DNA from: Emergencia timonensis
GTDB taxonomy: Bacteria; Bacillota; Clostridia; Peptostreptococcales; Anaerovoracaceae
DNA length: 64,000 bases
Assembly (NCBI RefSeq): GCF_900086585.1
Contig: NZ_FLKM01000008.1
Location: 1,437,652 to 1,501,651, forward strand
Direction: 5' to 3'
A program made the position numbers and the translations under genes. The notes beneath the pieces were generated by a model. It worked only from the letters and a program-made list of their open reading frames with translations. It was not told the origin of the DNA and did no database searches. Below, one piece after another: positions 1 through 64,000 of this stretch (its first letter is position 1; the number at the start of each line of letters is the position of its first letter).

Positions 1-99
1 TGGAACGAAGTGAATCGGGGACAGCGGAAGAGACAGGAATTTTACCAGGCGATCGTATCTGTTACAGCGGCGCTGGGAGGTGAGCTTGATGTTCACTAA
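1..99 (+). CDS. ABC transporter ATP-binding protein, C-terminal fragment (BceA/CprA-like)
   Basis: This is the tail of a gene that starts before the window. Reading frame 1 is open from the first base to a TAA at 97-99 and encodes 32 residues with the pattern RGQRKRQEFYQAI followed by ALGG and a short acidic end. This matches the C-terminus of the ATPase partner of BceB/VraG-type permeases, which typically ends in a basic patch, FFQ/FYQ and LGG. The next gene starts inside it, so the two are translationally coupled. The family powers peptide-antibiotic sensing or removal at the membrane. The call rests on a short tail and on the neighbours; no Walker motifs are visible. Confidence 0.6.
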   Translation, partial: WNEVNRGQRKRQEFYQAIVSVTAALGGELDVH

Positions 100-2065
100 A
101 CTTGCGGTGCGGAATGTCAAGAGACAGTTAGGGAATTATCTGATTTATTTTATGACCGTTTCCCTGACTGTTTCTTTTATATTCGCGATAAACAACGTAA
201 TCTATAGTCCGCAGCTTTTGCAGTGGGTGGAAGAAGCGAGTTCCATGAAAATCGCGTTAATCGGACTTACCATATTTATCGCATTGATCGTCGCTTTTGT
301 GCTGGGGTATGCCACCGCATTTATGCTGAAATTGCGCAAGCGGGAGTTCGGTACTTACCTGACATTGGGCATGACTAGAAAAAATATTCTCTCCATCTTT
401 GTTTCGGAAACGATGATCATGTGTTTTACGGCACTGGGACTGGGGATTTTGCTGGGATTGTTTATCTATCAGGGGCTGATTATGATCATGACCAATTTGA
501 TGGAAATGGAATTCACCTTTGCCGATTATTCTGCCAAGGGTCTGCTTTGGACCGTCGTGCTGGTGGCGGCCATGTTTGCCATATCGTCCATGGCTTCTGC
601 TCGTTATCTGAAAAAAGTCAGCATTCATGAGCTGATCCATGGCGATCAAATGGTAGAAAAAAGGGTAAAACACCCAACCCTTTGGCTGCTTCTGACTCTG
701 ATTTCTCTGAGCGTCGTCATCGGTAGCTGCGTCATGTTCTGCAAGCAGGTAGATATTCTGCTTTTGAAAGACGCTTCAAGTCTGGGCTCTGTTTTCATCA
801 GCTTGTTTGTATTGGCGGGCGGTCTGATTTTATTCCATACGGCAGTTTCCAGAAGTATCGTGAACCTGCTTTTGAAGAGGAAACATTTTTGCAGCAGTGG
901 CAGCCATACCTTCGTTTTGCGCCAGCTCAGCGCATCCCTTCGTGCAAATTCCATAATGATCGGAATGATTGCTTTTTTGATGGCATTTGCAGTCATCGGC
1001 GCCAACGCATCCTTCGCCCTGCGAGCGAATACGCGCGCAGTTCTGGACAGAGACATCCCTTTTGACGCTCTCTATATAGAAGAGCAATCTGATGCCGACA
1101 ATCAATATAGTCCGATTTCCGTGGACGAAGGCGAGAAGATGATTGAAAAATACGCAAAAATTGTCGAAAGACTTCCCTTTGCGTTCTATACGACGGGCAG
1201 AGATGATTTGCACAACTGTACAGAATGGTCCGGGGAAGACGATCTGTTCATAACAGAGAGCGATTTTAACAAAATATGCCAGTCTCTGGGATTTGATCCA
1301 GTTCAGTTGAATCAGGAATACCTGGTGATCGCAAACGACGCATATACCCTGCAATTTGATTTTTCCCAGACGGAGATTGGCGCTGGTGGCAGAACTTATC
1401 GCTACGGCGGCATCAGTCAGGATTACCCTCATTTTGCCTACGTATATTTTTATGTAGTCATACCAGATGAAGCGGTGAAAAATATGGAAACAGCTACGAG
1501 ATGCGTCGCCTATGATCTGGCAGACGGAAAGTATGATGGCAATCGCCTGAAAGAAGAGTTGAGTTATACCGTGCCAGGTGATGATGAAAATGACGGGCCA
1601 TACGAGATGTGCAATTATGTATTAAAAGAGTATAACCGAATCAGGAGTAACAGCATTCTTGCAGTTTTTGTCGTCGGCGCCCTGTACATCGCTGCCATAT
1701 TTCTCTTTATGGCCATGGCGATTCTGGCTTTAAAAATATTATCCACCCTCGCTGAAGACAAAAAGAGATACCGCGTTTTATACCGTCTGGGGGCGGATGA
1801 ACAGGAGCAGAGCAAAGCGCTGTTCCAGCAGACGTTCAGTTTCTTCTTCCTGCCTTTTGCAATACCTATACTATTGAGCATTCCTACCGGATGGATTTGC
1901 GGAAGAATCATGAAGCTGACCGGTTTTGCGGCGCAGCAGACAGAGGTATATCTCATTGCGGCTGTCATCGCTCTTGTCATGATACTGATCTATGTGTTGT
2001 ATTTTACAGCAACCTATCAGATTGCCAAGCGGACGGTGATCGTAAATAACCAATCGGGGAGGTGA
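89..2065 (+). CDS. FtsX-like ABC transporter permease (first of a tandem pair)
   Basis: A permease of about 658 residues of the BceB/CprB type. It has one N-terminal membrane helix (residues about 17-40), a group of three helices with the FtsX/MacB core (about 50-190), further helices up to about 330, a large extracellular domain (about 330-530) and three helices at the C-terminus. The extracellular domain between helices is the ligand-sensing part in this family. I choose the ATG at 89 because GGGAGGTGA ends 5 bases before it; a GTG at 80 lies inside that ribosome site. It overlaps the ATPase end by 11 bp and is followed, almost without a gap, by a paralogue. Exact substrate cannot be read from sequence; cationic peptides or lantibiotics are usual for the family. 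Confidence 0.85.
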   Translation: MFTKLAVRNVKRQLGNYLIYFMTVSLTVSFIFAINNVIYSPQLLQWVEEASSMKIALIGLTIFIALIVAFVLGYATAFMLKLRKREFGTYLTLGMTRKNILSIFVSETMIMCFTALGLGILLGLFIYQGLIMIMTNLMEMEFTFADYSAKGLLWTVVLVAAMFAISSMASARYLKKVSIHELIHGDQMVEKRVKHPTLWLLLTLISLSVVIGSCVMFCKQVDILLLKDASSLGSVFISLFVLAGGLILFHTAVSRSIVNLLLKRKHFCSSGSHTFVLRQLSASLRANSIMIGMIAFLMAFAVIGANASFALRANTRAVLDRDIPFDALYIEEQSDADNQYSPISVDEGEKMIEKYAKIVERLPFAFYTTGRDDLHNCTEWSGEDDLFITESDFNKICQSLGFDPVQLNQEYLVIANDAYTLQFDFSQTEIGAGGRTYRYGGISQDYPHFAYVYFYVVIPDEAVKNMETATRCVAYDLADGKYDGNRLKEELSYTVPGDDENDGPYEMCNYVLKEYNRIRSNSILAVFVVGALYIAAIFLFMAMAILALKILSTLAEDKKRYRVLYRLGADEQEQSKALFQQTFSFFFLPFAIPILLSIPTGWICGRIMKLTGFAAQQTEVYLIAAVIALVMILIYVLYFTATYQIAKRTVIVNNQSGR

Positions 2066-2070
2066 TGGAG

Positions 2071-4059
2071 ATGTTAGCGAAGCTGGCCCTGCGAAATGTA
2101 AGAAGACAGATGAGCAATTACTTCGTTTACTTTATGACAGTGATTTTGACTGTGGCTTTGTTATTCGCCTTGTGCAACATGATTTTCAGTCCTCAGCTGA
2201 ATCTGGATGCGGAGAGTAACAGCGGCATGAAGAATGGCTTGATGGTGCTGATTGCCTTTGTCTTCGTCATCGTAACCTTTGTACTGGGGTATGCTGCGTC
2301 CTTCCTGCTCAAATTCCGCAAACAGGAGTTTGGCATGTATCTGACCCTTGGCATGACGAGAAATAATATCCTTCTGATTTTTTTGACAGAGACTTTGATC
2401 ATGGGCATCGTTGCGCTGGGGACGGGCATCCTGCTGGGATTATTTTTCTATCAGGGTATGGTGGCGATCATGATGAAGCTGATGCAGCTGGAACTCACCT
2501 TTGCGTCGTATTCTGCCAAAGGCCTTTTGGTCACCATCGGACTTGTCATCGCGATTTTCCTGCTTTCCGCATTTACCTCTTTCGTCTATTTGGAAGTCGT
2601 CAACATTTACGACTTACTGCACGGAGCGCAAAAAAGTGAAAAGAAGAGCCGTCATCCAAAGGTTTGGGTCTTCATCATGGCGGCATCTCTATTGATAATG
2701 ATCGGGGCGGCCATGGATTTCATTGGATTAATTGAAATTCGGTATTCCAGCAGTAAGGGAAACCTGGATACCGAAATCATGCTGGACCTGCTTATCATAG
2801 CCATTGCTCTGATTTTCCTCCATATAGGCGTTGCAAAGAGTCTGATTCCGTTTCTGTTTAAGAAAAAAACCTTTTGCGGCAGAGGCACGAACACCTTCAC
2901 CCTGAGGCAGCTCAGCGGCACCCTCAGCGTCAATTCTGTCATGGTCGGATTGATGGCATTCCTTCTGACAGCGGCAATCTTCGTCTCTAACTGCGCATTT
3001 TTCTTAAAAATACTGGAAAGAACAGGGCACGAAAGATCTAACCCCTTTGACGTAACCTATGTTGAAAACAACGATACAGACAGAAAGACTGATCAGGCCA
3101 TCCTGCCGGAGGAGGCAGAGCCCATCATCGACAACTACGCAAAAATAGAAAAGAAGTGCACCTATACCACCTATAGAGATGAAACCAACGAGCTAGCAGA
3201 ACCTTTGGACACCTGGTATGAGAAAAACGTCCTCTATGTGTGTACGAATATCTCGCAGTCTGACTTCAATGCACTCTGCAGAGCACTGGGATATCCGACA
3301 GTGAATCTGGGCGGACGGTTTCTGGTAGTGACAAATTCGACGCTCGCCGCTGAGACAGATTATTCTTCTGTCACCTTACATTTCGGCAGCAAAGATTACC
3401 CTTATGGCGGCAAAAGGGAAGGGCAGTCGCCTCTGCCTGATTCCATTTATACTGTGGTGCCTGATGAGGCGGTGGAGTCTTTGGAGGGGCAGGAGAAAAA
3501 AGTCGTCTATGTCTTAGAGCAAAAACAATACGACGCAGAGGGTCTTCAAGAAGATCTGACTTATCATTATACATACACAGATGAATATGGAGAAAATACA
3601 AATGATACCTGTGACTACAGGCTGAAAGAAATGGATCGGCAGGTGGGGGACAGTGAAATTGCTATCTTCATCATCGGCGCCCTTTACATCGGCATTGTGT
3701 TTCTGCTCATGGTCATGGCGATTCTGGCGCTGAAGATCATGTCGGGATTGACGGAGGACAAGCGCAGATACCGGATGCTCTCCTGCCTGGGGGTCAGTGA
3801 AGGTGAACAGAGGCAGACGCTGCTGCGCCAGACGGCCGGCTTCTTTTTCCAGCCACTGATACTGCCCGTTTTGTCCAGCGTCCCCATGGGATGGCTGTTC
3901 GGCAGGCTGCTGCAGCTGCACGGCTGCGCAGGACAAGTGGGAGAAATGTATCTTACAACTTTTCTCATCGCTCTGGTCATCACGATCCTCTACCTATTAT
4001 ATTTCATCGCCATCTATCAGATTGCCAAGCGAACTGTGGTGCAGAAAACAAAATGCTGA
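2071..4059 (+). CDS. FtsX-like ABC transporter permease (second of a tandem pair)
   Basis: A 662-residue paralogue of the preceding permease with the same architecture. The N-terminus (KLALRNVRRQ, then SNYFVYFMTV) and the C-terminus (YFIAIYQIAKRTV) are nearly the same as in the first copy, while the extracellular domain has diverged. GGGGAGGTGA precedes the ATG at 2071 by 5 bases and also carries the stop codon of the first permease, so the genes are coupled. One ATPase with two long BceB-like permeases is the layout of clostridial CprABC, which confers resistance to cationic antimicrobial peptides. Assignment to that exact system is inference: no adjacent two-component genes are visible downstream, and any upstream ones would lie outside the window. 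Confidence 0.85.
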   Translation: MLAKLALRNVRRQMSNYFVYFMTVILTVALLFALCNMIFSPQLNLDAESNSGMKNGLMVLIAFVFVIVTFVLGYAASFLLKFRKQEFGMYLTLGMTRNNILLIFLTETLIMGIVALGTGILLGLFFYQGMVAIMMKLMQLELTFASYSAKGLLVTIGLVIAIFLLSAFTSFVYLEVVNIYDLLHGAQKSEKKSRHPKVWVFIMAASLLIMIGAAMDFIGLIEIRYSSSKGNLDTEIMLDLLIIAIALIFLHIGVAKSLIPFLFKKKTFCGRGTNTFTLRQLSGTLSVNSVMVGLMAFLLTAAIFVSNCAFFLKILERTGHERSNPFDVTYVENNDTDRKTDQAILPEEAEPIIDNYAKIEKKCTYTTYRDETNELAEPLDTWYEKNVLYVCTNISQSDFNALCRALGYPTVNLGGRFLVVTNSTLAAETDYSSVTLHFGSKDYPYGGKREGQSPLPDSIYTVVPDEAVESLEGQEKKVVYVLEQKQYDAEGLQEDLTYHYTYTDEYGENTNDTCDYRLKEMDRQVGDSEIAIFIIGALYIGIVFLLMVMAILALKIMSGLTEDKRRYRMLSCLGVSEGEQRQTLLRQTAGFFFQPLILPVLSSVPMGWLFGRLLQLHGCAGQVGEMYLTTFLIALVITILYLLYFIAIYQIAKRTVVQKTKC

Positions 4060-4141
4060 AATTACATAAGAATAATTGCTATTTCATCGGAATATTGTTA
4101 AAATTAAGACAAGCGAACAAATTAAGGAAGGAGATGTTCCT

Positions 4142-5419
4142 ATGAAATACGCATTTACCCACGCCAATTTGCTGGATGGCAGCAGGGATATGGAGGTGCG
4201 CCCGTCCATGACGGTGCTCGTAGAAAACGACAAAATCGTATCCCTGAAGGAGAAGGGCAGCGTGCCGGAGGGGTTCGAAGAAATCGACTTACAGGGCAGA
4301 TACCTGATGCCAGGTCTGATCAACGCCCACGTCCATCTGCCGGGAACCGGGAAACCGACCAATGCCAGCGAAGCGTCTGACTTGGCGGCAAAGGTGGACA
4401 AATCCAAGCTGATGCAGACGGTGCTCAGTTCCGTAGTGAAGAAGAATATCCTCACTTCTCTCAATGCAGGGATTACGACCATCCGCTCCGTGGGTGAAGT
4501 CAGTTATCGAGATCTGGCGAACAGAGATATGATCAACATCGGGAAATATGTCGGACCGCGGGTTCTGGCCTGTGGCTACGGCGTGACAGTCCACGGCGGC
4601 CACACGGATGGCCTGATGGGGATTCCCTGTGAAACGCCGGAAGAGTGTGTCAAAGTCATCCGAGACAATGCGGCCAAGGGGGCGGACTGGATCAAAATCT
4701 TCGTCACCGGCGGGGGCTTTGATGCAGCCGTAAAAGGGGAGCCAGGCGTGGTCAGAATGCCTTATGAACTGGCAAAGGCCTCTTGTGATGAAGCCCACAA
4801 GCTGGGATTCAAGGTTGCATCCCATACAGAGAGCACAGAAGGGGTGCGCATTGCCCTGAAGGCAGGTGTGGATACCATCGAACACGGTGCACGGATGGAC
4901 GAGGAAATCATCCGTCTTTATAAAGAAAACGGCTCCGCAGTGATCTGCACCATCATTCCGGCTCTGGCCATTGCCAGACTGCCGGGAGAGATGACCAAGA
5001 TGACAGAGGTGAATCAGTATAACGCAGAGGTGGTCATGGAGAATATCATCGAAAGCGCCAAACAGGCTTTGGCAAATGATATTCCTGTGGGTCTGGGCAC
5101 CGATGCCTCCTGCCCGTACATTACCCACTATGCTCTGTGGCGGGAGGTGTACTACTTTGCCAAATTCTGCGGCGTGTCAAACGCTTTTGCCTTGCACACC
5201 GTGACCCTCAGAAACGCCGAAATCCTGGGACTCTCTGAAATCACAGGTTCTATTGAAGACGGCAAGTGTGCGGATCTGATTGTGACAGAACAAAATCCTC
5301 TGGAAGACCTGACTGCCTTGAAAGACGTATCTCTAGTCATGGCCCGCGGGCATTTCATCAGAGAACCGAAGGTGAAGCGGATAGATTACATAGATCAGGA
5401 ACTGGATAAATTGCTTTAA
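4142..5419 (+). CDS. Amidohydrolase family protein (imidazolonepropionase/prolidase-like)
   Basis: A 425-residue metal-dependent hydrolase with a TIM-barrel fold. The first metal-binding motif is HVH at residues 63-65. The bridging lysine is in DWIKIFVTGG (K185), followed by a histidine in VASHTES, a second in TIEHGAR, and the catalytic aspartate in GLGTDAS. This is the full set for the amidohydrolase superfamily, in the subfamily often annotated as Xaa-Pro dipeptidase or imidazolonepropionase-like. AAGGAGAT ends a few bases before the ATG at 4142; an upstream in-frame start at 4076 has no ribosome site. It is monocistronic as far as can be seen and is followed by a hairpin. The substrate is unknown; cyclic amides, N-acyl amino acids and proline dipeptides are all possible in the family. 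Confidence 0.85.
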   Translation: MKYAFTHANLLDGSRDMEVRPSMTVLVENDKIVSLKEKGSVPEGFEEIDLQGRYLMPGLINAHVHLPGTGKPTNASEASDLAAKVDKSKLMQTVLSSVVKKNILTSLNAGITTIRSVGEVSYRDLANRDMINIGKYVGPRVLACGYGVTVHGGHTDGLMGIPCETPEECVKVIRDNAAKGADWIKIFVTGGGFDAAVKGEPGVVRMPYELAKASCDEAHKLGFKVASHTESTEGVRIALKAGVDTIEHGARMDEEIIRLYKENGSAVICTIIPALAIARLPGEMTKMTEVNQYNAEVVMENIIESAKQALANDIPVGLGTDASCPYITHYALWREVYYFAKFCGVSNAFALHTVTLRNAEILGLSEITGSIEDGKCADLIVTEQNPLEDLTALKDVSLVMARGHFIREPKVKRIDYIDQELDKLL

Positions 5420-5441
5420 AAAGACCAATACTGAATAACGG

Positions 5442-5467
5442 AAAGGCGGTGCGTGTGCGCCGCCTTT
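5442..5467 (+). terminator. Hairpin after the amidohydrolase gene
   Basis: AAAGGCGG at 5442-5449 pairs with CCGCCTTT at 5460-5467. The U-tract is poor, so termination efficiency is uncertain. Confidence 0.5.
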
Positions 5468-5489
5468 GATATTGCGTCAAAAGTCAGTC

Positions 5490-5518
5490 TTTACTTGCGT
5501 GAAATAGAAACGTATAAT
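5490..5518 (+). promoter_or_regulatory. Promoter of the SNF2 helicase gene
   Basis: TTTACT at 5490-5495, 17 bp, then TATAAT at 5513-5518. The start codon follows at 5552 after GGGGGAGG. Confidence 0.6.
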
Positions 5519-5551
5519 AGAAAGTAGACTAGGGTACCAGGGGGAGGATTT

Positions 5552-8500
5552 ATGATTACGGATTCATTTATTCGTGCTTTAACAATAGATAAGACCTATC
5601 GAAAGGGCATGCAGATTTTTCTGGAAAAAGACAGGATTTTGGAGTTCAATACCGAAGCAGATGAGGAAGATCCTGATCGCAAGCATATTGATGCATTGGT
5701 CAGGGGATCAGACAGGCGGTACTACGACGTCAGTTTAACCTATAACGAAAGAACTGACCAGTTGGAAGAGGAATTTTGTGAATGTCCGGCATTTTCTAAT
5801 TATGACGGCATCTGCAAGCACTGTGTGGCAGTTCTCAGAGAGTATATGAATCATCAGCAGGGAACCACCCGTCTGGCATCTAAGGTCAGGCAGACATCCT
5901 GGGATGGCAGCCGCAGCAATTTTGCTGTCCATAAGCCCCAGACGACTTATGCCATCAAAAACCTTCTCAATATGCAGATTCAAAAAAAGACCGCGCCGAT
6001 CTTACAAAAAGATGCTTTTGGACGCGTGCGCCTGCTGCCGTCCTTTAAGGTGAATAGGGAGAATCTGGAGACAAAGATTCAGGTTTCCTTTAAAATCGGC
6101 ATTGACCACATGTATGTTCTGAAGGACGTTTCTGAATTTGCTGAGAATATGGAGGCAGCCGCCAACTTTGCCTATGGCAAGAGATTGCAGTTTATCCATT
6201 CTGTAGAGAGTTTTGATCGGGAATCCCAGCCGTTGGCAGAGTTTTTGGTAAAGTGGGTCAAAGATTGGGAGAAAAAAGAACAGGGGAATTCTGTTCTTTA
6301 CTATACACGGACGATTCCCAAGGTAAGGGAACTATCCATCAGTGGAGCAGAGCTGGAAACCCTTCTGGATATCATGGGAGAGGATACTTTTGAGCTGGAA
6401 CTGAGCGATTCTGCGGTCAGAGAATGGCGTGTCAGTGAGAAGATTCCGGAGATGGATCTATATATTACAGGCAAAGAAGGCGGCATCGAAGTCGCTACCG
6501 ATGCCAATCCTCTGGTGAGGGGGCGGGAGCATTATCTCTATTTTGCAGAGGGCGAGATTTTCAAGGTGCCGATCAAAGATGTGAAAGCGATTGACCGCCT
6601 GCTTTTCTGCATGGAGAGAAAAGTGAACAATCCGTTCTTTGTCGCAGAAGACGACATCCCTATTTTCTGCCGGGAACTGTATCCCACTCTGAAGCAGCAG
6701 TTTCTCTGCCATATAGAGAACTTTGTTGAAGAGGACTACGGCATCGCAGAGGCAGAATTTAAGATTTACCTGGATGCACCGGAGAAAAACGTGGTAACAG
6801 GGAAGATTGAAGCTGTTTACGGGGACAAAAAATACAACGTTTATGACCGGCAGACTGATTACGAGAGCCGGGATTTTGTGAAGGAAATTGAGACTGCCGC
6901 TCAGATTGTCCCTTATTTTGAGCGCATAGACGAAAGCAGACAGGAACTGGTCATCAGTAAGGATGAGGATACTCTTTACAGCCTGCTGACAGAGGGAATT
7001 GACGAAATACAGCAGTTAGGCCAGGTCTATGTCTCGGAAAGCCTCAAAAGAGTCAATATCAGATCGACGCCGACGGTATCCATCGGCATTTCGTTATCCG
7101 GCGATTTGCTGGAGCTGTCGTTGACAGCAGGCGATATCTCGCGGGAAGATTTGATCGATATTTTGGGAAGATACAACAAAAAGAAAAAATTTTACCGCTT
7201 GAAGAACGGAGATTTTGTACAGATAGAAGACGATGGGATCACCACCTTGGCAGAACTGCGGGAAGGGCTGAACCTGACTGCAAAGCAGCTCCGGCAGGAG
7301 ACGGTGCTGCTGCCCAAGTACCGTGCACTTTACTTGGACAGTGAATTGCAGGCAAAGACCTCTCTTTCGGTGGATCGCAGCAGAGATTTCCGCGCTTTGA
7401 TCCGCGACATGAAGACGGTGGACGACAATGATTTCGAGGTGCCGGCGACCTTGTCGAAGACCTTGAGAGAATATCAGAAGAAGGGCTTCCTGTGGCTGAA
7501 AACTTTGGCGCACAATGGATTTGGCGGAATTCTGGCTGACGATATGGGGCTTGGGAAGACGCTGCAGATTATCGCCTATCTGCTGTCAGAACAGGAAGAG
7601 AAGGAAACTGCAGACAGCCGCCCATCGCTGATCGTCTGTCCGGCATCCCTGGTGTACAACTGGGAGAGTGAAATCCATCGGTTTGCACCTGCCCTAAAGA
7701 CGCGGTTGATCATCGGAACTGCGGCGGGACGCCAGACTTTGATCGAGGCCATAGAAGCCGGGGAGGTTTGCATCACGTCTTACGAACTGCTGAAGCGGGA
7801 TATCAAGATTTATCAAGAGGTCGCCTTTGGCTGCCAGGTCATCGACGAAGCGCAGTATATCAAGAACCACAATACCCAGGCGGCAAAGTCTGTAAAGTCA
7901 ATTCACGCTGGCTTCCGCGTGGCACTGACGGGGACGCCTGTTGAAAACAGACTCAGCGAGCTTTGGAGTATTTTCGATTTCCTGATGCCGGGTTTCTTAC
8001 ATTCCTACGACCGATTCCGCAAGGAAATGGAAAACCCTATCATCCAAGGGCAGGACGAAGAAGCGATGGAGCGGCTTCGCAAGATGACCCATCCCTTTAT
8101 CCTGCGGCGGCTGAAAAAGGATGTGCTCAAAGATCTGCCGGATAAGATTGAAAAGAATATGTTCACCAGAATGGACGGCGAGCAGCAGAAGTTATATGAC
8201 GCCCACGTGAAGCAGCTGCAGATGTTCTTAGACGGGGCCAGCGACGAGGAGCTTTCAATGTCGAAGATCCAAATTCTCTCGCAGCTGACCAGGCTGCGCC
8301 AAATCTGTTGTGACCCGGCTCTCGTCTATGAAAATTATCAGGGAGTATCGGCCAAGACCCAGATGTGCATCGAACTGATCAGCAATGCAGTCAGCGCAGG
8401 ACATAAGATTTTATTGTTTTCACAGTTTACCACCATGCTCAGCGATTTGGAAGGGAGACTTGAGCAGGAGGGCATCTCCTACTACATTTTGACAGGAGCG

Positions 8501-8863
8501 ACCAGCAAAGAGAAACGGAGCAGAATGGTGAAAGCTTTTAACGAGGACGATACCTCTGTCTTCTTAATTTCCCTCAAAGCAGGGGGCACCGGATTGAACC
8601 TGACGGCCGCAGACATGGTCATTCACTTTGATCCTTGGTGGAACCTGGCGGTGCAGAATCAGGCGACGGACAGAGCCCACCGCATCGGTCAGAAAAATGT
8701 GGTGACCGTCTATAAGCTGATTGCGCAGGATACCATCGAGGACAAAATTTTGGAACTGCAGGAGCGCAAGAAGGATCTGGCTGATCAGATTCTCACTGGC
8801 AGGGCTATGGAGAGTGTTGACTTTAACCGAGAAGAACTGATGGATTTATTGCGAAAATCATAA
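5552..8863 (+). CDS. SNF2-family DEAD/H helicase with N-terminal SWIM zinc finger
   Basis: A 1103-residue ATP-dependent DNA translocase. Residues about 50-95 hold a SWIM zinc finger (ECPAF, then CKHC, the CxC..CxH pattern). A long bacterial SNF2-associated region fills about 130-640. The helicase core begins near residue 650: motif I DDMGLGKT, motif II DEAQ, motif III LTGTPVEN, and in the second lobe motif V AGGTGLNLT and motif VI QATDRAHRIGQ. The length and domain order are those of the bacterial SWIM-SNF2 proteins. It probably remodels protein-DNA or RNA polymerase complexes; the precise role of this subfamily is not established. The following small gene starts 12 bases after its stop with AAGGAGGA in between, so they are probably cotranscribed. 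Confidence 0.93.
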   Translation: MITDSFIRALTIDKTYRKGMQIFLEKDRILEFNTEADEEDPDRKHIDALVRGSDRRYYDVSLTYNERTDQLEEEFCECPAFSNYDGICKHCVAVLREYMNHQQGTTRLASKVRQTSWDGSRSNFAVHKPQTTYAIKNLLNMQIQKKTAPILQKDAFGRVRLLPSFKVNRENLETKIQVSFKIGIDHMYVLKDVSEFAENMEAAANFAYGKRLQFIHSVESFDRESQPLAEFLVKWVKDWEKKEQGNSVLYYTRTIPKVRELSISGAELETLLDIMGEDTFELELSDSAVREWRVSEKIPEMDLYITGKEGGIEVATDANPLVRGREHYLYFAEGEIFKVPIKDVKAIDRLLFCMERKVNNPFFVAEDDIPIFCRELYPTLKQQFLCHIENFVEEDYGIAEAEFKIYLDAPEKNVVTGKIEAVYGDKKYNVYDRQTDYESRDFVKEIETAAQIVPYFERIDESRQELVISKDEDTLYSLLTEGIDEIQQLGQVYVSESLKRVNIRSTPTVSIGISLSGDLLELSLTAGDISREDLIDILGRYNKKKKFYRLKNGDFVQIEDDGITTLAELREGLNLTAKQLRQETVLLPKYRALYLDSELQAKTSLSVDRSRDFRALIRDMKTVDDNDFEVPATLSKTLREYQKKGFLWLKTLAHNGFGGILADDMGLGKTLQIIAYLLSEQEEKETADSRPSLIVCPASLVYNWESEIHRFAPALKTRLIIGTAAGRQTLIEAIEAGEVCITSYELLKRDIKIYQEVAFGCQVIDEAQYIKNHNTQAAKSVKSIHAGFRVALTGTPVENRLSELWSIFDFLMPGFLHSYDRFRKEMENPIIQGQDEEAMERLRKMTHPFILRRLKKDVLKDLPDKIEKNMFTRMDGEQQKLYDAHVKQLQMFLDGASDEELSMSKIQILSQLTRLRQICCDPALVYENYQGVSAKTQMCIELISNAVSAGHKILLFSQFTTMLSDLEGRLEQEGISYYILTGATSKEKRSRMVKAFNEDDTSVFLISLKAGGTGLNLTAADMVIHFDPWWNLAVQNQATDRAHRIGQKNVVTVYKLIAQDTIEDKILELQERKKDLADQILTGRAMESVDFNREELMDLLRKS

Positions 8864-8874
8864 GGAGGAACGAT

Positions 8875-9366
8875 ATGAGCATTGTTAAGAATGAACCGAA
8901 GATTAAGTTTGCACTGATTGCAGCGATTCGCGAACAGTTGGAACAGAGAGCAGCCTGGCTTTATCTTCTCTGCGACGAGGCGCGTAAGAAGGGGCTTCAG
9001 CCCATGGACTTTGCACCGGAAGCCATCCGCCGCTGTGGAATTGGCGAAGGCAAGTTTTTGATTAAGAAAGGTAAGACCGATAGTCTGAAAGGCCTTCGCA
9101 AGACGTTGTTTTCTCTGCCCGCCAGAAAAGTCTTTGAAATGGATGTGATCAAAAGCACCGATGATGAGCTGGAGCTGCATTTTCATTACTGCCCGCTGGT
9201 CAAGGCCTGGCAGAAATGCGGCTGCTCTGACGAGGAAATCGCCATGCTCTGTGACATCGCCATGTGTGGCGATCGGGGTATCGGTGAGGCCTACGGCTGT
9301 GAGCTGGAGCTGACAAAGACTATTGCAGGCGGAGATGATATCTGCCATCTGAGATATCACAAATAG
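8875..9366 (+). CDS. L-2-amino-thiazoline-4-carboxylic acid hydrolase-like protein
   Basis: A 163-residue soluble protein that fits the ATC hydrolase family (PF14196). The C-terminal half carries the family pattern: FHYCPL, a Cys-Gly-Cys near residue 114, CDIAMCGDRG, and the closing KTIAGGDDICHLRYH. The name comes from an enzyme of the bacterial route from aminothiazoline to L-cysteine, but most clostridial members are of unknown function and may act on other substrates. AAGGAGGA lies 6 bases before the ATG. It sits directly behind the SNF2 gene and is followed by a structured repeat. Confidence 0.75.
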   Translation: MSIVKNEPKIKFALIAAIREQLEQRAAWLYLLCDEARKKGLQPMDFAPEAIRRCGIGEGKFLIKKGKTDSLKGLRKTLFSLPARKVFEMDVIKSTDDELELHFHYCPLVKAWQKCGCSDEEIAMLCDIAMCGDRGIGEAYGCELELTKTIAGGDDICHLRYHK

Positions 9367-9390
9367 AATTAGTGTGGCAGGAATGGGCGG

Positions 9391-9581
9391 AAAATGTTAT
9401 AATAGTTTCACAATCTTACGACGTTGCCGTTTTGCCCCAAGCTTGCTTGGCTAGGCAAAACGGACAGCGGAGTGAGTGAAACGAGCGTAGGAGTATTGCG
9501 TAAGCAATACGTTGTCGCAAAGAAGAAACCATTGAATCATGAATTTCGATTGAATTTTTAAAGGAATATTCATGATATAAT
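9391..9581. repeat. Structured intergenic repeat, family 1, interrupted copy
   Basis: A copy of the repeat family also found at 32431-32793 and 46283-46380. It starts with ATGTTATAAT, then stem 1 (GTTTC at 9405-9409 with GAAAC at 9525-9529) enclosing the conserved core CTTACGACGTTG, then ATTGAA, then stem 2 (CATGAAT at 9538-9544 with ATTCATG at 9568-9574) and a TATAAT at 9576-9581. The loop of stem 1 is split by an 88-bp palindromic insert. The final TATAAT may act as the -10 box of the DUF1805 gene, as no better candidate precedes it. Confidence 0.75.
9427..9514. mobile_element. 88-bp palindromic insertion with ACGTTG flanks
   Basis: The sequence ACGTTG occurs at 9421-9426 and again at 9509-9514, and the segment between interrupts the otherwise conserved repeat core. 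Inside are CCGTTTTGCC (9427-9436) paired with GGCAAAACGG (9454-9463) around a nested CCAAGC/GCTTGG, and GTATTGC paired with GCAATAC near the right end. The pattern resembles a non-coding miniature element that duplicated 4-6 bp of target. No terminal repeats of a known insertion sequence were recognised. Confidence 0.5.
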
Positions 9582-9619
9582 GAGGATAGATTTTACGAGA
9601 CGAGAAAGGAAGAGATAAG

Positions 9620-9922
9620 ATGATTCAGATTGAAATGTTAAATGTAAAAGGCCAGCCGGTTCAGGGCGTGCGTATTGTAGCACCTGGCGGAGAAGGGCAT
9701 CCGAATATGCTGGTTCTTCTCTGCAAGAAAGGTTACATCATGTGCGGCTATTTAAATCAGGGAACAGCAGAAGCTGTTAAGGATGCGGCAGCCGTTGTTG
9801 GCGGAAGCACTTTTGATGAAATTCTGGCTAATCCGGTCAAGAGCGTTTCTCCTGAGGCAGAAGCTCTCGGCGTCGCTGTCGGTATGACTGGTGCAGAGGC
9901 TTGCGAGAAGCTTAACGCATAA
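9620..9922 (+). CDS. DUF1805 family protein (YunC-like)
   Basis: A 100-residue protein of the DUF1805/YunC family. Features seen are LVLLCKKGYIMCGYLN near residue 35, a region with VGGSTFDEIL, and the closing EALGVAVGMTGAEA. Family members are small alpha/beta proteins of unknown role. AAAGGAAGAG precedes the ATG. It stands alone between the interrupted repeat and a strong terminator. Confidence 0.8.
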   Translation: MIQIEMLNVKGQPVQGVRIVAPGGEGHPNMLVLLCKKGYIMCGYLNQGTAEAVKDAAAVVGGSTFDEILANPVKSVSPEAEALGVAVGMTGAEACEKLNA

Positions 9923-9930
9923 CAAATCTT

Positions 9931-9965
9931 AGCTGCCTGCTGGAATCAGTGTGGCAGCTTTTTTT
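9931..9965 (+). terminator. Rho-independent terminator of the DUF1805 gene
   Basis: AGCTGCC at 9931-9937 pairs with GGCAGCT at 9953-9959 and is followed by a run of seven T. It is followed at once by a second inverted repeat, AATAGGAAA (9966-9974) with TTTCCTATT (9981-9989). Confidence 0.9.
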
Positions 9966-9990
9966 AATAGGAAATATCGATTTCCTATTA

Positions 9991-10108
9991 AAAAAAAGGG
10001 TGTGCAGAGGGGAATCCCCTCGCCGCCCTCAGGAGGGTGCTCAGCCTGAGTAGCAGGCGCCGAAGGGAACCTAGGGTTCCCTAGCGGAGTGGTGCAGCCA
10101 CTTTTTTT
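9991..10108. repeat. Multi-hairpin intergenic repeat, family 2, copy A
   Basis: A 118-bp element nearly identical to 11650-11767. It contains five successive hairpins: GAGGGG/CCCCTC, CCCT/AGGG, GCCTG/CAGGC, GGGAACC/GGTTCCC and AGTGG/CCACT, the last followed by seven T, so one end can act as a terminator. An A-rich left end can pair with the T-rich right end to close the whole element. No reading frame is conserved between the copies. Confidence 0.75.
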
Positions 10109-10144
10109 GTATACTAAGATAGAATGGAAAGAGGTGAGCCTGAA

Positions 10145-10186
10145 GTGAAACTGGTAATTGCTGAAGCTCCATGCAAGGTCTGTTAG
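10145..10186 (+). pseudogene. topB: Possible remnant of a DNA topoisomerase III start (topB)
   Basis: A GTG preceded by GAGGTGA opens a 13-codon frame whose first nine residues read MKLVIAEAP. This is the hallmark start of topoisomerase III (MKLVIAEKPS). The frame then ends in TAG at 10184-10186 inside an inverted repeat (CCATGCA and TGCATGG). The rest of topB is absent. This could be a deletion scar or a coincidence; nine residues are thin evidence. Confidence 0.35.
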
Positions 10187-10275
10187 GGCAAAACTGCATG
10201 GAGTGAATCGATGATTTGCCCAAACGACTTTGCATTTTAATTGAATGATACTAAATTAAAAGGAGCAAAGTCAAA

Positions 10276-11568
10276 ATGAAAAATATCAATTTAATAATGA
10301 AAGAACTTCACAATTTTCTGATTTTGTGGTCGACACAATCATTGTCACTGCTCGGAAGTTCGATGACCAATTTTGCGCTTGTGATGTGGACCTATCAGGA
10401 AAAGGGTTCAGCTTTAACGACGGCGCTTTTATCCGTCTGTTCCTACGCGCCTTATATCGTGATGAGTATCTTCGCAGGTGCACTGAGCGACACATGGAAT
10501 AAAAAAGTGACCATGCTGGTCAGCGACAGTTTTGCCGCTCTTTGCACAGTAATGGTCCTCGTATTGCTGAAGTCTGGACAACTGGAAATCTGGCACCTCT
10601 ATTGCCTCAATGCCTTGAACGGATTGATGGGCACGGTACAGCAGCCGGCTGGAGATGTGGCGATCAGTTTGATCACACCGAGGGAACATTATCAAAAAGT
10701 GAGCGGACTGCGTTCCTTCTCAAACTCACTGGTTAACATTCTGTCGCCTGTGGCAGCGACGTCTATTTTCGCAGCTTTTGGGCTAGATGCAGTGATCTAC
10801 TTTGATTTGTCTACCTTTACTGTAGCCTTTATAGCGCTCTGCTTCTTTGTGGATATTCCCATAGTACAGGAAATAAAGGACAAAGGGAATTCTTTGATTG
10901 AGTCGGCAAAGGATGGACTGCGATACCTGAAAGAACACCGCGGGATTTTGGACTTGATTCTCTTTCTGGCAGGCATTAATCTGACAGCGTCTATGTACAA
11001 CGCAGCTTTTCCCGCCATGCTTCTCTCACGGAGCGGGGGAGGAGAAAGGGCACTGGCCATTGTCAACGCATCGGTGGGAATCGCCATGCTTGTAGGAAGC
11101 CTCGCTGCATCTGTGCTGCCAGAACCTAAGAGCAGGGTTCGCATTATTTGCAACACCTTATTCTTGTCCATGAGCACGGAGAACTTCTTTTTGGCCTTTG
11201 GCAGTTCGGTTCCTGTCTGGTGTCTGGGTGCAATCTTAGGCTGGATCTGGGTTCCGATTATGAACGCAAACATGGACGTGCTCTTTCGCAGCTATATCCC
11301 GGTGGCAATGCAGGGACGAGTCTATTCGACCAGAAATACACTGCAGTTTTTTACCATCCCGGTGGGATACCTTTTTGGCGGTGTACTGGTTGACAAGGTT
11401 TTCGAGCCGTTCATGGCCATGCAGCAGCCAGACAGTCTATGGCTTACTGCATTTGGCAGCGGCAAAGGTTCCGGTGCGGCCATGTTCTTTATGATCATCG
11501 GCATTCTCGGTGTTGTGACTTGTCTTATTTTTCGAAATGACAGTCATATTTGGAAACTGGAAGAGTGA
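10276..11568 (+). CDS. MFS transporter
   Basis: A 430-residue major facilitator with about 12 membrane helices. The N-terminal helix pair is followed by the motif-A-like loop GALSDTWNKK between helices 2 and 3 (residues about 60-75). Sequence flavour is that of the macrolide/enterobactin exporter group (MFS_3-like). AAAGGAGC lies 8 bases before the ATG. The gene is flanked on both sides by family-2 hairpin repeats and is closed by a terminator. Substrate unknown. Confidence 0.85.
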   Translation: MKNINLIMKELHNFLILWSTQSLSLLGSSMTNFALVMWTYQEKGSALTTALLSVCSYAPYIVMSIFAGALSDTWNKKVTMLVSDSFAALCTVMVLVLLKSGQLEIWHLYCLNALNGLMGTVQQPAGDVAISLITPREHYQKVSGLRSFSNSLVNILSPVAATSIFAAFGLDAVIYFDLSTFTVAFIALCFFVDIPIVQEIKDKGNSLIESAKDGLRYLKEHRGILDLILFLAGINLTASMYNAAFPAMLLSRSGGGERALAIVNASVGIAMLVGSLAASVLPEPKSRVRIICNTLFLSMSTENFFLAFGSSVPVWCLGAILGWIWVPIMNANMDVLFRSYIPVAMQGRVYSTRNTLQFFTIPVGYLFGGVLVDKVFEPFMAMQQPDSLWLTAFGSGKGSGAAMFFMIIGILGVVTCLIFRNDSHIWKLEE

Positions 11569-11577
11569 ATAAATATA

Positions 11578-11608
11578 GGAGCGCCTGCTTGCAGGATGCT
11601 CCTTTTTT
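11578..11608 (+). terminator. Rho-independent terminator of the MFS gene
   Basis: GGAGC at 11578-11582 pairs with GCTCC at 11598-11602, with an inner CCTG/CAGG stem, followed by six T. Confidence 0.88.
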
Positions 11609-11649
11609 CATTCATAGAAAATTGCGTTTTTATAATTTCTTATAAATTG

Positions 11650-11767
11650 AAAAGTGGTTTATGCAGAGGGGAATCCCCTGGCCGCCCTAAGGAGGGTGCT
11701 CAGCCTGCAAAGCAGGCACCGAAGGGAACCCTAGGTTCCCTAGCGGAGTGGCGTCAGCCACTTTTTT
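11650..11767. repeat. Multi-hairpin intergenic repeat, family 2, copy B
   Basis: Second copy of the 118-bp element at 9991-10108, with the same five hairpins. AAAAGTGG at the left end (11650-11657) pairs with CCACTTTT at the right end, closing the element. Differences between the copies fall mostly in loops (agtag versus caaag) or shift a stem boundary (GGGAACC-ta-GGGTTCCC versus GGGAACCCTAGGTTCCC). Confidence 0.75.
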
Positions 11768-11866
11768 ATGTCAGAAATTAGTATAATAATTTCACGGTGT
11801 ATCCCTAGAAAGACTTGACAAGTATGGTAAAATAGAAGGGCTGAAATGAAAAAAACGGAGGTTAGG

Positions 11867-14248
11867 ATGAAATTGACAAATCTGCAAGGGGCGGAGCTTA
11901 TAAATGTTTTAAAAAGTACGATGGGGTCTTTATGGTTGATCACTCTCGAGAGTCAGGAAGTTGAAATTCTGCAGAATGTCATGATACCGGAATTAACCGG
12001 CAGAGTGATGGATTACAAAGAGTTAATTGCCATTTATCTGCAGGAATATGTTTACCCTTCAGATAAGGAAAAATGGCAGGCGTGTATGTCTCTGTCGGCT
12101 TTAAAAGAGATGTGTCAGTCTGCGTGCAGGGAAAAGGTCTTTGAGATGCGGTTTCGGAATCAATCTTTTGGATTTGAATGGCACCAGGCTTTCTTACACG
12201 TATTTGAAGACGAGAGCGGAAAGCCGGATCGTATACTGCTGTCAAGCAGATATATCAATGAATTCAAGAGAGGCGAAATCATTGCCAAAGCTGTCGAGAC
12301 CGAGTACGATTATGTCAATTACATAGATGCAGATACGAACAGCTATGTGATGTACGCTTCGAATGTGCAGTCGGGAACACCGATGCCTCCGATCACGAGT
12401 AACGATTATGAAATGGAAGTGCAGACCTATAACCGCATCTATGTTCCCGCAGAGCAGCAGGAGGAACTGACTGAGAAAATGATGCTTGCAAACATTTTGC
12501 CAATTATTGAGGAAAAGGGAGAATGTATCATATATGGTAATATGCTGGAAGATGGCGTTTTAAAAGACAAAAAAATGCGCTACAGCTATTTTGACCGAGA
12601 AAATAACATCCTGGTAATGACGAGAACGGATATCACAGAAATCAAAGAAGAAAAACGTCAGAAGCAGCTTTTGCAGGATGCGCTGAACGCTGCTTCTGCC
12701 GCCAACAAGGCAAAGTCAGAGTTCCTATCGCGGATGAGCCACGACATCAGAACGCCCATGAACGCCATCATTGGAATGACGGCGATTGCAGGCGCACATA
12801 TTGAGGAACAGGATCGGGTTGCAGACTGCCTTGCAAAGATTACTTCCTCATCAAGGCTTTTGCTGGGACTGATTAATGAAGTTCTCGATATGGCAAAGGT
12901 GGAAAGCGGCAATATTGTTTTGGCGGAAGAAAAGATCGACATGGCTGGCATGACGCAAAGCATTATTAACATGATTCAGCCGATGATTGACAGAAAGAAA
13001 CAATTTTTTGAAGCCCATATCGAAGATGTGAAGGATGAAATGGTCATTGGAGATTTGCAGCGTTTGCAGCAGGTGCTTCTCAATCTGCTCTCCAATGCGA
13101 CAAAGTACACGCCGGAAGGCGGCCATATTCTCTTTGAAATTAAGGAAAAGCCTTCTATGCAGAGAGGAATGGGCTGTTATGAATTTTCCGTATCTGACGA
13201 TGGTATCGGCATGACTCAGGATTTTTTGGAAAGGATATTTGAACCCTTTGAAAGAGCTGATGACGAAGCAATTCGTTCCATTCCGGGAACTGGTCTGGGT
13301 ATGGCAATCAGCAAAAATATTGTGGAAATGCTGGATGGTACAATTCAGGTTGAAAGTACCTATGGAAAAGGGTCAAAATTTACAGCCACTTTCTGTCTCA
13401 GACTGCAGGAGCAGCCAGAGTGGAATACGGCATCCCTGGCCGGGCTTCCAATTTTGGTAGTGGATGATGATGAAATCGTCTGTGTGGATGTATGTGAAAG
13501 ACTTGAAAAAATGGGCATGGACGGCGAATATACTCTTTGCGGAAGAGATGCGGTAGAGAAGGTGGTGTCCGCGCATTACAAGGGCAGAGACTACTTTGCC
13601 GTTATTATAGATTTGAGGATGCCAGGGATGGACGGCATAGAAACCACGAGACGAATACGCGCACAAGTGGGTAAAGAGGTGCCGATCATCATGATTTCGG
13701 CCTATGATTGGTCAGAATTCGAGGATGAAGCCGTTAAAGCCGGGGTCAACGACTTTATCGTCAAACCTTTGTTCCAGTCCAGATTGGTTTACAAGCTGAA
13801 TCAACTCGTTTCCAAACAGTCAGAGCCTATTTCAAAGGGATTTAATTCTTTGCCGCAAGGCGAGTATGGCGGAAAGCGAATCCTCTTGGCAGAAGACAAT
13901 GCTCTGAACCGCGAAATCGCTACAGAACTGCTCTCTGCTGTCAATCTCGATGTAGAGGTAGCGGAGAATGGTCAGATTGCCGTGAATATGGTGCAGGAGA
14001 AACCAGAGGATTACTACGATTTGATCTTCATGGATATGCAGATGCCTGTTATGGACGGCTGCGATGCTGTGAGAAATATTCGAGGATTGAACCGCAAAGA
14101 TGTGAAGCGGATGCCCATCATCGCTATGACCGCCAACGCTTTTTCTGACGACGTCGAAAAGACAAAGGCAGCGGGAATGAATGAACATTTGTCAAAACCA
14201 ATCGATATGGAAGTGTTGAGCCAGACATTGGCTAAGTGGCTGTTGTAA
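11867..14248 (+). CDS. Hybrid sensor histidine kinase/response regulator
   Basis: A 793-residue cytoplasmic hybrid kinase; no membrane helix is evident. The N-terminal 260 residues form a sensory region that looks like two PAS-like units. A coiled linker leads to HisKA with FLSRMSHDIRTPMNAI (phospho-acceptor H292), then HATPase_c with NLLSNATKYT, DDGIGM and GTGLGMAI. Two receiver domains follow, with aspartates D582 (IIDLRMPGMDG) and D723 (FMDMQMPVMDG). GGAGG lies 5 bases before the ATG at 11867; the upstream ATG at 11846 lacks a site. Kinases of this H-to-DD form usually pass phosphate through an Hpt protein, none of which is nearby. Its signal and target are unknown. Confidence 0.93.
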   Translation: MKLTNLQGAELINVLKSTMGSLWLITLESQEVEILQNVMIPELTGRVMDYKELIAIYLQEYVYPSDKEKWQACMSLSALKEMCQSACREKVFEMRFRNQSFGFEWHQAFLHVFEDESGKPDRILLSSRYINEFKRGEIIAKAVETEYDYVNYIDADTNSYVMYASNVQSGTPMPPITSNDYEMEVQTYNRIYVPAEQQEELTEKMMLANILPIIEEKGECIIYGNMLEDGVLKDKKMRYSYFDRENNILVMTRTDITEIKEEKRQKQLLQDALNAASAANKAKSEFLSRMSHDIRTPMNAIIGMTAIAGAHIEEQDRVADCLAKITSSSRLLLGLINEVLDMAKVESGNIVLAEEKIDMAGMTQSIINMIQPMIDRKKQFFEAHIEDVKDEMVIGDLQRLQQVLLNLLSNATKYTPEGGHILFEIKEKPSMQRGMGCYEFSVSDDGIGMTQDFLERIFEPFERADDEAIRSIPGTGLGMAISKNIVEMLDGTIQVESTYGKGSKFTATFCLRLQEQPEWNTASLAGLPILVVDDDEIVCVDVCERLEKMGMDGEYTLCGRDAVEKVVSAHYKGRDYFAVIIDLRMPGMDGIETTRRIRAQVGKEVPIIMISAYDWSEFEDEAVKAGVNDFIVKPLFQSRLVYKLNQLVSKQSEPISKGFNSLPQGEYGGKRILLAEDNALNREIATELLSAVNLDVEVAENGQIAVNMVQEKPEDYYDLIFMDMQMPVMDGCDAVRNIRGLNRKDVKRMPIIAMTANAFSDDVEKTKAAGMNEHLSKPIDMEVLSQTLAKWLL

Positions 14249-14267
14249 AGGATATGGGGTGAAAATA

Positions 14268-14300
14268 CAACTGGTAAGAATTTCTTACCAGTTGTTTGTT
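14268..14300 (+). terminator. Terminator of the hybrid kinase gene
   Basis: CAACTGGTAAGAA (14268-14280) pairs with TTCTTACCAGTTG (14282-14294), followed by TTTGTTTATT. Confidence 0.85.
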
Positions 14301-14379
14301 TATTCCATAGGAAATATCGTCCGTAGGACGTATTTCCGCGTTGCTTATATTAATCTAGTAATTGCCCTTTTCTATAAGA

Positions 14380-14469
14380 CTATTCTAAATAATCGGGGTT
14401 CTGGTAGTAAACGCCGATTTTGAAGTTGGAAATCTCATCGCTGATAAAGGATTTGAAGATTTTGATCAT
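14380..14469 (-). pseudogene. C-terminal fragment of a DUF3791-type protein
   Basis: A 29-codon frame (MIKIFKSFISDEISNFK, then GVYYQNPDY) that overlaps the end of the preceding frame by ATGA. The Ser-Phe-Ile-Ser-Asp-Glu pattern followed by a VYYxNP motif resembles the end of DUF3791-associated proteins. It probably belonged to the gene upstream before a frameshift, or to a third small gene of the operon. Confidence 0.4.
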
Positions 14470-14792
14470 TTGCTGACTTCTTCACCAGGCTTTGCGCAGT
14501 CTTCGATCATAATGGAGTAGAGTCTGCCAATATCCATGAAACCAGGAATCCTATATTTGCTATTTGTTATGGTATCAAACTCACCAGGTTTGATGCCATA
14601 GATTTCTATGATTTCATCGCTGACCTGTTCGAAGGAGAGGCAGTGGTTGACCTCTGCATCCTACAGCTGCTTGAGTACGCCGTCCTTTCCAAGGGCATCG
14701 ATAATCGCACCTCTTTGGTTATTCGTTCTACGTGCCGTGTCCTCGATGAGAGAGCATACGTAGAAAAAATCATTTTGCTGTTTGTCAGTCAT
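14466..14792 (-). pseudogene. DUF3791-like gene with an in-frame stop
   Basis: Starting at the ATG at 14792 the frame reads DFFYVCSLIEDTARRTNNQR, the DUF3791 opening, then GKDGVLKQL, then a TAG at 14661-14663, and continues without shift as DAEVNHCLSFEQVSDEIIE with an end near RIPGFMDIGRLY. The stop codon is the only break over 108 codons, so inactivation is recent or the codon is misread. The start overlaps the end of the DUF3990 remnant, as in intact DUF3990-DUF3791 operons, which are suspected toxin-antitoxin-like pairs. Confidence 0.6.
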
Positions 14793-15241
14793 AGATTATC
14801 TCGCTTTCTTTGAAGGTAAGGCAGTCAAGTGCTGCTAGCGTGTAGAAGCTGATTTGATGGGTAGGATATCGAAATTCTGCAAGTGCTCAAAATTGTTTTT
14901 TTTGATTTTACCAAATATGAAATCGTTCACATAATTCCATATGGTATCATTGGCCATGGGGCCTTCTACGATGTCATGACGATGGGTTTCTCTACTTCTG
15001 CAATGAGCTACAAAATCTAACCATTCATCTGTCAACTGATCAAATCTCAAAATATTTAATGAATTGTCAGGCTCATAATCATATGAATTGATAATGGGCG
15101 TGCCGTCACTGCGGTTGGCGCAGCGTATGGCCTGATCAAGCTTGTTGGTGCAGTAAAAACCCACGAGGAATCTTTTGTGTATTTTGTATAACGGATTTTA
15201 GGAATTTCAACGATTTTCTTACTGGCGTGGTATAGGATCAT
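14785..15241 (-). pseudogene. DUF3990-like gene with two frameshifts
   Basis: The ATG at 15241 follows AGGAG and opens MILYHASKKIVEIPKIR, the typical DUF3990 start. After about 22 codons the match moves to another frame (FLVGFYCTNKLDQAI, then RFDQLTDEWLDFVAHCR and GPMANDTIW), and near 14860 it moves again (HQISFYTLAALDCLTF), ending at TGA 14785-14787. DUF3990 proteins have a fold related to ADP-ribosyltransferases. Two shifts in 150 codons indicate decay. An extended -10 promoter precedes the gene on the minus strand. Confidence 0.65.
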
Positions 15242-15278
15242 TAAATTGACTCCTTTCAAATATCATGAATTTGAGTAT

Positions 15279-15284
15279 ATTATA
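15279..15284 (-). promoter_or_regulatory. Extended -10 promoter of the DUF3990 remnant
   Basis: Read on the minus strand, TTGGTATAAT gives a TGn extended -10 followed about 38 bp later by the ATG at 15241. It diverges from the cas promoter. Confidence 0.5.
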
Positions 15285-15308
15285 CCAAATTAACAGTCTA
15301 TAAAAAAG

Positions 15309-15346
15309 TTTCATAGTATTATATGTAAAGAAGCGAATATAAAATA
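15309..15346 (+). promoter_or_regulatory. Putative Cascade-binding site of a crRNA-like regulator
   Basis: TTTC at 15309-15312 supplies a TTC PAM, the usual type I-C motif. The following bases from 15313 match the spacer-like part of the minus-strand RNA at 15454-15404: ATAGT matches, position 6 differs (A here, T in the RNA gene), TTATA matches, and after a 1-base gap TGTAAAGAAG matches. A protospacer of 34 bp would end at 15346, four bases before the -35 box at 15351. Binding by the interference complex there would be expected to block that promoter. The match is seen; the function is inference. Confidence 0.6.
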
Positions 15347-15350
15347 TTCG

Positions 15351-15379
15351 TTGACAAATATGTGAAGGAGTGCTATGAT
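15351..15379 (+). promoter_or_regulatory. Strong promoter facing cas3
   Basis: TTGACA at 15351-15356, exactly 17 bp, TATGAT at 15374-15379. Transcription should start near 15386 and run towards cas3 (ATG at 15543), reading through the antisense strand of the crRNA-like gene. It is the best plus-strand promoter between the DUF3990 remnant and cas3. An alternative weak -10 (TATAAT at 15500-15505) lacks a good -35. Confidence 0.8.
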
Positions 15380-15385
15380 AAAAAT

Positions 15386-15448
15386 ATGAAAAGTCTGAAA
15401 ATTAAAAAAGGGATTGATAATGACAATCCCTCCTTCTTTACAGTATAA
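15386..15448 (+). CDS. Possible 20-codon leader or toxin ORF
   Basis: An ATG placed at the predicted transcription start opens a 20-codon frame (MKSLKIKKGIDNDNPSFFTV) that ends at TAA 15446-15448. It has no ribosome site, so it would be leaderless. Its RNA is complementary to much of the crRNA-like RNA. CreT toxins are very small transcripts in just this place, but nothing in the sequence proves that this one is translated or toxic. Confidence 0.25.
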   Translation: MKSLKIKKGIDNDNPSFFTV

Positions 15449-15484
15449 AACTATTTTTCAATCCACTAAGTGAGGCACCTAGAC
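15404..15484 (-). ncRNA. crRNA-like small RNA (candidate CreR/CreA)
   Basis: Read on the minus strand from 15484. A degenerate CRISPR repeat comes first: GT, stem CTAGGTG, loop CCT, stem CACTTAG, then TGGATTGAAAA. The array repeat has the same plan (7-bp stem GCACTCC/GGAGTGC and handle TGGATTGAAAT), but the stem bases are different and still pair, so the structure has been kept. A spacer-like segment starts at 15454 (ATAGTTTTATACTG, then TAAAGAAGGA). It runs into a terminator: GGGATTG, loop, CAATCCC, six T (15430-15404). The predicted start from the promoter at 15491-15520 falls on the first base of the repeat. The spacer matches the site at 15313 upstream of the cas-facing promoter. This is the design of CreR-type cas autoregulators or CreA antitoxins. 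Confidence 0.65.
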
Positions 15485-15490
15485 ACAGTT

Positions 15491-15520
15491 ATCATACCAT
15501 ATAATTAATTTGCAACGCAA
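15491..15520 (-). promoter_or_regulatory. Promoter of the crRNA-like RNA
   Basis: On the minus strand TTGCGT (15520-15515), 18 bp, TATGAT (15496-15491). Start is predicted six to seven bases on, at about 15484, the first base of the degenerate repeat. Confidence 0.55.
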
Positions 15521-15542
15521 GTGGAAGATATTGGAGGAATCA

Positions 15543-17969
15543 ATGAGGCAGAAATCCCATCTCGCACATATCGCAAATATTGACGGAAAACGAGTAGAAC
15601 AGACAGTTAAAGAGCACTCCCTACAAACAGCTGCATATACTGCCAAGTGCTTAAAATCAGCAGGGCTATATTACACTGGCCTCTTTGCAGGATTGCTACA
15701 CGATTGCGGAAAGACAAAGATAGCTATGACCGAATACCTTGAGGCATCATTCGAGGGTAAAGGACCGCGGCGTGGAAGCGTAAATCACACCTTTGCGGCG
15801 GCAAAGCTTATTATGCAGCGCTATTGGGAAAAAGCAAAGACGCCGCATGAGAAACTAGCCTGTGAGATTCTTGCAGTCGCAATAGGATCACATCATGGTC
15901 TCTACGATATAGAAGATTCCACGGGTCTTAAAGAGGAGAACGGTCTTTCCCATAGAGCAGATTGTGATGATGAGGAAATCAGTTATGTAGAGACAATCAA
16001 TAATTTCTTTCAAGAAGTAGCGGATCAAGAAACAATAGATGATTATTTTGCTAAAGCTTGTGAAGAAATCCTCGCTTTTGTTAAGAAAATGGAAATTTAT
16101 GCTTCAGAATATGAAGCATCTGGTATGTCTTTTATGTTTGGACTTCTCGCACGATTGATTACATCAGCTGTGATAGAAGGAGACCGCCGCGATACCGCTG
16201 AATTTATGAATGGTAAATCAATCGACTTGCTTCAAGCAGATCAGAAGTTCTGGCAGAGACAAATAGAATATATGGAAGGACAGTTGAAAAATTTCCATTC
16301 GGACACTCCATTGAATAAAGTGCGTTCAGACATTTCTAATCAGTGCAAAATTTTTGCAAAAGAAAAAGGCGGTATCCATAGACTGACCGTACAGACGGGT
16401 TCTGGGAAAACTCTAGCATCGCTCAGATATGCACTGGCTCACGCTGCAGAGTATAACAAAGAGCGGATCATTTACATTATTCCCTTGCTTAGCGTCCTAG
16501 ATCAAAATAGCAAGGACATACATACATATATAAAAGATAATCAGTGTATTCTCGAACATCATTCTAACCTTGTTAAAACGATAGAGGATCAGGAAGAATT
16601 GGACAAGCGAGAATTAATGACTGAAACTTGGGATGCGCCTGTGATAATTTCAACGTTAGTACAGCTTTTAAATATCCTGTTTTCACATAAGTCTACAGCA
16701 ATTAGGAGAATGAATTCGCTATGTAACAGTGTGATTATCATTGATGAGGTTCAATCTCTTCCACTGAAATTTGGAGAATTGTTTAACATGGTTCTGAATT
16801 TTCTGGCAGAGCATTGTGGCGTAACCATTATTCTCTGTTCAGCCACACAACCGGCATTTGAACAATTTAAGTGGTCATTACATTTAGCAGAAAACATCGA
16901 TCTGGTTAAAATTAAACCAGAATATGAACAAGTTTTCAGAAGAACCTCAATCATAAACAAAATTACGCCACAAGGAATGACTCTTGATGAATTATCTGAC
17001 TTTGCGGTGGAAAACGTAGAAAATAAGGATTCCCTCTTAATCATCTGCAATACAAAAAAGACTGCGAGGGAACTGTACAAAAAACTCAAATTGGTGAAGC
17101 AGGATGACTGGGATATTTGCCATCTTTCGACCTCCATGTGTAAGGAACACAGAAATAAGGTGCTGAATCGGATCGGTAAGACACCTGGACTTAATGAAGA
17201 ACGTAAGGTAATCTGCATCTCAACACAGTTGGTGGAGGCGGGCATAGATTTTTCCTTTGAAAGTGTTATTAGAATTTGGGCAGGACTTGATAGTATTGTT
17301 CAGGCGGCTGGAAGATGTAATCGTAATAATGATTGGGAAAAAATCTGTCCAGTATATATCGTCAACTTGCAAAATGAATCCCTTGGATCTCTGGAATACA
17401 TCAAGGAAGGACAGAAGACCTTAGAATCGGTTCTTCATGAAGTGGAAAATCAGAGAAATCAAGATTACTTATCTCCAGCCTTTACAGAAAGATATTTTAA
17501 ACGTTTGTATTCGTCTGTTTATAGTGAAAAAGAAACCCAATTTATTGTAAAGGTACATAATCAACCACTTTCCATCCGCACCATGCTTTCAACAAATGGA
17601 GGTCTAAAATGTAACAAGCACTATTATTTAAAACAAGCTTTTAAAACAGCTGGTGAAAACTGCAAAGTCTTTGATGATGATAAATCAGATGTCATCGTTG
17701 CTTACGATGAAAAAGCTAAGGAATATCAACTCAACCTTACATCAGCGAAAGCAGAGAATGACATACAATATGTTAAGGAACAGCTCAAAAACTTGAAACC
17801 GTATACTGTGAGCTTATTTGAAAATGAACTACGGGCATTACGGGAAGACAATAAACTGGAAGAAGTGATTTTTCCTGGTGTGATTTTCTTAGATAAATCG
17901 GCTTATTCAGACGAATTAGGAGTTTGTATAGGTGAGTATTTTATAGATGATGGTATTTTAATGAGTTAG
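15543..17969 (+). CDS. cas3: CRISPR-associated helicase/nuclease Cas3 (type I-C)
   Basis: An 808-residue protein that unwinds and degrades target DNA recruited by Cascade. The N-terminal HD nuclease has the HD dyad at residues 53-54 (GLLHDCGK) and a further pair in SHHGLYD. The helicase starts near residue 280: motif I TGSGKT, motif II DEVQ, motif III SATQP, and motif VI QAAGRCNRN. GGAGG lies 6 bases before the ATG at 15543; the upstream TTG at 15510 has no site. It leads the operon, with cas5 16 bp downstream. Its leader contains the divergent promoter of the crRNA-like RNA. Confidence 0.95.
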   Translation: MRQKSHLAHIANIDGKRVEQTVKEHSLQTAAYTAKCLKSAGLYYTGLFAGLLHDCGKTKIAMTEYLEASFEGKGPRRGSVNHTFAAAKLIMQRYWEKAKTPHEKLACEILAVAIGSHHGLYDIEDSTGLKEENGLSHRADCDDEEISYVETINNFFQEVADQETIDDYFAKACEEILAFVKKMEIYASEYEASGMSFMFGLLARLITSAVIEGDRRDTAEFMNGKSIDLLQADQKFWQRQIEYMEGQLKNFHSDTPLNKVRSDISNQCKIFAKEKGGIHRLTVQTGSGKTLASLRYALAHAAEYNKERIIYIIPLLSVLDQNSKDIHTYIKDNQCILEHHSNLVKTIEDQEELDKRELMTETWDAPVIISTLVQLLNILFSHKSTAIRRMNSLCNSVIIIDEVQSLPLKFGELFNMVLNFLAEHCGVTIILCSATQPAFEQFKWSLHLAENIDLVKIKPEYEQVFRRTSIINKITPQGMTLDELSDFAVENVENKDSLLIICNTKKTARELYKKLKLVKQDDWDICHLSTSMCKEHRNKVLNRIGKTPGLNEERKVICISTQLVEAGIDFSFESVIRIWAGLDSIVQAAGRCNRNNDWEKICPVYIVNLQNESLGSLEYIKEGQKTLESVLHEVENQRNQDYLSPAFTERYFKRLYSSVYSEKETQFIVKVHNQPLSIRTMLSTNGGLKCNKHYYLKQAFKTAGENCKVFDDDKSDVIVAYDEKAKEYQLNLTSAKAENDIQYVKEQLKNLKPYTVSLFENELRALREDNKLEEVIFPGVIFLDKSAYSDELGVCIGEYFIDDGILMS

Positions 17970-17985
17970 TGAAAGGAGGAGTTAT

Positions 17986-18735
17986 ATGATCCATGATAAT
18001 TTTGTGGAATTTAAGGTTACGGGAGAATATGCACTTTTCTCCGATCCTGTAAATCGGGTTGGGGGAGAAAAGTTTACCTATCAAGTACCTACTTATGAGG
18101 CGCTGAAAGGTATTATGCACAGCATCTACTGGAAACCGACAATCATTTGGATTATCGATTCTGTTCGAGTTATGAATCAAATTCAAACAGAGTCTAAGGG
18201 AATCAGGCCTATTAAATACAGTAGCAATAAAAATGATCTTTCATATTATACATACCTGAAAGATTGCTGTTATCAAGTAAAGGCTCATTTTATTTGGAAT
18301 GAGAACAGACCTGAACTTGCAAATGATCGAAATGAAAATAAACACCACATGATAGCAAAGAGGATGATTGAAAGAGGAGGGCGTCGTGACATCTATCTAG
18401 GTACCCGTGAATGCCAAGGGTATGTAGAGCCATGCCGATTTGGTGAGGACAGGAGTGCTTATGATGAAACAACAGAGTTGGATTTTGGCATGATGTATCA
18501 TGGCATAACCTATGCCGATGAGGCATATTCGGAAGAAACGAAAGGGAAATTATCCGTTAGGCTTTGGCATGCTGTCATGCGCAATGGAATCATCAATTTT
18601 GACCGGCCAGAAGACTGCCTGCATCGTCAAATAAAGGAAATGGATATGAAACCTTTTGGAGAGGAATACGACAATTTTGTGAGTGTCGATGTGACAGGAG
18701 GTGAGTGCGGTGTCCTGGATGAAGATGCTCTATGA
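17986..18735 (+). CDS. cas5c: Type I-C CRISPR-associated protein Cas5c
   Basis: A 249-residue Cas5 of subtype I-C. In this subtype Cas5 replaces Cas6: it cuts the pre-crRNA at the base of the repeat stem and stays on the 5' handle. The N-terminus (FVEFKVTGEYALFSDP) and the ...GGEKFTYQVPTYEALKGI region are typical of the RAMP fold, and GTRECQGYVEP is a conserved Cas5c patch. AAAGGAGG lies 7 bases before the ATG. Its 3' end overlaps the cas8c start by 26 bp. Confidence 0.93.
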   Translation: MIHDNFVEFKVTGEYALFSDPVNRVGGEKFTYQVPTYEALKGIMHSIYWKPTIIWIIDSVRVMNQIQTESKGIRPIKYSSNKNDLSYYTYLKDCCYQVKAHFIWNENRPELANDRNENKHHMIAKRMIERGGRRDIYLGTRECQGYVEPCRFGEDRSAYDETTELDFGMMYHGITYADEAYSEETKGKLSVRLWHAVMRNGIINFDRPEDCLHRQIKEMDMKPFGEEYDNFVSVDVTGGECGVLDEDAL

Positions 18736-20578
18736 TACTTATGATCAAAATGAAGGCGAGATAGCTAACTTCAAGAGAGAAAACTATCTGTGCCCAATTG
18801 CACATATGACAGCGAGTTCTCAAATAGAAATTACTGTAGATATACAGGGGGAATTTCATAGCGCAAGGCAAATAACAGATAGAGGAGATGCAGAGACTAT
18901 TATACCTGTTACGGATGAGTCAGCGGGAAGAGCTAGTGGTATCGCCCCACATCCGCTGTGCGATAATCTGACTTATGTAGCTGGCGATTATGTAGAGTAT
19001 ATAAGTGTTAAAAAAGATGTCGAATCTAGTAAAGGAAGGTTTGAGGAGTACATCAAAGCTTTAGAAAAATGGCAGCAATCACCTTACACATGTAAGAAAA
19101 TCCAAGGCATCTATCAATATGTGACCAAAAAGTCAATGATAAAAGACCTGATTGGCGCTGGAATTATCGTCCTTGATGAGACTGGACAGCTATCAAAAGA
19201 GAAAATTGCAGGGAGATCTTACGACAAATGTATTGTGCGTTTTCGTATTCTAGGATCAGGGCAGCCAGAAGAATGCTGGCAGGATAAATCGCTTTTTCAA
19301 GCATATCAGACATACTATCTGGAACAGAGGAAGGAGTATGGCAGGTCGGATATCTGCTATCTGACGGGAAAGCAGGCTGTTACATCTGAGAATCATCCGA
19401 AAGGGATTCTGCCGGCGAGTTACGGTGCGAAACTTGTCTCTGCCAATGACAATACAGACTTTACTTTTAGAGGGCGTTTTAGAACAGGCGAAGAAGCATA
19501 TGCCGTCAGCTACGAGGCAACGCAGAAAGCACACAATGCTCTGAAATGGCTGGCAAAAATACAAGGGTATATTGTAGGTATGCAGGATAAGAGAACTTAT
19601 ATTTGCTGGAACACCAAAGGGAAAAAAGTCGTACAAATTGATGAATTAGGCTATTTGACGGATGATGAAGATGATCGGCCATCGACCATGCCGGAGTATA
19701 AGCAAAAATTGCAAGAACTTATCGAGGGATATCGTGATCAATTTGATGACACAGATGAAGTTGCTTTGATGGCTCTTGAAGCGGCAACCACGGGACGGCT
19801 ATCCATCGTATACTACAATCAGTTGTTAGCTAATGATTACTTTGAGCGAATTAGAGATTGGCATGAGCACTGCTGCTGGCAATTCACAACCTTTGATCAA
19901 GCGGGAAATCCAAAACAGGAGATTAAAACGCCAACCATTAAAAGAATGGTGGAATACACCTTTGGCGTTCAGCAGGGAGACTTTGTAAAGGTTAGTGATA
20001 AATTGATGATCATGCAGTATCAAAGACTTTTTCACTGTATTGTTGATAAGCAAAGCATTCCACATGATTTTGTCGAAGCAATTTTCCATCGTGCGTGTCA
20101 GCCACTGGGATACTCTTTTGGCAATAGAGAGCGACTGCTTTCAATAGCTTGCGCAATGATTGCAAAGTACTATTATGATAAGAACGATAAGGAGGGAATA
20201 AACATGGAAGTCGATAAAAACATAAATGATCGGGACTATCTCTATGGCAGACTTTTGGCAGTATACGAGAAGCTGGAAAGAAGCACATATGGAAAGGATG
20301 AGAAAAGAGAGCCTAATGCGATTCGCTTGCAGACAGTTTATGCGCAGCATCCTGCTTCTACCAGGCTGATTATTGAGAATGCATTGAATCCGTATTTTCA
20401 GAGGCTGAGTCCTCAGTCCAGGGAATTTTATAGAAAGGAAATCGAAGAGATTTCTAATAAGATTTCCCTGGATATGGAGAATAAGCAACTTGGCTATAAA
20501 TATCTGATCGGCTATTGGGCTGAACGAGCAGATTTACGAAAAAAGAATGATGACGCGAAGAAAGTTGAGGAGGAGTAA
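18710..20578 (+). CDS. cas8c: Type I-C CRISPR-associated protein Cas8c (Csd1)
   Basis: A 622-residue large subunit of the I-C interference complex, which reads the PAM. I choose the GTG at 18710, because AGGAGGTG ends about 7 bases before it and because the resulting start MSWMKMLYDTYD is the usual Cas8c N-terminus. The open frame extends up to 18701, but a start there would lie inside the ribosome site. The final 124 codons can also be translated alone as cas11c from an internal ATG. It overlaps cas5c and is followed 2 bp later by cas7. Confidence 0.93.
   Translation: MSWMKMLYDTYDQNEGEIANFKRENYLCPIAHMTASSQIEITVDIQGEFHSARQITDRGDAETIIPVTDESAGRASGIAPHPLCDNLTYVAGDYVEYISVKKDVESSKGRFEEYIKALEKWQQSPYTCKKIQGIYQYVTKKSMIKDLIGAGIIVLDETGQLSKEKIAGRSYDKCIVRFRILGSGQPEECWQDKSLFQAYQTYYLEQRKEYGRSDICYLTGKQAVTSENHPKGILPASYGAKLVSANDNTDFTFRGRFRTGEEAYAVSYEATQKAHNALKWLAKIQGYIVGMQDKRTYICWNTKGKKVVQIDELGYLTDDEDDRPSTMPEYKQKLQELIEGYRDQFDDTDEVALMALEAATTGRLSIVYYNQLLANDYFERIRDWHEHCCWQFTTFDQAGNPKQEIKTPTIKRMVEYTFGVQQGDFVKVSDKLMIMQYQRLFHCIVDKQSIPHDFVEAIFHRACQPLGYSFGNRERLLSIACAMIAKYYYDKNDKEGINMEVDKNINDRDYLYGRLLAVYEKLERSTYGKDEKREPNAIRLQTVYAQHPASTRLIIENALNPYFQRLSPQSREFYRKEIEEISNKISLDMENKQLGYKYLIGYWAERADLRKKNDDAKKVEEE
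20204..20578 (+). CDS. cas11c: Cas11c small subunit from an internal start in cas8c
   Basis: Inside cas8c and in the same frame, AAGGAGGG at 20188-20195 stands 8 bases before an ATG at 20204. It gives a 124-residue protein beginning MEVDKNINDRDYLYGRLLAV. It is predicted to be mostly helical. Type I-C systems are known to make their small subunit Cas11 in this way, to line the Cascade backbone. The strong site in the middle of a coding region supports it directly. Confidence 0.8.
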   Translation: MEVDKNINDRDYLYGRLLAVYEKLERSTYGKDEKREPNAIRLQTVYAQHPASTRLIIENALNPYFQRLSPQSREFYRKEIEEISNKISLDMENKQLGYKYLIGYWAERADLRKKNDDAKKVEEE

Positions 20579-20580
20579 AA

Positions 20581-21429
20581 ATGAGTATTTTAGAGAACAA
20601 GATTGATTTTATCGTTTTAGCTGCAGTAAAAGACGCAAATCCTAACGGTGATCCGTTAAATGGCAACAGACCGAGAAGTACATATGACGGCTTTGGAGAA
20701 ATTTCCGATGTCTGCATCAAAAGAAAATTGCGTAATCGTCTTCAGGATGAAGGGCAAAGAATTTTTGTGCAGTCAGAAGAGCGTTGCGACGATGGATTTA
20801 CCAGTCTTAGTGACAGGGCTAAGAAAAGCTTGCCAGAAAAACTCTCTAAGGATGAATTTGCACAGAAAGCTTGTGAAGCATGGTACGATGTTAGAGCTTT
20901 TGGACAAGTTTTCGCATTCAAAGGTGCGGGACCAAAAGAAGGTGTTTCTGTAGGCGTTCGTGGACCCGTATCCATACATCAGGCGAAAAGTATCACTCCT
21001 GTGGAAATCATCAGCCAGCAAATTACGAAGAGCGTTAACAGTGAATCTGGTGACAAAAAAGGTGCAGATACTATGGGGATGAAACACAGGGTGAATTTTG
21101 GACTCTATGAAATAAAAGGCTCTATTAATGTGCAGTTAGCCGAAAAAACGGGATTTACGGAGGAAGATGCGGATCTGCTGAAGCAGTGCTTACGTTCGCT
21201 ATTTATCAATGATGCTTCCTCAGCCCGACCGGATGGCAGCATGGAAGTGATAAGTGTTTACTGGTGGAAACACAATAATAAAATAGGACAGTATTCATCA
21301 GCAAAAGTACACCGCTCTTTGGAAGTTAAACTGGTGGACGAGATGTCGATACCAACTTCAATTAATGATTATGAAATTAAGTTGGAACCTTTAGAAGGGC
21401 TAGAACCTGAAATTATAGAAGGTATGTAA
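20581..21429 (+). CDS. cas7: Type I-C CRISPR-associated protein Cas7c (Csd2)
   Basis: A 282-residue backbone subunit that polymerises along the crRNA. The start matches the family: LENKIDFIVLAAVKDANPNG followed by GDPLNGNRPR. Later come the GVSVGVRGPVSIHQAKSI and ADTMGMKHRV patches typical of Csd2/Csh2 proteins. GGAGGAG lies 5 bases before the ATG. It follows cas8c by 2 bp and precedes cas4 by 1 bp. Confidence 0.95.
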   Translation: MSILENKIDFIVLAAVKDANPNGDPLNGNRPRSTYDGFGEISDVCIKRKLRNRLQDEGQRIFVQSEERCDDGFTSLSDRAKKSLPEKLSKDEFAQKACEAWYDVRAFGQVFAFKGAGPKEGVSVGVRGPVSIHQAKSITPVEIISQQITKSVNSESGDKKGADTMGMKHRVNFGLYEIKGSINVQLAEKTGFTEEDADLLKQCLRSLFINDASSARPDGSMEVISVYWWKHNNKIGQYSSAKVHRSLEVKLVDEMSIPTSINDYEIKLEPLEGLEPEIIEGM

Positions 21430-21430
21430 T

Positions 21431-22102
21431 ATGGCTTACAACGAATCTGACTATCTCATGCTTTCTGGCATCCAGCACTTTGAATTCTGCCGCAGACAGT
21501 GGGCTTTGATTCACATCGAGCAGCAGTGGGCAGAGAACTACCGAACCACTGCCGGTGAATTGATGCATAAACGGGCTCATGAGGAAATATCTGTGGAGAA
21601 GCGGGGCAAGCTTTTGATCATGAGAGGGCTTCGCATCGCCTCGGCAGAGTTAGGTGTATCAGGCCAATGTGATATTGTGGAGTTTCATCAAGTGAAGTCA
21701 GGTATCACGATTTCGGGGTACGATGGCAATTGGGATGTGATGCCTGTAGAGTACAAGCGCGGCACAGAAAAAGAAGGGCGTGAAGATGAGGTTCAGCTTT
21801 GCGCCCAGGCCATGTGCCTGGAGGAGATGTTTCTGACTGAAATCCCCAAAGGCTATTTATATTACGGGGAAAATAAACGGCGGACTGAGGTTCTATTTGA
21901 TGAAGAACTGCGGCTACATGTGAAAGAAATCTGTCACGAGATGCACGGGTTATATCAAAAAGGTTATACACCAAAGGTAAAGACCAATAAAAAATGCCGA
22001 TCCTGTTCGCTAAAAGACCTTTGTCTGCCGAAACTGAACAAAACGCTTAGCGTGGAAGAATATATCAAGGAAAGGCTTACTGGAACGGGTGGCGGAGAAT
22101 GA
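21431..22102 (+). CDS. cas4: CRISPR-associated exonuclease Cas4
   Basis: A 223-residue RecB-type nuclease with an Fe-S cluster, which trims and orients prespacers according to the PAM. Seen: CRRQWALIHIEQQW near the N-terminus (first cysteine of the cluster), the nuclease residues in MPVEYKRG, and the C-terminal cysteines CRSCSLKDLC. It overlaps cas1 by ATGA. No strong ribosome site precedes it, consistent with coupling to cas7. Confidence 0.94.
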   Translation: MAYNESDYLMLSGIQHFEFCRRQWALIHIEQQWAENYRTTAGELMHKRAHEEISVEKRGKLLIMRGLRIASAELGVSGQCDIVEFHQVKSGITISGYDGNWDVMPVEYKRGTEKEGREDEVQLCAQAMCLEEMFLTEIPKGYLYYGENKRRTEVLFDEELRLHVKEICHEMHGLYQKGYTPKVKTNKKCRSCSLKDLCLPKLNKTLSVEEYIKERLTGTGGGE

Positions 22103-23130
22103 GAAAACTGTTGAATACGCTTTATGTAATGTCAGAGGACGTTTACCTTGCTTTAGATGGAGAAAATATAGTCATCCTGCGTGATGAAGAGACCGTTGGC
22201 AGGTTCCCGTTACATACTTTGGAGAATATCGTAAGCTTTTCTTACAAAGGTGCTTCGCCTTATTTGATGGGTGCATGTGCAGAGAAGGGAATTGATCTCA
22301 GCTTTTATTCTCCGAGAGGACGATTTCTGGCGAGAGCTTCGGGGCGGTCATATGGCAATGTACTGCTTCGAAAAGAGCAATATCGAATATCTGATGATTT
22401 GAATCGAAGTGTGCTATATGCGAGGAACATGATCTTAGGGAAAGTTTTTAATTGCAGATGGAGTTTGGAACGTACAATCCGAGACAATGGAATGAGAGTG
22501 GATGCGGAACGTATCAAAGAGGTTTCCCAAGAATTGAACGAGGGTCTGGAACAAATCAGAACTTGTGAAGATTTGGATACCCTTAGAGGAATTGAGGGTG
22601 AATTAGCCTCTCGCTATTTCTGTGTGTTTGATGAGTTGATTATCAATCAGAAATCGGATTTTGTATTCCGTGGACGCAATCGGAGACCACCGCTGGACAA
22701 CATCAATGCGCTGCTTTCTTTTGGATACACTGTTCTTGGCAATGAATGTGCAGCGGCGCTGGAAAGCGTGGGTCTCGATCCATATGTTGGATTTTTGCAT
22801 CGGGACAGGCCGGGCAGACAATCGCTGTCATTAGATTTAATGGAAGAGCTGCGTGGTATCATGGCTGACCGATTTGCTCTAACTTTGATCAATAAAAAGA
22901 TAATTAAAGGAGAGCATTTTGATTATCAAGGTGATAGTGCCGTTTTGCTAAGTGATGAAGGAAGAAAGCAGTTTTTTGCAGCATGGCACCAGCGTAAAAA
23001 GGAAACGATTACGCATCCGTTCCTCAATGAAAAGATCCCCTGGGGGTTGGTGCCATATGTACAGGCGATGCTTTTGGCACGAACAATTCGAGGCGATTTG
23101 GAGAGCTATCCGCCGTTTTTGTGGAAGTAA
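22099..23130 (+). CDS. cas1: CRISPR-associated endonuclease/integrase Cas1
   Basis: A 343-residue type I-C Cas1 (Cas1c). It carries LLNTLYVMSEDVYLALDGEN at the start, an N-terminal beta domain to about residue 90, and the catalytic region with the conserved glutamate, histidine (GFLHRDRPGR) and aspartate (LSLDLMEELR) of the family. With Cas2 it integrates new spacers at the leader end. It begins within the cas4 stop (ATGA) and ends 10 bp before cas2. Confidence 0.95.
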   Translation: MRKLLNTLYVMSEDVYLALDGENIVILRDEETVGRFPLHTLENIVSFSYKGASPYLMGACAEKGIDLSFYSPRGRFLARASGRSYGNVLLRKEQYRISDDLNRSVLYARNMILGKVFNCRWSLERTIRDNGMRVDAERIKEVSQELNEGLEQIRTCEDLDTLRGIEGELASRYFCVFDELIINQKSDFVFRGRNRRPPLDNINALLSFGYTVLGNECAAALESVGLDPYVGFLHRDRPGRQSLSLDLMEELRGIMADRFALTLINKKIIKGEHFDYQGDSAVLLSDEGRKQFFAAWHQRKKETITHPFLNEKIPWGLVPYVQAMLLARTIRGDLESYPPFLWK

Positions 23131-23140
23131 GGAGGGGGTT

Positions 23141-23431
23141 ATGTTAGTCTTAATTACCTATGACGTGTCTACGCAGGATGGTGCCGGAAAGAAAAGGCTG
23201 CGTAAAGTTGCCAAGGAGTGCGTGAACTATGGTCAAAGAGTGCAAAACTCAGTATTTGAGTGCATACTTGATGCATCACAAGCCTTACTGCTGAAAGACA
23301 AGCTTTTGTCAATTATTGATGAGACGCAGGATAGCCTCAGGTTTTATAATCTCGGAAACAATTACGAGACAAAAGTGGAACATTATGGAGCTAAAGAAAG
23401 TTATAAAGCAGAAGGCGTTTTGATGGTATAA
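23141..23431 (+). CDS. cas2: CRISPR-associated endoribonuclease Cas2
   Basis: A 96-residue Cas2. The ATG at 23141 follows GGAGGGGG; the open frame extends upstream into cas1 but without a site. MLVLITYDVSTQDGAGKKRL holds the conserved aspartate in the first strand, and SVFECILDAS is the second family motif. It forms the bridge in the Cas1-Cas2 adaptation complex. It is the last gene before the leader. Confidence 0.95.
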   Translation: MLVLITYDVSTQDGAGKKRLRKVAKECVNYGQRVQNSVFECILDASQALLLKDKLLSIIDETQDSLRFYNLGNNYETKVEHYGAKESYKAEGVLMV

Positions 23432-23596
23432 CCTAGGTGCGAAAGGCAAGTGAACATGAAATCCCTGGGTCTTTCGCACCTGTATTCTTGTAAGTTTAAT
23501 TCCATATGTGGAAATATATGTTACATATGGTTTGTCCAAATCTAAAAGTAATACAAATTAATGGGAATTTCTTTAGGAGATTGGCGTTAATTTGCA
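23432..23596 (+). promoter_or_regulatory. CRISPR leader with an 11-bp inverted repeat
   Basis: An AT-rich region between cas2 and the first repeat. AGGTGCGAAAG at 23435-23445 is exactly repeated in inverse as CTTTCGCACCT at 23471-23481, a motif seen in leaders of I-C systems that could anchor integration or terminate the cas mRNA. The stretch just before the array (TTTAGGAGATTGGCG) is the expected integration-proximal end. Confidence 0.7.
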
Positions 23597-25736
23597 GTCG
23601 CACTCCGCATGGAGTGCGTGGATTGAAATCAGATTCCAAAAGCGAGACTTTTATCAAAAGTCATGGTCGCACTCCGCATGGAGTGCGTGGATTGAAATTC
23701 CCAATTACTGGAAACTACCCTAAAAGGTGTAGTAGTCGCACTCCGCATGGAGTGCGTGGATTGAAATACCAAAACTGATTAGGACAATTAGACAAAGTAT
23801 GTCGCACTCCGCATGGAGTGCGTGGATTGAAATCAATATTTTTTGACCTGCCCATAACCATACATCTAGTCGCACTCCGCATGGAGTGCGTGGATTGAAA
23901 TTGAGTTTAAATCGTCGCTCATTGCAATCATTGATGTCGCACTCCGCATGGAGTGCGTGGATTGAAATAAAAACCCACTTAAAAAACTCATTAAATGTGT
24001 CTTGTCGCACTCCGCATGGAGTGCGTGGATTGAAATATAATTTCCCTCCTTTTAGGCTCCTGCCCTTACTACGTCGCACTCCGCATGGAGTGCGTGGATT
24101 GAAATATGAAGCTGATGGGGCTTGGCACTTTGACATTGACGTCGCACTCCGCATGGAGTGCGTGGATTGAAATAGCGTTGCCATCGTATGAGAAGAAGGA
24201 GGTAAAAGTGTCGCACTCCGCATGGAGTGCGTGGATTGAAATCATGATTTTACCAAACCGCAACCCAATCCGATATGGTCGCACTCCGCATGGAGTGCGT
24301 GGATTGAAATGACCTCATTTTCAATCTTTAACAGGTATTTAATCGTCGCACTCCGCATGGAGTGCGTGGATTGAAATCATTGATGGTTTATCAAAAGAAA
24401 CGGCTGCAAGTGGTCGCACTCCGCATGGAGTGCGTGGATTGAAATTTTGGTGCCCAGACGGTAGCCGCCAACTTTTGAGTCGCACTCCGCATGGAGTGCG
24501 TGGATTGAAATTTAAGCAGCATGGACTCTATGTTGTCTACCTTTACCTGGGTCGCACTCCGCATGGAGTGCGTGGATTGAAATCATTTCTTCCAGCAATT
24601 GTTCGATTTGTGCCTCATAGTCGCACTCCGCATGGAGTGCGTGGATTGAAATTACGGCTAATGCTCCCGCCTTTTTTACACGCTGGTCGCACTCCGCATG
24701 GAGTGCGTGGATTGAAATATTTCTGAGGAAGAAAAAGTGGAATTTACAATGCACGTCGCACTCCGCATGGAGTGCGTGGATTGAAATATTTAAATCGTTA
24801 AAATATCCTGCATCAAACTTATGTCGCACTCCGCATGGAGTGCGTGGATTGAAATACGTCTATTCTTTAGCATATCATCAACGAGAGGGTCGCACTCCGC
24901 ATGGAGTGCGTGGATTGAAATACCTGCTTATACAGATATTGGACATATCCGCAGACTAGTCGCACTCCGCATGGAGTGCGTGGATTGAAATAGTGCCAGC
25001 CCGCTCATGTCTCCGTAGTAGATGGGTCGCACTCCGCATGGAGTGCGTGGATTGAAATGTTGTAGTATGTAACGCCTCCATTATCGTGGATCATTGTCGC
25101 ACTCCGCATGGAGTGCGTGGATTGAAATCGCTCCAACTGTGCGTGCCTGCCAGCTTCCTGCATGTCGCACTCCGCATGGAGTGCGTGGATTGAAATCTCC
25201 ATAGTCCAGCTTCAGCGGAATTCTCCCTTGGTCGCACTCCGCATGGAGTGCGTGGATTGAAATGGTATTAAAATTGGTAAGTTCAAGAACTGAGGCTTTG
25301 TCGCACTCCGCATGGAGTGCGTGGATTGAAATCTAATCTGTGACAATGCACTTAGACCTATATATGTCGCACTCCGCATGGAGTGCGTGGATTGAAATCC
25401 AACCGTCCATTAATACAGATGGGGCACCTCCCCTGTCGCACTCCGCATGGAGTGCGTGGATTGAAATCCGAAGCATCTGAAAATGAATCTTGGGAACTCG
25501 TAGGTCGCACTCCGCATGGAGTGCATGGATTGAAATCCACTACGGAAATAGGCTGGCTTGAAAAGCTGTGGGGTCGCACTCCGCATGGAGTGCGTGGATT
25601 GAAATGTTTCCGTAGTTAAAGGCTTACTTGCAGTATTCGCTGGAGTCGCACTCCGCATGGAGTGCGTGGATTAAAATTTTTGTATAGCAATATTTAAACG
25701 GTACGATTGTGTGTCGCACTCCGCTTGGATTGAAAT
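23597..25736 (+). CRISPR. Type I-C CRISPR array, 31 full repeats plus 1 truncated
   Basis: Thirty-one 33-bp repeats, the first at 23597-23629 and the last full one at 25645-25677, are separated by unique spacers of about 33-39 bp. Each repeat is GTC, the 7-bp stem GCACTCC with GGAGTGC around GCAT, then GTGGATTGAAAT. A final repeat at 25713-25736 lacks 9 bp of the stem region. Two repeats near the far end have one change each: G to A in the handle start (25504-25536) and G to A giving GATTAAAAT (25645-25677). Identical repeats near cas2 and decaying ones at the far end show that new spacers enter at the cas2 side. Confidence 0.98.
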
Positions 25737-26284
25737 ATCATCCAGTTTATACAGCAGCACCAAATCACCTTTGCTACACTCTGCGCAGAGCAGAAGCATA
25801 CATACCACCATATTGTGCTATATTAGAATACGAAATAGAAGGCATGGTATTAACTAACTGTTGGAACAAAATAGACACGCCTTTCACCAGATTTTCTTGC
25901 GTTTTTAAAAAATCTTTTTAAAGATGAATTGATTTTATGATCAATTCTTTTTCTATATCCAGTGACTTTCCTCTATCTCTTCCGCATGAAATCCTCATGT
26001 TTTGTAAACACTATCCATACGACAAATTTCGACAGCGTAGATTGTTTGGCATTTACGGTTGATGACAGGCTTGAGCTGTTCAATTGTCGTATTGGGCAAA
26101 CTTTTTCTGCAATTATCTAAATGAAATGCAGACGAATGTCAATAAGCGTGCCTATTAGTTCAATTTTATCATTACGATCAAAATTGTATTGTTTTATGTA
26201 TGAGAGGTGCATGGTATACGTATTGTTCCCCTTGTACAAGCGAGATAATCAAATTTTATTATTAAAATTATGGAGGTATGTATT
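25737..26284. other. Gene-free region after the array
   Basis: About 550 bp without a convincing gene. The first 37 bp after the truncated repeat may be an orphan last spacer. GAATTGAT (25926-25933) and GATCAATTC (25939-25947) form a hairpin followed by five T, a likely terminator for the array transcript. Beyond it the sequence is AT-rich; no clear promoter with both boxes was found for the gene at 26285. Confidence 0.5.
25926..25952 (+). terminator. Terminator downstream of the CRISPR array
   Basis: Stem GAATTGAT / ATCAATTC followed by TTTTT at 25948-25952. Confidence 0.65.
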
Positions 26285-26707
26285 TTGAAGATACAAGGAA
26301 TAACAGAAAACGTCGTCACTGCAGGCGTTTCAGATTTACAGGAACCGAAAACAGAAGGGATTCCGGCGCTGCAGGGTGATTTCAAGCAGCCGGGCAATGC
26401 GGGGATAGCGCAAAACAATCAGTCAAAATTAGCACAATTGCAGAACAGTGATATTCCAGCAGGTCTATTTGAAATGCTGCAGAACAAGCAGAATCAGGCA
26501 GGCTTACAGGAATTCGAGACATTACAAAGCAGTCCGCAGGTTGATATGGGTAATATCAAATCCAGGGATTTGGGAAACATGCTTTCAGGAGAATTAGTGC
26601 GTTTAGGTGAAGCCGTAGCAAAAGCACAGAATCCTAATGTGGACTTTGGTGATCTGCCGTCCAGGGCTTTGACAGAGATGGGCAAAGACGTCATCAAATC
26701 AGAGTAG
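26285..26707 (+). CDS. Hypothetical low-complexity protein
   Basis: A 140-residue protein I do not recognise. I choose the TTG at 26285 because GGAGGT lies 7 bases before it; the ATG at 26270 contains that site. The middle is rich in Q, N and L with an uneven repeat of the form LQ-x-GD / LQNSDIPAG / LQNKQNQAG. Two similar segments follow: IKSRDLGNMLSGELVRLGEAVAK and LPSRALTEMGKDVIK, each SR-x-L then a methionine. No signal peptide or membrane helix. It sits 10 bp before an MFS gene and is probably cotranscribed with it. A small regulator or partner of the transporter is possible, but this is a guess. Confidence 0.55.
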   Translation: MKIQGITENVVTAGVSDLQEPKTEGIPALQGDFKQPGNAGIAQNNQSKLAQLQNSDIPAGLFEMLQNKQNQAGLQEFETLQSSPQVDMGNIKSRDLGNMLSGELVRLGEAVAKAQNPNVDFGDLPSRALTEMGKDVIKSE

Positions 26708-26717
26708 AGGCATCAAT

Positions 26718-27989
26718 ATGAAAAAAACGGGATTCCATTATTGCTGGCTGGTATTGGCTGGTATCATTTTAATACGAGGATTTGCAGGCGGCGGTATCAA
26801 CATGACCTCGGGGCTGTTTTTAGCTCCAGTAGCGGCAGACATCGGAGTTGGAATCGGCAGCTTATCAATTTATCTTAGCATTACGTCCATCGTCATGGTA
26901 TTATGGCTGCCTACGGCAGGCAAGTTAATCAATAAATACGACATACGCATTATGGCCGTAATCGGAGCTGTTCTACAGGCTTTGTCCTTTGCGGCTATGG
27001 GTTTGATGCATCATGTTTACGCCTGGTATCTTTTGGCCGTTCCTGGCGCTATGGGTGCATCCATTCTAGTCAGTCTGCTGGGTCCGATTTTAATTAACCG
27101 TTGGTTTACCAAAAATGCAGGCCTGATGCTGGGTATTCAGATGGCGTTTGTTGGACTTTTTGGCGCAGTGCTGCAGCCGTTTACGTCGGTGCTCATCGCT
27201 GCCGATGGCTGGAGATATTCCTATTTCATAATCGGCGGACTGACTTTCGTCGTCGTCATTGCTGCGGCAATATTGCTTTTGAGGAATAAACCGGAAGACA
27301 AAGGCTTGCTGCCCTATGGAGCGGAGATTGAAGATGGCAGTACTGGTGCCGAAGTGAAAGTCAGTAATCAGGCTGCAATCGAAATTTCCGAGAAAGAAGC
27401 AATCCATTCCGCATCCTTTTTCCTGCTTCTATTCTTTATGATTGCCATTACCGGAGTCGGTGTATTCACGCAGCACATTCCGACCTTTGGGGGAACGAGA
27501 GGATTGACCATAGAAGAGACCGGTCGGGCGCTGGCCTTCGCATCCGTTGGGAACGCCATCGGTTCTGTGGCTATTGGTGTAATCTGTGACCGCATCGGCA
27601 GTCTGAAGACCTGCTTTGGCATCATCGGTCTGGGCTTGATTACAGTAGTTGGCTTTTTAATCAGCGGTCATAGTTTCTTCATCTTTGGACTGCTGACCTT
27701 TATTCACGGCCTGGTGACATCAGGAATCATGGTTCTGGCGCCGATTCTGACAATTACGTTCTATGGGAAAAAGGACTATGAGAAAATCTATGCCAAAGTC
27801 TCCATGGGCGCACCGCTGGCCTCAATTATACTCATTCCGGTCTATGGCTTTATCTATGATTTGACCAAAAATTATACGATGGTCTTGATTGGTATGATTG
27901 TTCTGCTCCTTCTGGCGGCGTTCTGTATTGCGCTGGGGTGGAAAAAACGATGCACCTCTGCAGGATGTCCTGCTTTTAGAACAAAGTAA
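26718..27989 (+). CDS. MFS transporter (oxalate/formate antiporter-like)
   Basis: A 423-residue major facilitator with 12 predicted helices. The opening HYCWLVLAGIILIRGFAGG and the loops GKLINKYDIR (after helix 2) and GVICDRIGS (after helix 8) fit the OFA/monocarboxylate-type MFS group. A soluble loop of about 30 residues joins the two halves (around residue 210). These carriers usually move small organic acids. It follows the low-complexity gene by 10 bp and is followed by a long hairpin. Confidence 0.85.
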   Translation: MKKTGFHYCWLVLAGIILIRGFAGGGINMTSGLFLAPVAADIGVGIGSLSIYLSITSIVMVLWLPTAGKLINKYDIRIMAVIGAVLQALSFAAMGLMHHVYAWYLLAVPGAMGASILVSLLGPILINRWFTKNAGLMLGIQMAFVGLFGAVLQPFTSVLIAADGWRYSYFIIGGLTFVVVIAAAILLLRNKPEDKGLLPYGAEIEDGSTGAEVKVSNQAAIEISEKEAIHSASFFLLLFFMIAITGVGVFTQHIPTFGGTRGLTIEETGRALAFASVGNAIGSVAIGVICDRIGSLKTCFGIIGLGLITVVGFLISGHSFFIFGLLTFIHGLVTSGIMVLAPILTITFYGKKDYEKIYAKVSMGAPLASIILIPVYGFIYDLTKNYTMVLIGMIVLLLLAAFCIALGWKKRCTSAGCPAFRTK

Positions 27990-28058
27990 TCCTTTTCAAT
28001 GTGGTTTAGATTCTCCTAAAAATGGTATATATCATACAGCAAATTATCAAAATTTACT

Positions 28059-28107
28059 AGTTCCATCCATGGGTCAGCGGAAAACTGCCTCGTGGAGGGA
28101 ACTTTTA
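28059..28107 (+). terminator. Long hairpin between MFS and sufC-like genes
   Basis: AGTTCCATCCA (28059-28069) pairs with TGGAGGGAACT (28093-28103) with ten of eleven positions paired, followed by TTTTA. A small inner stem CAG/CTG lies in the loop. It may end the MFS transcript or be a leader structure for the SUF-like operon. Confidence 0.5.
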
Positions 28108-28231
28108 TATCCTCGATTGGGCAGGACTGGTTGGAATGCTATGCGGTTGAGCAGCTATATTCAATTACTAAACCAGATACGTCAAGGGAGGGTTACCAAC
28201 AAAATCAGGAGAGGAACTGAGGAGGAATAGT

Positions 28232-28954
28232 ATGCTCACATTGAACAATGTATGCTGGAAGCCGGAAGATGGCGAAGCAGTTTTAAAAGGAATCGATCTA
28301 AAGATTCCTGCCGGAAAGCTGACCGTGGTGACGGGACCAAATGGAGGAGGGAAAACTTCCCTGGCAAAAGTGATTGCAGGTCTCAATGCAGTCACTGAGG
28401 GGACCATTTTGCTGGACGATATAGATATAACAGATAAAGATATCACAGAGAGAGCACAGCTGGGCGTCAGCTACGCGTTTCAGCAGCCAGTAAGATTTAA
28501 GGGCGTTGCCGTTAGAGACCTTTTGGAACTGGCAGCAGGCGGAACCATCAACGAAGAAAATGTCTGTAGCATCCTGGCGAAAGTCGGGCTTTGTACAAAG
28601 GACTATATCGACAGGGAGGTCAACGCCAGCCTGTCAGGCGGCGAGATCAAACGTATCGAGATTGCATCAGTTTTGGCCAGAAAGAACAGCAGGCTTTTGA
28701 TCTTTGACGAACCGGAAGCAGGTATCGACTTGTGGAGTTTTTCCGGTCTCATCGATACCTTCGAAGAGTTAAAAAAGGAAAAAGATAAGTCTCTTCTAGT
28801 CATTTCGCACCAGGAAAGACTTCTGGAAATCGCAGACGAAATCGCAGTTATTGTAGACGGAAAAGTGCGCATTGCAGGGCCAGGAAAAGAAATCATGCCG
28901 CAGCTCATGGAGGGCGAAAAATCAGGATCATGCCCGATGGGAAAGGAGTGGTAA
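28232..28954 (+). CDS. sufC: SufC-like ABC ATPase of a minimal SUF system
   Basis: A 240-residue ABC-type ATPase without membrane segments. Walker A is GPNGGGKTSL near residue 35, the signature is LSGGEIKRIEIA, Walker B is RLLIFDEPEAGID and the switch is VISHQE. The adjacent gene is a SufB/SufD-type scaffold, which identifies it as SufC rather than a transporter ATPase. Only these two genes are present (no SufS, SufU or SufD here), the layout of the minimal SufCB-like systems (SMS) of archaea and clostridia. GAGGAGGAAT precedes the ATG. The next gene starts 2 bp after its stop. Confidence 0.88.
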   Translation: MLTLNNVCWKPEDGEAVLKGIDLKIPAGKLTVVTGPNGGGKTSLAKVIAGLNAVTEGTILLDDIDITDKDITERAQLGVSYAFQQPVRFKGVAVRDLLELAAGGTINEENVCSILAKVGLCTKDYIDREVNASLSGGEIKRIEIASVLARKNSRLLIFDEPEAGIDLWSFSGLIDTFEELKKEKDKSLLVISHQERLLEIADEIAVIVDGKVRIAGPGKEIMPQLMEGEKSGSCPMGKEW

Positions 28955-28956
28955 TC

Positions 28957-29880
28957 ATGGATAAATTGACAGTAGATCTATTAAAGGCAGTATCAGAATA
29001 CGTAGACGGCGGTTATACCGGCGCCTTTAACATACGTGAAAATGGAGGCTGTGCAGGCAGACAGTCCACCGATAATATTTTGATAGAGGGAAAAAAAGAC
29101 GGCAGCGGATTGGATATCTACATCAAAGCAGGCACGAAGGGGGAAAAGGTCTTTATCCCGGCATGTGTGACGAGGGGCAGCGTCAGCGATTTGGTGTACA
29201 ACGATTTTCATGTAGGGGAAGATGCTGATGTGACCATCATTGCAGGCTGCGGCGTACACACTGATGATGAAGGAGAAGCGGTTCACAACGGAATACATAG
29301 GTTTTATCTGGAAAAAGGCGCCCATGTACTTTACGAAGAAAAACATCTGGGAACTGGAGAGGGCAGCGGCCAGAAAAAAATCGATCCGGTGACTCATGTG
29401 GAGCTGGCGGAAGATGCAGTTCTGGAGATGAATACCATTCAGCTGGGCGGCGTGGACCACTCGACCCGAACCACCGGCGGCAGTCTCGCCGATCGAGCGA
29501 AGCTGCTGATACACGAAAGCATTATGACCGACGGCGATGAATACGCCATGACTGATTTTGACGTAGATATGAACGGAGAAGATTGTGCGGTAGATCTGAT
29601 ATCCAGATCCGTCGCCAAAGGCAATTCCTATCAGGAATACCATTCCCGCATCAAAGGCAATAACCGCTGCAGCGGTCACTCCGAATGCGACGCTATCCTC
29701 GTAGGAAAAGGCAGAGTCAATGCGGCGCCGGAACTTTACGCAGGACATTTGGACGCTTCGCTGATTCATGAGGCCGCCATCGGCAAGGTGGCCGGCGAAC
29801 AGATTCTCAAGCTGCGTACCCTAGGGCTGACAGAAGAGGAAGCGGAGAAAAAGATCATAGAAGGGTTCTTAAAGGGATAA
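28957..29880 (+). CDS. SufB/SufD-family Fe-S cluster assembly scaffold
   Basis: A 307-residue SufBD core protein, shorter than classical SufB (about 450) because the N-terminal extension is missing. The beta-helix region includes the patches DVTIIAGCGVHTD, HYST-like HSTRTTGGSLAD and the C-terminal GHLDASLIHEAAIGK with LGLTEEEAEKKIIEGFL, which are standard for the family. GAAAGGAGTGG lies before the ATG at 28957; an in-frame start at 28930 lies within sufC. It assembles Fe-S clusters with the ATPase. mutY, an Fe-S enzyme, begins on its stop codon. Confidence 0.88.
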   Translation: MDKLTVDLLKAVSEYVDGGYTGAFNIRENGGCAGRQSTDNILIEGKKDGSGLDIYIKAGTKGEKVFIPACVTRGSVSDLVYNDFHVGEDADVTIIAGCGVHTDDEGEAVHNGIHRFYLEKGAHVLYEEKHLGTGEGSGQKKIDPVTHVELAEDAVLEMNTIQLGGVDHSTRTTGGSLADRAKLLIHESIMTDGDEYAMTDFDVDMNGEDCAVDLISRSVAKGNSYQEYHSRIKGNNRCSGHSECDAILVGKGRVNAAPELYAGHLDASLIHEAAIGKVAGEQILKLRTLGLTEEEAEKKIIEGFLKG

Positions 29881-30911
29881 TGACAAAAGAATTGGATTTG
29901 ACTTTTACCAAAGTGATGACAGACTGGTATGCAGAAAATAAAAGAGACCTGCCCTGGCGCATAGACAAGAACCCTTATCACGTTTGGGTTTCAGAGATTA
30001 TGCTGCAGCAGACCAGGGTAGAGGCGGTGCGGGACTATTACATTCGTTTTATGAACGAACTGCCTGCTGTCAAAGACTTGGCGCAGGCTGATGAACAGAC
30101 TCTTCTGAAACTTTGGCAGGGCTTGGGTTATTACAATCGCATCCGCAATATGCACAAGGCTGCCACCGTGATTGAGCAGGATTTCGGCGGGGTTTTCCCT
30201 AAAACCTACGAAGATATTAAAGCCCTGCCAGGCATCGGCGATTATACGGCTGGAGCCATTGCCTCTATCTGCTTTGACAGAAAGGTTGCTGCAGTGGACG
30301 GCAACGTACTAAGAGTGATGAGTCGACTCTGTGAAGATTACGAGGACATCAAAAACGCCGCCATGAAAAAGCGAATGGCAGCTTATCTGCAGGCTCTTTA
30401 TCCCAAAGAGAACTGCGGCGATTTTACCCAGGGGCTCATTGAGCTGGGTGCTTTGATTTGCGTACCCAATGGGCAGCCAAAGTGTCACGCCTGTCCGGTC
30501 AGTGGCTACTGCAAAGCGCGGGCAAATGGTACGATCAGCCAGCTTCCTGTCAAGAGCAGCAAAAAAGAACGCAAGAAGATCAAAAAGATTGTTTTTATCC
30601 TGCAATGCGGTGATAAAATCGCAGTCCGGAAACGCGATAAAAAAGGCCTTTTGGCTGGCTTATACGAATTCCCAAATGTAGACCAGGAACTGACGGCTGA
30701 GCAGGCTGTAAAACAAGTGGAAGATTGGGGCTGCCGACCGCGGGATTTGCAGCGAAAAGCAGAATACAAACACATCTTTACCCATGTGGAGTGGGAGATG
30801 ACAGGCTATTATTTTTCCTGCGACAGCGAAAATGAGGATTTTCAATGGGCAAACCAAAAAGAAATGGCAGAGGAGATTCCTCTGCCCTCCGCATTTGGAT
30901 ATTTCATTTGA
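29880..30911 (+). CDS. mutY: A/G-specific adenine glycosylase MutY
   Basis: A 343-residue DNA repair enzyme that removes adenine opposite 8-oxoguanine. The start RDLPWRIDKNPYHVWVSEIM is typical, with the catalytic Glu region, the helix-hairpin-helix LPGIGDYTAGAIAS and the key aspartate in AAVDGNVLRV. The 4Fe-4S cysteines are in CVPNGQPKCHACPVSGYC. The C-terminal part from about residue 230 is the NUDIX-like 8-oxoG recognition domain. The ATG shares its A with the preceding TAA, so it is coupled to the Fe-S assembly pair. Confidence 0.95.
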   Translation: MTKELDLTFTKVMTDWYAENKRDLPWRIDKNPYHVWVSEIMLQQTRVEAVRDYYIRFMNELPAVKDLAQADEQTLLKLWQGLGYYNRIRNMHKAATVIEQDFGGVFPKTYEDIKALPGIGDYTAGAIASICFDRKVAAVDGNVLRVMSRLCEDYEDIKNAAMKKRMAAYLQALYPKENCGDFTQGLIELGALICVPNGQPKCHACPVSGYCKARANGTISQLPVKSSKKERKKIKKIVFILQCGDKIAVRKRDKKGLLAGLYEFPNVDQELTAEQAVKQVEDWGCRPRDLQRKAEYKHIFTHVEWEMTGYYFSCDSENEDFQWANQKEMAEEIPLPSAFGYFI

Positions 30912-30972
30912 CTTGTGCATAGACATAGAATAGACAAATGTTCTGCACAAATTGATTTAATGGGAGTCCGTT

Positions 30973-32367
30973 ATGACAAAAAAACAAAGAATCATGTTCA
31001 TTACTGCAGGCGCAATTCTATTGCTGGCCTGCAGTTTTTGGCAGATAAATAAAATAAATGAATACAGCAGTCAATATTTTCTCGACCACACGATAATCAA
31101 CGGCGTCAATTGTTCCAACATGACGTTGACGGAGGCGAAGGAAACTTTGACAGAGCGTTGGAATGGACATAATTTTAAGATTATGAAAAACGGTGAGACC
31201 CTTGGCGAGATACAGGATCTCAATCTGACTTATGCTATAGATCAGCAGCTGAAACGAGCGATGAACGAGCCGCTGTTTAAACGTGTTTTTCACTATGTGA
31301 CGAAAAAGAAAGAAGTGATTTCAATCACAATGACAGTGGCGGCAGAGAATGATCACTTTAGGAAACAAATAGAGGAGATGGATTTTCTTAATCGAAAGAG
31401 CACGGTTAAGACCAAAGACGCCCACGTCGACTTGTCCAATCGAAAGTTCGAAATTGTCAAAGAAGTGCAGGGGGACAATATCGACAAGAGCAGATTTAAA
31501 AGAGCGGTTTTGAAAGCCATCGCCGCTGGCAATTTTACTTTAGAATACAACGCGTCTGACTATTATCAGCAGCCCAAGATTTACAGTACAGATCCGGCTC
31601 TGAATGATTACAAGGCATATTGCGAAAAGAATTATTCCCAGATCATTACTTATCGCTTTTACAATAAAGGTTATACGGTGACGCCGGCGGAGCTGAAATC
31701 TATGATTACTATTAAAGAGGGAAAACGGCAGGTGGACGAAAAAGCAGTTGAGAAATTTGTTTCTCATCTGGCCATCACCTACGACACCCTGGGAACTGCC
31801 AGAAAGTTTCAGTCTACATATAAAGGAACGATAAGTGTAACAGGCGGCAGTTATGGTTATCTCATCGATCAAAAGAAGGAATGTCAGGCGCTGATCAAAG
31901 ATTTAAAAAGTGAAAAGGATGTAAGCAGAAAACCGATATACAGCCAGATACCATATTATACTGGCGGCGGTACCAACGATATCGGCTCCAGCTACGTAGA
32001 AATCGACATTTCCAATCAGCATCTGTGGCTCTATCAAAAAGGCCGTGTCGTGATAGAAAGCCCCATTGTCACCGGAAGTCTGGCCGGCGGTTATGCGACG
32101 CCAAAAGGTGTCTACTATCTGGTCTATAAGGCAGAAGGCGTTAATCTGCGGGGACGGAACAGCGACGGCACAGCTTATAACTCGCCTGTAAAATACTGGA
32201 TGCCTTTTTATCAGGACTACGGCATGCACGATGCGTCCTGGCGGGGAGATTTTGGAGGAGACATCTACCGTACCAGCGGTTCACATGGCTGTGTCAATAT
32301 GCCCAGCAACTCTGCCGCCATCCTGTATGCGAGGATCACGGCTGGATACCCAGTGGTTGTTCATTGA
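30973..32367 (+). CDS. L,D-transpeptidase (YkuD) with membrane anchor
   Basis: A 464-residue cell-wall enzyme. One N-terminal helix (residues about 8-24) anchors it outside the membrane. Then come a putative peptidoglycan-binding/VanW-associated region (PG_binding_4-like, about 40-300) and the YkuD catalytic domain (about 335-464). The catalytic motif is SGSHGCVNMPS with the nucleophilic cysteine, preceded by the conserved histidine in YGMHDASW. It makes 3-3 crosslinks in peptidoglycan. It is monocistronic and followed by the repeat cluster. Confidence 0.92.
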   Translation: MTKKQRIMFITAGAILLLACSFWQINKINEYSSQYFLDHTIINGVNCSNMTLTEAKETLTERWNGHNFKIMKNGETLGEIQDLNLTYAIDQQLKRAMNEPLFKRVFHYVTKKKEVISITMTVAAENDHFRKQIEEMDFLNRKSTVKTKDAHVDLSNRKFEIVKEVQGDNIDKSRFKRAVLKAIAAGNFTLEYNASDYYQQPKIYSTDPALNDYKAYCEKNYSQIITYRFYNKGYTVTPAELKSMITIKEGKRQVDEKAVEKFVSHLAITYDTLGTARKFQSTYKGTISVTGGSYGYLIDQKKECQALIKDLKSEKDVSRKPIYSQIPYYTGGGTNDIGSSYVEIDISNQHLWLYQKGRVVIESPIVTGSLAGGYATPKGVYYLVYKAEGVNLRGRNSDGTAYNSPVKYWMPFYQDYGMHDASWRGDFGGDIYRTSGSHGCVNMPSNSAAILYARITAGYPVVVH

Positions 32368-32430
32368 CAGAATGAGGGGATATGCATTTCACAATAATTT
32401 ATTTGCATAATATGGCTTTCTTGATTATAA

Positions 32431-32793
32431 TGAACGCATCGATCATACGGCTTTGCCGCAAGGAAGCGTTCATTGAAACATGTGCTTAGATGTTATGTTC
32501 AAAGGAATGCACATGTTATAATAGTTCCACGATCTTACGACGTTGTCGAGCGGTAGGAACTATTGAATCATGAATTTCAATTCTATTCTCAAAGGAAGAT
32601 TCATGTTATAATAAACGCATCGATCTTACGACGTCGTCGCAAGGAAGCGTTCATTGAAACATGTGCTTCGATGCTATGTTCAAAGGAATGCACATGTTAT
32701 AATAGTTCCACGATCTTACGACGTTGTCGAGCGGTAGGAACTATTGAAACATGAATTTCAATTATAAATTTAAAGGAAGATTCATGTTATAAT
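32431..32793. repeat. Structured intergenic repeat, family 1, two 181-bp tandem copies
   Basis: Two direct copies of a 181-bp unit, each made of two related half-units. Each half-unit has stem 1 around a conserved core (GATCTTACGACGTTGTCG in three of four), then CATTGAA or TATTGAA, then stem 2 ending in an AAAGGAA box, then TTATAAT. Stem 1 is AACGC/GCGTT (first and third) or ATAGTTCC/GGAACTAT (second and fourth). Stem 2 is ACATGTGC/GCACATGT or CATGAAT/ATTCATG. Stem partners change together, so the fold is conserved rather than the sequence. The last TATAAT (32788-32793) stands 33 bp before the lipoprotein start and may be its -10 box. Confidence 0.85.
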
Positions 32794-32826
32794 CAATATA
32801 TACAAAAGGACAAGGGGAGAGGGAAT

Positions 32827-33639
32827 ATGAGAAAAAAGTTTATCGCATTAGTATTGATTGTCGTCTTTATGTTTACCGTGACAGGTTGTGGCTCGATCAG
32901 AACGGTAGAAGGACCGGATCTGAAGAAACCGGTCTTTGTCAAGGAACTCATTTACACTGACGAGATGAATGTGGATTTGTCCTATATACAAGACTACAAC
33001 TGGGACAAAGAAATTTCCAAGGTTTCCATTGTCGACGGACCAAAGGGAGTGACCTGCAAGGTCTATGACAACGAGGAGTATCAGGAGGACGAGAAATACA
33101 CCCTGATAACAGTCCATCTGGGCATAAACAGCAACCGGACTGATGACGAGGGAAATTTGCCAGAGGATATTGCCTTCAACAAGGTAAATATCACTTGGGA
33201 CGATGGAAGCGAAAGCATTGAGGACGTGGGGTCGATTGTCATATCCTCAGATGATTTTGATTCCGATATGGTCGATGAAAGCGGCGGCAGCGAAATGGGC
33301 GAGAGTTATATCAGTTTAGAACCGGCAGAAAGAGATGTAAAGATTACAGGCTTGAAATTTAGGGTAAAGGATGCCGAGCAATATTTTACAGATATTACTT
33401 TCAACGAAACGCCGCTAAAAGAAATCAGCATTAGACGTCCTTTGGAGTTATATGAAGGGGAATCGACAGATATCTCCGTAAATACTGGCAGCAATATGGA
33501 CTATGGAAATATTTCGGTGGCGGCAGACGTCATGGAAAAGACAGAAAAGGGAGAGAAAGTCTACACTACCATTTTCCTGGGTTGGAACTTATGGAGTGAC
33601 GGAACGATCAGAGCGTACTTAAAGTCGGTATTAGATTAG
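32827..33639 (+). CDS. Hypothetical lipoprotein
   Basis: A 270-residue exported protein. The N-terminus is a lipoprotein signal: KK, a hydrophobic stretch, then the lipobox TVTGC with the cysteine at residue 21. The mature part is acidic, rich in D and E, with beta-strand-like alternation and an end GWNLWSDGTIRAYLK. I do not recognise a family. GGGGAGAGGG precedes the ATG. It has its own terminator and lies between the structured repeat cluster and the AbgT unit. Confidence 0.75.
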   Translation: MRKKFIALVLIVVFMFTVTGCGSIRTVEGPDLKKPVFVKELIYTDEMNVDLSYIQDYNWDKEISKVSIVDGPKGVTCKVYDNEEYQEDEKYTLITVHLGINSNRTDDEGNLPEDIAFNKVNITWDDGSESIEDVGSIVISSDDFDSDMVDESGGSEMGESYISLEPAERDVKITGLKFRVKDAEQYFTDITFNETPLKEISIRRPLELYEGESTDISVNTGSNMDYGNISVAADVMEKTEKGEKVYTTIFLGWNLWSDGTIRAYLKSVLD

Positions 33640-33648
33640 CAATTTAGA

Positions 33649-33678
33649 GACTGGATGAAAAGAAATCCAGTCTTTTTT
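33649..33678 (+). terminator. Terminator of the lipoprotein gene
   Basis: GACTGGAT (33649-33656) pairs with ATCCAGTC (33665-33672), then six T. Confidence 0.93.
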
Positions 33679-33699
33679 GTGCAAAAAGTAAAACTGCCA

Positions 33700-33729
33700 T
33701 TGACATAGTAAAACACATTCATATATTAT
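33700..33729 (+). promoter_or_regulatory. Promoter of the AbgT/M20 operon
   Basis: TTGACA at 33700-33705, 18 bp, TATTAT at 33724-33729; the start codon is at 33796. Confidence 0.65.
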
Positions 33730-33795
33730 ATTCTATGTGTCGAAAGTGAACTAGTTATAGAAAGAACTAAAAAGTAGTAAAGGTAGGAGTAACGA

Positions 33796-35316
33796 ATGAA
33801 ACAAAAGCAAAACCGAATTTGGAACGGAATTGAGAAATTTGGCAACAGCCTTCCTCATCCCGTCTACATCTTCATTATTTTGACTGCCGTCGTGTTTGTC
33901 GTGTCAGCTCTATGTTCCAGTATAGAGTTTCCACATCCAAACACCGGCGAAGAACAGCACATCAGCAACCTGATGAGCAAAGACGGCCTGGTCTGGTTCT
34001 TACAATCCATGGTCGAGAATTTTGTAACCTTCAGTCCCCTTGGCGTAACTTTGGTAGCCATGTTGGGCATCGGTATTGCGGAGGAGACTGGCCTTGTAAA
34101 AACTGTCATCAAATCCAGCATCGCAGGGGCGCCCAAGTTTTTGGTCACAGCCATCGTCCTGCTGGTAGGCATCATGGGCAGTCTGGCCGGATCAGCAACC
34201 TTCGTCATCATACCGCCACTGGGCGCCATGATTTTCAGAGGGATGGATCGTCATCCAATTGCAGGACTTGCCACCGGGTTTGCCGGCGTTGCAGCAGGGC
34301 TTTCTGCCAACCTGATGGTTACGCAGACCGATATTCTGCTCTCTGGTATTACAGAATCCGCTGCGCAGATATATGATCCGAATTATACAGTAAACCCTAC
34401 AGTGAACTGGTACTTCATGGCAGCTTCTACTATCATGCTGACCATCGTGGGAACTTTCGTAGTAGAGAAAATCATCGAACCGAGACTTGGCGAATACAAA
34501 CGCGAAGAAGGGGAACCCGGTGCGATTGAGACAGAAGATACCACCCTGGCTGACGTAACAGCAGAAGAAAAATCCGGCATGAAGTGGGCCGGCATCGCAG
34601 TACTGGTATATCTGGCTGTCCTGGCAATTACCATCGTGCCGACAAACGGCATTCTCAGAGGAGAAGATGGCGCAATTATTGATTCACCGTTTTTCAGCAG
34701 CATGGTGCCAATCCTGACCATCTTTTTCCTGGTCGCTGGACTTGCCTATGGCATCAAGACCAAGGTGATTCAAAAGTCGGCTGACGTCGTACAGCTTTGG
34801 GGGAAATCCATGGCTGGACTGGCAGGCTTTGTCGTGCTCTGCTTCTTTGCAGGTCAATTCGTCAAAGCGTTTGCCCAATCCAATTTAGGGTTATACTTAT
34901 CCGTAAAGGGATCTGAATTCCTCAGCGGAAGCAGTCTGACCGGAGCGCCTCTGATTGTAGGCTTTATCTGTATCACTATGCTGATCAACTTCATGATTGG
35001 CAGTGCGTCGGCAAAATGGGCGCTGATGGCGCCGATCTTTGTACCGATGTTCATGAAGCTGGGTTTCACTCCGGCCTTTACACAGGCGGCTTTCCGTATC
35101 GCGGATTCCGTAACCAATGCTGTTTCACCTCTTGAGCCGTTCATGCCGTTTATCATCATGACCGCGCTGAAGTACGACAGAAAGTCAGGCCTTGGTTCCA
35201 TTATTGCAACCATGCTTCCGTTGGTAATATCCTTTGCAATCAGCTGGATCATCTTGATTTTGATCTGGTACAAGCTGAACCTGCCATTGGGACCGGGAAG
35301 CAGCATCTTGATGTAA
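33796..35316 (+). CDS. AbgT family transporter
   Basis: A 506-residue membrane protein of the AbgT family (p-aminobenzoyl-glutamate and related dipeptide or drug transport). The opening IEKFGNSLPHPVYIFIILTA, the LLVGIMGSLAGSATFVIIPP hairpin region, the MIGSASAKWALMAPIFVPM segment and PLEPFMPFI are family hallmarks. It is expected to be a trimeric, ion-driven carrier. A soluble loop of about 40 residues lies near residue 240. An M20 hydrolase follows 10 bp later, which suggests uptake of an acylated amino acid or dipeptide followed by hydrolysis. Confidence 0.93.
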   Translation: MKQKQNRIWNGIEKFGNSLPHPVYIFIILTAVVFVVSALCSSIEFPHPNTGEEQHISNLMSKDGLVWFLQSMVENFVTFSPLGVTLVAMLGIGIAEETGLVKTVIKSSIAGAPKFLVTAIVLLVGIMGSLAGSATFVIIPPLGAMIFRGMDRHPIAGLATGFAGVAAGLSANLMVTQTDILLSGITESAAQIYDPNYTVNPTVNWYFMAASTIMLTIVGTFVVEKIIEPRLGEYKREEGEPGAIETEDTTLADVTAEEKSGMKWAGIAVLVYLAVLAITIVPTNGILRGEDGAIIDSPFFSSMVPILTIFFLVAGLAYGIKTKVIQKSADVVQLWGKSMAGLAGFVVLCFFAGQFVKAFAQSNLGLYLSVKGSEFLSGSSLTGAPLIVGFICITMLINFMIGSASAKWALMAPIFVPMFMKLGFTPAFTQAAFRIADSVTNAVSPLEPFMPFIIMTALKYDRKSGLGSIIATMLPLVISFAISWIILILIWYKLNLPLGPGSSILM

Positions 35317-35326
35317 GGAGTTAGAA

Positions 35327-36514
35327 ATGTTAGCAGAGAAATATATTGAGACTTTAACAAAAGAATTAGAGAGCAGACGAGACGCTTTGACTGCCATGAG
35401 CCGCACGATCTGGGAGAATCCGGAAATCGGTCATCAGGAATACACAGCCTCAAAGCTTCTGACAGAAATGCTGGAAGACAATGGCTTTACAGTAGAAAAG
35501 GGCGTTTGCGAGATGGAGACAGCCTTTTCTGCCGTGAAGAAGTCTGGCAAGCCGGGTCCTGTCATCGCCTTCGTAGCTGAATATGACGCTTTGCCGCAGA
35601 TTGGACATGCCTGCGGGCACAATCTGTTCTGTTGTTCAGCAGTCGGCGCGGGCATCGTACTTTCGCAGCTCCAGGAAGAACTGGGCGGGGAAGTCCGCGT
35701 TCTGGGCACGCCGGCAGAAGAGGGGACAGTACCAAACTACGGTGCTAAAGTTGTTTTTGTAGAAAAAGGTTACTTTGACGATGTGGATGCCGTGTTCACC
35801 GCTCACGGTGAAGGTGAAACGGTAATTGAACGTTCTCTGGTCGCAGCCACTATGATAAAAATAAAGTTCAAAGGTGTGGCAATCCATGCAGGCGGCGATC
35901 AAGTACACGGCAAAAACGCTCTGACTGCTGGAATGCTCTGTATCAATAATATGAACGCCATCCGCCAGCAGAACAGACCTTGCGACGTGGTCAACTCCAT
36001 CGTCACTGACGGCGGACTTGCCGCCAATACCATTCCGGACAACTGTGAACTGCAGTTCAGTGTTCGTTCTGATACTTCGGAACATTTGAAGAGAGTATTG
36101 ACCAATTTAGAGCATTCTGTGCAGGCCGCCGCCCTGGTCACAGGCTGTGAATACGAGATGGAAGCCGTTAAGAATCCGATGAGGGATACCAAATCCAATC
36201 ACCAGCTGGGTATGGTGCTGGCAGAGTATCTTGACAGCATTGGAGCGCCTTATGTGCAGGCGGATTCCAGAAACTTCGCTTGGGATGTGGGCGATATCAC
36301 TTATGTGTGCCCAACCTTGGGCTCATACTTCAAGATGGGTCCGGAAGAAATCATCTGCCATACCCCAGGCTTCCGGGAAGCGGCAGGCTCCCAGCTGGGC
36401 TTTGACGGCATGATGCTGGCCGCCAAGGGCATGAGCGTCGTAGCCTGCGAATATCTGGTCAATCCAGAGCTTCGTGAACAGGCTTGGAAAGAATTTGAAG
36501 CAACACGTAAATAA
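35327..36514 (+). CDS. M20 family metallo-amidohydrolase (AbgB/PM20D2-like)
   Basis: A 395-residue di-metal hydrolase. The first metal site is GHACGHN (about residue 90) after AFVAEYDALPQ, the acidic site is TPAEEGT, and a dimerisation domain fills about 185-300. The closest groups are AbgB and PM20D2, which split p-aminobenzoyl-glutamate or beta-alanyl dipeptides. GGAGTTAG lies before the ATG. It shares the AbgT promoter and is closed by a strong terminator, so the two form a two-gene uptake and cleavage unit. Confidence 0.92.
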   Translation: MLAEKYIETLTKELESRRDALTAMSRTIWENPEIGHQEYTASKLLTEMLEDNGFTVEKGVCEMETAFSAVKKSGKPGPVIAFVAEYDALPQIGHACGHNLFCCSAVGAGIVLSQLQEELGGEVRVLGTPAEEGTVPNYGAKVVFVEKGYFDDVDAVFTAHGEGETVIERSLVAATMIKIKFKGVAIHAGGDQVHGKNALTAGMLCINNMNAIRQQNRPCDVVNSIVTDGGLAANTIPDNCELQFSVRSDTSEHLKRVLTNLEHSVQAAALVTGCEYEMEAVKNPMRDTKSNHQLGMVLAEYLDSIGAPYVQADSRNFAWDVGDITYVCPTLGSYFKMGPEEIICHTPGFREAAGSQLGFDGMMLAAKGMSVVACEYLVNPELREQAWKEFEATRK

Positions 36515-36529
36515 TATAGAAACCGCAGA

Positions 36530-36577
36530 AGATGTTTCAACTGTGAGAGGAAATCTCCACAGGTGAGACATCTTTTT
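36530..36577 (+). terminator. Terminator of the AbgT/M20 operon
   Basis: AGATGT with TCA and CTGTG (36530-36545) pairs with CACAG and ACATCT (up to 36573), then TTTTT. Confidence 0.85.
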
Positions 36578-36778
36578 CTTTGCGCTCAGCAGATTCTATT
36601 TGCTGAGCGATGGGATTGTATGGACGTGTTTCATGAAATTGTCCCAGGATTCTGTTCATTCATTGTCAATCTAACCTTTCTGATATTAACCACCTCCAAA
36701 GAGACAATCTGCTATATTCGCATGGGATTTTTGAAGACCCCCCCGGATATTTTCCACGGCAAAGGGATGAAACCATCT

Positions 36779-36962
36779 TCCGCCTTCATTTTCATTTTTT
36801 TGCTTGTTATCGGCACATTTTTTGATTATTGTAAACCAATCCGCCTTCATTTTTGAATTCCGGCGTCCTGCCTGCGCAAAGGCGACGAATCTGGCTGATA
36901 TCAAGGGCATTTGCAAAGGGAGTCATGCAGATAAATTCATAAAAATCAAAAATGAAGGCGGA
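36779..36962. repeat. Inverted and direct copies of a 14-17 bp motif in a gene-free region
   Basis: TCCGCCTTCATTTTTGA at 36840-36856 is perfectly repeated in inverse at 36946-36962. A third copy of the first 14 bases is at 36779-36792 in direct orientation, and GTGAAGGCG recurs near 37014. The interval 36578-37316 has no convincing gene; short open frames there have no ribosome sites. It may be the remains of a small element. Confidence 0.6.
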
Positions 36963-37316
36963 AATGCACGCTTAAACAGCATTTTATGCCGTCACGCCCT
37001 GCTTTTTTGAAAAGTGAAGGCGCGCTATTTTATCTTCATGCATCTGTCGTGGAGAAGCTTATTGAAGCATGTGATGCAACTTTGAAAGTGTCCATCATCT
37101 CCTATGATGCGATTCCCTGAAGAATTTACGAATATGCTGCTCCCGGTTGCTTTTGTGGATTGTGGACGTCTTTGCGGTGGAGAAATTGATAAAAAAGTAA
37201 CCGGAATCAGATATACCCCCTTGAAGCCTTTTGACAGTGAGCCGGTTACGCGAGTTCGCTTACTTAAGACATCATCATTTTTGAATCAGAGCGCCACAAC
37301 GTAAAAAAATTAAGTG

Positions 37317-37369
37317 TTGACAATAATCCGAAATCGGATTATAATGATTTTTGTCCGAAATCGGATTAT
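37317..37369 (+). promoter_or_regulatory. Consensus promoter with two operators for the MarR regulator
   Basis: TTGACA at 37317-37322, 17 bp, TATAAT at 37340-37345, a perfect consensus. Between the boxes lies the palindrome ATAATCCG-AAAT-CGGATTAT (37323-37342). A second copy of its core, TCCGAAATCGGATTAT, is at 37354-37369, 27 bp on. Both would be covered by a dimeric repressor, most likely the MarR protein encoded next. Confidence 0.9.
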
Positions 37370-37384
37370 TGAAAGGTGAAGTGA

Positions 37385-37834
37385 ATGGAAGATAAAATAA
37401 CAGGAAAAATGATATTATACAATCAGTTTAGTAAAGAACTAGACGGCCTCTATCATCTCTATGCGCGAAAAAGCGGACTTTCAGATACGGCTTTTTGGAT
37501 TCTCTACAGCGTAGAGGAAAGTCAGTCCGTTTATACGCAGAAGGAACTTTGTGAGGATTGGTCTTACAGTCGCCAGACCGTCAACTCCGCTCTGAAAAAG
37601 CTGGTGGAACAGGAAATTATAGAGCTGAGACCGTTACCGGGCAATCGCAAGAATAAGCAGATTGTTTTGACTGCCTCTGGCAAAGCCCTTGTGGCAGAGA
37701 TTATTTCGCCGCTGATCGAAGCAGAGAGAAACAGCTTTCTCAAGTTAGGCGAAGAAGACGGAGAAGAATTCCTGAGACTGACCAAAAGCCATTTGGAATT
37801 ATTTCACAGAGAAATTGAACAGATATTAAAATAG
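37385..37834 (+). CDS. MarR family transcriptional regulator
   Basis: A 149-residue winged-helix repressor. The DNA-binding region is near residues 50-95 (TQKELCEDWSYSRQTVNSALKK... pattern, then the wing RPLPGNRKNKQIVLT). It starts at the ATG at 37385 after AAAGGTGAAG. The tandem palindromes in its promoter point to autorepression, and the MATE gene 50 bp downstream is the probable co-regulated target, as in many drug-responsive MarR-efflux pairs. Confidence 0.9.
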   Translation: MEDKITGKMILYNQFSKELDGLYHLYARKSGLSDTAFWILYSVEESQSVYTQKELCEDWSYSRQTVNSALKKLVEQEIIELRPLPGNRKNKQIVLTASGKALVAEIISPLIEAERNSFLKLGEEDGEEFLRLTKSHLELFHREIEQILK

Positions 37835-37883
37835 ATGTCAAGCGTCTGCGACAAAGGCGCTGACACATAAAAGGAGAAGGGAA

Positions 37884-39226
37884 ATGGAGAAAAAAAGAGA
37901 ATACAGCTATCAGATCATTTTACTTATAAACGGCTGCTCCGCTTTGTAATATCACCGATTCTGATGATGATTTGCACCTCGTTATATAGCATCGTGGACG
38001 GATTTTTTGTTTCAAATTTCGTGGGCAAGACGCCCTTTGCTGCGGTAAATTTAATCATGCCCATCGCCATGGGTGTGGCAGCCATCGGCTTTATGATTGG
38101 CACAGGAGGAAGCGCCATCGTATCAAAGACTTTGGGGGAGGGGAAGCCGGATAAGGCCAATGAATATTTTTCCCTATTGATTTACACGGCAATCGGCATT
38201 TCGGTGACATTGTCGATTTTGGGCTTTATCTTTATCAAGCCGATTTCTGTTATGCTGGGCGCCAGTGGAGAATTGCTGGAAAACTGCATCGTCTATGGCA
38301 GGATTTTGTTTGTCTCAATGCCGGCTTTTATTTTGATGAACATCTTTCAAAACTTCTTTATTGCTGCAGAAAAGCCTTCTCTGAGCCTGAAGGTGTCCCT
38401 GCTAGCGGGAATTACCAATGTCATCTTGGACTTTATATTTATCGTCGTGCTGAAATGGGGCATCGCAGGGGCTGCATGGGCAACTGCCGCAGGAGAATTT
38501 CTCGGCGGTGTGATTCCAATGATCTACTTTCTTAGAAAGAACGACAGCCTCCTGCAGTTAACGAAGACGACCTTCAACGGCAGAATATTGTTAAAGGCGT
38601 TCACTAACGGCTCATCGGAGATGGTGACCAATCTTTCTCTCTCCATCGTAGGCGTATTGTACAATTTCCAGCTGATGAGGCTGGCGGGAGAGGATGGCGT
38701 TGCGGCCTATGGCATCATCATGTATGTGAACTTTATCTTCATGGCCATTTTCTTTGGATATTCTATCGGTACAGGTCCAATCGTTGCCTACCAATATGGC
38801 GCAGGCAACCACGATGAGTTGAAAAACGTCTTCCGAAAGAGTATAAAACTGGTGATTTCAACAGGTATTGTTTTGACACTGCTGGCAGAAATCTTAAACG
38901 TTCCATTGATTAAAATCTTTGCCAGCTATGATCAGGACATGTTCAATATGACCAGCCACGGCTTTCGAATTTATGCCATCGCTTTTTTAGTCATCGGTGT
39001 CAACGTGTGGGGTTCGGCCTTTTTTACAGCACTGAACAACGGTGTCGTATCGGCGGCCATTTCTTTTTTAAGAACGCTGATCTTCCAGGTAACTGCTATC
39101 CTGCTTTTGCCGGCAGTTTTCGGTATCGACGGCGTTTGGTTTGCTGTTGTGGCCGCGGAGATGCTGGCGTTATTGGTGACGACGACCTTCTTGGTTAAGA
39201 ACAAAGATAAATATCAGTACAGCTGA
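37884..39226 (+). pseudogene. MATE family efflux transporter with a frameshift in a poly-A tract
   Basis: From the ATG at 37884 (after AAAGGAGAAGGG) the frame breaks in a run of seven A at 37890-37896. As written it stops at 37947-37949. With eight A it reads MEKKKRIQLSDHFTYKRLLR and runs on into FVISPILMMICTSLYSIVDG, the standard MATE N-terminus, and then through the whole 420-codon frame that is open to 39226. That gives about 447 residues and 12 helices, full family length. The break may be a real mutation, a phase-variable tract, a site of transcriptional slippage, or a base-calling error. Confidence 0.85.
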
Positions 39227-39271
39227 ATGAAGAGCGGCATTTGATATAAACCAGATAACCGCGCAAAAGAA

Positions 39272-39320
39272 AAGAGGATGTCTCTGCAGTCGAATTACGG
39301 CTAACTACAGACATCCTCTT
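39272..39320. terminator. Terminator between convergent MATE and phosphoribosyltransferase genes
   Basis: AAGAGGATGTCT (39272-39283) pairs with AGACATCCTCTT (39309-39320). On the minus strand TTTCTTTT follows, so it serves at least the phosphoribosyltransferase gene. Confidence 0.8.
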
Positions 39321-39332
39321 CGTATGTTTTTG

Positions 39333-39959
39333 TCAGTTGTTTTCTGCTTCTGCTGCTTCTCTGAGGCGTTTTTTGGTTTCGCATTCAATCGGTGTAAAAG
39401 TGCCGTCCTCATTAGGGGTGAACACATAATGTTCTTTGAGGAAAATGATGTCCTCTCGGTAAACAGAGTCCAACTCCGCCAGAACTGCGGCACGAGCGAC
39501 CACTTTTGCACCAGCCTCTTCTGCCAGCTTTTCCAAAGCATTGAGAGATTCTCCAGTTGCGATGACATCGTCGATGATGGCAACGCGTTTTCCTTTGATC
39601 TTCTCCACATCACAGCCGTCTAAATACAGAGTTTGTTTCTTCTGGGTTGTGATGGAATAGACGACTGCTTCTAAAACGTTCTGCATGTAAGGCTTCTTGG
39701 TCTTGCGGGCTACGACAAATTCTTTGCCGAGCAGACGGCTCATCTCATAGGTGAGGATGATGCCCTTGGCTTCTGCCGTCAGCAAAATATCGACTTCCGG
39801 TAACTTTTCGGCTAATTTTGGCGCTACAGCTTGTACTAATTCCGTGTCTGACACGATGCAGAAGCTGGCTAAGGCCATATTGTCTTTAATCTTTACAAAA
39901 GGCAGCTGCCTCTTGACTCCGCAGATTTCAAAATCAAAATGTGGGGGATGGTATCGCAT
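39333..39959 (-). CDS. Phosphoribosyltransferase family protein
   Basis: A 208-residue type I PRTase. The PRPP loop is VAIIDDVIATGESL near residue 135 with two aspartates, and the start resembles adenine or xanthine phosphoribosyltransferase-like proteins (COG0503). It probably salvages a purine base, or is one of the regulatory PRTases. No purine riboswitch is visible upstream. The start codon at 39959 is preceded by AGAAAGGATTC. Confidence 0.82.
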   Translation of the reverse strand: MRYHPPHFDFEICGVKRQLPFVKIKDNMALASFCIVSDTELVQAVAPKLAEKLPEVDILLTAEAKGIILTYEMSRLLGKEFVVARKTKKPYMQNVLEAVVYSITTQKKQTLYLDGCDVEKIKGKRVAIIDDVIATGESLNALEKLAEEAGAKVVARAAVLAELDSVYREDIIFLKEHYVFTPNEDGTFTPIECETKKRLREAAEAENN

Positions 39960-40013
39960 GTTGAATCCTTTCTAACGTGAATGAATTTGTTTCGGGATTA
40001 TTCTACCATATTT

Positions 40014-41381
40014 TCATCTTTTCGGCAATGGGTCATTGAGTTCTTTCATGACCGTGAGACGCATGGTGATATAACAGGCGAGTCCGCCTAATAGATTAGA
40101 AATCGGTTCTGCCAGGAACACGCCTTTGACTCCCAGACCGGCAATGTGAGGCAGCAAAAAGGTCAGCGGTGCCACGATTATCGCCTTTCTGAGGATGGAG
40201 AAGAATACAGCGTAACCAGCTCGATTGAGAGATTTAAAGGTGGCCTGACCTGCAAACTGGAAAGCCATCATGACGAAACCGAAGAAGTAGATATGCATTG
40301 AGGGGATAGCTGCCTTGACAAGATCTGTTTCCTGAGTAAAGATATGAATGAAAAACTGGGGAAAAAGAAAAAGCAGACCCCAGACGATCATAGTATAGAA
40401 AAAACCAGATCGGGTCATAAATTTGACAGCCTCTCGTACCTTGTCATATTTCTTTGCACCATAGTTATAGCTGATCACTGGTGCAGCACCGTCAGTTAGT
40501 GCGCCTACTGGCGTTTGGGCAATTTGACGGATAGAATTGATGACGGTCATAACGCCGATATAGATGTCGCCGCCAAAGGACTGCAGCATGGCATTACAGG
40601 CGACTTGTACCAGACTGTCGGTAAAAGACATCATGAAACTGGCCGTGCCCAGGAAAGATATTTTTCTGATACAGGCAAAATCCGCACGAAATCCTCTAAA
40701 ATCCAGCTTTAGTTCAGCCTTTTTCGTAAGAAACCGCAGTACCCAGGCAGCGGAAAGAAACTGAGAGAGGACCGTGGCAATGGCAGCCCCTTTGACACCT
40801 AGGCGGAAGACAAAGATAAAGACGGGATCGAGGACGATATTGCTGACCGCGCCCAGAAGTACGGTCAGCATGCCGATTTTGGCAAAACCCTGGCTGTTAA
40901 TATACGGGTTAAGTCCCAGCGAAGTCATGACAAATACGGTCCCCAGAAGATAGATGGTCATGTAGCCGGCGGCGTAAGGATAAGTTTCACCGCTGGCTCC
41001 GAACAGGTAGAGCAGGGGCCGCTGAAAGGTGATGCCGAGGATTGTCAGCAGGATACCTGTCCCCAGCAGCATGAAATAAGCGTTTATAATGATTTTTTTG
41101 GCCTCAGCAGTATCTTTTCGTCCCATGGCGATACTGCAAAGGGGTGCGCCCCCAATGCCGAAGAGGTTAGAAAAGGCTGCTATCATTGTGATGATCGGAA
41201 AACAAAGCCCCAGGCCTGCCAAGGCGACCGTACCTTCTCCCGGAATTTTACCGATGTAAATCCGATCGATGATATTATATAAGAGATTCAAGATCTGCGC
41301 TGCCAGCATAGGTGATGCGGCAGCGACGATATTTTGACGAACCTGACCGCCGGAAAAATCTATCTGTTTTGCTTTCAACAT
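40014..41381 (-). CDS. MATE family efflux transporter
   Basis: A 455-residue transporter of the DinF/NorM-like MATE group, intact, with two halves of six helices. The opening VRQNIVAAASPMLAAQILNL and later GAAPVISYNYGAKKYDKVRE are family motifs. I choose the ATG at 41381, six bases after AAGGGAG; the ATG at 41387 touches that site. It is a distant paralogue of the frameshifted MATE at 37884. A promoter with TTGCTT, 18 bp, TATAAT precedes it. Confidence 0.9.
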   Translation of the reverse strand: MLKAKQIDFSGGQVRQNIVAAASPMLAAQILNLLYNIIDRIYIGKIPGEGTVALAGLGLCFPIITMIAAFSNLFGIGGAPLCSIAMGRKDTAEAKKIIINAYFMLLGTGILLTILGITFQRPLLYLFGASGETYPYAAGYMTIYLLGTVFVMTSLGLNPYINSQGFAKIGMLTVLLGAVSNIVLDPVFIFVFRLGVKGAAIATVLSQFLSAAWVLRFLTKKAELKLDFRGFRADFACIRKISFLGTASFMMSFTDSLVQVACNAMLQSFGGDIYIGVMTVINSIRQIAQTPVGALTDGAAPVISYNYGAKKYDKVREAVKFMTRSGFFYTMIVWGLLFLFPQFFIHIFTQETDLVKAAIPSMHIYFFGFVMMAFQFAGQATFKSLNRAGYAVFFSILRKAIIVAPLTFLLPHIAGLGVKGVFLAEPISNLLGGLACYITMRLTVMKELNDPLPKR

Positions 41382-41421
41382 ACCCATCTCCCTTCAAAAC
41401 AGTTTTATCTTGCAGCCATAT

Positions 41422-41451
41422 ATTATATCACTTCTCATGTAGGAAAAGCAA
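41422..41451 (-). promoter_or_regulatory. Promoter of the second MATE gene
   Basis: On the minus strand TTGCTT (41451-41446), 18 bp, TATAAT (41427-41422). Confidence 0.7.
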
Positions 41452-41513
41452 ATCGAGGACTCTTTATGTCCTGCTTCATAGGCCTCATAGCCGTTCCCAT
41501 AGGAGAAAAGCCG

Positions 41514-41542
41514 TTGTCAATGGGACAATGCAGTGATAAGAT
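41514..41542 (+). promoter_or_regulatory. Promoter of proC
   Basis: TTGTCA at 41514-41519, 17 bp, TAAGAT at 41537-41542, followed by proC at 41575. Confidence 0.65.
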
Positions 41543-41574
41543 TGAAGTAACATATTAGAAAAGAGGGTGTACCT

Positions 41575-42363
41575 ATGAACAACGAACTGAAAATTGGATT
41601 TATCGGATTTGGCAATATGGCGCAGGCCATGGCAAAGGGACTGCTTGCAATGGACGTCTGTCAGAGCAGTCAGATCTTCGCCTGTGCAGCGCATTTTGAC
41701 AAGCTGCAGAAGAACACGGAGGCGCTCGGCGTTACGGCGCTGCAGACGGCGGCAGAGGTGGCGGAAAAGGCGGATTACGTCATTCTGGCAGTGAAGCCCA
41801 ATATGATAGAATCGGTCGTCGCACCGGTCGTAGATCTGCTGCAGAAAAAAGTGGTCATTTCAGTGGCGGCGGGTTTTGACTTTGGCAGGTACGAAGAAAT
41901 CCTCAAGGCAGGGACGCATCATATCAGCACCATACCTAACACGCCGATTTCAGTAGGCGAAGGAATCATGATCTGCGAAGACAGACATTCTCTCAGCCAG
42001 GCGGAACTGGAAGACTTTGTGCGTATCTTCGGCAAAATCGCTCTGGTAGAAATGGTAAAACCTGCGCAGCTTTCTATTGCAGGCACTTTGAGCGGCTGTT
42101 CGCCTGCCTTTACTGCTATGTACTTGGAAGCCCTGGCGGATGCAGGCGTTCAGTACGGGTTGACCAGGGATGCCGCTTATCGTCTGGGAGCCAAAATGAT
42201 CTGCGGCACCGGCAAACTGTATTTGGAGAACGGAACCCATCCAGGCGTTATGAAAGATGCGGTCTGTTCCCCGGGCGGTACGACTATCAGAGGGGTCGCC
42301 TCTTTGGAAAAAGACGGGTTCAGAGGCGCCGTTATCGGGGCCATTGATGCTATCGAGGGCTGA
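41575..42363 (+). CDS. proC: Pyrroline-5-carboxylate reductase
   Basis: A 262-residue enzyme that reduces pyrroline-5-carboxylate to proline with NAD(P)H. The Rossmann motif GFIGFGNMAQAMAKG is at the N-terminus, VILAVKP follows, and the C-terminal dimer domain has the signature with SPGGTTIRGVASLE. GAGGGTG precedes the ATG. It appears to be a single-gene unit with its own promoter. Confidence 0.95.
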   Translation: MNNELKIGFIGFGNMAQAMAKGLLAMDVCQSSQIFACAAHFDKLQKNTEALGVTALQTAAEVAEKADYVILAVKPNMIESVVAPVVDLLQKKVVISVAAGFDFGRYEEILKAGTHHISTIPNTPISVGEGIMICEDRHSLSQAELEDFVRIFGKIALVEMVKPAQLSIAGTLSGCSPAFTAMYLEALADAGVQYGLTRDAAYRLGAKMICGTGKLYLENGTHPGVMKDAVCSPGGTTIRGVASLEKDGFRGAVIGAIDAIEG

Positions 42364-42572
42364 TTGGCAGATAGAATGAAGCGTTGATAATATACATACA
42401 GAAAGTTACGATTCACGTCACAGTCATTTCTACCGCCACGGTGATTTTATACTTTTTGTGGGTAAAAATCCACTATTGGGATAATTTGCAAGGCCATTCT
42501 TGTGCAGAATAAGGGAAAGGGGTTTAAAAAGTACAAAACTATCGTGAAGGGTATTCTGAAAAACTTCTATTA
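42364..42572. other. Gene-free region before the yjdF promoter
   Basis: About 210 bp with no gene. GTGG and CCAC around GTAAAAAT near 42460 form a small hairpin that might end proC transcription; nothing else was recognised. Confidence 0.4.
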
Positions 42573-42601
42573 TTGACAAGAAGCACAAAAAAAGATAGTA
42601 T
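42573..42601 (+). promoter_or_regulatory. Promoter of the yjdF transcript
   Basis: TTGACA at 42573-42578, 17 bp, TAGTAT at 42596-42601. Start expected near 42608, leaving a leader of about 130 nt. Confidence 0.8.
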
Positions 42602-42607
42602 GAAATT

Positions 42608-42730
42608 GGCGGAGATAAAAACACATCCCGGTAGGTAGTCCGGGAGCAGCTATTGGGGTATATAATCCAAAAGCTGTCAGTAACCTTCCTTCCAGGTCGT
42701 CCATTCTCACTTGCGCCACTTAAGGGAGGA
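42608..42730 (+). ncRNA. Structured leader RNA, probable yjdF riboswitch
   Basis: The leader holds stems CCCGG (42627-42631) with CCGGG (42640-42644), and CAGCT (42647-42651) with AGCTG (42672-42676) enclosing TTGG/CCAA, and ends at the ribosome site GGGAGGA. Leaders of yjdF genes commonly carry the yjdF-motif riboswitch, which binds azaaromatic compounds and controls translation. Identity rests on position and fold, not on a covariance-model match. Confidence 0.6.
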
Positions 42731-42736
42731 ATTTGT

Positions 42737-43153
42737 ATGGACAATGTAACACTGCGCTTGAACGTGTTTTTTGAGGACCCCTTTTGGGTCGGCGTCGTTG
42801 AAAAGGTGGAGGATGGGAAACTGTCTGTCAGTAAGGTCGTTTTTGGCCCCGAACCGAAATCCTACCAAGTATATGATTACTTCATCAAAAATTACGATCA
42901 GCTAAAGTTCAGTCCAGCTGTGGAAACTGATGTAAAAGAGAAGCGGGTGAACCCAAAGCGTATGCAGAGGGAAGTGCATAAGAGCGTCGCAGTAAGCGGC
43001 ATCGGCACCAAATCACAGCAGGCTTTGAAGTTGCAGCAGGAGCAGATGAAAACCAAGCGTAAGGCTAAAAGCCGTGAGCTAAAAGAGGCAGAGAAACAGC
43101 GCCGGTTTGACTTGAAACAGCAAAAGAAGAAAGAGAAGCACAGGGGCAGATAA
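42737..43153 (+). CDS. yjdF: YjdF family protein (DUF2992)
   Basis: A 138-residue protein with an N-terminal folded part (TLRLNVFFEDPFWVGVVEKV) and a very basic, helical C-terminus rich in K, Q and E from about residue 90. This is the DUF2992/YjdF pattern. I choose the ATG at 42737, six bases after GGGAGGA. Its role is unknown; it is thought to help cope with the azaaromatic compounds sensed by its riboswitch. Confidence 0.88.
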   Translation: MDNVTLRLNVFFEDPFWVGVVEKVEDGKLSVSKVVFGPEPKSYQVYDYFIKNYDQLKFSPAVETDVKEKRVNPKRMQREVHKSVAVSGIGTKSQQALKLQQEQMKTKRKAKSRELKEAEKQRRFDLKQQKKKEKHRGR

Positions 43154-43189
43154 TGCCCCTGTCTCTATATGCAGAAAAGGAGGATTCAT

Positions 43190-43444
43190 ATGGGAGAGTT
43201 ATCGAAACTTCCGAACATCGGAAAAGTGGTGGAGGAACAGTTAAACCAAGTAGGAATTACGACTGTAGATCAGTTGATAGATTTGGGCAGCAAAGAGGCT
43301 TGGCTGCGCATTAAGGCTATAGATGATTCTGCGTGTATCAACCGTTTACAGGGACTTGAGGGGGCGATTCAAGGAATCAAGAAGAACGACCTGCCAGAAA
43401 AGACAAAGGAAGATTTAAAAGAATTCTATCGAGAACACAAATAA
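43190..43444 (+). CDS. TfoX C-terminal domain protein
   Basis: An 84-residue protein equal to the helix-hairpin-helix C-terminal domain of TfoX/Sxy: LPNIGKVVEEQLNQVGI, then VDQLIDLGSKEAWLRI and LQGLEGAIQG. Stand-alone forms of this domain are common in Firmicutes, and their role in competence is not shown. AAGGAGGA lies before the ATG at 43190. It follows yjdF by 36 bp and may be cotranscribed. Confidence 0.9.
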   Translation: MGELSKLPNIGKVVEEQLNQVGITTVDQLIDLGSKEAWLRIKAIDDSACINRLQGLEGAIQGIKKNDLPEKTKEDLKEFYREHK

Positions 43445-43528
43445 AAATGGAATAAAACGACAGTTTACGCCAACTTCTGCCTGGGTAAAATATATAATAT
43501 AAGGAAAAGAAAGGGCAGGAATTGGAAG

Positions 43529-44152
43529 ATGAGAAGAGAAATGAACGCAAAATCCTGGGACCGCTTTGCTAAGATTTACGACGGTTTTATGGCAAAAGAT
43601 GCGCTTGCCTATGAGCAGATGTATGATTTGATTCGCAGGAAAGTGAAGGATAAAACTGTGCTGGAATTGGCGACGGGTACGGGCCTGATTGCTGGACATA
43701 TCGTAAAGAAGGCTACGCACATTGAAGCGACGGATTTTTCTGCTGAAATGATAGAAAAGGCCAAGAAAAATTACAACTCCACAAAGCTTCATTTTTCTGT
43801 GCAGGATGCCAGAACCCTGCCTTATGCCGATCAGTCCTTCGACGTTGTCATCATTGCTAATGCGCTTCACATTATGCCGGAACCAGAAAAAGCGTTAAGC
43901 GAAATCAAACGAGTGCTGAAGGATGATGGTATTTTGATCGCCCCTAATTTTACTGATGCAGACAGCAGTTTTAAGACTCGGCTCAGGCTGCGGTTCATGA
44001 GCGCCGCTGGCTTTAAACTGACGAGCAAATGGTCGGGAGATGCTTACATCGCTTTCTTGAGAAAGAATGGCTGGCTTATTGAATCAGCCAAGACGTTAAA
44101 AGCCGCCTTTCCGTTGACCTATGTAGAATGCAAAAAAGAAATGAATTCTTAA
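43529..44152 (+). CDS. Class I SAM-dependent methyltransferase
   Basis: A 207-residue Methyltransf_11-type enzyme. Motif I is VLELATGTGLIAGHI, motif II-III EATDFSAEMIEKAKKNY, and motif IV VVIIANALHIMPEPEKAL. The group is close to phospholipid or small-molecule methyltransferases; the substrate is not apparent. GGAAGATG precedes the start; a second ATG lies five codons in. It ends 13 bp before the TetR promoter. Confidence 0.88.
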   Translation: MRREMNAKSWDRFAKIYDGFMAKDALAYEQMYDLIRRKVKDKTVLELATGTGLIAGHIVKKATHIEATDFSAEMIEKAKKNYNSTKLHFSVQDARTLPYADQSFDVVIIANALHIMPEPEKALSEIKRVLKDDGILIAPNFTDADSSFKTRLRLRFMSAAGFKLTSKWSGDAYIAFLRKNGWLIESAKTLKAAFPLTYVECKKEMNS

Positions 44153-44165
44153 TATAAAAAAGAAG

Positions 44166-44213
44166 TTGACATACATACTAGCGGTATGTATAATAAACAT
44201 ACCGCTAGTATGT
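44166..44213 (+). promoter_or_regulatory. Consensus promoter inside a 17-bp inverted repeat (TetR operators)
   Basis: TTGACA (44166-44171), 17 bp, TATAAT (44189-44194). ACATACTAGCGGTATGT (44173-44189) covers the spacer, and its exact inverse, ACATACCGCTAGTATGT, is at 44197-44213. Each arm is itself a near-palindrome (ACATAC-N5-GTATGT), so there are two operators, one under the polymerase and one at the start site. Confidence 0.9.
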
Positions 44214-44229
44214 AAAAGGAGGGTGTCAA

Positions 44230-44892
44230 GTGGCGAGGAATAAATATCCAGAAGCAACGAAGAAATTGATTATAGAGACTGCCGGCCGGCTGTTCCTTGA
44301 AAAGGGGTACGAACATACATCGATTCAGGATATCATTGATAACCTTGGAGGCTTGAGCAAAGGGGCGATTTACCATCATTTCAAATCAAAAGAAGAAATT
44401 ATGATGGCAGTAGGCGACACATTTTATGCCAACTCAGAAATGAGAATGAAAGAGGTCTGTGATCGAACAGATCTTAACGGTAAGGAGAAACTGCAGGAAA
44501 TCTTCAGAGTTTCTTTAGACACGCCGGCCCAGGTGGAGATGGCTACGATAGCGCCCGATATGCTGAAAAATCCACAGCTTCTCGTCATGTTTCTGAAGGA
44601 TTCTGTACAGCGGGAAGCACCTGATTTGCTGACGCCGATTATAGAAGAGGGGATTCGAGACGGCTCCATTCAGTCAGAATACCCTAGGGAATTAGCTGAA
44701 GTGCTCATGCTGATTGGAAACCTTTGGATTAACCCGATGATTTATCCTGGCAGCACAGAAGAAGTTATCAAGAAGGTAGAATTTTTCAGATATTTAACTG
44801 ATAAATTGGGACTTGAGGTCATCACTGATGACATAATTATTAAAATTAAAAACTTCTCTGAGGTCTTTCATGGGAATAAGGCCAAACAGTAA
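44230..44892 (+). CDS. TetR family transcriptional regulator
   Basis: A 220-residue repressor. The N-terminal HTH is clear: ETAGRLFLEKGYEHTSIQDI, then LSKGAIYHHFKSKEEI. The C-terminal ligand domain is not recognised. The start is a GTG at 44230 after AAGGAGGG. It should bind the paired operators in its promoter and may also control the MFS gene that follows. Confidence 0.93.
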   Translation: MARNKYPEATKKLIIETAGRLFLEKGYEHTSIQDIIDNLGGLSKGAIYHHFKSKEEIMMAVGDTFYANSEMRMKEVCDRTDLNGKEKLQEIFRVSLDTPAQVEMATIAPDMLKNPQLLVMFLKDSVQREAPDLLTPIIEEGIRDGSIQSEYPRELAEVLMLIGNLWINPMIYPGSTEEVIKKVEFFRYLTDKLGLEVITDDIIIKIKNFSEVFHGNKAKQ

Positions 44893-44896
44893 ACAA

Positions 44897-44919
44897 TCTG
44901 CCTTGTTCAACAGGGCAGA
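44897..44919 (+). terminator. Hairpin after the TetR gene
   Basis: TCTGCCTTGTT pairs with AACAGGGCAGA with one wobble, followed by ATCATTTTT. Confidence 0.55.
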
Positions 44920-44938
44920 ATCATTTTTAATTTAATAC

Positions 44939-44955
44939 ATACCGACGGTCGGTAT
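44939..44955. promoter_or_regulatory. Palindromic operator before the MFS gene
   Basis: ATACCGAC-G-GTCGGTAT is a 17-bp perfect palindrome 22 bp before the MFS start. Its outer half-sites (ATAC/GTAT) resemble those of the TetR operators at 44173-44213, but the centre differs, so it may be bound by another TetR protein. Confidence 0.7.
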
Positions 44956-44977
44956 TATTCGAGAAAGGAATTATGAT

Positions 44978-46228
44978 ATGGAACAAAACAAATTTTCTAA
45001 GGACTTTATTTTAGTAGTGATAGGTCAGATTATCTCACTCTTCGGCAACGCTGTCATGCGCTTTGCACTGCCCATGCATTTGCTCAATGTAACGGGGTCG
45101 GCGGCTTTGCTTGGAGTTGTTTCCGGTTTAGCCTTCATCCCACTGGCTATTATGTCGCCCATCGGCGGTCTAATTGCAGACCGAGTCAATAAGAAAAACA
45201 TCATGGTCTGCTTGGATTTCTTTACTGCCTTTTTGGTTACCCTATTTGTATTACTGTATGGGGAAATCAATATTGTAACCATCATCTTGGTCATGTTATT
45301 CCTACTCTACGGCATTTCCGGCGCATATCAGCCGTCTGTTCAGTCCAGTATCCCTCTTCTGGTCTCAGAGGAGAAAGTGATGCCTGCCAATGCCGCCATC
45401 AACATGGTCTCTTCTCTATCCGGACTTCTGGGCCCAGCGCTTGGCGGCATGGCTTACGCCGCCTGGGGAATCATGCCTGTGCTTTATGTATGCATCGGAT
45501 GCTTTATCTTTTCAGCAGTAATGGAAATTTTCATCAAAATTCCTTTTGCGAAAAGAGAAAGAAACGCCTCTCTGTTTCACGAGGCGAAAGCGGATTTGAT
45601 AGAAAGTATTCACTATATCAGCAAAGAAAGATCAGAAATTGGCAAGCTGACACTTTGCTGCGCCTGCATCAATATCAGCCTGTCCGCACTGATGATTATC
45701 GGTCTTCCCGTCATCGTCATGCAGGTATTGGAATTTCCGTCATCACAAGACGCATCTCAGATGTACGGTTTCATTGAGGCGATTTTGGCGATGGGCGGTC
45801 TGGCAGGCGGTCTTTACGCAGGCATTTTTGGCAGTAAGATGGACATCAGAGGTTTCTGGAAAATGCTCCTTGCAGCAGGAATTCTGCTAATCCCGATCGG
45901 TATTGTTCTTCTGATAGACTGCAGCGCGTATACGGCATATGCAGTCATGGCTGTCAGCGGCTTGATTATCATGGCCTGCGCAACCATCTTTACGATACAG
46001 GCGATGTCGTACATACAGATTACGACGCCAGCACAGCTCATCGGAAAAGTTATCGCTTGGATCATTGCCCTATCCACCTGCGCACAGCCAATCGGTCAAG
46101 TTTTGTACGGATTCACTTTTGAAAAACTGGCAGGACATCTATGGATCATATTCTTTGTCTCTGCAGCAGTGACCGCACTCATTGCAGTCTTTGGCAAAAA
46201 AATCTGCGCGCAATTGAAATCGGTATAG
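44978..46228 (+). CDS. MFS transporter (drug or siderophore efflux type)
   Basis: A 416-residue, 12-helix MFS protein of the MFS_3/macrolide-efflux type. The loop GGLIADRVNKKNI after helix 2 is motif A. AGAAAGGAATT precedes the ATG. The TetR gene and the palindrome just upstream suggest inducible expression by an exported compound. Confidence 0.88.
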   Translation: MEQNKFSKDFILVVIGQIISLFGNAVMRFALPMHLLNVTGSAALLGVVSGLAFIPLAIMSPIGGLIADRVNKKNIMVCLDFFTAFLVTLFVLLYGEINIVTIILVMLFLLYGISGAYQPSVQSSIPLLVSEEKVMPANAAINMVSSLSGLLGPALGGMAYAAWGIMPVLYVCIGCFIFSAVMEIFIKIPFAKRERNASLFHEAKADLIESIHYISKERSEIGKLTLCCACINISLSALMIIGLPVIVMQVLEFPSSQDASQMYGFIEAILAMGGLAGGLYAGIFGSKMDIRGFWKMLLAAGILLIPIGIVLLIDCSAYTAYAVMAVSGLIIMACATIFTIQAMSYIQITTPAQLIGKVIAWIIALSTCAQPIGQVLYGFTFEKLAGHLWIIFFVSAAVTALIAVFGKKICAQLKSV

Positions 46229-46240
46229 AACCCAAAAAAT

Positions 46241-46278
46241 AGAGAGGTCTGACGAATTGTCGGACCTCTCTTTCTTTT
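46241..46278 (+). terminator. Terminator of the MFS gene
   Basis: AGAGAGGTCTGAC (46241-46253) pairs with GTCGGACCTCTCT (46259-46271), then TTCTTTTT. Confidence 0.92.
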
Positions 46279-46282
46279 TATA

Positions 46283-46382
46283 CTATACCATGTGCATTCC
46301 TTTGGAAATAAAATCGAAGCACATGATTCAATGAACGCTTCCTTGCAGCAAAGCTGTTTGGTTGATGCGTTCATTATACCAC
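46283..46382 (-). repeat. Structured intergenic repeat, family 1, single minus-strand half-unit
   Basis: On the minus strand: TATAATGAACGC, a loop with CAGC-TTT-GCTG, GCGTTCATTGAA, then CATGTGC and GCACATG around the CAAAGGAA box, ending GGTATAG. Compared with the cluster at 32431, the loop stem CGAC/GTCG is replaced by CAGC/GCTG and pairing is kept. Confidence 0.8.
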
Positions 46383-46458
46383 ATTTTCAGCAAAAAATCA
46401 ATTCTTGTAATAGTATTGGTGTTGGTGTAAAATTTGTCTCTACATGGGAGGGATGGAT

Positions 46459-47259
46459 ATGGATGAATTGTATTCAATTATCAGCGAACTGACAGAGCGG
46501 TACACAGGAGGAGACAGTACATCGGTGCGTTACGAAATCGCAGAACAACTCACTGAAGCGGTCTGCTACTGCATCGATCAGGTTTGGAATCACGATGGCT
46601 TAGTTCCGGAGAATCAAGAAGTACGAGGCATCTATGAAGCGGGCTGTCAAAGCGTTCTGCACAAAGTGGAAGAGGCGCAGCAGCTTTACAGCGAGATGAT
46701 GAAAGACTTTGACGCCTATGGAAACCGAACCTTGCGGGAGACCATAGCTGACGGTATGGCAAAATTCTTTCTCTATTATGACGCGGACTATTGTCCGCAA
46801 GATCACATACTGACCTTAGATTATCCCGTTCTGTTGCCTTTGGAGGAGCTGCGGGGAATCGATCGGATTTTGGCCTATCTCAACTGTATCCGGCTGGAAC
46901 AGAGCTTTATGAAGTTATTTCCCAGAGACTACGTCTTAAAGGTTCTGAGAAACTATAATCGAAGTTACACGATTTTGATCGTCAATCTGCCTGGAATCTT
47001 GCTTCGAAAACTGTTGGCCAATTTGCTGCTGGAGCTGCCTCTCTGGAAGACGGAACTGGAACAGCGCCACTATGAAAATCTGGCCCGATTGATACAGCGG
47101 CAAGGCAGGGATAACCTGGAACTGACCTTGTTTCGCCAGCTGCAGTCTCTAGCAGGCAGGTCGCCAGAAGTGTTTCAGTATCTGAAGAGAGAACTGGCCG
47201 ATGTAGCGGCTCAATTTGTCAATGGGGCAAAGCACGATTGCCTGGAAAGGATGGTATAG
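46459..47259 (+). CDS. DUF6179 domain-containing protein
   Basis: A 266-residue soluble, largely helical protein of unknown function. The features fit DUF6179: ELTERYTGGDSTSVRYEIAE, then DYPVLLPLEELRGIDRILAY and FPRDYVLKVLRNY. I choose the ATG at 46459, six bases after GGGAGGG. The next gene starts on the base after its stop. DUF6179 and DUF6323 genes tend to sit side by side in clostridia; their joint role is not known. Confidence 0.65.
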   Translation: MDELYSIISELTERYTGGDSTSVRYEIAEQLTEAVCYCIDQVWNHDGLVPENQEVRGIYEAGCQSVLHKVEEAQQLYSEMMKDFDAYGNRTLRETIADGMAKFFLYYDADYCPQDHILTLDYPVLLPLEELRGIDRILAYLNCIRLEQSFMKLFPRDYVLKVLRNYNRSYTILIVNLPGILLRKLLANLLLELPLWKTELEQRHYENLARLIQRQGRDNLELTLFRQLQSLAGRSPEVFQYLKRELADVAAQFVNGAKHDCLERMV

Positions 47260-47820
47260 ATGAGTCATATTTTTGATCTCGTTCAGAGAGGACAGAGACA
47301 GCAGGAAGTGCAGACAGTTATGGACTGTAATCAGGTGTCAAAGGGTTTCGGGTTGGTTTTGACAGAGGCAGAGGCAAAGCAGCTGATGCAGAGCAGAGAC
47401 GCCTCCCTGAGGGACAGCGGAAGAGTAGAATTTGGTGGTGGAATTCTGCAGGCGGTTATTTATGCATTCTGCGATTCGCCTTATATGAACCAGGCAGAGT
47501 ATGCGGACAGTCTGGCACAGCTGCAGGAAATCTTTTATCTGTACAAAAGCGAAGCGCTCGATTTACTGACTGATGAAGAACTGCTCAGTTTTATGCGCAG
47601 ACATTTTGACGAAACCTGCTATGGAGACATAGAATACCTCTCCGGCACCTGTCTCGAGCGATTTGCCAGAGCCATTCGCCAGGGGTACAAGACCCGCAGC
47701 GCAAAACAGGAACGTGATGAGTACCTGCTTCGTAAGGCGGACAGTGAATATTGTGATCTGGATGAAGAGGGGGGCTGGTCTGTAGAGCTGTTTCTGCAGG
47801 CCTTAGAGAACGAATTTTAA
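47260..47820 (+). CDS. DUF6323 family protein
   Basis: A 186-residue protein, partner of the preceding gene. Seen: GLVLTEAEAKQLMQSRDASL, then GRVEFGGGILQAVIYAFCDS, then a C-terminal helical part with EYLSGTCLERFARAIRQGY. No membrane segment or known catalytic motif. Its 3' end overlaps that of the convergent ribonuclease Z gene by 18 bp. Confidence 0.65.
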   Translation: MSHIFDLVQRGQRQQEVQTVMDCNQVSKGFGLVLTEAEAKQLMQSRDASLRDSGRVEFGGGILQAVIYAFCDSPYMNQAEYADSLAQLQEIFYLYKSEALDLLTDEELLSFMRRHFDETCYGDIEYLSGTCLERFARAIRQGYKTRSAKQERDEYLLRKADSEYCDLDEEGGWSVELFLQALENEF

Positions 47821-48711
47821 ACTCTTCTTCATTCCATCTTCACCGATGACCGTGTTTGGAAAAATCTTCTGTACGGCAGTTTTATATTCAAAAGGATCAG
47901 CAATAGAAGGGCTGAAATGCGTCAGCCACAGTTCCTTGGCTGCAGCCTGTTCTGCTAGACGGGCTGCCTCAGAAAAAATCATATGAGTTCGTTCCTTTGC
48001 TTTTTCCAATTTCTCCTCTTCGCCATACATGCCTTCAAGGATTAAAATATCCGATTCCCTGCCATACTCAGCGATGGCGTCAACCGGTCTGGTATCAGTG
48101 GCGTAAGTGACTTTGAGACCTTTGCGGGCCGGACCGAGTACCATCTCTGGTGTGAACTGATTCCCTGCTGCAGAGACAGTCTCTCCTTTCTGCAGATGAG
48201 ACCATAGCTGCATCGGAATGTGCAGTGATTGGGCCTTTTCCAGCAGGAATTGACCAGCTCGCGGCACTTCTATTGTGTAACCCTGACAGGGAATTCTGTG
48301 TTCCAACGGGAAATTCTGTATTTTCATTGCGCCCAAGGAAATCGGCGTGTCAATATGCCCTGTTTCTCTGACATAAACTTCAAAGGGCAGTTCTGGTGCG
48401 ATGACCATGAGACCGGATAAAATTCGGCAGAGGCCGTTTGGACCCGCAATTGTAACAGGTTCTGTGCGATCTGCGTTGCCCATAGAAAGAAGCAGCCCTG
48501 CGATACCGCTGATGTGGTCAGCGTGAAAGTGGGTGATGCAGATCAGGTCGATGGACTTAAAACTGCAGCCAGCTTTGCGCAAGGCAATTTGCGTGCCTTC
48601 TCCGCAGTCGATAAGCAGTGCATGACCTTGGCATTTGATGTATAATGATGTTAAAAAGCGACTCGGGAGCGGCAGCATTCCGCCAGTTCCGACCAGGCAT
48701 AAGTCCAGCAT
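47803..48711 (-). CDS. rnz: Ribonuclease Z
   Basis: A 302-residue metallo-beta-lactamase-fold nuclease that trims tRNA 3' ends. The start LDLCLVGTGGMLPLPSR and the zinc motif THFHADHISG (about residue 60) are typical; a later LTHFSP supplies another histidine. The length fits the short RNase Z form. The ATG at 48711 follows GGAGG by 8 bases; the open frame extends 15 bp further without a site. Confidence 0.93.
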   Translation of the reverse strand: MLDLCLVGTGGMLPLPSRFLTSLYIKCQGHALLIDCGEGTQIALRKAGCSFKSIDLICITHFHADHISGIAGLLLSMGNADRTEPVTIAGPNGLCRILSGLMVIAPELPFEVYVRETGHIDTPISLGAMKIQNFPLEHRIPCQGYTIEVPRAGQFLLEKAQSLHIPMQLWSHLQKGETVSAAGNQFTPEMVLGPARKGLKVTYATDTRPVDAIAEYGRESDILILEGMYGEEEKLEKAKERTHMIFSEAARLAEQAAAKELWLTHFSPSIADPFEYKTAVQKIFPNTVIGEDGMKKSLKFVL

Positions 48712-48791
48712 GGTAATTACCTCCAAAAGGATGTTTCTTATTTAATTTTACCATAACTGCTGACATTATGCTTGAAGAATTTAGGGTTCAG

Positions 48792-49009
48792 GCGGCGTGA
48801 GCACCCGAGCAGTTAAGCAACAAGCCGCGTACCGGCGAGTTTGGCGTAACGAAACAGAAGAAAACAGCCGAAACTGCGTAACGGGGCGGCATGATAACCC
48901 GGGCAGTTAAGCAACAAGCCGCGTACCGGCGAGTTTGGCGTAACGAAACAGAAGAAAACAGCCGAAACTGCGTAACGGAGCGGCATGATAACCCGGGCAG
49001 TTAAGCAGG
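48792..49009. repeat. 94-bp tandem repeat, about 2.3 copies
   Basis: A unit beginning GCGGC at 48792 recurs at 48886 and 48980, an exact 94-bp period. Copies 1 and 2 differ mainly in the first 16 bases (GTGAGCACCCGAG versus ATGATAACCCGGG). It contains AAGCCGCG, GGCGAGTTTGGCG and AAACTGCGTAACGG. No open frame spans it. It lies between the divergent rnz and GDSL genes. Confidence 0.92.
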
Positions 49010-49031
49010 AAGTGAACCACTAGGAGGCACT

Positions 49032-49682
49032 ATGGAAGATAAAAGAGTTTTAATTTATGGAGATTCGAACACCCACGGATATCGCGTCAGCGATGGACTG
49101 AGATATTCTAAAGAAGAGCGATGGACGGGAATTTGTCAACAAATTACCCAGGGGAAGATAGAAATTTTAGAAGAGGGGCTCAACGGCAGAACGACTTGCT
49201 TTGATGAAGACGGTATGGAATTCAGAAATGGGCTGCAATATATACAGCCATGTATTCGCACCCACCTGCCTTTAGATATGGTCTGCGTCATGTTAGGCAG
49301 CAATGATTTGAAAGCAGCTTTTCGACTGACTGCGGAAGAAATCGCTGGCCAGGCGGCAAGGGTATTAGCCAGGGCGAGAGAGGTGGTAGAAAGCAAGTAC
49401 CCGGACAGCCCGTGCGAGTATCTTTTAATCTCTCCCATTGAAGCAGGGCAGGAACTGTTGGATGGTCCTTTTGGCTGGGAATTTGAAGGACTGCTGACCA
49501 TAAAAAAATCAAAGGAATTCGCCATTTGTTTCGCAAAGGAAGCACAGGATCACGACTTCCTATTCTTTGATGCGGCAAAATATGCAGCAGCTGGAAAAAT
49601 CGACGGTCTGCACATGGATGCGGCAAACCACAGAAAATTGGGTGAAGCCATGGGCCGCTGGCTATTGGCACATTACGCGTAA
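49032..49682 (+). CDS. SGNH/GDSL hydrolase
   Basis: A 216-residue esterase-like enzyme. Block I with the nucleophilic serine is IYGDSNTHGY, block III is MLGSNDLK, and the catalytic Asp-x-x-His is DGLHMDAANH. No signal peptide, so it acts in the cytoplasm. The form resembles arylesterase/acetyl-xylan esterase-like members. AGGAGGC lies before the ATG. Confidence 0.9.
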   Translation: MEDKRVLIYGDSNTHGYRVSDGLRYSKEERWTGICQQITQGKIEILEEGLNGRTTCFDEDGMEFRNGLQYIQPCIRTHLPLDMVCVMLGSNDLKAAFRLTAEEIAGQAARVLARAREVVESKYPDSPCEYLLISPIEAGQELLDGPFGWEFEGLLTIKKSKEFAICFAKEAQDHDFLFFDAAKYAAAGKIDGLHMDAANHRKLGEAMGRWLLAHYA

Positions 49683-49761
49683 GATCCGCCTTATTCCAGC
49701 CGAGGCCAAAGGCGGCGCCGCGCGCCTGTCCACAGTGCTGTCTGAATACATACCGCCGAAG

Positions 49762-50313
49762 CTAAGTGCGGGGCAGCATTTCCAGCTCTTCTAAATAGAT
49801 ACAGTTAGGGAAGTCTTTGTCTTCCTTTTTGACCAACTCCATGCAGCGGTCCAGATCCATCCAGATGACCTCGTCTACTTCAGATTTTTGCAGAGTCAGG
49901 CGGGCAGTCTTTACATCCCGCCACAGGCAATAGATATTACTGATCTGGTTATCCTTAAAGAGTTTTCCGTGAAAGACCTCCTGTATTTTGATGGTACGCT
50001 GACCGCAGAAACAGAGATCGTCACATGATACATCGGTAATCCCCAGTTCTTCTCTCAGTTCACGCAGGGCAGAGGTGAGAAAATCCTCTCCGGCAGGAAT
50101 ATGACCAGCGCTGGAAATATCATAACGGCCTGGGTTAGAGTCCTTATCTCTGCTGCGCTTCTGTAAAAGAACCTCTGTACCTGAGCTTGTTCTGCGTAGA
50201 ATCCAAACGTGCGCAGTTCTATGACGAATGCCTTTCTCATGTGCAGTTTGACGATCGACCGTTTTTCCTGTGGGAAGACCTTTTTCATCTACAATATCGA
50301 GTATTTCCGTCAT
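49762..50313 (-). CDS. NUDIX hydrolase (isopentenyl-diphosphate isomerase-like)
   Basis: A 183-residue NUDIX protein. The Nudix box is GHIPAGEDFLTSALRELREELGI-like: G-x5-E-x7-REXXEE at about residues 70-93. The start EILDIVDEKGLPTGKTVDRQ is typical of the YfcD/IDI-like group. I choose the ATG at 50313, one base after the LOG gene stop. The substrate is unclear: a nucleotide-sugar, diphosphate or IPP-like compound. Confidence 0.9.
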   Translation of the reverse strand: MTEILDIVDEKGLPTGKTVDRQTAHEKGIRHRTAHVWILRRTSSGTEVLLQKRSRDKDSNPGRYDISSAGHIPAGEDFLTSALRELREELGITDVSCDDLCFCGQRTIKIQEVFHGKLFKDNQISNIYCLWRDVKTARLTLQKSEVDEVIWMDLDRCMELVKKEDKDFPNCIYLEELEMLPRT

Positions 50314-50314
50314 T

Positions 50315-50860
50315 TCAATCCTCGCTGTTCTCAATTAAATAATCTATAAGCTGACCGGGCTCTTCAAAGATGCCAAAGAGCTGTAAGACCTGGTCAGACA
50401 TAAAACCTTCGGAGACGGTATGTTTTAGGAGCTCCACCAGTTTATCAAAATATCCGTTGACATTGAGCAGTGCAATAGGCTTGTGATGTCTGCCTAACTG
50501 CCTCAATGTAAATATCTCAAAGAATTCCTCCAGCGTACCAATCCCGCCAGGGACGACTGCGAAGCCATCGGACAGATCCTCCATGCGCTGCTTTCGTTCA
50601 CGCATGGTATCTGTGAATATCATTTGACTGCAGTTTTGAAAGAGAATTCCGTCCTGCTGAAAGAATCGAGGTGCGATGCCGATGATTTCGCCGCCGTATT
50701 CTGCAGCACCTCGGCAGGCCGCACCCATCAATCCTGTGGCACCGCCGCCAAAGACCAGGCCGATCTGACGCCTGCCCATTTCTTTTCCCAATAAGTTAAC
50801 GGCTTCAAAATATGCAGAAGCAAGGTGATCGCTGCTGGCACCAAATAGACAAAGTTTCAT
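50315..50860 (-). CDS. LOG family protein (TIGR00730)
   Basis: A 181-residue protein with the LOG signature PGGIGTLEEFFE near residue 107 and GGGATGLMGA in the Rossmann part. LOG enzymes hydrolyse nucleoside 5'-monophosphates to base and ribose 5-phosphate. It heads a two-gene operon with the NUDIX gene. AAGGAGAA precedes the start. Confidence 0.92.
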   Translation of the reverse strand: MKLCLFGASSDHLASAYFEAVNLLGKEMGRRQIGLVFGGGATGLMGAACRGAAEYGGEIIGIAPRFFQQDGILFQNCSQMIFTDTMRERKQRMEDLSDGFAVVPGGIGTLEEFFEIFTLRQLGRHHKPIALLNVNGYFDKLVELLKHTVSEGFMSDQVLQLFGIFEEPGQLIDYLIENSED

Positions 50861-51030
50861 TACCTTCGTTCTCCTTTTCTATACTCGCTGACTATTTTAT
50901 CACATATCGGCAGAGGATAGAATGATATCTTACAAATTTGTAAGGATTCTGTAAGTCATTTCTATGGAATCGAAATTTGTCGTAATATATAATATGTACA
51001 AAAGGGAGATACATAAAGGAGATGAAATTA

Positions 51031-51252
51031 ATGAGCAGAAGTGGGAAAATTGCATGCGGCGCTCTGGCAGTAACTGTCATATGCGGGATATTGGGATTGA
51101 TCGGTCTGGTTGTCTTTGGGGTAGACACTATTAATCAGACGGATGCAGTTCTGCCGGAGCCAGGGGACTTGATGCCGGCCTTTTATGCATTACTTGCGGT
51201 AATGGCTGGTTCCATACTTGTTATGATTGCCGCATTAGCAAAGAAAAAATAA
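51031..51252 (+). CDS. Small hypothetical membrane protein
   Basis: A 73-residue protein with two membrane helices (about 6-28 and 46-67) and a positively charged end (KKK). I choose the ATG at 51031, nine bases after AAAGGAG; the ATG at 51022 abuts that site. I do not recognise a family. It stands alone and is followed by a strong terminator. Confidence 0.65.
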   Translation: MSRSGKIACGALAVTVICGILGLIGLVVFGVDTINQTDAVLPEPGDLMPAFYALLAVMAGSILVMIAALAKKK

Positions 51253-51288
51253 GTTGTAGACGATATTTCCTATGTAATGAGAAAGACG

Positions 51289-51325
51289 AAGTGCTGTCAG
51301 GCAGAGATGCCGGACAGCACTTTTT
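51289..51325 (+). terminator. Terminator after the small membrane protein gene
   Basis: AAGTGCTGTC (51289-51298) pairs with GACAGCACTT (51313-51322), then T. The inverse complement gives a similar hairpin for the convergent regulator gene. Confidence 0.85.
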
Positions 51326-51349
51326 CGTGTCTCCGCTTTCCATACGGTA

Positions 51350-51736
51350 TCACTCCAGGGCAGCGTCTTTTTTTTCCTCTTTTTCCAAGCTGAGCAGCAT
51401 AGACGCCCTTTCAAGCAGACAGCCCTGGGCAAAGGGGGAGAGGCGGAAAAAGGTATCTGTCAGTTCATTCATCTGTTCGCCGCCCATACGCTGCAGCGTC
51501 ACTTGCTTAATAAACTTCTTTTTATCCAGTTCAAGGAGTACGCTGGTCCTCAAATGATAGAGCTCTGCCAGAGAGATGAGAATGTTTGCACTGATCATTT
51601 CTCTGCCAGCCTCACAGCTGCTATAGGAGGTACGCGAAATATGTAGGTAATTTGCTACCTCCTCCCGTGTATAAGCGGAAATTTTCCTGAGATAACCGAT
51701 ATTTTCTGCGATTCTTGCCTGCATTTTCATGTTCAT
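51350..51736 (-). CDS. XRE family transcriptional regulator
   Basis: A 128-residue protein with an N-terminal HTH_3 domain: IGYLRKISAYTREEVANYLH, then SRTSYSSCEAGREMISANIL. The C-terminal half is helical and charged. AGGAGGAAT lies before the ATG at 51736. It is transcribed away from the regulator at 51964. Confidence 0.88.
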   Translation of the reverse strand: MNMKMQARIAENIGYLRKISAYTREEVANYLHISRTSYSSCEAGREMISANILISLAELYHLRTSVLLELDKKKFIKQVTLQRMGGEQMNELTDTFFRLSPFAQGCLLERASMLLSLEKEEKKDAALE

Positions 51737-51963
51737 TGATGATTCCTCCTGTCAGTTACATATAAATAATAGCGTTTATATATATAGAGTATCGTACTTC
51801 AAAAACGGTTTCAACTTCTGTCGAATTTTTTAGAAAAAAGTCGGAAAAAATAAGAACTTCCCTTCTAAGTTATAGAAAATTCCCCTGCTAGTTTATTTAA
51901 AAGACTGTTAACTACAAATAAACTAGTAGTTGTTAATAACTCGTCTGAGTAGGGGGAAACCAA

Positions 51964-52335
51964 GTGAAGTGTGATTACGAATTAAAGCATCTGGACTATA
52001 TCGAGATGGGCCGAAGAATTAGAAAACAGCGAGAATTTTTGAATTTGACCCGAGAAGAACTGGCCGGTCAACTTGAAGTATCGAGTAAATTTATTGCTGA
52101 TATTGAATATGGCGAAAAGGGAGTTTCAATTAAAAAACTATATTTGTTGACACAGGTGCTTGACGTATCTGCCGATTATATTCTAGCTGGGGAAGAGAAT
52201 GTATTAGTAGAAGGCACTGAGAAAAGAAGGATTAAGGAAAATATACTGGAGCCTCTAAAACAGTGCAATGTGCAGCAATTAAGATGTTTGGAACAGATCG
52301 TCAGGTTTTATGTTGAGGCGTTAAAAGAAAAATGA
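51964..52335 (+). CDS. XRE family transcriptional regulator
   Basis: A 123-residue HTH_3 protein: MGRRIRKQREFLNLTREELA, then SKFIADIEYGEKGVSIKKLY. The start is a GTG at 51964 after GGGGG. It overlaps the sigma factor gene by ATGA, so the two are made together; the XRE protein may control this divergent region or the sigma factor. Confidence 0.88.
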   Translation: MKCDYELKHLDYIEMGRRIRKQREFLNLTREELAGQLEVSSKFIADIEYGEKGVSIKKLYLLTQVLDVSADYILAGEENVLVEGTEKRRIKENILEPLKQCNVQQLRCLEQIVRFYVEALKEK

Positions 52336-52895
52336 CGCTTCCAAGTAAAGAGCTGGAAGAGCGGAAAGATCTTCTCTGTGACCAGCTCGGCCTTGTAAAA
52401 GATGCGTTGTCCTTCTTCAGGGTTCCAGAAAAATACAAAGACGATTTGATACAGGAAATATTTATTGTTGCATACAAAAACATAGACAAAATAAACGACA
52501 TCAGTAAGCTGAATTCCTGGCTTTATAAAATATCATACAGAAAGATGTTGTCATTCATGCAGAAACAGAGGGCATTGAACGAAAGAGAAGTTTTATATTC
52601 GCCCGAAGAATGGGAGCGAGAAGAATTTCGAGAGTCAGAGGCGATCTTGGTATGGGATATCATAGACGGCTATTTTGACGACAGCGATATTTATGAATTG
52701 GTAGAGAAGCTGAAATATCCAGCGCCGCAGATTATTCGGCTCCGCTTCGTAGACGGATTCATGCTGAAGGAGATTTCTGAAATGCTCGGTTTGAAGTATA
52801 ACACAGTCAAAACAATAGAATACCGGGCATTTAAACAGTTGAAGCAGATGATTGAGAATGAGGGGAAAGAATCTGAGGACGATATAGAAGCATAG
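52332..52895 (+). CDS. RNA polymerase sigma factor, sigma-70 (ECF-like)
   Basis: A 187-residue factor. Region 2 is near residues 30-80 (KDDLIQEIFIVAYKNID), and region 4 near 130-175 (APQIIRLRFVDGFMLKEISE, then YNTVKTIEYRAFKQLK). No anti-sigma gene is adjacent; the XRE protein upstream may take part in its control. It begins within the XRE stop codon. Confidence 0.85.
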   Translation: MTLPSKELEERKDLLCDQLGLVKDALSFFRVPEKYKDDLIQEIFIVAYKNIDKINDISKLNSWLYKISYRKMLSFMQKQRALNEREVLYSPEEWEREEFRESEAILVWDIIDGYFDDSDIYELVEKLKYPAPQIIRLRFVDGFMLKEISEMLGLKYNTVKTIEYRAFKQLKQMIENEGKESEDDIEA

Positions 52896-52993
52896 AGGAG
52901 AAAATATTTAACAATAACGTGGCACATCCTGGTGAATTATGGTAAGATTAAGATAACTTATCGTTATGCTGATTTCAGGGATGTGCTTTTTCT

Positions 52994-55900
52994 ATGGACA
53001 AAATGAATCAAAGACCGTTGGAGCTTTTAAAGAACTTTTGCTATTACAACTTTATTCAGAGGGACTATCAGCGTGCTGCCCATTGCCTGAGCAGTGATAT
53101 CCACTGGTTCGGAACTGGAGAAAATGAGGAGGTTCATAACAGGAGGCAGGCTGTTGCCTATCTGAAAAATGAAATTTCCTCCTTCCCCGAAAGCTATGAA
53201 TTAGAATACATCGAAGAGTCTGAGAAGCTGCTTTTCGGTGATATTGGATCTGCCTACGCTAAAGTCAATGTGACGGGCGGAGGCTTATTTTTGCCATGCA
53301 GAATCTCAATGACCACATGTGTAGAAGAGGGCAGAACTGTCATCTGTTCTCTGCACATATCCCTTCCGGAGTTAATGCAGCAGAGTGGGACGTATATTCC
53401 TTTTTCCATGGCAGAAGGGTATGTAAAGGAGAAGGCTTTCGATTTCTTTAATGAAGCTATCTCCGGCGGTATGATAGGCGGATATGTGGAAGAAGGTTTT
53501 CCCTTTTACTTTGTCAACAAAGCGATGCTGGATTACCTGGATTATGAAAGTGAAGCGGAGTTCGTAACGGCTATCGGCGGTCTGATTAAAAATTGTGTGC
53601 ACCCTGAAGACAGAGAAAAGGTAAGCTGTGAGCTGAAAGATCAGTTGGCTCAGGGCGACGACTATCAGGTAACCTATCGAATGCTGAAAAAAGATGGCAG
53701 TTTTATCTGGGTCGATAATAAAGGAAGAGCTTCGTCACTGCCCAATGGAAGAAGGGCCGTCTATAGTATCTGCATGGATATTACTCCGCTTATAGAGGCT
53801 AACGAGGATTTGGAGCGCCTCAATTGGGAGATACAGAATTTAATTAACGCCATACCCGGCGGCGTAGTAACCTTCAAGATTTTGGACAACCTTGTGGAAT
53901 GTCTGTATTTTTCAGAAGGCGTCGCGCAGATGTGCGGCTACACCTCGCAGGAATACCGCCGTGAATTAGAAAAAAACGGACTGGGGCGCATGATCAATGA
54001 GAATGACCTGTATAGAGTCGTGTCCGCCATTGAGGAAGCTGTCAATAACGACAGCGGCATAGACCTCACCTATCGATTGAATGGCAAATCAGGCAACGAG
54101 ACGGTGTGGGTAAACTTTCAGGGGCGGAAGCTGCGGGAAGAAGACGGTCGTCCGATCATACATGGCGTTATCCACAATCTTTCGCAGGAGTCGCAGCTTT
54201 ATGTGGACTTGCTCAACGAAACGGATCGAATCATGTTTGTTGCTGATGCGCAGACTCGTGAAATTCTATACGCCAATGATACGGCTGCAAAATACAGAGG
54301 TCACGAAATAGGCAGTCACATCGGCGAATACTGCTATCGTTACCTCAGAGGTCAAGAAATGCCGTGCAGCTGGTGCGATGTCGATCGTTTGAATGACAAT
54401 TGTCTCATTAGCAGTCTGGAAACTGATTTAGAGAACGGACGGACTTTCAAGGTGCGCGGCAAGCGCATAGATTGGCGCGGACGAGAGGCCTTTGTCAAGT
54501 ACGCCGAAGATATTACTGAGCTCCTTACAGCACAGGAAAAGGCGGAGCGGCAGTCTGATTATCAAAGGAATCTTTACGATACCTTGCCGTGCGGAATCGT
54601 GCAGTTTAATACTAATAATGATGGTACTGTTTTATGTAGCTACGCTAACCGGATGTGCTATACCATACTGGGTATAGATGATTCCTCCTGCAGCTTGGTT
54701 GAAACCAATATGCTGGACTTTGTTGTAGAAGAAGATGAAGAAGAACTGCTCAGCCGGCTACAGAGAGTCTCCAATGCAGAGACACCGGAATTTTTTGAAC
54801 ATAGAATTGTAAGGACGGACAATTCTGATGCCTGGATCAGTGGGGTTATGACGAAAATTGAAGATATCGATGGTCAAGACCTGATTCAGAGCGTTTTTTA
54901 TGATATCACAGAGCAGAAGAAGATCGAGAACGCACTGAAAGAAAGTAAATTAAGGAATACCATGGCCTTGGATTCTACAGGCTTAGCCATATGGACCTAT
55001 GACGTTACCAATCAAACTTTCTGCAACACGAGCAAAGGGGCCCATATCATCGATTATGATGAAAAAATCGAAGGCTCTTACCGGACCGTAATCGGCAATG
55101 GCCACATAATGACAGAAAGCATCGACGATTATATAACCCTGCATCAAGCGATTGAGAAAGGAGAGCCGTATTCAGAAGCGATAATACACTTTAACCCTCA
55201 CAAAGCGGACATTGAATGGCAGAAAATCAGGTATTCTACAATCTACGATGAAAAGGGAGCTGTCGTCAGCGCAGTTGGCGTCGGTGAAGATATCACGCCA
55301 TTGATGGAAGCTGAAAATCGCTTTACAGAAGAGCTGCTGTATCGTCAGGCGCTGCGAGACAAAATCATCGCTTCTTATAAGCTGAATTTGACGCAGAACA
55401 TTGTAGCCAGTGCGGAGACAGACTTTGAACACTTTGAGCACATTACAGGAGAGTCGGCAGATAAATACTTTGAAATGGTGTATGCGGATATTCCTGATCT
55501 CCATGAGCGGGAAAGATTCAGAAAGATGTTCAGCCGCAAAGCGTTGCTGCACAGTTATGCCAGCGGAACGACTACCTTGAACTTAGAGAATATAAGATAT
55601 TTTAACAGTGACAAAAACCTGTGGCTTCTGACCACAGCCCACATCATGAAAAAGCCGGAATCCAGTGACATCGTATGTTTTATCTATTGTCAGGATATTA
55701 CCTATGAAAAAATGCTGAAAAATATCATGGATACCATTATTCAGACCGACTACGATTTTGCGATTGCAATTGACGGGAGGACCGGTATGTCCACCCAGTT
55801 CAGTACCTGTGACGACTGTGAAGAGGAATCCATGGATCTGCAGTCAGATATGGCAAAATACGAAGACTTTGTAAAATGCCGAAGCAAAGCATTAATCGAT

Positions 55901-57304
55901 GAAGAAAGCCGGCTCCAATTTTTACAGCAGACCAGCTTAGATGTGGTTTTGCAGAAACTGGCGGAGGAAGACAGCTACAATCTTACGTATACCATGCATA
56001 ACCGCGCTCAAGACGTGCGATGCAAGAGTCTGCATTATTGTTATATAGACAGGGAATATCAGACTATTCTCTGCACGCGTTCTGATGTGACCAACATCCT
56101 GGCAGAACAGGAGCGGAAGAACAATGAACTGCAAGCAGCTCTGCATATGGCCAAAGAGGCAAATAACATCAAGTCTGACTTCATGGCCAGGATGAGCCAT
56201 GAAATCCGCACGCCTCTTAACGCAATCATCGGTCTTGCCGAAATTCAAAAGCTCAATAAAAAAGATGCCGAGATGTGCAGTGACTGCGCAGACAAGACGT
56301 TGTCTTCGGCTGAATATTTGCTATCGTTAATAAACGATATTCTTGATATGTCCAGGATTGAAAGCGGCAAAATCATCTTGGCAAAAGAACCGTTTTCCTG
56401 TAAAGACATGATTGATGACATCAATGCAATGATCGCCTCTCAGACAAAGCTGAAGCATATTCACTATCAATTTATAAATAGTGTGCAAAATGATTATTTC
56501 TTCCGCGGTGATGAAACCAGAATCAAGCAGATTCTCTTAAATCTGCTGAATAATGCCATCAAGTTTACAGCTGATGGGGGCACGGTGAGACTGCAGTATG
56601 AAGTTCTTACAGTCATGAATGGGAAAGGACGGGTCAGATTTACGGTTTCTGATTCCGGCATCGGCATATCAAAAGAGTTTTTAAAACGGATCTTTGAACC
56701 GTTTACGCAGGAACACGATGGCACGATCACTGAGTACCAGGGGAGCGGATTAGGATTGGCGATAGCAAGAAATCTGGCCAGACTCATGGATGGCGATATT
56801 GCAGTAGAAAGTCAGATTGGGCAGGGCACGATCTTCGAAACAACGCTCTGTCTGGAAACCGCAGAAGGAATCACAGAACTGGAATCCGAAGAGTTCTGCC
56901 GGAAGAGCTACGCAGACTTTAAAGGAAAGGTTTTCCTTCTATGCGAAGATCATCCGCTGAACACCATGGTGGCGACAAAGCTCTTAGAAGCGAAAGGCGC
57001 CAAGATTATCCACGCTAAGGACGGCAAGATGGGCGTGCGTTTGTTCGAAGAGAGCGAATCAAGTACTTTTGATGTGATTTTAATGGACATCAGGATGCCT
57101 GTCATGGACGGACTGACGGCGGCAAAAAAAATCAGATCACTGTCTCGTCCAGACGCTGACACGGTACCGATTATCGCCATGACAGCCAACGCATATGCAG
57201 AAGATATTGAAAAATCCAAAGAAGCAGGTATGAACGCTCATCTGGCGAAACCCATTGAGGCACAGCTCCTCTATTCTACGATTGATCAGTTTTTACAGGA
57301 GTGA
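52994..57304 (+). CDS. Multi-PAS hybrid sensor histidine kinase with SnoaL-like N-terminus
   Basis: A 1436-residue cytoplasmic hybrid kinase. Residues 1-125 look like a SnoaL/NTF2-type domain (HCLSSDIHWFGTGENEE). Then come at least four PAS-type units (about 150-265, 285-400, 525-640, 655-780), with a Cys-rich segment near 455 (CYRYLRGQEMPCSWCD) within another, and a divergent region to about 1050. HisKA has MARMSHEIRTPLNAI with H1069, HATPase_c has NLLNNAIKFT and GSGLGLAIA, and the receiver has D1365 (LMDIRMPVMDG). No ribosome site is clear. Kinases with many PAS domains sense redox, light or small ligands; the CxxC may bind a metal or redox signal. Confidence 0.92.
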   Translation: MDKMNQRPLELLKNFCYYNFIQRDYQRAAHCLSSDIHWFGTGENEEVHNRRQAVAYLKNEISSFPESYELEYIEESEKLLFGDIGSAYAKVNVTGGGLFLPCRISMTTCVEEGRTVICSLHISLPELMQQSGTYIPFSMAEGYVKEKAFDFFNEAISGGMIGGYVEEGFPFYFVNKAMLDYLDYESEAEFVTAIGGLIKNCVHPEDREKVSCELKDQLAQGDDYQVTYRMLKKDGSFIWVDNKGRASSLPNGRRAVYSICMDITPLIEANEDLERLNWEIQNLINAIPGGVVTFKILDNLVECLYFSEGVAQMCGYTSQEYRRELEKNGLGRMINENDLYRVVSAIEEAVNNDSGIDLTYRLNGKSGNETVWVNFQGRKLREEDGRPIIHGVIHNLSQESQLYVDLLNETDRIMFVADAQTREILYANDTAAKYRGHEIGSHIGEYCYRYLRGQEMPCSWCDVDRLNDNCLISSLETDLENGRTFKVRGKRIDWRGREAFVKYAEDITELLTAQEKAERQSDYQRNLYDTLPCGIVQFNTNNDGTVLCSYANRMCYTILGIDDSSCSLVETNMLDFVVEEDEEELLSRLQRVSNAETPEFFEHRIVRTDNSDAWISGVMTKIEDIDGQDLIQSVFYDITEQKKIENALKESKLRNTMALDSTGLAIWTYDVTNQTFCNTSKGAHIIDYDEKIEGSYRTVIGNGHIMTESIDDYITLHQAIEKGEPYSEAIIHFNPHKADIEWQKIRYSTIYDEKGAVVSAVGVGEDITPLMEAENRFTEELLYRQALRDKIIASYKLNLTQNIVASAETDFEHFEHITGESADKYFEMVYADIPDLHERERFRKMFSRKALLHSYASGTTTLNLENIRYFNSDKNLWLLTTAHIMKKPESSDIVCFIYCQDITYEKMLKNIMDTIIQTDYDFAIAIDGRTGMSTQFSTCDDCEEESMDLQSDMAKYEDFVKCRSKALIDEESRLQFLQQTSLDVVLQKLAEEDSYNLTYTMHNRAQDVRCKSLHYCYIDREYQTILCTRSDVTNILAEQERKNNELQAALHMAKEANNIKSDFMARMSHEIRTPLNAIIGLAEIQKLNKKDAEMCSDCADKTLSSAEYLLSLINDILDMSRIESGKIILAKEPFSCKDMIDDINAMIASQTKLKHIHYQFINSVQNDYFFRGDETRIKQILLNLLNNAIKFTADGGTVRLQYEVLTVMNGKGRVRFTVSDSGIGISKEFLKRIFEPFTQEHDGTITEYQGSGLGLAIARNLARLMDGDIAVESQIGQGTIFETTLCLETAEGITELESEEFCRKSYADFKGKVFLLCEDHPLNTMVATKLLEAKGAKIIHAKDGKMGVRLFEESESSTFDVILMDIRMPVMDGLTAAKKIRSLSRPDADTVPIIAMTANAYAEDIEKSKEAGMNAHLAKPIEAQLLYSTIDQFLQE

Positions 57305-57452
57305 ACCATTCAGATTGACTTTGCCAGAAAACGTGTTAAGATATAGTTCAAAAAGAGAATACAGGCTGATAGAATTCTAATGCATATCAGTGTCAGCCTT
57401 TGGTAAAATAAAAAAGAAGTACTGTCGGTATTGTGGACAAAAGGAGGAATTT

Positions 57453-58472
57453 ATGAGTATTAAAGTTGCAATTAATGGATTTGGAAGAATTGGCAGACTG
57501 GCGTTTCGTAAAATATTTGGCGATCCGGAATTTGAGATTGTCGCCGTCAACGACTTGACAAAACCTGAAATGCTGGCCTATCTTCTCAAATATGATAGTG
57601 TGCAGGGGGCCTATAGAGGCCACACTGTAGAGCATAATGAGGAATTTATTACTGTGGATGGAGAGAAGATCAATATCTACGCGGAACCAGATCCGGCAAA
57701 ACTGCCGTGGAAAGCTCTTGATGTAGACGTGGTTCTCGAGTGCACAGGCTTTTTCGCATCCAAGGCGAAATCCCAGGCTCATATCGATGCAGGCGCAAAA
57801 AAAGTTTTAATCTCTGCTCCCGCGGGAAATGATCTGCCGACCATCGTATACGGCGTAAATCATGAGACGTTGAAGAAAGACGATTTGATTGTCTCCGGCG
57901 CCAGTTGCACGACCAACTGCCTTGCGCCTATGGCAAAGGCGCTGAACAACTACAGAGAGCTGAGAACAGGCTTTATGACTACCATTCACGCCTACACAGG
58001 GGATCAGATGATTTTAGACGGACCGCACAAAAAGGGCGATTTTAGGCGTGCCCGCGCAGGAGCTATCAACATCGTGCCTAACAGCACTGGTGCGGCAAAG
58101 GCCATTGGCCTGGTCATTCCTGAGCTTGACGGCAAGCTGATCGGTTCAGCCCAGAGAGTTCCGGTACCATCAGGCTCCATCACCATTTTGGACGCCACCC
58201 TGAAGGACGACACCGAGAGCGTCAGTGTAGAAGGTCTCAACGCAGCCATGAAAGCGGCGGCGGACGAATCCTTCGGCTATTCTGAGGAGGAACTGGTGTC
58301 CAGTGACATCATCGGCATGTCCTACGGTTCTCTCTTTGATGCCACCCAGACCCTGGCCCAGAGATGCGGAACAAAGATCTACGAGGTCAGAGTGGTTTCC
58401 TGGTACGACAACGAGATGAGCTATACCTGCCAGCTGATCAGAACCCTCAGGTATATGGCAAAACTGCAGTAG
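57453..58472 (+). CDS. gap: Glyceraldehyde-3-phosphate dehydrogenase, type I
   Basis: A 339-residue glycolytic enzyme. NAD-binding starts at [17 protein letters not shown], the active site is [12 protein letters not shown] with the catalytic cysteine, and HAYTGDQ and [16 protein letters not shown] follow. I choose the ATG at 57453, five bases after AAAGGAGGAA; the open frame extends 63 bp upstream without a site. It is a single-gene unit closed by a terminator, not within a pgk-tpi operon. Confidence 0.96.
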
Positions 58473-58544
58473 AGATGCGGGTATCAAAGGGGCTGCCTTC
58501 ACGAAACCAGAGGAGCCGACCTCAAAAGTCGGCTGAATCAGACC

Positions 58545-58589
58545 AAACGGCGCAAACGTCTATTTTTAGATAGCGTTACGCCGTTTTTT
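58545..58589 (+). terminator. Terminator of gap
   Basis: AAACGGCG (58545-58552) pairs with CGCCGTTT (58579-58586), then T. Just before it GAGCCGAC/GTCGGCT forms a second stem. Confidence 0.82.
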
Positions 58590-58912
58590 CGTTGGTAGAA
58601 GCAATTTAAAGTGAAAAGTGATTACTATATTGATCAGATTGGCTAAATTGTGGATGGACTCTTAACTATGTTAAACAAAAGTGCCACCTATACTCCTTTT
58701 TGCTATTAAAAACGGAGCAAAACGGTATATATGTCTCCTGGTTTTGCGTGCAAACGGCGTAAAGCATCTGATAAACAGTGTTTTGCGCCGTTTCTGCGTT
58801 GATCCAGGCAGCCACTTTTGTTCAAGAGGAGCGCGGTATCTTAAGAATTCTTAAGTGGTCTTTTTCTTTTATATTAGATATAATAAAGTTAGAAGAAAGA
58901 GGAGGTGATGAG
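58590..58912. other. Gene-free region between gap and the CPBP protease gene
   Basis: No gene is seen. AAACGGCGTAAA (58752-58763) pairs with TTTTGCGCCGTTT (58781-58793), and its left arm repeats that of the gap terminator. TATAAT at 58879-58884 is the probable -10 box of the downstream gene; the -35 is weak. Confidence 0.45.
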
Positions 58913-59863
58913 ATGGAAATAAAGGAATTGGAACCGAAAACAGAGCCTGAGGAAATCGAAGAAACAGAAAAGGCTTTGGTGGAACCAGATAGAAAGAGTT
59001 CCCTTGGCTGGAAGGGTTTGGTGGGCATTCCCATCGCCGCATATTTAGGACTGTCTTTTGTCATCGGTATATTGATGGTATTCCTTTTGATGGACATGGA
59101 CGGCGGTCTTTCCCAAGCGATGAATCTTTCACTGTGGCTCCTAAACGGCCAGACTGTGATTATTTTTTTCTTGTGCAAATATTTGATACGCTGCAATAAA
59201 GTTATCAAACTGAAGTGGAGGCCGGTGCAAGGGACAGGCGGAAAAACCCTCATTGCGGTGCTGGTATACAGCCTTGCCATGATCGCTTTTGAATATGGCT
59301 TATCCGATATCATAAGTGATTTTGTCGATACAGAAGAAGCCAACCAGATGATTATAGAATATTTCCAGTTCGGCAACATTGCTCTTGCGGTAATATTAGT
59401 GGTGGTCGTAACGCCTCTGGCAGAAGAAATGCTCTTCCGCGGAACCCTTTTTGGCGGACTGCGGGAGCGGTATGGATTCTGGACGGCGGCAATCATCAGT
59501 TCAGCCGTCTTTGCCGTCATGCACCTGAACCCTTGGTCCATCGTATGTACCTTCATCATCGGCATGTTCTATGCGCTGCTCTTTGAAAAGACGGGAAGTC
59601 TGGTCTACTCCATGATCGGCCACGGCATCAATAATCTGATCGCTGTGATTTCTCTGGCTGTACCTGAAGTACCGTTTAGCGCGACCCTCGGTCCGGTCAT
59701 ATCCGCTGCTGCCATGGCACTGATGGTGACTGTATATATTAAAGTTTACAAGAGGCAGACTGGAGAGGAACTGGACATTCAAGTGTTCAAGGAGGACCTC
59801 TCTTATGTGGATGAAAAGTATCAGAGAGTAGGGCAGGAAGAAGAAGGGAATAGTAATGGATAG
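58913..59863 (+). CDS. CPBP family intramembrane metalloprotease
   Basis: A 316-residue membrane protein of the CAAX protease and bacteriocin-processing (Abi) family. A charged N-terminal tail of 35 residues precedes about eight helices. The three motifs are present: EEMLFRGTLFGGLRER (EExxxR), FAVMHLNPW (FxxxH) and GHGINNLI (HxxxN). I choose the ATG at 58913, six bases after GAGGTGATG. Members process peptides or modulate membrane proteins; the substrate is unknown. Confidence 0.92.
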   Translation: MEIKELEPKTEPEEIEETEKALVEPDRKSSLGWKGLVGIPIAAYLGLSFVIGILMVFLLMDMDGGLSQAMNLSLWLLNGQTVIIFFLCKYLIRCNKVIKLKWRPVQGTGGKTLIAVLVYSLAMIAFEYGLSDIISDFVDTEEANQMIIEYFQFGNIALAVILVVVVTPLAEEMLFRGTLFGGLRERYGFWTAAIISSAVFAVMHLNPWSIVCTFIIGMFYALLFEKTGSLVYSMIGHGINNLIAVISLAVPEVPFSATLGPVISAAAMALMVTVYIKVYKRQTGEELDIQVFKEDLSYVDEKYQRVGQEEEGNSNG

Positions 59864-60095
59864 CAATCAATATACCTACATTATCTGCGTGACGCAATAC
59901 ATTTAGACGATACATTGATTCTGACTTCAAGAGGGCGATGGAATTGGATGATATACATGAAGGAGATATCATTCAAATGTTTACCTGAGGCTGATTATTT
60001 TAAAAAGGTGACATTTGTATGCATGGGTTCGTTTGTATGCGGGACACTTTTGAACATTTTGCTTGTACGTCAACTCAATATTTTCTTTTATCGCT

Positions 60096-61463
60096 TTAGA
60101 TTCCCAGCCTCTGGCACTTCTTGACCAGAGTGGAGTGGTCCACCCCCAGCGCCTTTGCAGCTTTTCTCTTGGAGCCGCAGCGTTCCAGGGCGCTTTCTAT
60201 CATCTGTCGCTCCAGAGACTCTGTGGCGGCTTTAAGCGTGCCATGACGAGAATTTGTCGATTGTACTTTCGCAGCGGGGAGGCCGAGAACTCTGGCAACT
60301 ACATCGCCGTCAATCACGCCGGTGAAATTTATCACCACCATTCTTTCGATTACATTCTTTAACTCTCTTATATTGCCTGGCCAGGAATATTCCATCATCA
60401 TAGCCATAGCCAGACGGGTCATGATGAGATTCTTGTTATACCTGGTATTGTACTTCTTTAAAAAGGTTTCCACCAACGGCTCGATATCTGCCTGCCGCTC
60501 CTTGAGCGGTTTCAAATCGATGGGTACTACGTTGAGCCTGTAATATAGATCTTCTCGGAAAGTGCCTCGTTCGATCCCGACTTTCAGATTTTTGTTGGTG
60601 GAGGCGATCAGCCTGATGTCTAAAGGAATGGGGTCTTTACCGCCGACGCGGGTAACCTCTCGGCTTTGCAGTACGCGCAGCAGTTTTACCTGTAAGTCCA
60701 TAGGCATATCGCCCACCTCGTCCAGCAAAACGACGCCGCCGCTGGCAATTTCAAAGAGACCTGCTTTGCCGCCTTTGCGCGCCCCAGTGAAAGAACCTTC
60801 CTCGTAACCGAAAAGTTCAGATTCCAGCAGGTTCGCAGGGATTGCAGAGCAGTTCAGCTTGATAAATGGCTTTCCATTCCGTTCACTTGCCATGTAGATG
60901 GCGTCAGCGATGATTTCCTTGCCAGTGCCGCTCTCCCCAGTGATGAGAACCGTGACGTCCGTTTTGGCGACAGAACGAGCGACGGCAAAGGCCTCCTGCA
61001 TACAGGCGCTTTCCATGACCACGTCGATGTCGTAAATCTGGCGATCGCGAAGATATGCAAGCTCAGCGGCGCCCTGTGTATTCTCTTTCCGCAGTTCTGC
61101 CAAATGATCCTTCAGCTCCTCCAGCCTGGCGACGTCTTTTTCCGTAGCAACTGCGTATTGAATCTCTCCGTTTTCATCAAAGATGGGAATGCCGGTGATG
61201 TGGACCTTCGTATTCGTTCGTTTTAGCGTTCCGACCTTTTCGCAGCGTCTGCCGCTCTTTAATACGTCTGGCAGGACGCCGCCGGTGTAGACTTGCTTCG
61301 TCTGGTCAGGGTTGAACACATTCATTCCCATAAGCTCTTCTCTTCTCAAATTGCCCAATTTCAGATAGGCATCGTTAACGTAAATGGTGTTTCCTTCCGC
61401 ATCAGTAACGTAAATGGCATCGATTAAATTGTCACAAATCTTTTTAAAATCTATTTCTTTCAT
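60096..61463 (-). CDS. Sigma-54-dependent transcriptional activator with PAS domain
   Basis: A 455-residue enhancer-binding protein. The PAS domain is at about 10-115 (DAIYVTDAEGNTIYVND). The AAA+ domain is at about 145-380: Walker A GESGTGKE, the sigma-54 contact loop GSFTGARKGG (GSFTGA in place of the usual ESFTGA or GAFTGA), and Walker B GGVVLLDEVGDMP. The C-terminal Fis-type HTH is KRKAAKALGVDHSTLVKK. GAAGGGAGC precedes the ATG. It diverges from a sigma-54-promoted operon that it most likely activates; the PAS domain probably senses the substrate. Confidence 0.95.
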   Translation of the reverse strand: MKEIDFKKICDNLIDAIYVTDAEGNTIYVNDAYLKLGNLRREELMGMNVFNPDQTKQVYTGGVLPDVLKSGRRCEKVGTLKRTNTKVHITGIPIFDENGEIQYAVATEKDVARLEELKDHLAELRKENTQGAAELAYLRDRQIYDIDVVMESACMQEAFAVARSVAKTDVTVLITGESGTGKEIIADAIYMASERNGKPFIKLNCSAIPANLLESELFGYEEGSFTGARKGGKAGLFEIASGGVVLLDEVGDMPMDLQVKLLRVLQSREVTRVGGKDPIPLDIRLIASTNKNLKVGIERGTFREDLYYRLNVVPIDLKPLKERQADIEPLVETFLKKYNTRYNKNLIMTRLAMAMMMEYSWPGNIRELKNVIERMVVINFTGVIDGDVVARVLGLPAAKVQSTNSRHGTLKAATESLERQMIESALERCGSKRKAAKALGVDHSTLVKKCQRLGI

Positions 61464-61600
61464 ATAGAATGCTCCCTTCTAGTGAGACAGATGGCTGCCT
61501 TCTTTCTATCAAAACAGAGACAATGATTGCACCGAAAGGCTTTCGTGTTGTCTCAGTCTGCGTTATGCATCTGTTTCTAATTCCTCCATAAAACCCTCTG

Positions 61601-61658
61601 TTTCATCAAAACGGTGAAATAATTCAACATTCTTATTATAATGGTGCCATATTTCACC
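61601..61658 (+). promoter_or_regulatory. Probable upstream activating sites for the sigma-54 activator
   Basis: TTTCATCAAAACGGTGAAA (61601-61619) is an imperfect palindrome. GGTGAAAT within it is repeated in inverse as ATTTCACC at 61651-61658, and GGTG-N8-CACC lies at 61643-61658. These sites are about 125-180 bp upstream of the -24 box, the usual place for enhancer sites. Confidence 0.6.
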
Positions 61659-61781
61659 GCAAAAAGCAACCTAAATCATAAAAGGCATCTGCAAGAACGT
61701 AGAAAGCCAATCTCTTCAACTTTTCTTTTCCTTGCAATTCAGCCATCCTTCCCACAGTTACCAGGGAGTTATCTGAAAATT

Positions 61782-61796
61782 TGGCACAGCCCTTGC
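61782..61796 (+). promoter_or_regulatory. Sigma-54 promoter (-24/-12)
   Basis: TGGCAC-AGCCC-TTGC with the GG and GC pairs exactly ten bases apart matches the consensus TGGCAC-N5-TTGC. Transcription should start near 61808, 66 bp before the BKACE start codon. Confidence 0.92.
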
Positions 61797-61873
61797 TTTA
61801 TACAGAGGTGTCGAAAGACAGACAGAGAAAATGCAGATTATAATATATATGAACAATAATGGAGGGAAATAAA

Positions 61874-62716
61874 ATGGCAAAGAAAAAGACAATTATTACG
61901 GCAGCCGTGACAGGCGCATGGCCGAAGAAGGAGAACAATCCAAACGTACCGATGACACCGGCAGAAATTGCAGACGACGTTTACGCATGCTGGCAGGCAG
62001 GGGCTGCCGTTGCACATCTTCATATGAGAGACGATGAAGGAAACGGCACCATGGATCACAACAAGTTCCGTGAAACCGTTGAGCTGTTACATAGCAAGTA
62101 TCCTGACTGCGATATCATTTTAAATCTGACTACATCAGGAGATCTCAATGCCACTGACGAGACGAGAGTGGAACACGTAAAAGAATTGAAACCAGAGATG
62201 GCTTCTTTTGACTGCGGTTCCATGAACTGGATGCACAGCGGTCTGTTCATCAACTCTCCAAAATTCTTGACTGACTGCGGACTTCTGTTCCAGGAGACAA
62301 ACACCAAACCGGAAATCGAGGCTTTTGATCCTGGCATGATCGCTAATGCCGCATATTATCTGAAAAAAGGCGTTCTTAGAGCACCCCTTCACTTTCAGTT
62401 CTGCATGGGATGTGCCAACGGAATTCCAGGTTCCACAAAGAATCTTGTATTTATGAAAGAAACTATGGATCAGCTTTGTCCAGGTTCCACGTGGTCCTGC
62501 TTTGGTGTAGGACACAGCGCTATGGAGATGCTCTACGCAGCGGTTGCTATGGGCGGAAATGTACGCGTGGGTATGGAAGACAACGTCATGTATTCCAAGG
62601 GCGTGCTGGCTGAAAGCAACGCGCAGTTCGTCGAAAGAGCAAAGAGAGTGATCGAAGAGTACGGCAATGAGGTAGCGACGCCTGATGAGGCACGCGAAAT
62701 CCTCGGTCTCAAATAG
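61874..62716 (+). CDS. BKACE family protein (3-keto-5-aminohexanoate cleavage enzyme-like)
   Basis: A 280-residue zinc-dependent TIM-barrel enzyme that condenses a beta-keto acid with acetyl-CoA and releases acetoacetate and a new CoA ester. The opening IITAAVTGAWPKKENNP, then AVAHLHMRDDEG with the zinc histidines, and GHSAMEMLYAAVAMGGNVRVGMEDN are family motifs. Known substrates include 3-keto-5-aminohexanoate (lysine fermentation) and dehydrocarnitine. I choose the ATG at 61874, seven bases after GGAGGG. Expression should be sigma-54-dependent. The 3-hydroxyacyl dehydrogenase downstream may make its keto substrate. Confidence 0.93.
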   Translation: MAKKKTIITAAVTGAWPKKENNPNVPMTPAEIADDVYACWQAGAAVAHLHMRDDEGNGTMDHNKFRETVELLHSKYPDCDIILNLTTSGDLNATDETRVEHVKELKPEMASFDCGSMNWMHSGLFINSPKFLTDCGLLFQETNTKPEIEAFDPGMIANAAYYLKKGVLRAPLHFQFCMGCANGIPGSTKNLVFMKETMDQLCPGSTWSCFGVGHSAMEMLYAAVAMGGNVRVGMEDNVMYSKGVLAESNAQFVERAKRVIEEYGNEVATPDEAREILGLK

Positions 62717-62756
62717 TACCTAAAATTGCTCATGGCTGTGTTAGCTTCGGACTGCC

Positions 62757-62844
62757 CGTATCTTTGATACGGCATGCAGGTCTCATGCAAGAAACGCCCA
62801 AATCTTGATTTGGTGAGTTTTACTGCCACGTACTTCAAGTACGT
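62757..62844. repeat. Cluster of four hairpins inside the operon
   Basis: CGTATC/GATACG (62757-62771), GCATG/CATGC (62773-62788), CCAAATC/GATTTGG (62798-62813) and ACGTACTT/AAGTACGT (62828-62844) follow one another in the 232-bp gap between the BKACE and dehydrogenase genes. There is no T-run, so it is not an ordinary terminator; it may set mRNA stability or be an inserted repeat. Confidence 0.6.
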
Positions 62845-62948
62845 TCCGGGACTCGCATCCTCGCTGCCTTGCCCTGAACAATTTATATGCACTATTTGTA
62901 AATCGCGTCTTAAATTACCTATATTCATATAGAAAAGGAGTCGATATA

Positions 62949-63896
62949 ATGATTAACAATATAGCTGTACTGGGCGCAGGTACCATGGGCCACGGCATTG
63001 CGGAATTTTTCGCCATGAACGGCTATCCAGTGAACCTGTATGAACCATACGAACCCATGAGACTTTCTTGTCTGGACACAATCAAAGGAGAACTGGAATT
63101 CCTCGCGGAGAATGAGCTGATCAAAGCAGAAGAAGTCCAGGAGAGCCTGGACAGAATTACTTTGTTTGCAGACTTGGCGCCTGCTGTCAAAGATGTCGAT
63201 TATGTCATCGAAGCTACCCGTGAAGATTTGACGTTGAAACAGGATCTCTTCGCTGATTTAGAAAAATATACGAAGCCGGAGACCATTTTGGCGAGCAATA
63301 CGTCCTCCCTTGCCCTGAACAAGATGATTGAGAAGGTCAGCGACGAGAAGAAGGGCAAATGCATGGTATGCCACTGGTATAACCCGGCACACCTGATGCC
63401 TTTGGTAGAACTGTCCTTCTTCGGCAATATGGACGAAGAGACATTCAAGGAAGTAGAAGAACTTTACGATAGAGCCGGAAAACAGACCTGTCGCGTGCTG
63501 AAAGACGTACCGGGATTGGTTGCTAATAGAATTCAGCAGGGCGTCGCCCGTGAGGCGTTTTCCCTGATCGAGCAGGGCATTGCATCGCCGAAGGACATCG
63601 ACAAGGCCCTCAAATTCGGCCCGGCCTTCCGCTACGCGACGACCGGACAGTTGGAAGTAGCAGACATGGGCGGCCTGGACATCTGGTGTACGGTGGGCGA
63701 CAACCTTCTCGCCGATATGGACAACAGAAAGGAAGCCAATCCTGTTCTCAGAGCCAAAGTTGAAGAGGGCAAACTGGGCATGAAGAATGGAGCAGGATTC
63801 TTCGAATATCCAGCAGACAAAGTACAGGAGATTAAAAATGCTTTCAATAAGAAGCTGATTATTCAGCTGAAGGCATCGAAAAATTACATTGAATAA
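62949..63896 (+). CDS. 3-hydroxyacyl-CoA dehydrogenase family protein
   Basis: A 315-residue NAD-dependent dehydrogenase. The Rossmann motif is IAVLGAGTMGHGIAEFFA. The catalytic histidine is in CHWYNPAHLMPLVEL (the family form is HFFNPxxxMxLVE). The C-terminal helical domain starts near residue 185 with VPGLVANRIQQ. The WYNPAH variant and the position after a BKACE gene suggest a substrate other than plain 3-hydroxybutyryl-CoA, for example a 3-hydroxy acid such as carnitine, whose oxidation would give the BKACE substrate. AAAAGGAG precedes the ATG. Confidence 0.88.
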   Translation: MINNIAVLGAGTMGHGIAEFFAMNGYPVNLYEPYEPMRLSCLDTIKGELEFLAENELIKAEEVQESLDRITLFADLAPAVKDVDYVIEATREDLTLKQDLFADLEKYTKPETILASNTSSLALNKMIEKVSDEKKGKCMVCHWYNPAHLMPLVELSFFGNMDEETFKEVEELYDRAGKQTCRVLKDVPGLVANRIQQGVAREAFSLIEQGIASPKDIDKALKFGPAFRYATTGQLEVADMGGLDIWCTVGDNLLADMDNRKEANPVLRAKVEEGKLGMKNGAGFFEYPADKVQEIKNAFNKKLIIQLKASKNYIE

Positions 63897-64000
63897 CGAA
63901 ATTAAATATCAACTTGGTGATACTGTGCCTCAGAGAGAAAATTTTCTTCTTGCGCTGCAGCATGTGATTTTCTTTGTGGCCTCGGCGGTGGTAATGCCTG
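63889..64000 (+). CDS. Start of a nucleobase:cation symporter-2 type permease (partial)
   Basis: The frame runs off the window. From the TTG at 63889 it reads NNEIKYQLGDTVPQ, then ENFLLALQHVIFFVASAVVMP, which is the opening of the uracil/xanthine permease (NCS2) family: YQL near the start and LQH leading helix 1. The start is not certain; the TTG overlaps the end of the dehydrogenase gene by 8 bp and has only a weak site. It is probably the third gene of the sigma-54 operon, hence a candidate importer. Confidence 0.6.
   Translation, partial: MNNEIKYQLGDTVPQRENFLLALQHVIFFVASAVVMP

Follow-up and report, generated by a model that had tools for sequence, protein, structure and literature searches.

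At least 147 units of a two-hairpin repeat of about 90 nt, arranged in 72 arrays, were found with a covariance model in the genome of Emergencia timonensis. The two sides of the stems change together, and most arrays begin with a TATAAT box and precede an open reading frame. In the reading that we prefer, and to which we give about an even chance, this is an old non-autonomous structured repeat that enters promoters behind the −10 box, restores the −10 box and multiplies by tandem duplication, its structure being kept for a process at the DNA level. The observations on which this reading is built are the anatomy of the unit, covariation without a preference for G.U, position, presence and absence across species, tandem duplication and recurrence of the plan with other stems.

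The repeat and its structure

The genome was searched over its 4,661,482 bases (nine contigs, 96.3% complete). The covariance model scored 150 of 1817 candidates, and the 147 units obtained are a lower bound. A unit consists of TATAAT, stem 1 with an inner hairpin, the box ATTGAAWC, stem 2 and TGnTATAAT, i.e. full units mostly close with an extended −10 box, and adjacent units have one TATAAT in common. The stems proposed in the earlier note do pair, but their lengths had to be corrected. Stem 1 is really 9 bp long, the AAT of TATAAT pairing into the ATT of ATTGAA, and stem 2 has 7–9 bp and runs from A(A/T)C to the G(T/G/A)T directly 5' of ATAAT. Only GA and AT are left unpaired between the helices.

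In the window, by which we mean the whole stretch of 64,000 nt that was analysed, four units with stem types alternating A-B-A-B occupy 32426-32793, and single units are present at two other places (Table 1). The single type A unit faces the apparent terminator of a neighbouring gene and no gene start. An open reading frame starts 38 nt 3' of the long-loop unit, of which the covariance model alone covers just 9488-9581.

Table 1. Repeat units in the window and the open reading frame behind the four-unit array
Feature	Position	Strand	Description
Unit 1, type A	32426..32522	+	stem 1 AATGAACGC/GCGTTCATT, stem 2 AACATGTGC/GCACATGTT
Unit 2, type B	32517..32612	+	stem 1 AATAGTTCC/GGAACTATT, stem 2 CATGAAT/ATTCATG
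Unit 3, type A	32607..32703	+	near copy of unit 1
Unit 4, type B	32698..32793	+	near copy of unit 2; 3' end TGTTATAAT
ORF 3' of the four-unit array	32827..33639	+	270 aa; 33 nt past the array; lipoprotein-like start by eye
Single unit, type A	46282..46378	−	3' box decayed to TATAGT
Single unit, long-loop variant	9398..9581	+	stem 1 GTTTC/GAAAC; about 88 extra nt in the inner hairpin

The insert of the long-loop variant (about 80-90 nt) is itself structured and lies inside the inner hairpin of stem 1 (..GGACAGCG..GAGCGTAGGA.., window 9425-9515). The same variant occurs at loci L031, L043, L052, L059, L135, L141 and L157, and sequence related to the insert was found outside units too (L040, L153).

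Covariation was measured over 22 pairs in 45 non-redundant units of the E. timonensis genome; 74 distinct units found by pattern had been reduced to 47 below a string-similarity ratio of 0.9, and two odd ones were dropped. The statement of the earlier note that both sides of the stems change together is borne out: standard pairs make up 96.6% of 990 cells as compared to 78.0% after shuffling (sd 0.8), 195 cells are altered on both sides as compared to 60.2, and the covariation score is 0.540 as compared to 0.200. None of 500 shuffles, which take no account of the relatedness of the units, reached the observed pairing, double-change or covariation values. One of the five whole-structure measures, the number of further pair types, was not above the shuffles (35 vs 36.6). 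When the structure was slid, pairing fell to only 24-46%. Across all pairs of columns, mutual information peaks inside the stems, with the pairs of the structure first and mixed columns of the same stem after them; no further covarying pair that would indicate extra pairing or a pseudoknot stood out in this analysis. Since the stems covary, the structure is selected or otherwise kept. The structure had been chosen on those same units, and therefore an independent check blind to the stems was needed (see below).

Copies with uncompensated stem changes, which the earlier note regarded as speaking against a selected structure, do exist but are rare. Among the 127 units in which both arms of stem 1 could be placed (20 of the 147 were dropped), the arms agree at five or six of six positions in 118, at four in four and at three or fewer in five. 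Three of these five poorest units are the last unit of their array.

Position of the arrays at promoters

An exact TATAAT opens 63 of the 72 arrays and is missing from the start of nine. In 45 of these 63 arrays the first TATAAT is preceded by the TG of an extended −10 box. TTGACA-like −35 sequences are enriched only at a spacer of 15-19, where the mean best match is 3.62 of 6 as compared to 2.98 in shuffled sequences (sd 0.10, 0 of 500 reaching the observed value); at other distances the match is 2.7-3.1 and not enriched. The proposal that the TATAAT boxes are promoter candidates is supported, and also extended, by the TG and by the −35 enrichment. Judged from sequence, the first TATAAT of an array would usually be the host gene's own −10 box, and the first TATAAT of unit 1 (32426-32431) is likely the −10 box of the gene downstream.

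Starts of open reading frames were called by a simple rule combining the frame and a Shine-Dalgarno sequence. By this rule a start on the same strand follows within 100 nt downstream in 44 of the 72 arrays and within 200 nt in 53; on the divergent side the corresponding numbers are 10 and 22. In this one gut bacterium, then, about fifty promoters probably carry the repeat, beginning at their −10 box. Three arrays lie inside long open reading frames by the same rule, and some, including the unit at 46282-46378, lead no gene. The genes behind the arrays are a mixed set. Several of them look housekeeping-like by their N-termini, from which we take them to be pyrH, murA, the pyruvate kinase gene, mutS, ligA and murC, so that several of the affected promoters would serve housekeeping genes. 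The start of murC is 425 nt from its array.

DNA-level or RNA-level structure

Mispairs were counted in an alignment of 103 non-overlapping matches from the E. timonensis genome (102 distinct rows) fitted to the covariance model. With one boundary pair left out, its 2069 pair cells consist of 1910 Watson-Crick pairs, 49 G.T, 46 A.C and 64 others. In helices of RNA, G.U is as a rule much more frequent than A.C. As G.T is no commoner than A.C here, the preference that marks an RNA-level structure is not found, and the stems look kept at the DNA level and not as RNA. The reading of the repeat as an RNA, one of two offered in the earlier note, is not favoured by this rarity of G.T, nor by Rfam, of which no family reached the threshold within the repeats.

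The exception is the boundary pair, formed by the W of ATTGAAWC and the base 5' of TATAAT, which is mostly T.G in the E. timonensis genome. More specifically, 76 of the 138 distinct units of this genome that fit the exact pattern have T-G in 57 cases, A-T in 13, T-T in four and T-A in two. In 38 units from eight other genomes the pair is A-T (28), T-A (9) or A-A (1), so it still covaries across genomes. A third set of 39 units, from congeners and genome_contigs loci, gave T-G 25, A-A 9, A-T 3, T-A 1 and A-G 1. The nine A-A and the one A-G run against pairing; the A-A cases are taken as termite-gut units, where the rule halts at an inner TATAAT. A strand-specific T.G would also fit a structure formed on the + strand only, RNA included.

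This bears on the possibility that the arrays are structured 5' leaders, i.e. that a chain of hairpins produced by read-through tunes mRNA stability or translation and that the covariation reflects selection on RNA. Covarying units in arrays that mostly precede an open reading frame in the same orientation would suit such leaders, and so would a boundary pair that is a wobble on the + strand; yet outside that pair the wobble is missing. A transcript begun at the box would, moreover, lack the 5' arm of stem 1, since this arm spans about −9 to −1, and the genes downstream are a mixed and partly housekeeping-like set. The Rfam search gave leaders a further lead. At the gathering threshold Rfam 15 has three hits in the window, none inside the repeats. 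At relaxed thresholds there were chance-like hits and a weak match to the dfrA-dnaX RNA (RF02952), the best one, with 27.7 bits as compared to a gathering score of 48.6; the opposite strand scores 23.1. The RF02952 consensus ends with a hairpin and UAUAAU, and its loop stretch AUcAAAAaGgAau resembles TTTCAAAGGAAT of stem 2, but the RF02952 model is without stem 1. Given this weak match, the stem-2 half may have a distant relative that is already listed as an RNA. A search of 291 genomes for RF02952 matched nothing, and neither did its control, so that it carries no weight. Taken together, we consider it unlikely that the arrays serve as leaders.

Among other Rfam matches in the window, Clostridiales-2 RNA (RF02937) scores above gathering at 9990-10070 and 11649-11729, and a yjdF (azaaromatic) riboswitch (RF01764) lies at 42605-42720.

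Occurrence in other genomes

The covariance-model search of genome and relatives, a check proposed in the earlier note, gave beyond the at least 147 units of E. timonensis itself matches in 5 of 12 congeners and, among 24 further members of the family, in two, one of which matched weakly (E 9.6e-4); 24 genomes of the order gave none. The stem-blind check used the pattern TATAAT, gap, ATTGAAWC, gap, TATAAT, with the reversed pattern as control, and covered 197 genomes at the level of the family and 391 at that of the class. Both this survey of relatives and the stem-blind one used stricter filters or samples. Matches as compared to the reversed control were 87/0 in E. timonensis, 41/0 in G158, 11/0 in G067, 10/0 in G164, 7/0 in G131 and 6/0 in G589; further ones were 12/0 in G086, 4/0 in G515, 5/1 in G313, 7/1 in G364 (same family as E. 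timonensis) and three in G537, where the control was empty. The genomes with several matches and an empty control belong to unrelated groups. The pattern matches 86 of the 391 class genomes. Most single matches look like chance: many genomes are also hit by the reversed pattern, and stem 1 is lacking in more than half of the matches listed.

Complementarity of the stem-1 arms at five or more of six positions was found in 70 of the 174 matches listed outside E. timonensis, namely in 45 of 124 in one set (3.6% with shuffled arms) and in 25 of 50 in the remainder. The distribution among the listed matches has two humps, units and chance matches. The units read in families f19, f29, f59 and f83 and in G364 have the same plan with different stems and loops. 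In 14 of 20 loci from these groups a start codon follows downstream in the stretch shown, by eye; four show none and two are at a contig end. That several families of Clostridia combine this plan with stems unrelated to one another suggests a shared process that works on structure. A termite-gut MAG (WRKL) holds a further subfamily, with a period of 98 nt and AACCTCACCCG.. units in tandem (L100, L108, L109, L114, L127). No stretch of viral_contigs matched the one CATG-type pattern used, which other stem types would escape.

Two side observations concern subfamilies. AACCTCAC.. units like those of the termite-gut subfamily adjoin ordinary units in G004, G007 and G011, and at L067 (G032, same family) palindromes containing TATAAT/ATTATA follow a unit and are perhaps a further subfamily.

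Filled and empty sites were compared within the genus, between species and not between strains. At pyrH, 5 of 13 genus genomes (E. timonensis, G004, G006, G007, G011) have units directly after TATGnTATAAT. In the other eight the corresponding box, which reads TATGnTATAAT in seven of them, is not followed by a unit. The sequence just upstream of the box in the empty G002 is common to the filled G004, G007 and G011. GATTCC-type and AACCTCAC-type units are both present in G007 and G011, in reversed order, and these two stem-1 types in opposite order suggest repeated entry at one pyrH box. As regards a target duplication, TATAAT stands on both sides of a unit and once at the empty pyrH sites, and one copy may belong to the element's own end.

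The murC locus was readable in 8 of the 13 genomes. Full units are present in E. timonensis and G007, a variant in G002 and only the 5' half in G011 and perhaps G006; no clear unit was found in G004, G005 and G009. The murC promoter sequence is common to E. timonensis, G002, G004, G007 and G011, and what looks like an empty site in G004 may represent a half unit that has decayed. The pyk gene was found in 9 of 13 genomes, with six units in E. timonensis and none within 480 nt in the eight others. This is not a clean empty site, because the surroundings of the gene differ in those eight.

These sites also speak to the idea that the units are a promoter device of the host: tandem extended −10 promoters, the transcription of which is tuned by hairpins, either in a cruciform or in the single-stranded non-template strand of the open complex, and which spread by ordinary recombination. 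That full units mostly end in an extended −10 box fits with it. The pyrH promoter has units in five genomes of the genus but goes without them in eight, and pyk does without them in eight congeners, though with different surroundings; in four congeners pyk was not matched. Extrusion of a cruciform is costly with loops of 20-30 nt. We find a device of this kind doubtful.

Growth and age of the arrays

Thirty arrays consist of one unit, 21 of two, 12 of three, seven of four, one of five and one of six. For units of at least 94 nt, mean identity is 84.6% within arrays (106 pairs) as compared to 73.0% between arrays (8805 pairs). Within arrays, identity at lag 2 (88.9%) exceeds that at lag 1 (83.7%), which indicates that A-B dimers were duplicated. 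Many arrays are terminated by a 5' half unit that by eye resembles the locus's own units. The dispersal in the E. timonensis genome looks old and there is no sign of recent movement, because no units are identical between arrays (maximum 95.9%). In G158, identity between units at different loci reaches 99.0% (13 units at five loci), which argues for recent dispersal in that genome.

Could such palindromes be neutral, produced by template switching (quasipalindrome correction) together with unequal recombination in arrays and with no selection for structure? The strand-symmetric mispairs would fit, as would the higher identity within arrays and the dimer duplication seen at lag 2, but neither the position after −10 boxes nor the constant ATTGAAWC box is explained this way, and the same architecture with unrelated stems across several families is not either. 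We give this explanation a small chance.

Search for a transposase

The earlier note suggested mobilisation by a TnpA_REP-like transposase. For E. timonensis this is not supported: Y1_Tnp (PF01797) has no match in its genome, although that is the genome with most units found. There is none either in G131 (79% complete), G537 (83%) and G515 (99%). Altogether some Y1 match was present in 7 of the 11 genomes with units that were searched, in part only as fragments. A strong match is present in 4 of 5 congeners with units (G004, G006, G007, G011) and in 2 of 7 without (G001, G012), numbers too few to weigh. As for other congeners, the matches are weak or partial in G005 and G008, and G009, which has units, has none. 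By eye, the Y1 loci of G001, G006, G007 and G012 (four of the six strong loci) look like ordinary IS200 copies with no unit-like ends. With no match in the E. timonensis genome, Y1 was rejected as a candidate there and probably does not move the repeat in this species at present. A role elsewhere or formerly is possible.

Discussion

If the repeat is one that inserts into promoters, it would enter at TATAAT, and probably does so as a single strand of DNA that is folded. The TATAAT left behind the unit after entry would let the host gene keep its promoter, because the unit ends in its own extended −10 box. The central ATTGAAWC would act in a guide-like way, in that its ATT could pair with the AAT of the left box and its A(A/T)C with the G(T/A/G)T at the right box. 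Unit orientation would be set by the target, so that arrays mostly point at genes. Recombination between units would afterwards lengthen and shorten the arrays, and any benefit to the host (several start sites, tuning) may be secondary. Structure without fixed sequence, strand-symmetric and present in several families, suggests that it is the fold in DNA that is recognised.

Against a mobile repeat it must be said that no mover enzyme was found, that Y1 is absent from the E. timonensis genome and that some arrays lead no gene. Terminal half units are not explained by simple insertion at TATAAT and are explained by tandem duplication. Half units and the lack of identical units better fit tandem duplication and age, and therefore we hold mobility at about one half. 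A wider proposal is more tentative and in our opinion possible rather than probable: the repeats would be a widespread class of single-stranded DNA elements in Clostridia that enter the −10 box, perhaps in the transcription bubble, with ATTGAAWC as guide to both TATAAT boxes and with stems fixed in shape only, and that are moved by some recombinase.

The closest known kinds that the repeat resembles are REPINs, BOX elements and mobile promoters, and we assign it to none of them. In REPIN/REP systems a short sequence next to hairpins serves as target. The repeat is alike in that stems 1 and 2 abut a fixed TATAAT at both ends. It differs from the REPIN/REP-RAYT (IS200/IS605-like) arrangement in having two different tandem hairpins instead of two inverted REPs and in its position at the −10 box, and the genome with most units has no Y1 gene. 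Its ends are unlike those of a MITE with terminal inverted repeats: by eye, the 5' arm of stem 1 and the 3' arm of stem 2 are not inverted copies of each other. Putative mobile promoters bring a promoter to unrelated genes, and so do the units; here, however, they start at the host −10 box and give back an equal box, and their stems covary. For recognition of a fold in DNA, REPINs offer a comparison (PMC8049555). Integron attC sites are recognised by structure more than by sequence and are recombined as one folded strand (PMC2727003). Compared by description only, the units would be alike in principle, but no cassettes are seen at them.

BOX elements of the pneumococcus are described, in the part of the source at hand, as modular with middle modules variable in number and predicted to form RNA stem-loops, and Correia elements as carrying promoters (PMC3049150). 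BOX elements, compared by this partial description only, are like the repeat in being modular structured repeats of a Firmicute; they differ in having terminal inverted repeats and target duplications, and no −10 target is mentioned in that part (PMC3049150). The literature matches listed, judged by title and start of abstract, include no description of the repeat; this scope takes in neither papers behind a subscription nor the survey of RNAs that Weinberg and others published in 2017. A class of small DNA elements that insert into promoters may have gone unnoticed here. They raise a tractable question, namely what puts DNA precisely into a −10 box without gene silencing.

Other repeats in the window

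A 94-nt stretch at 48791-48978 is tandemly duplicated with 96% identity. A CRISPR array of about 30 repeats of GTCGCACTCCGCATGGAGTGCGTGGATTGAAAT lies at 23567-25606 and is, by its look, presumably type I-C-like.
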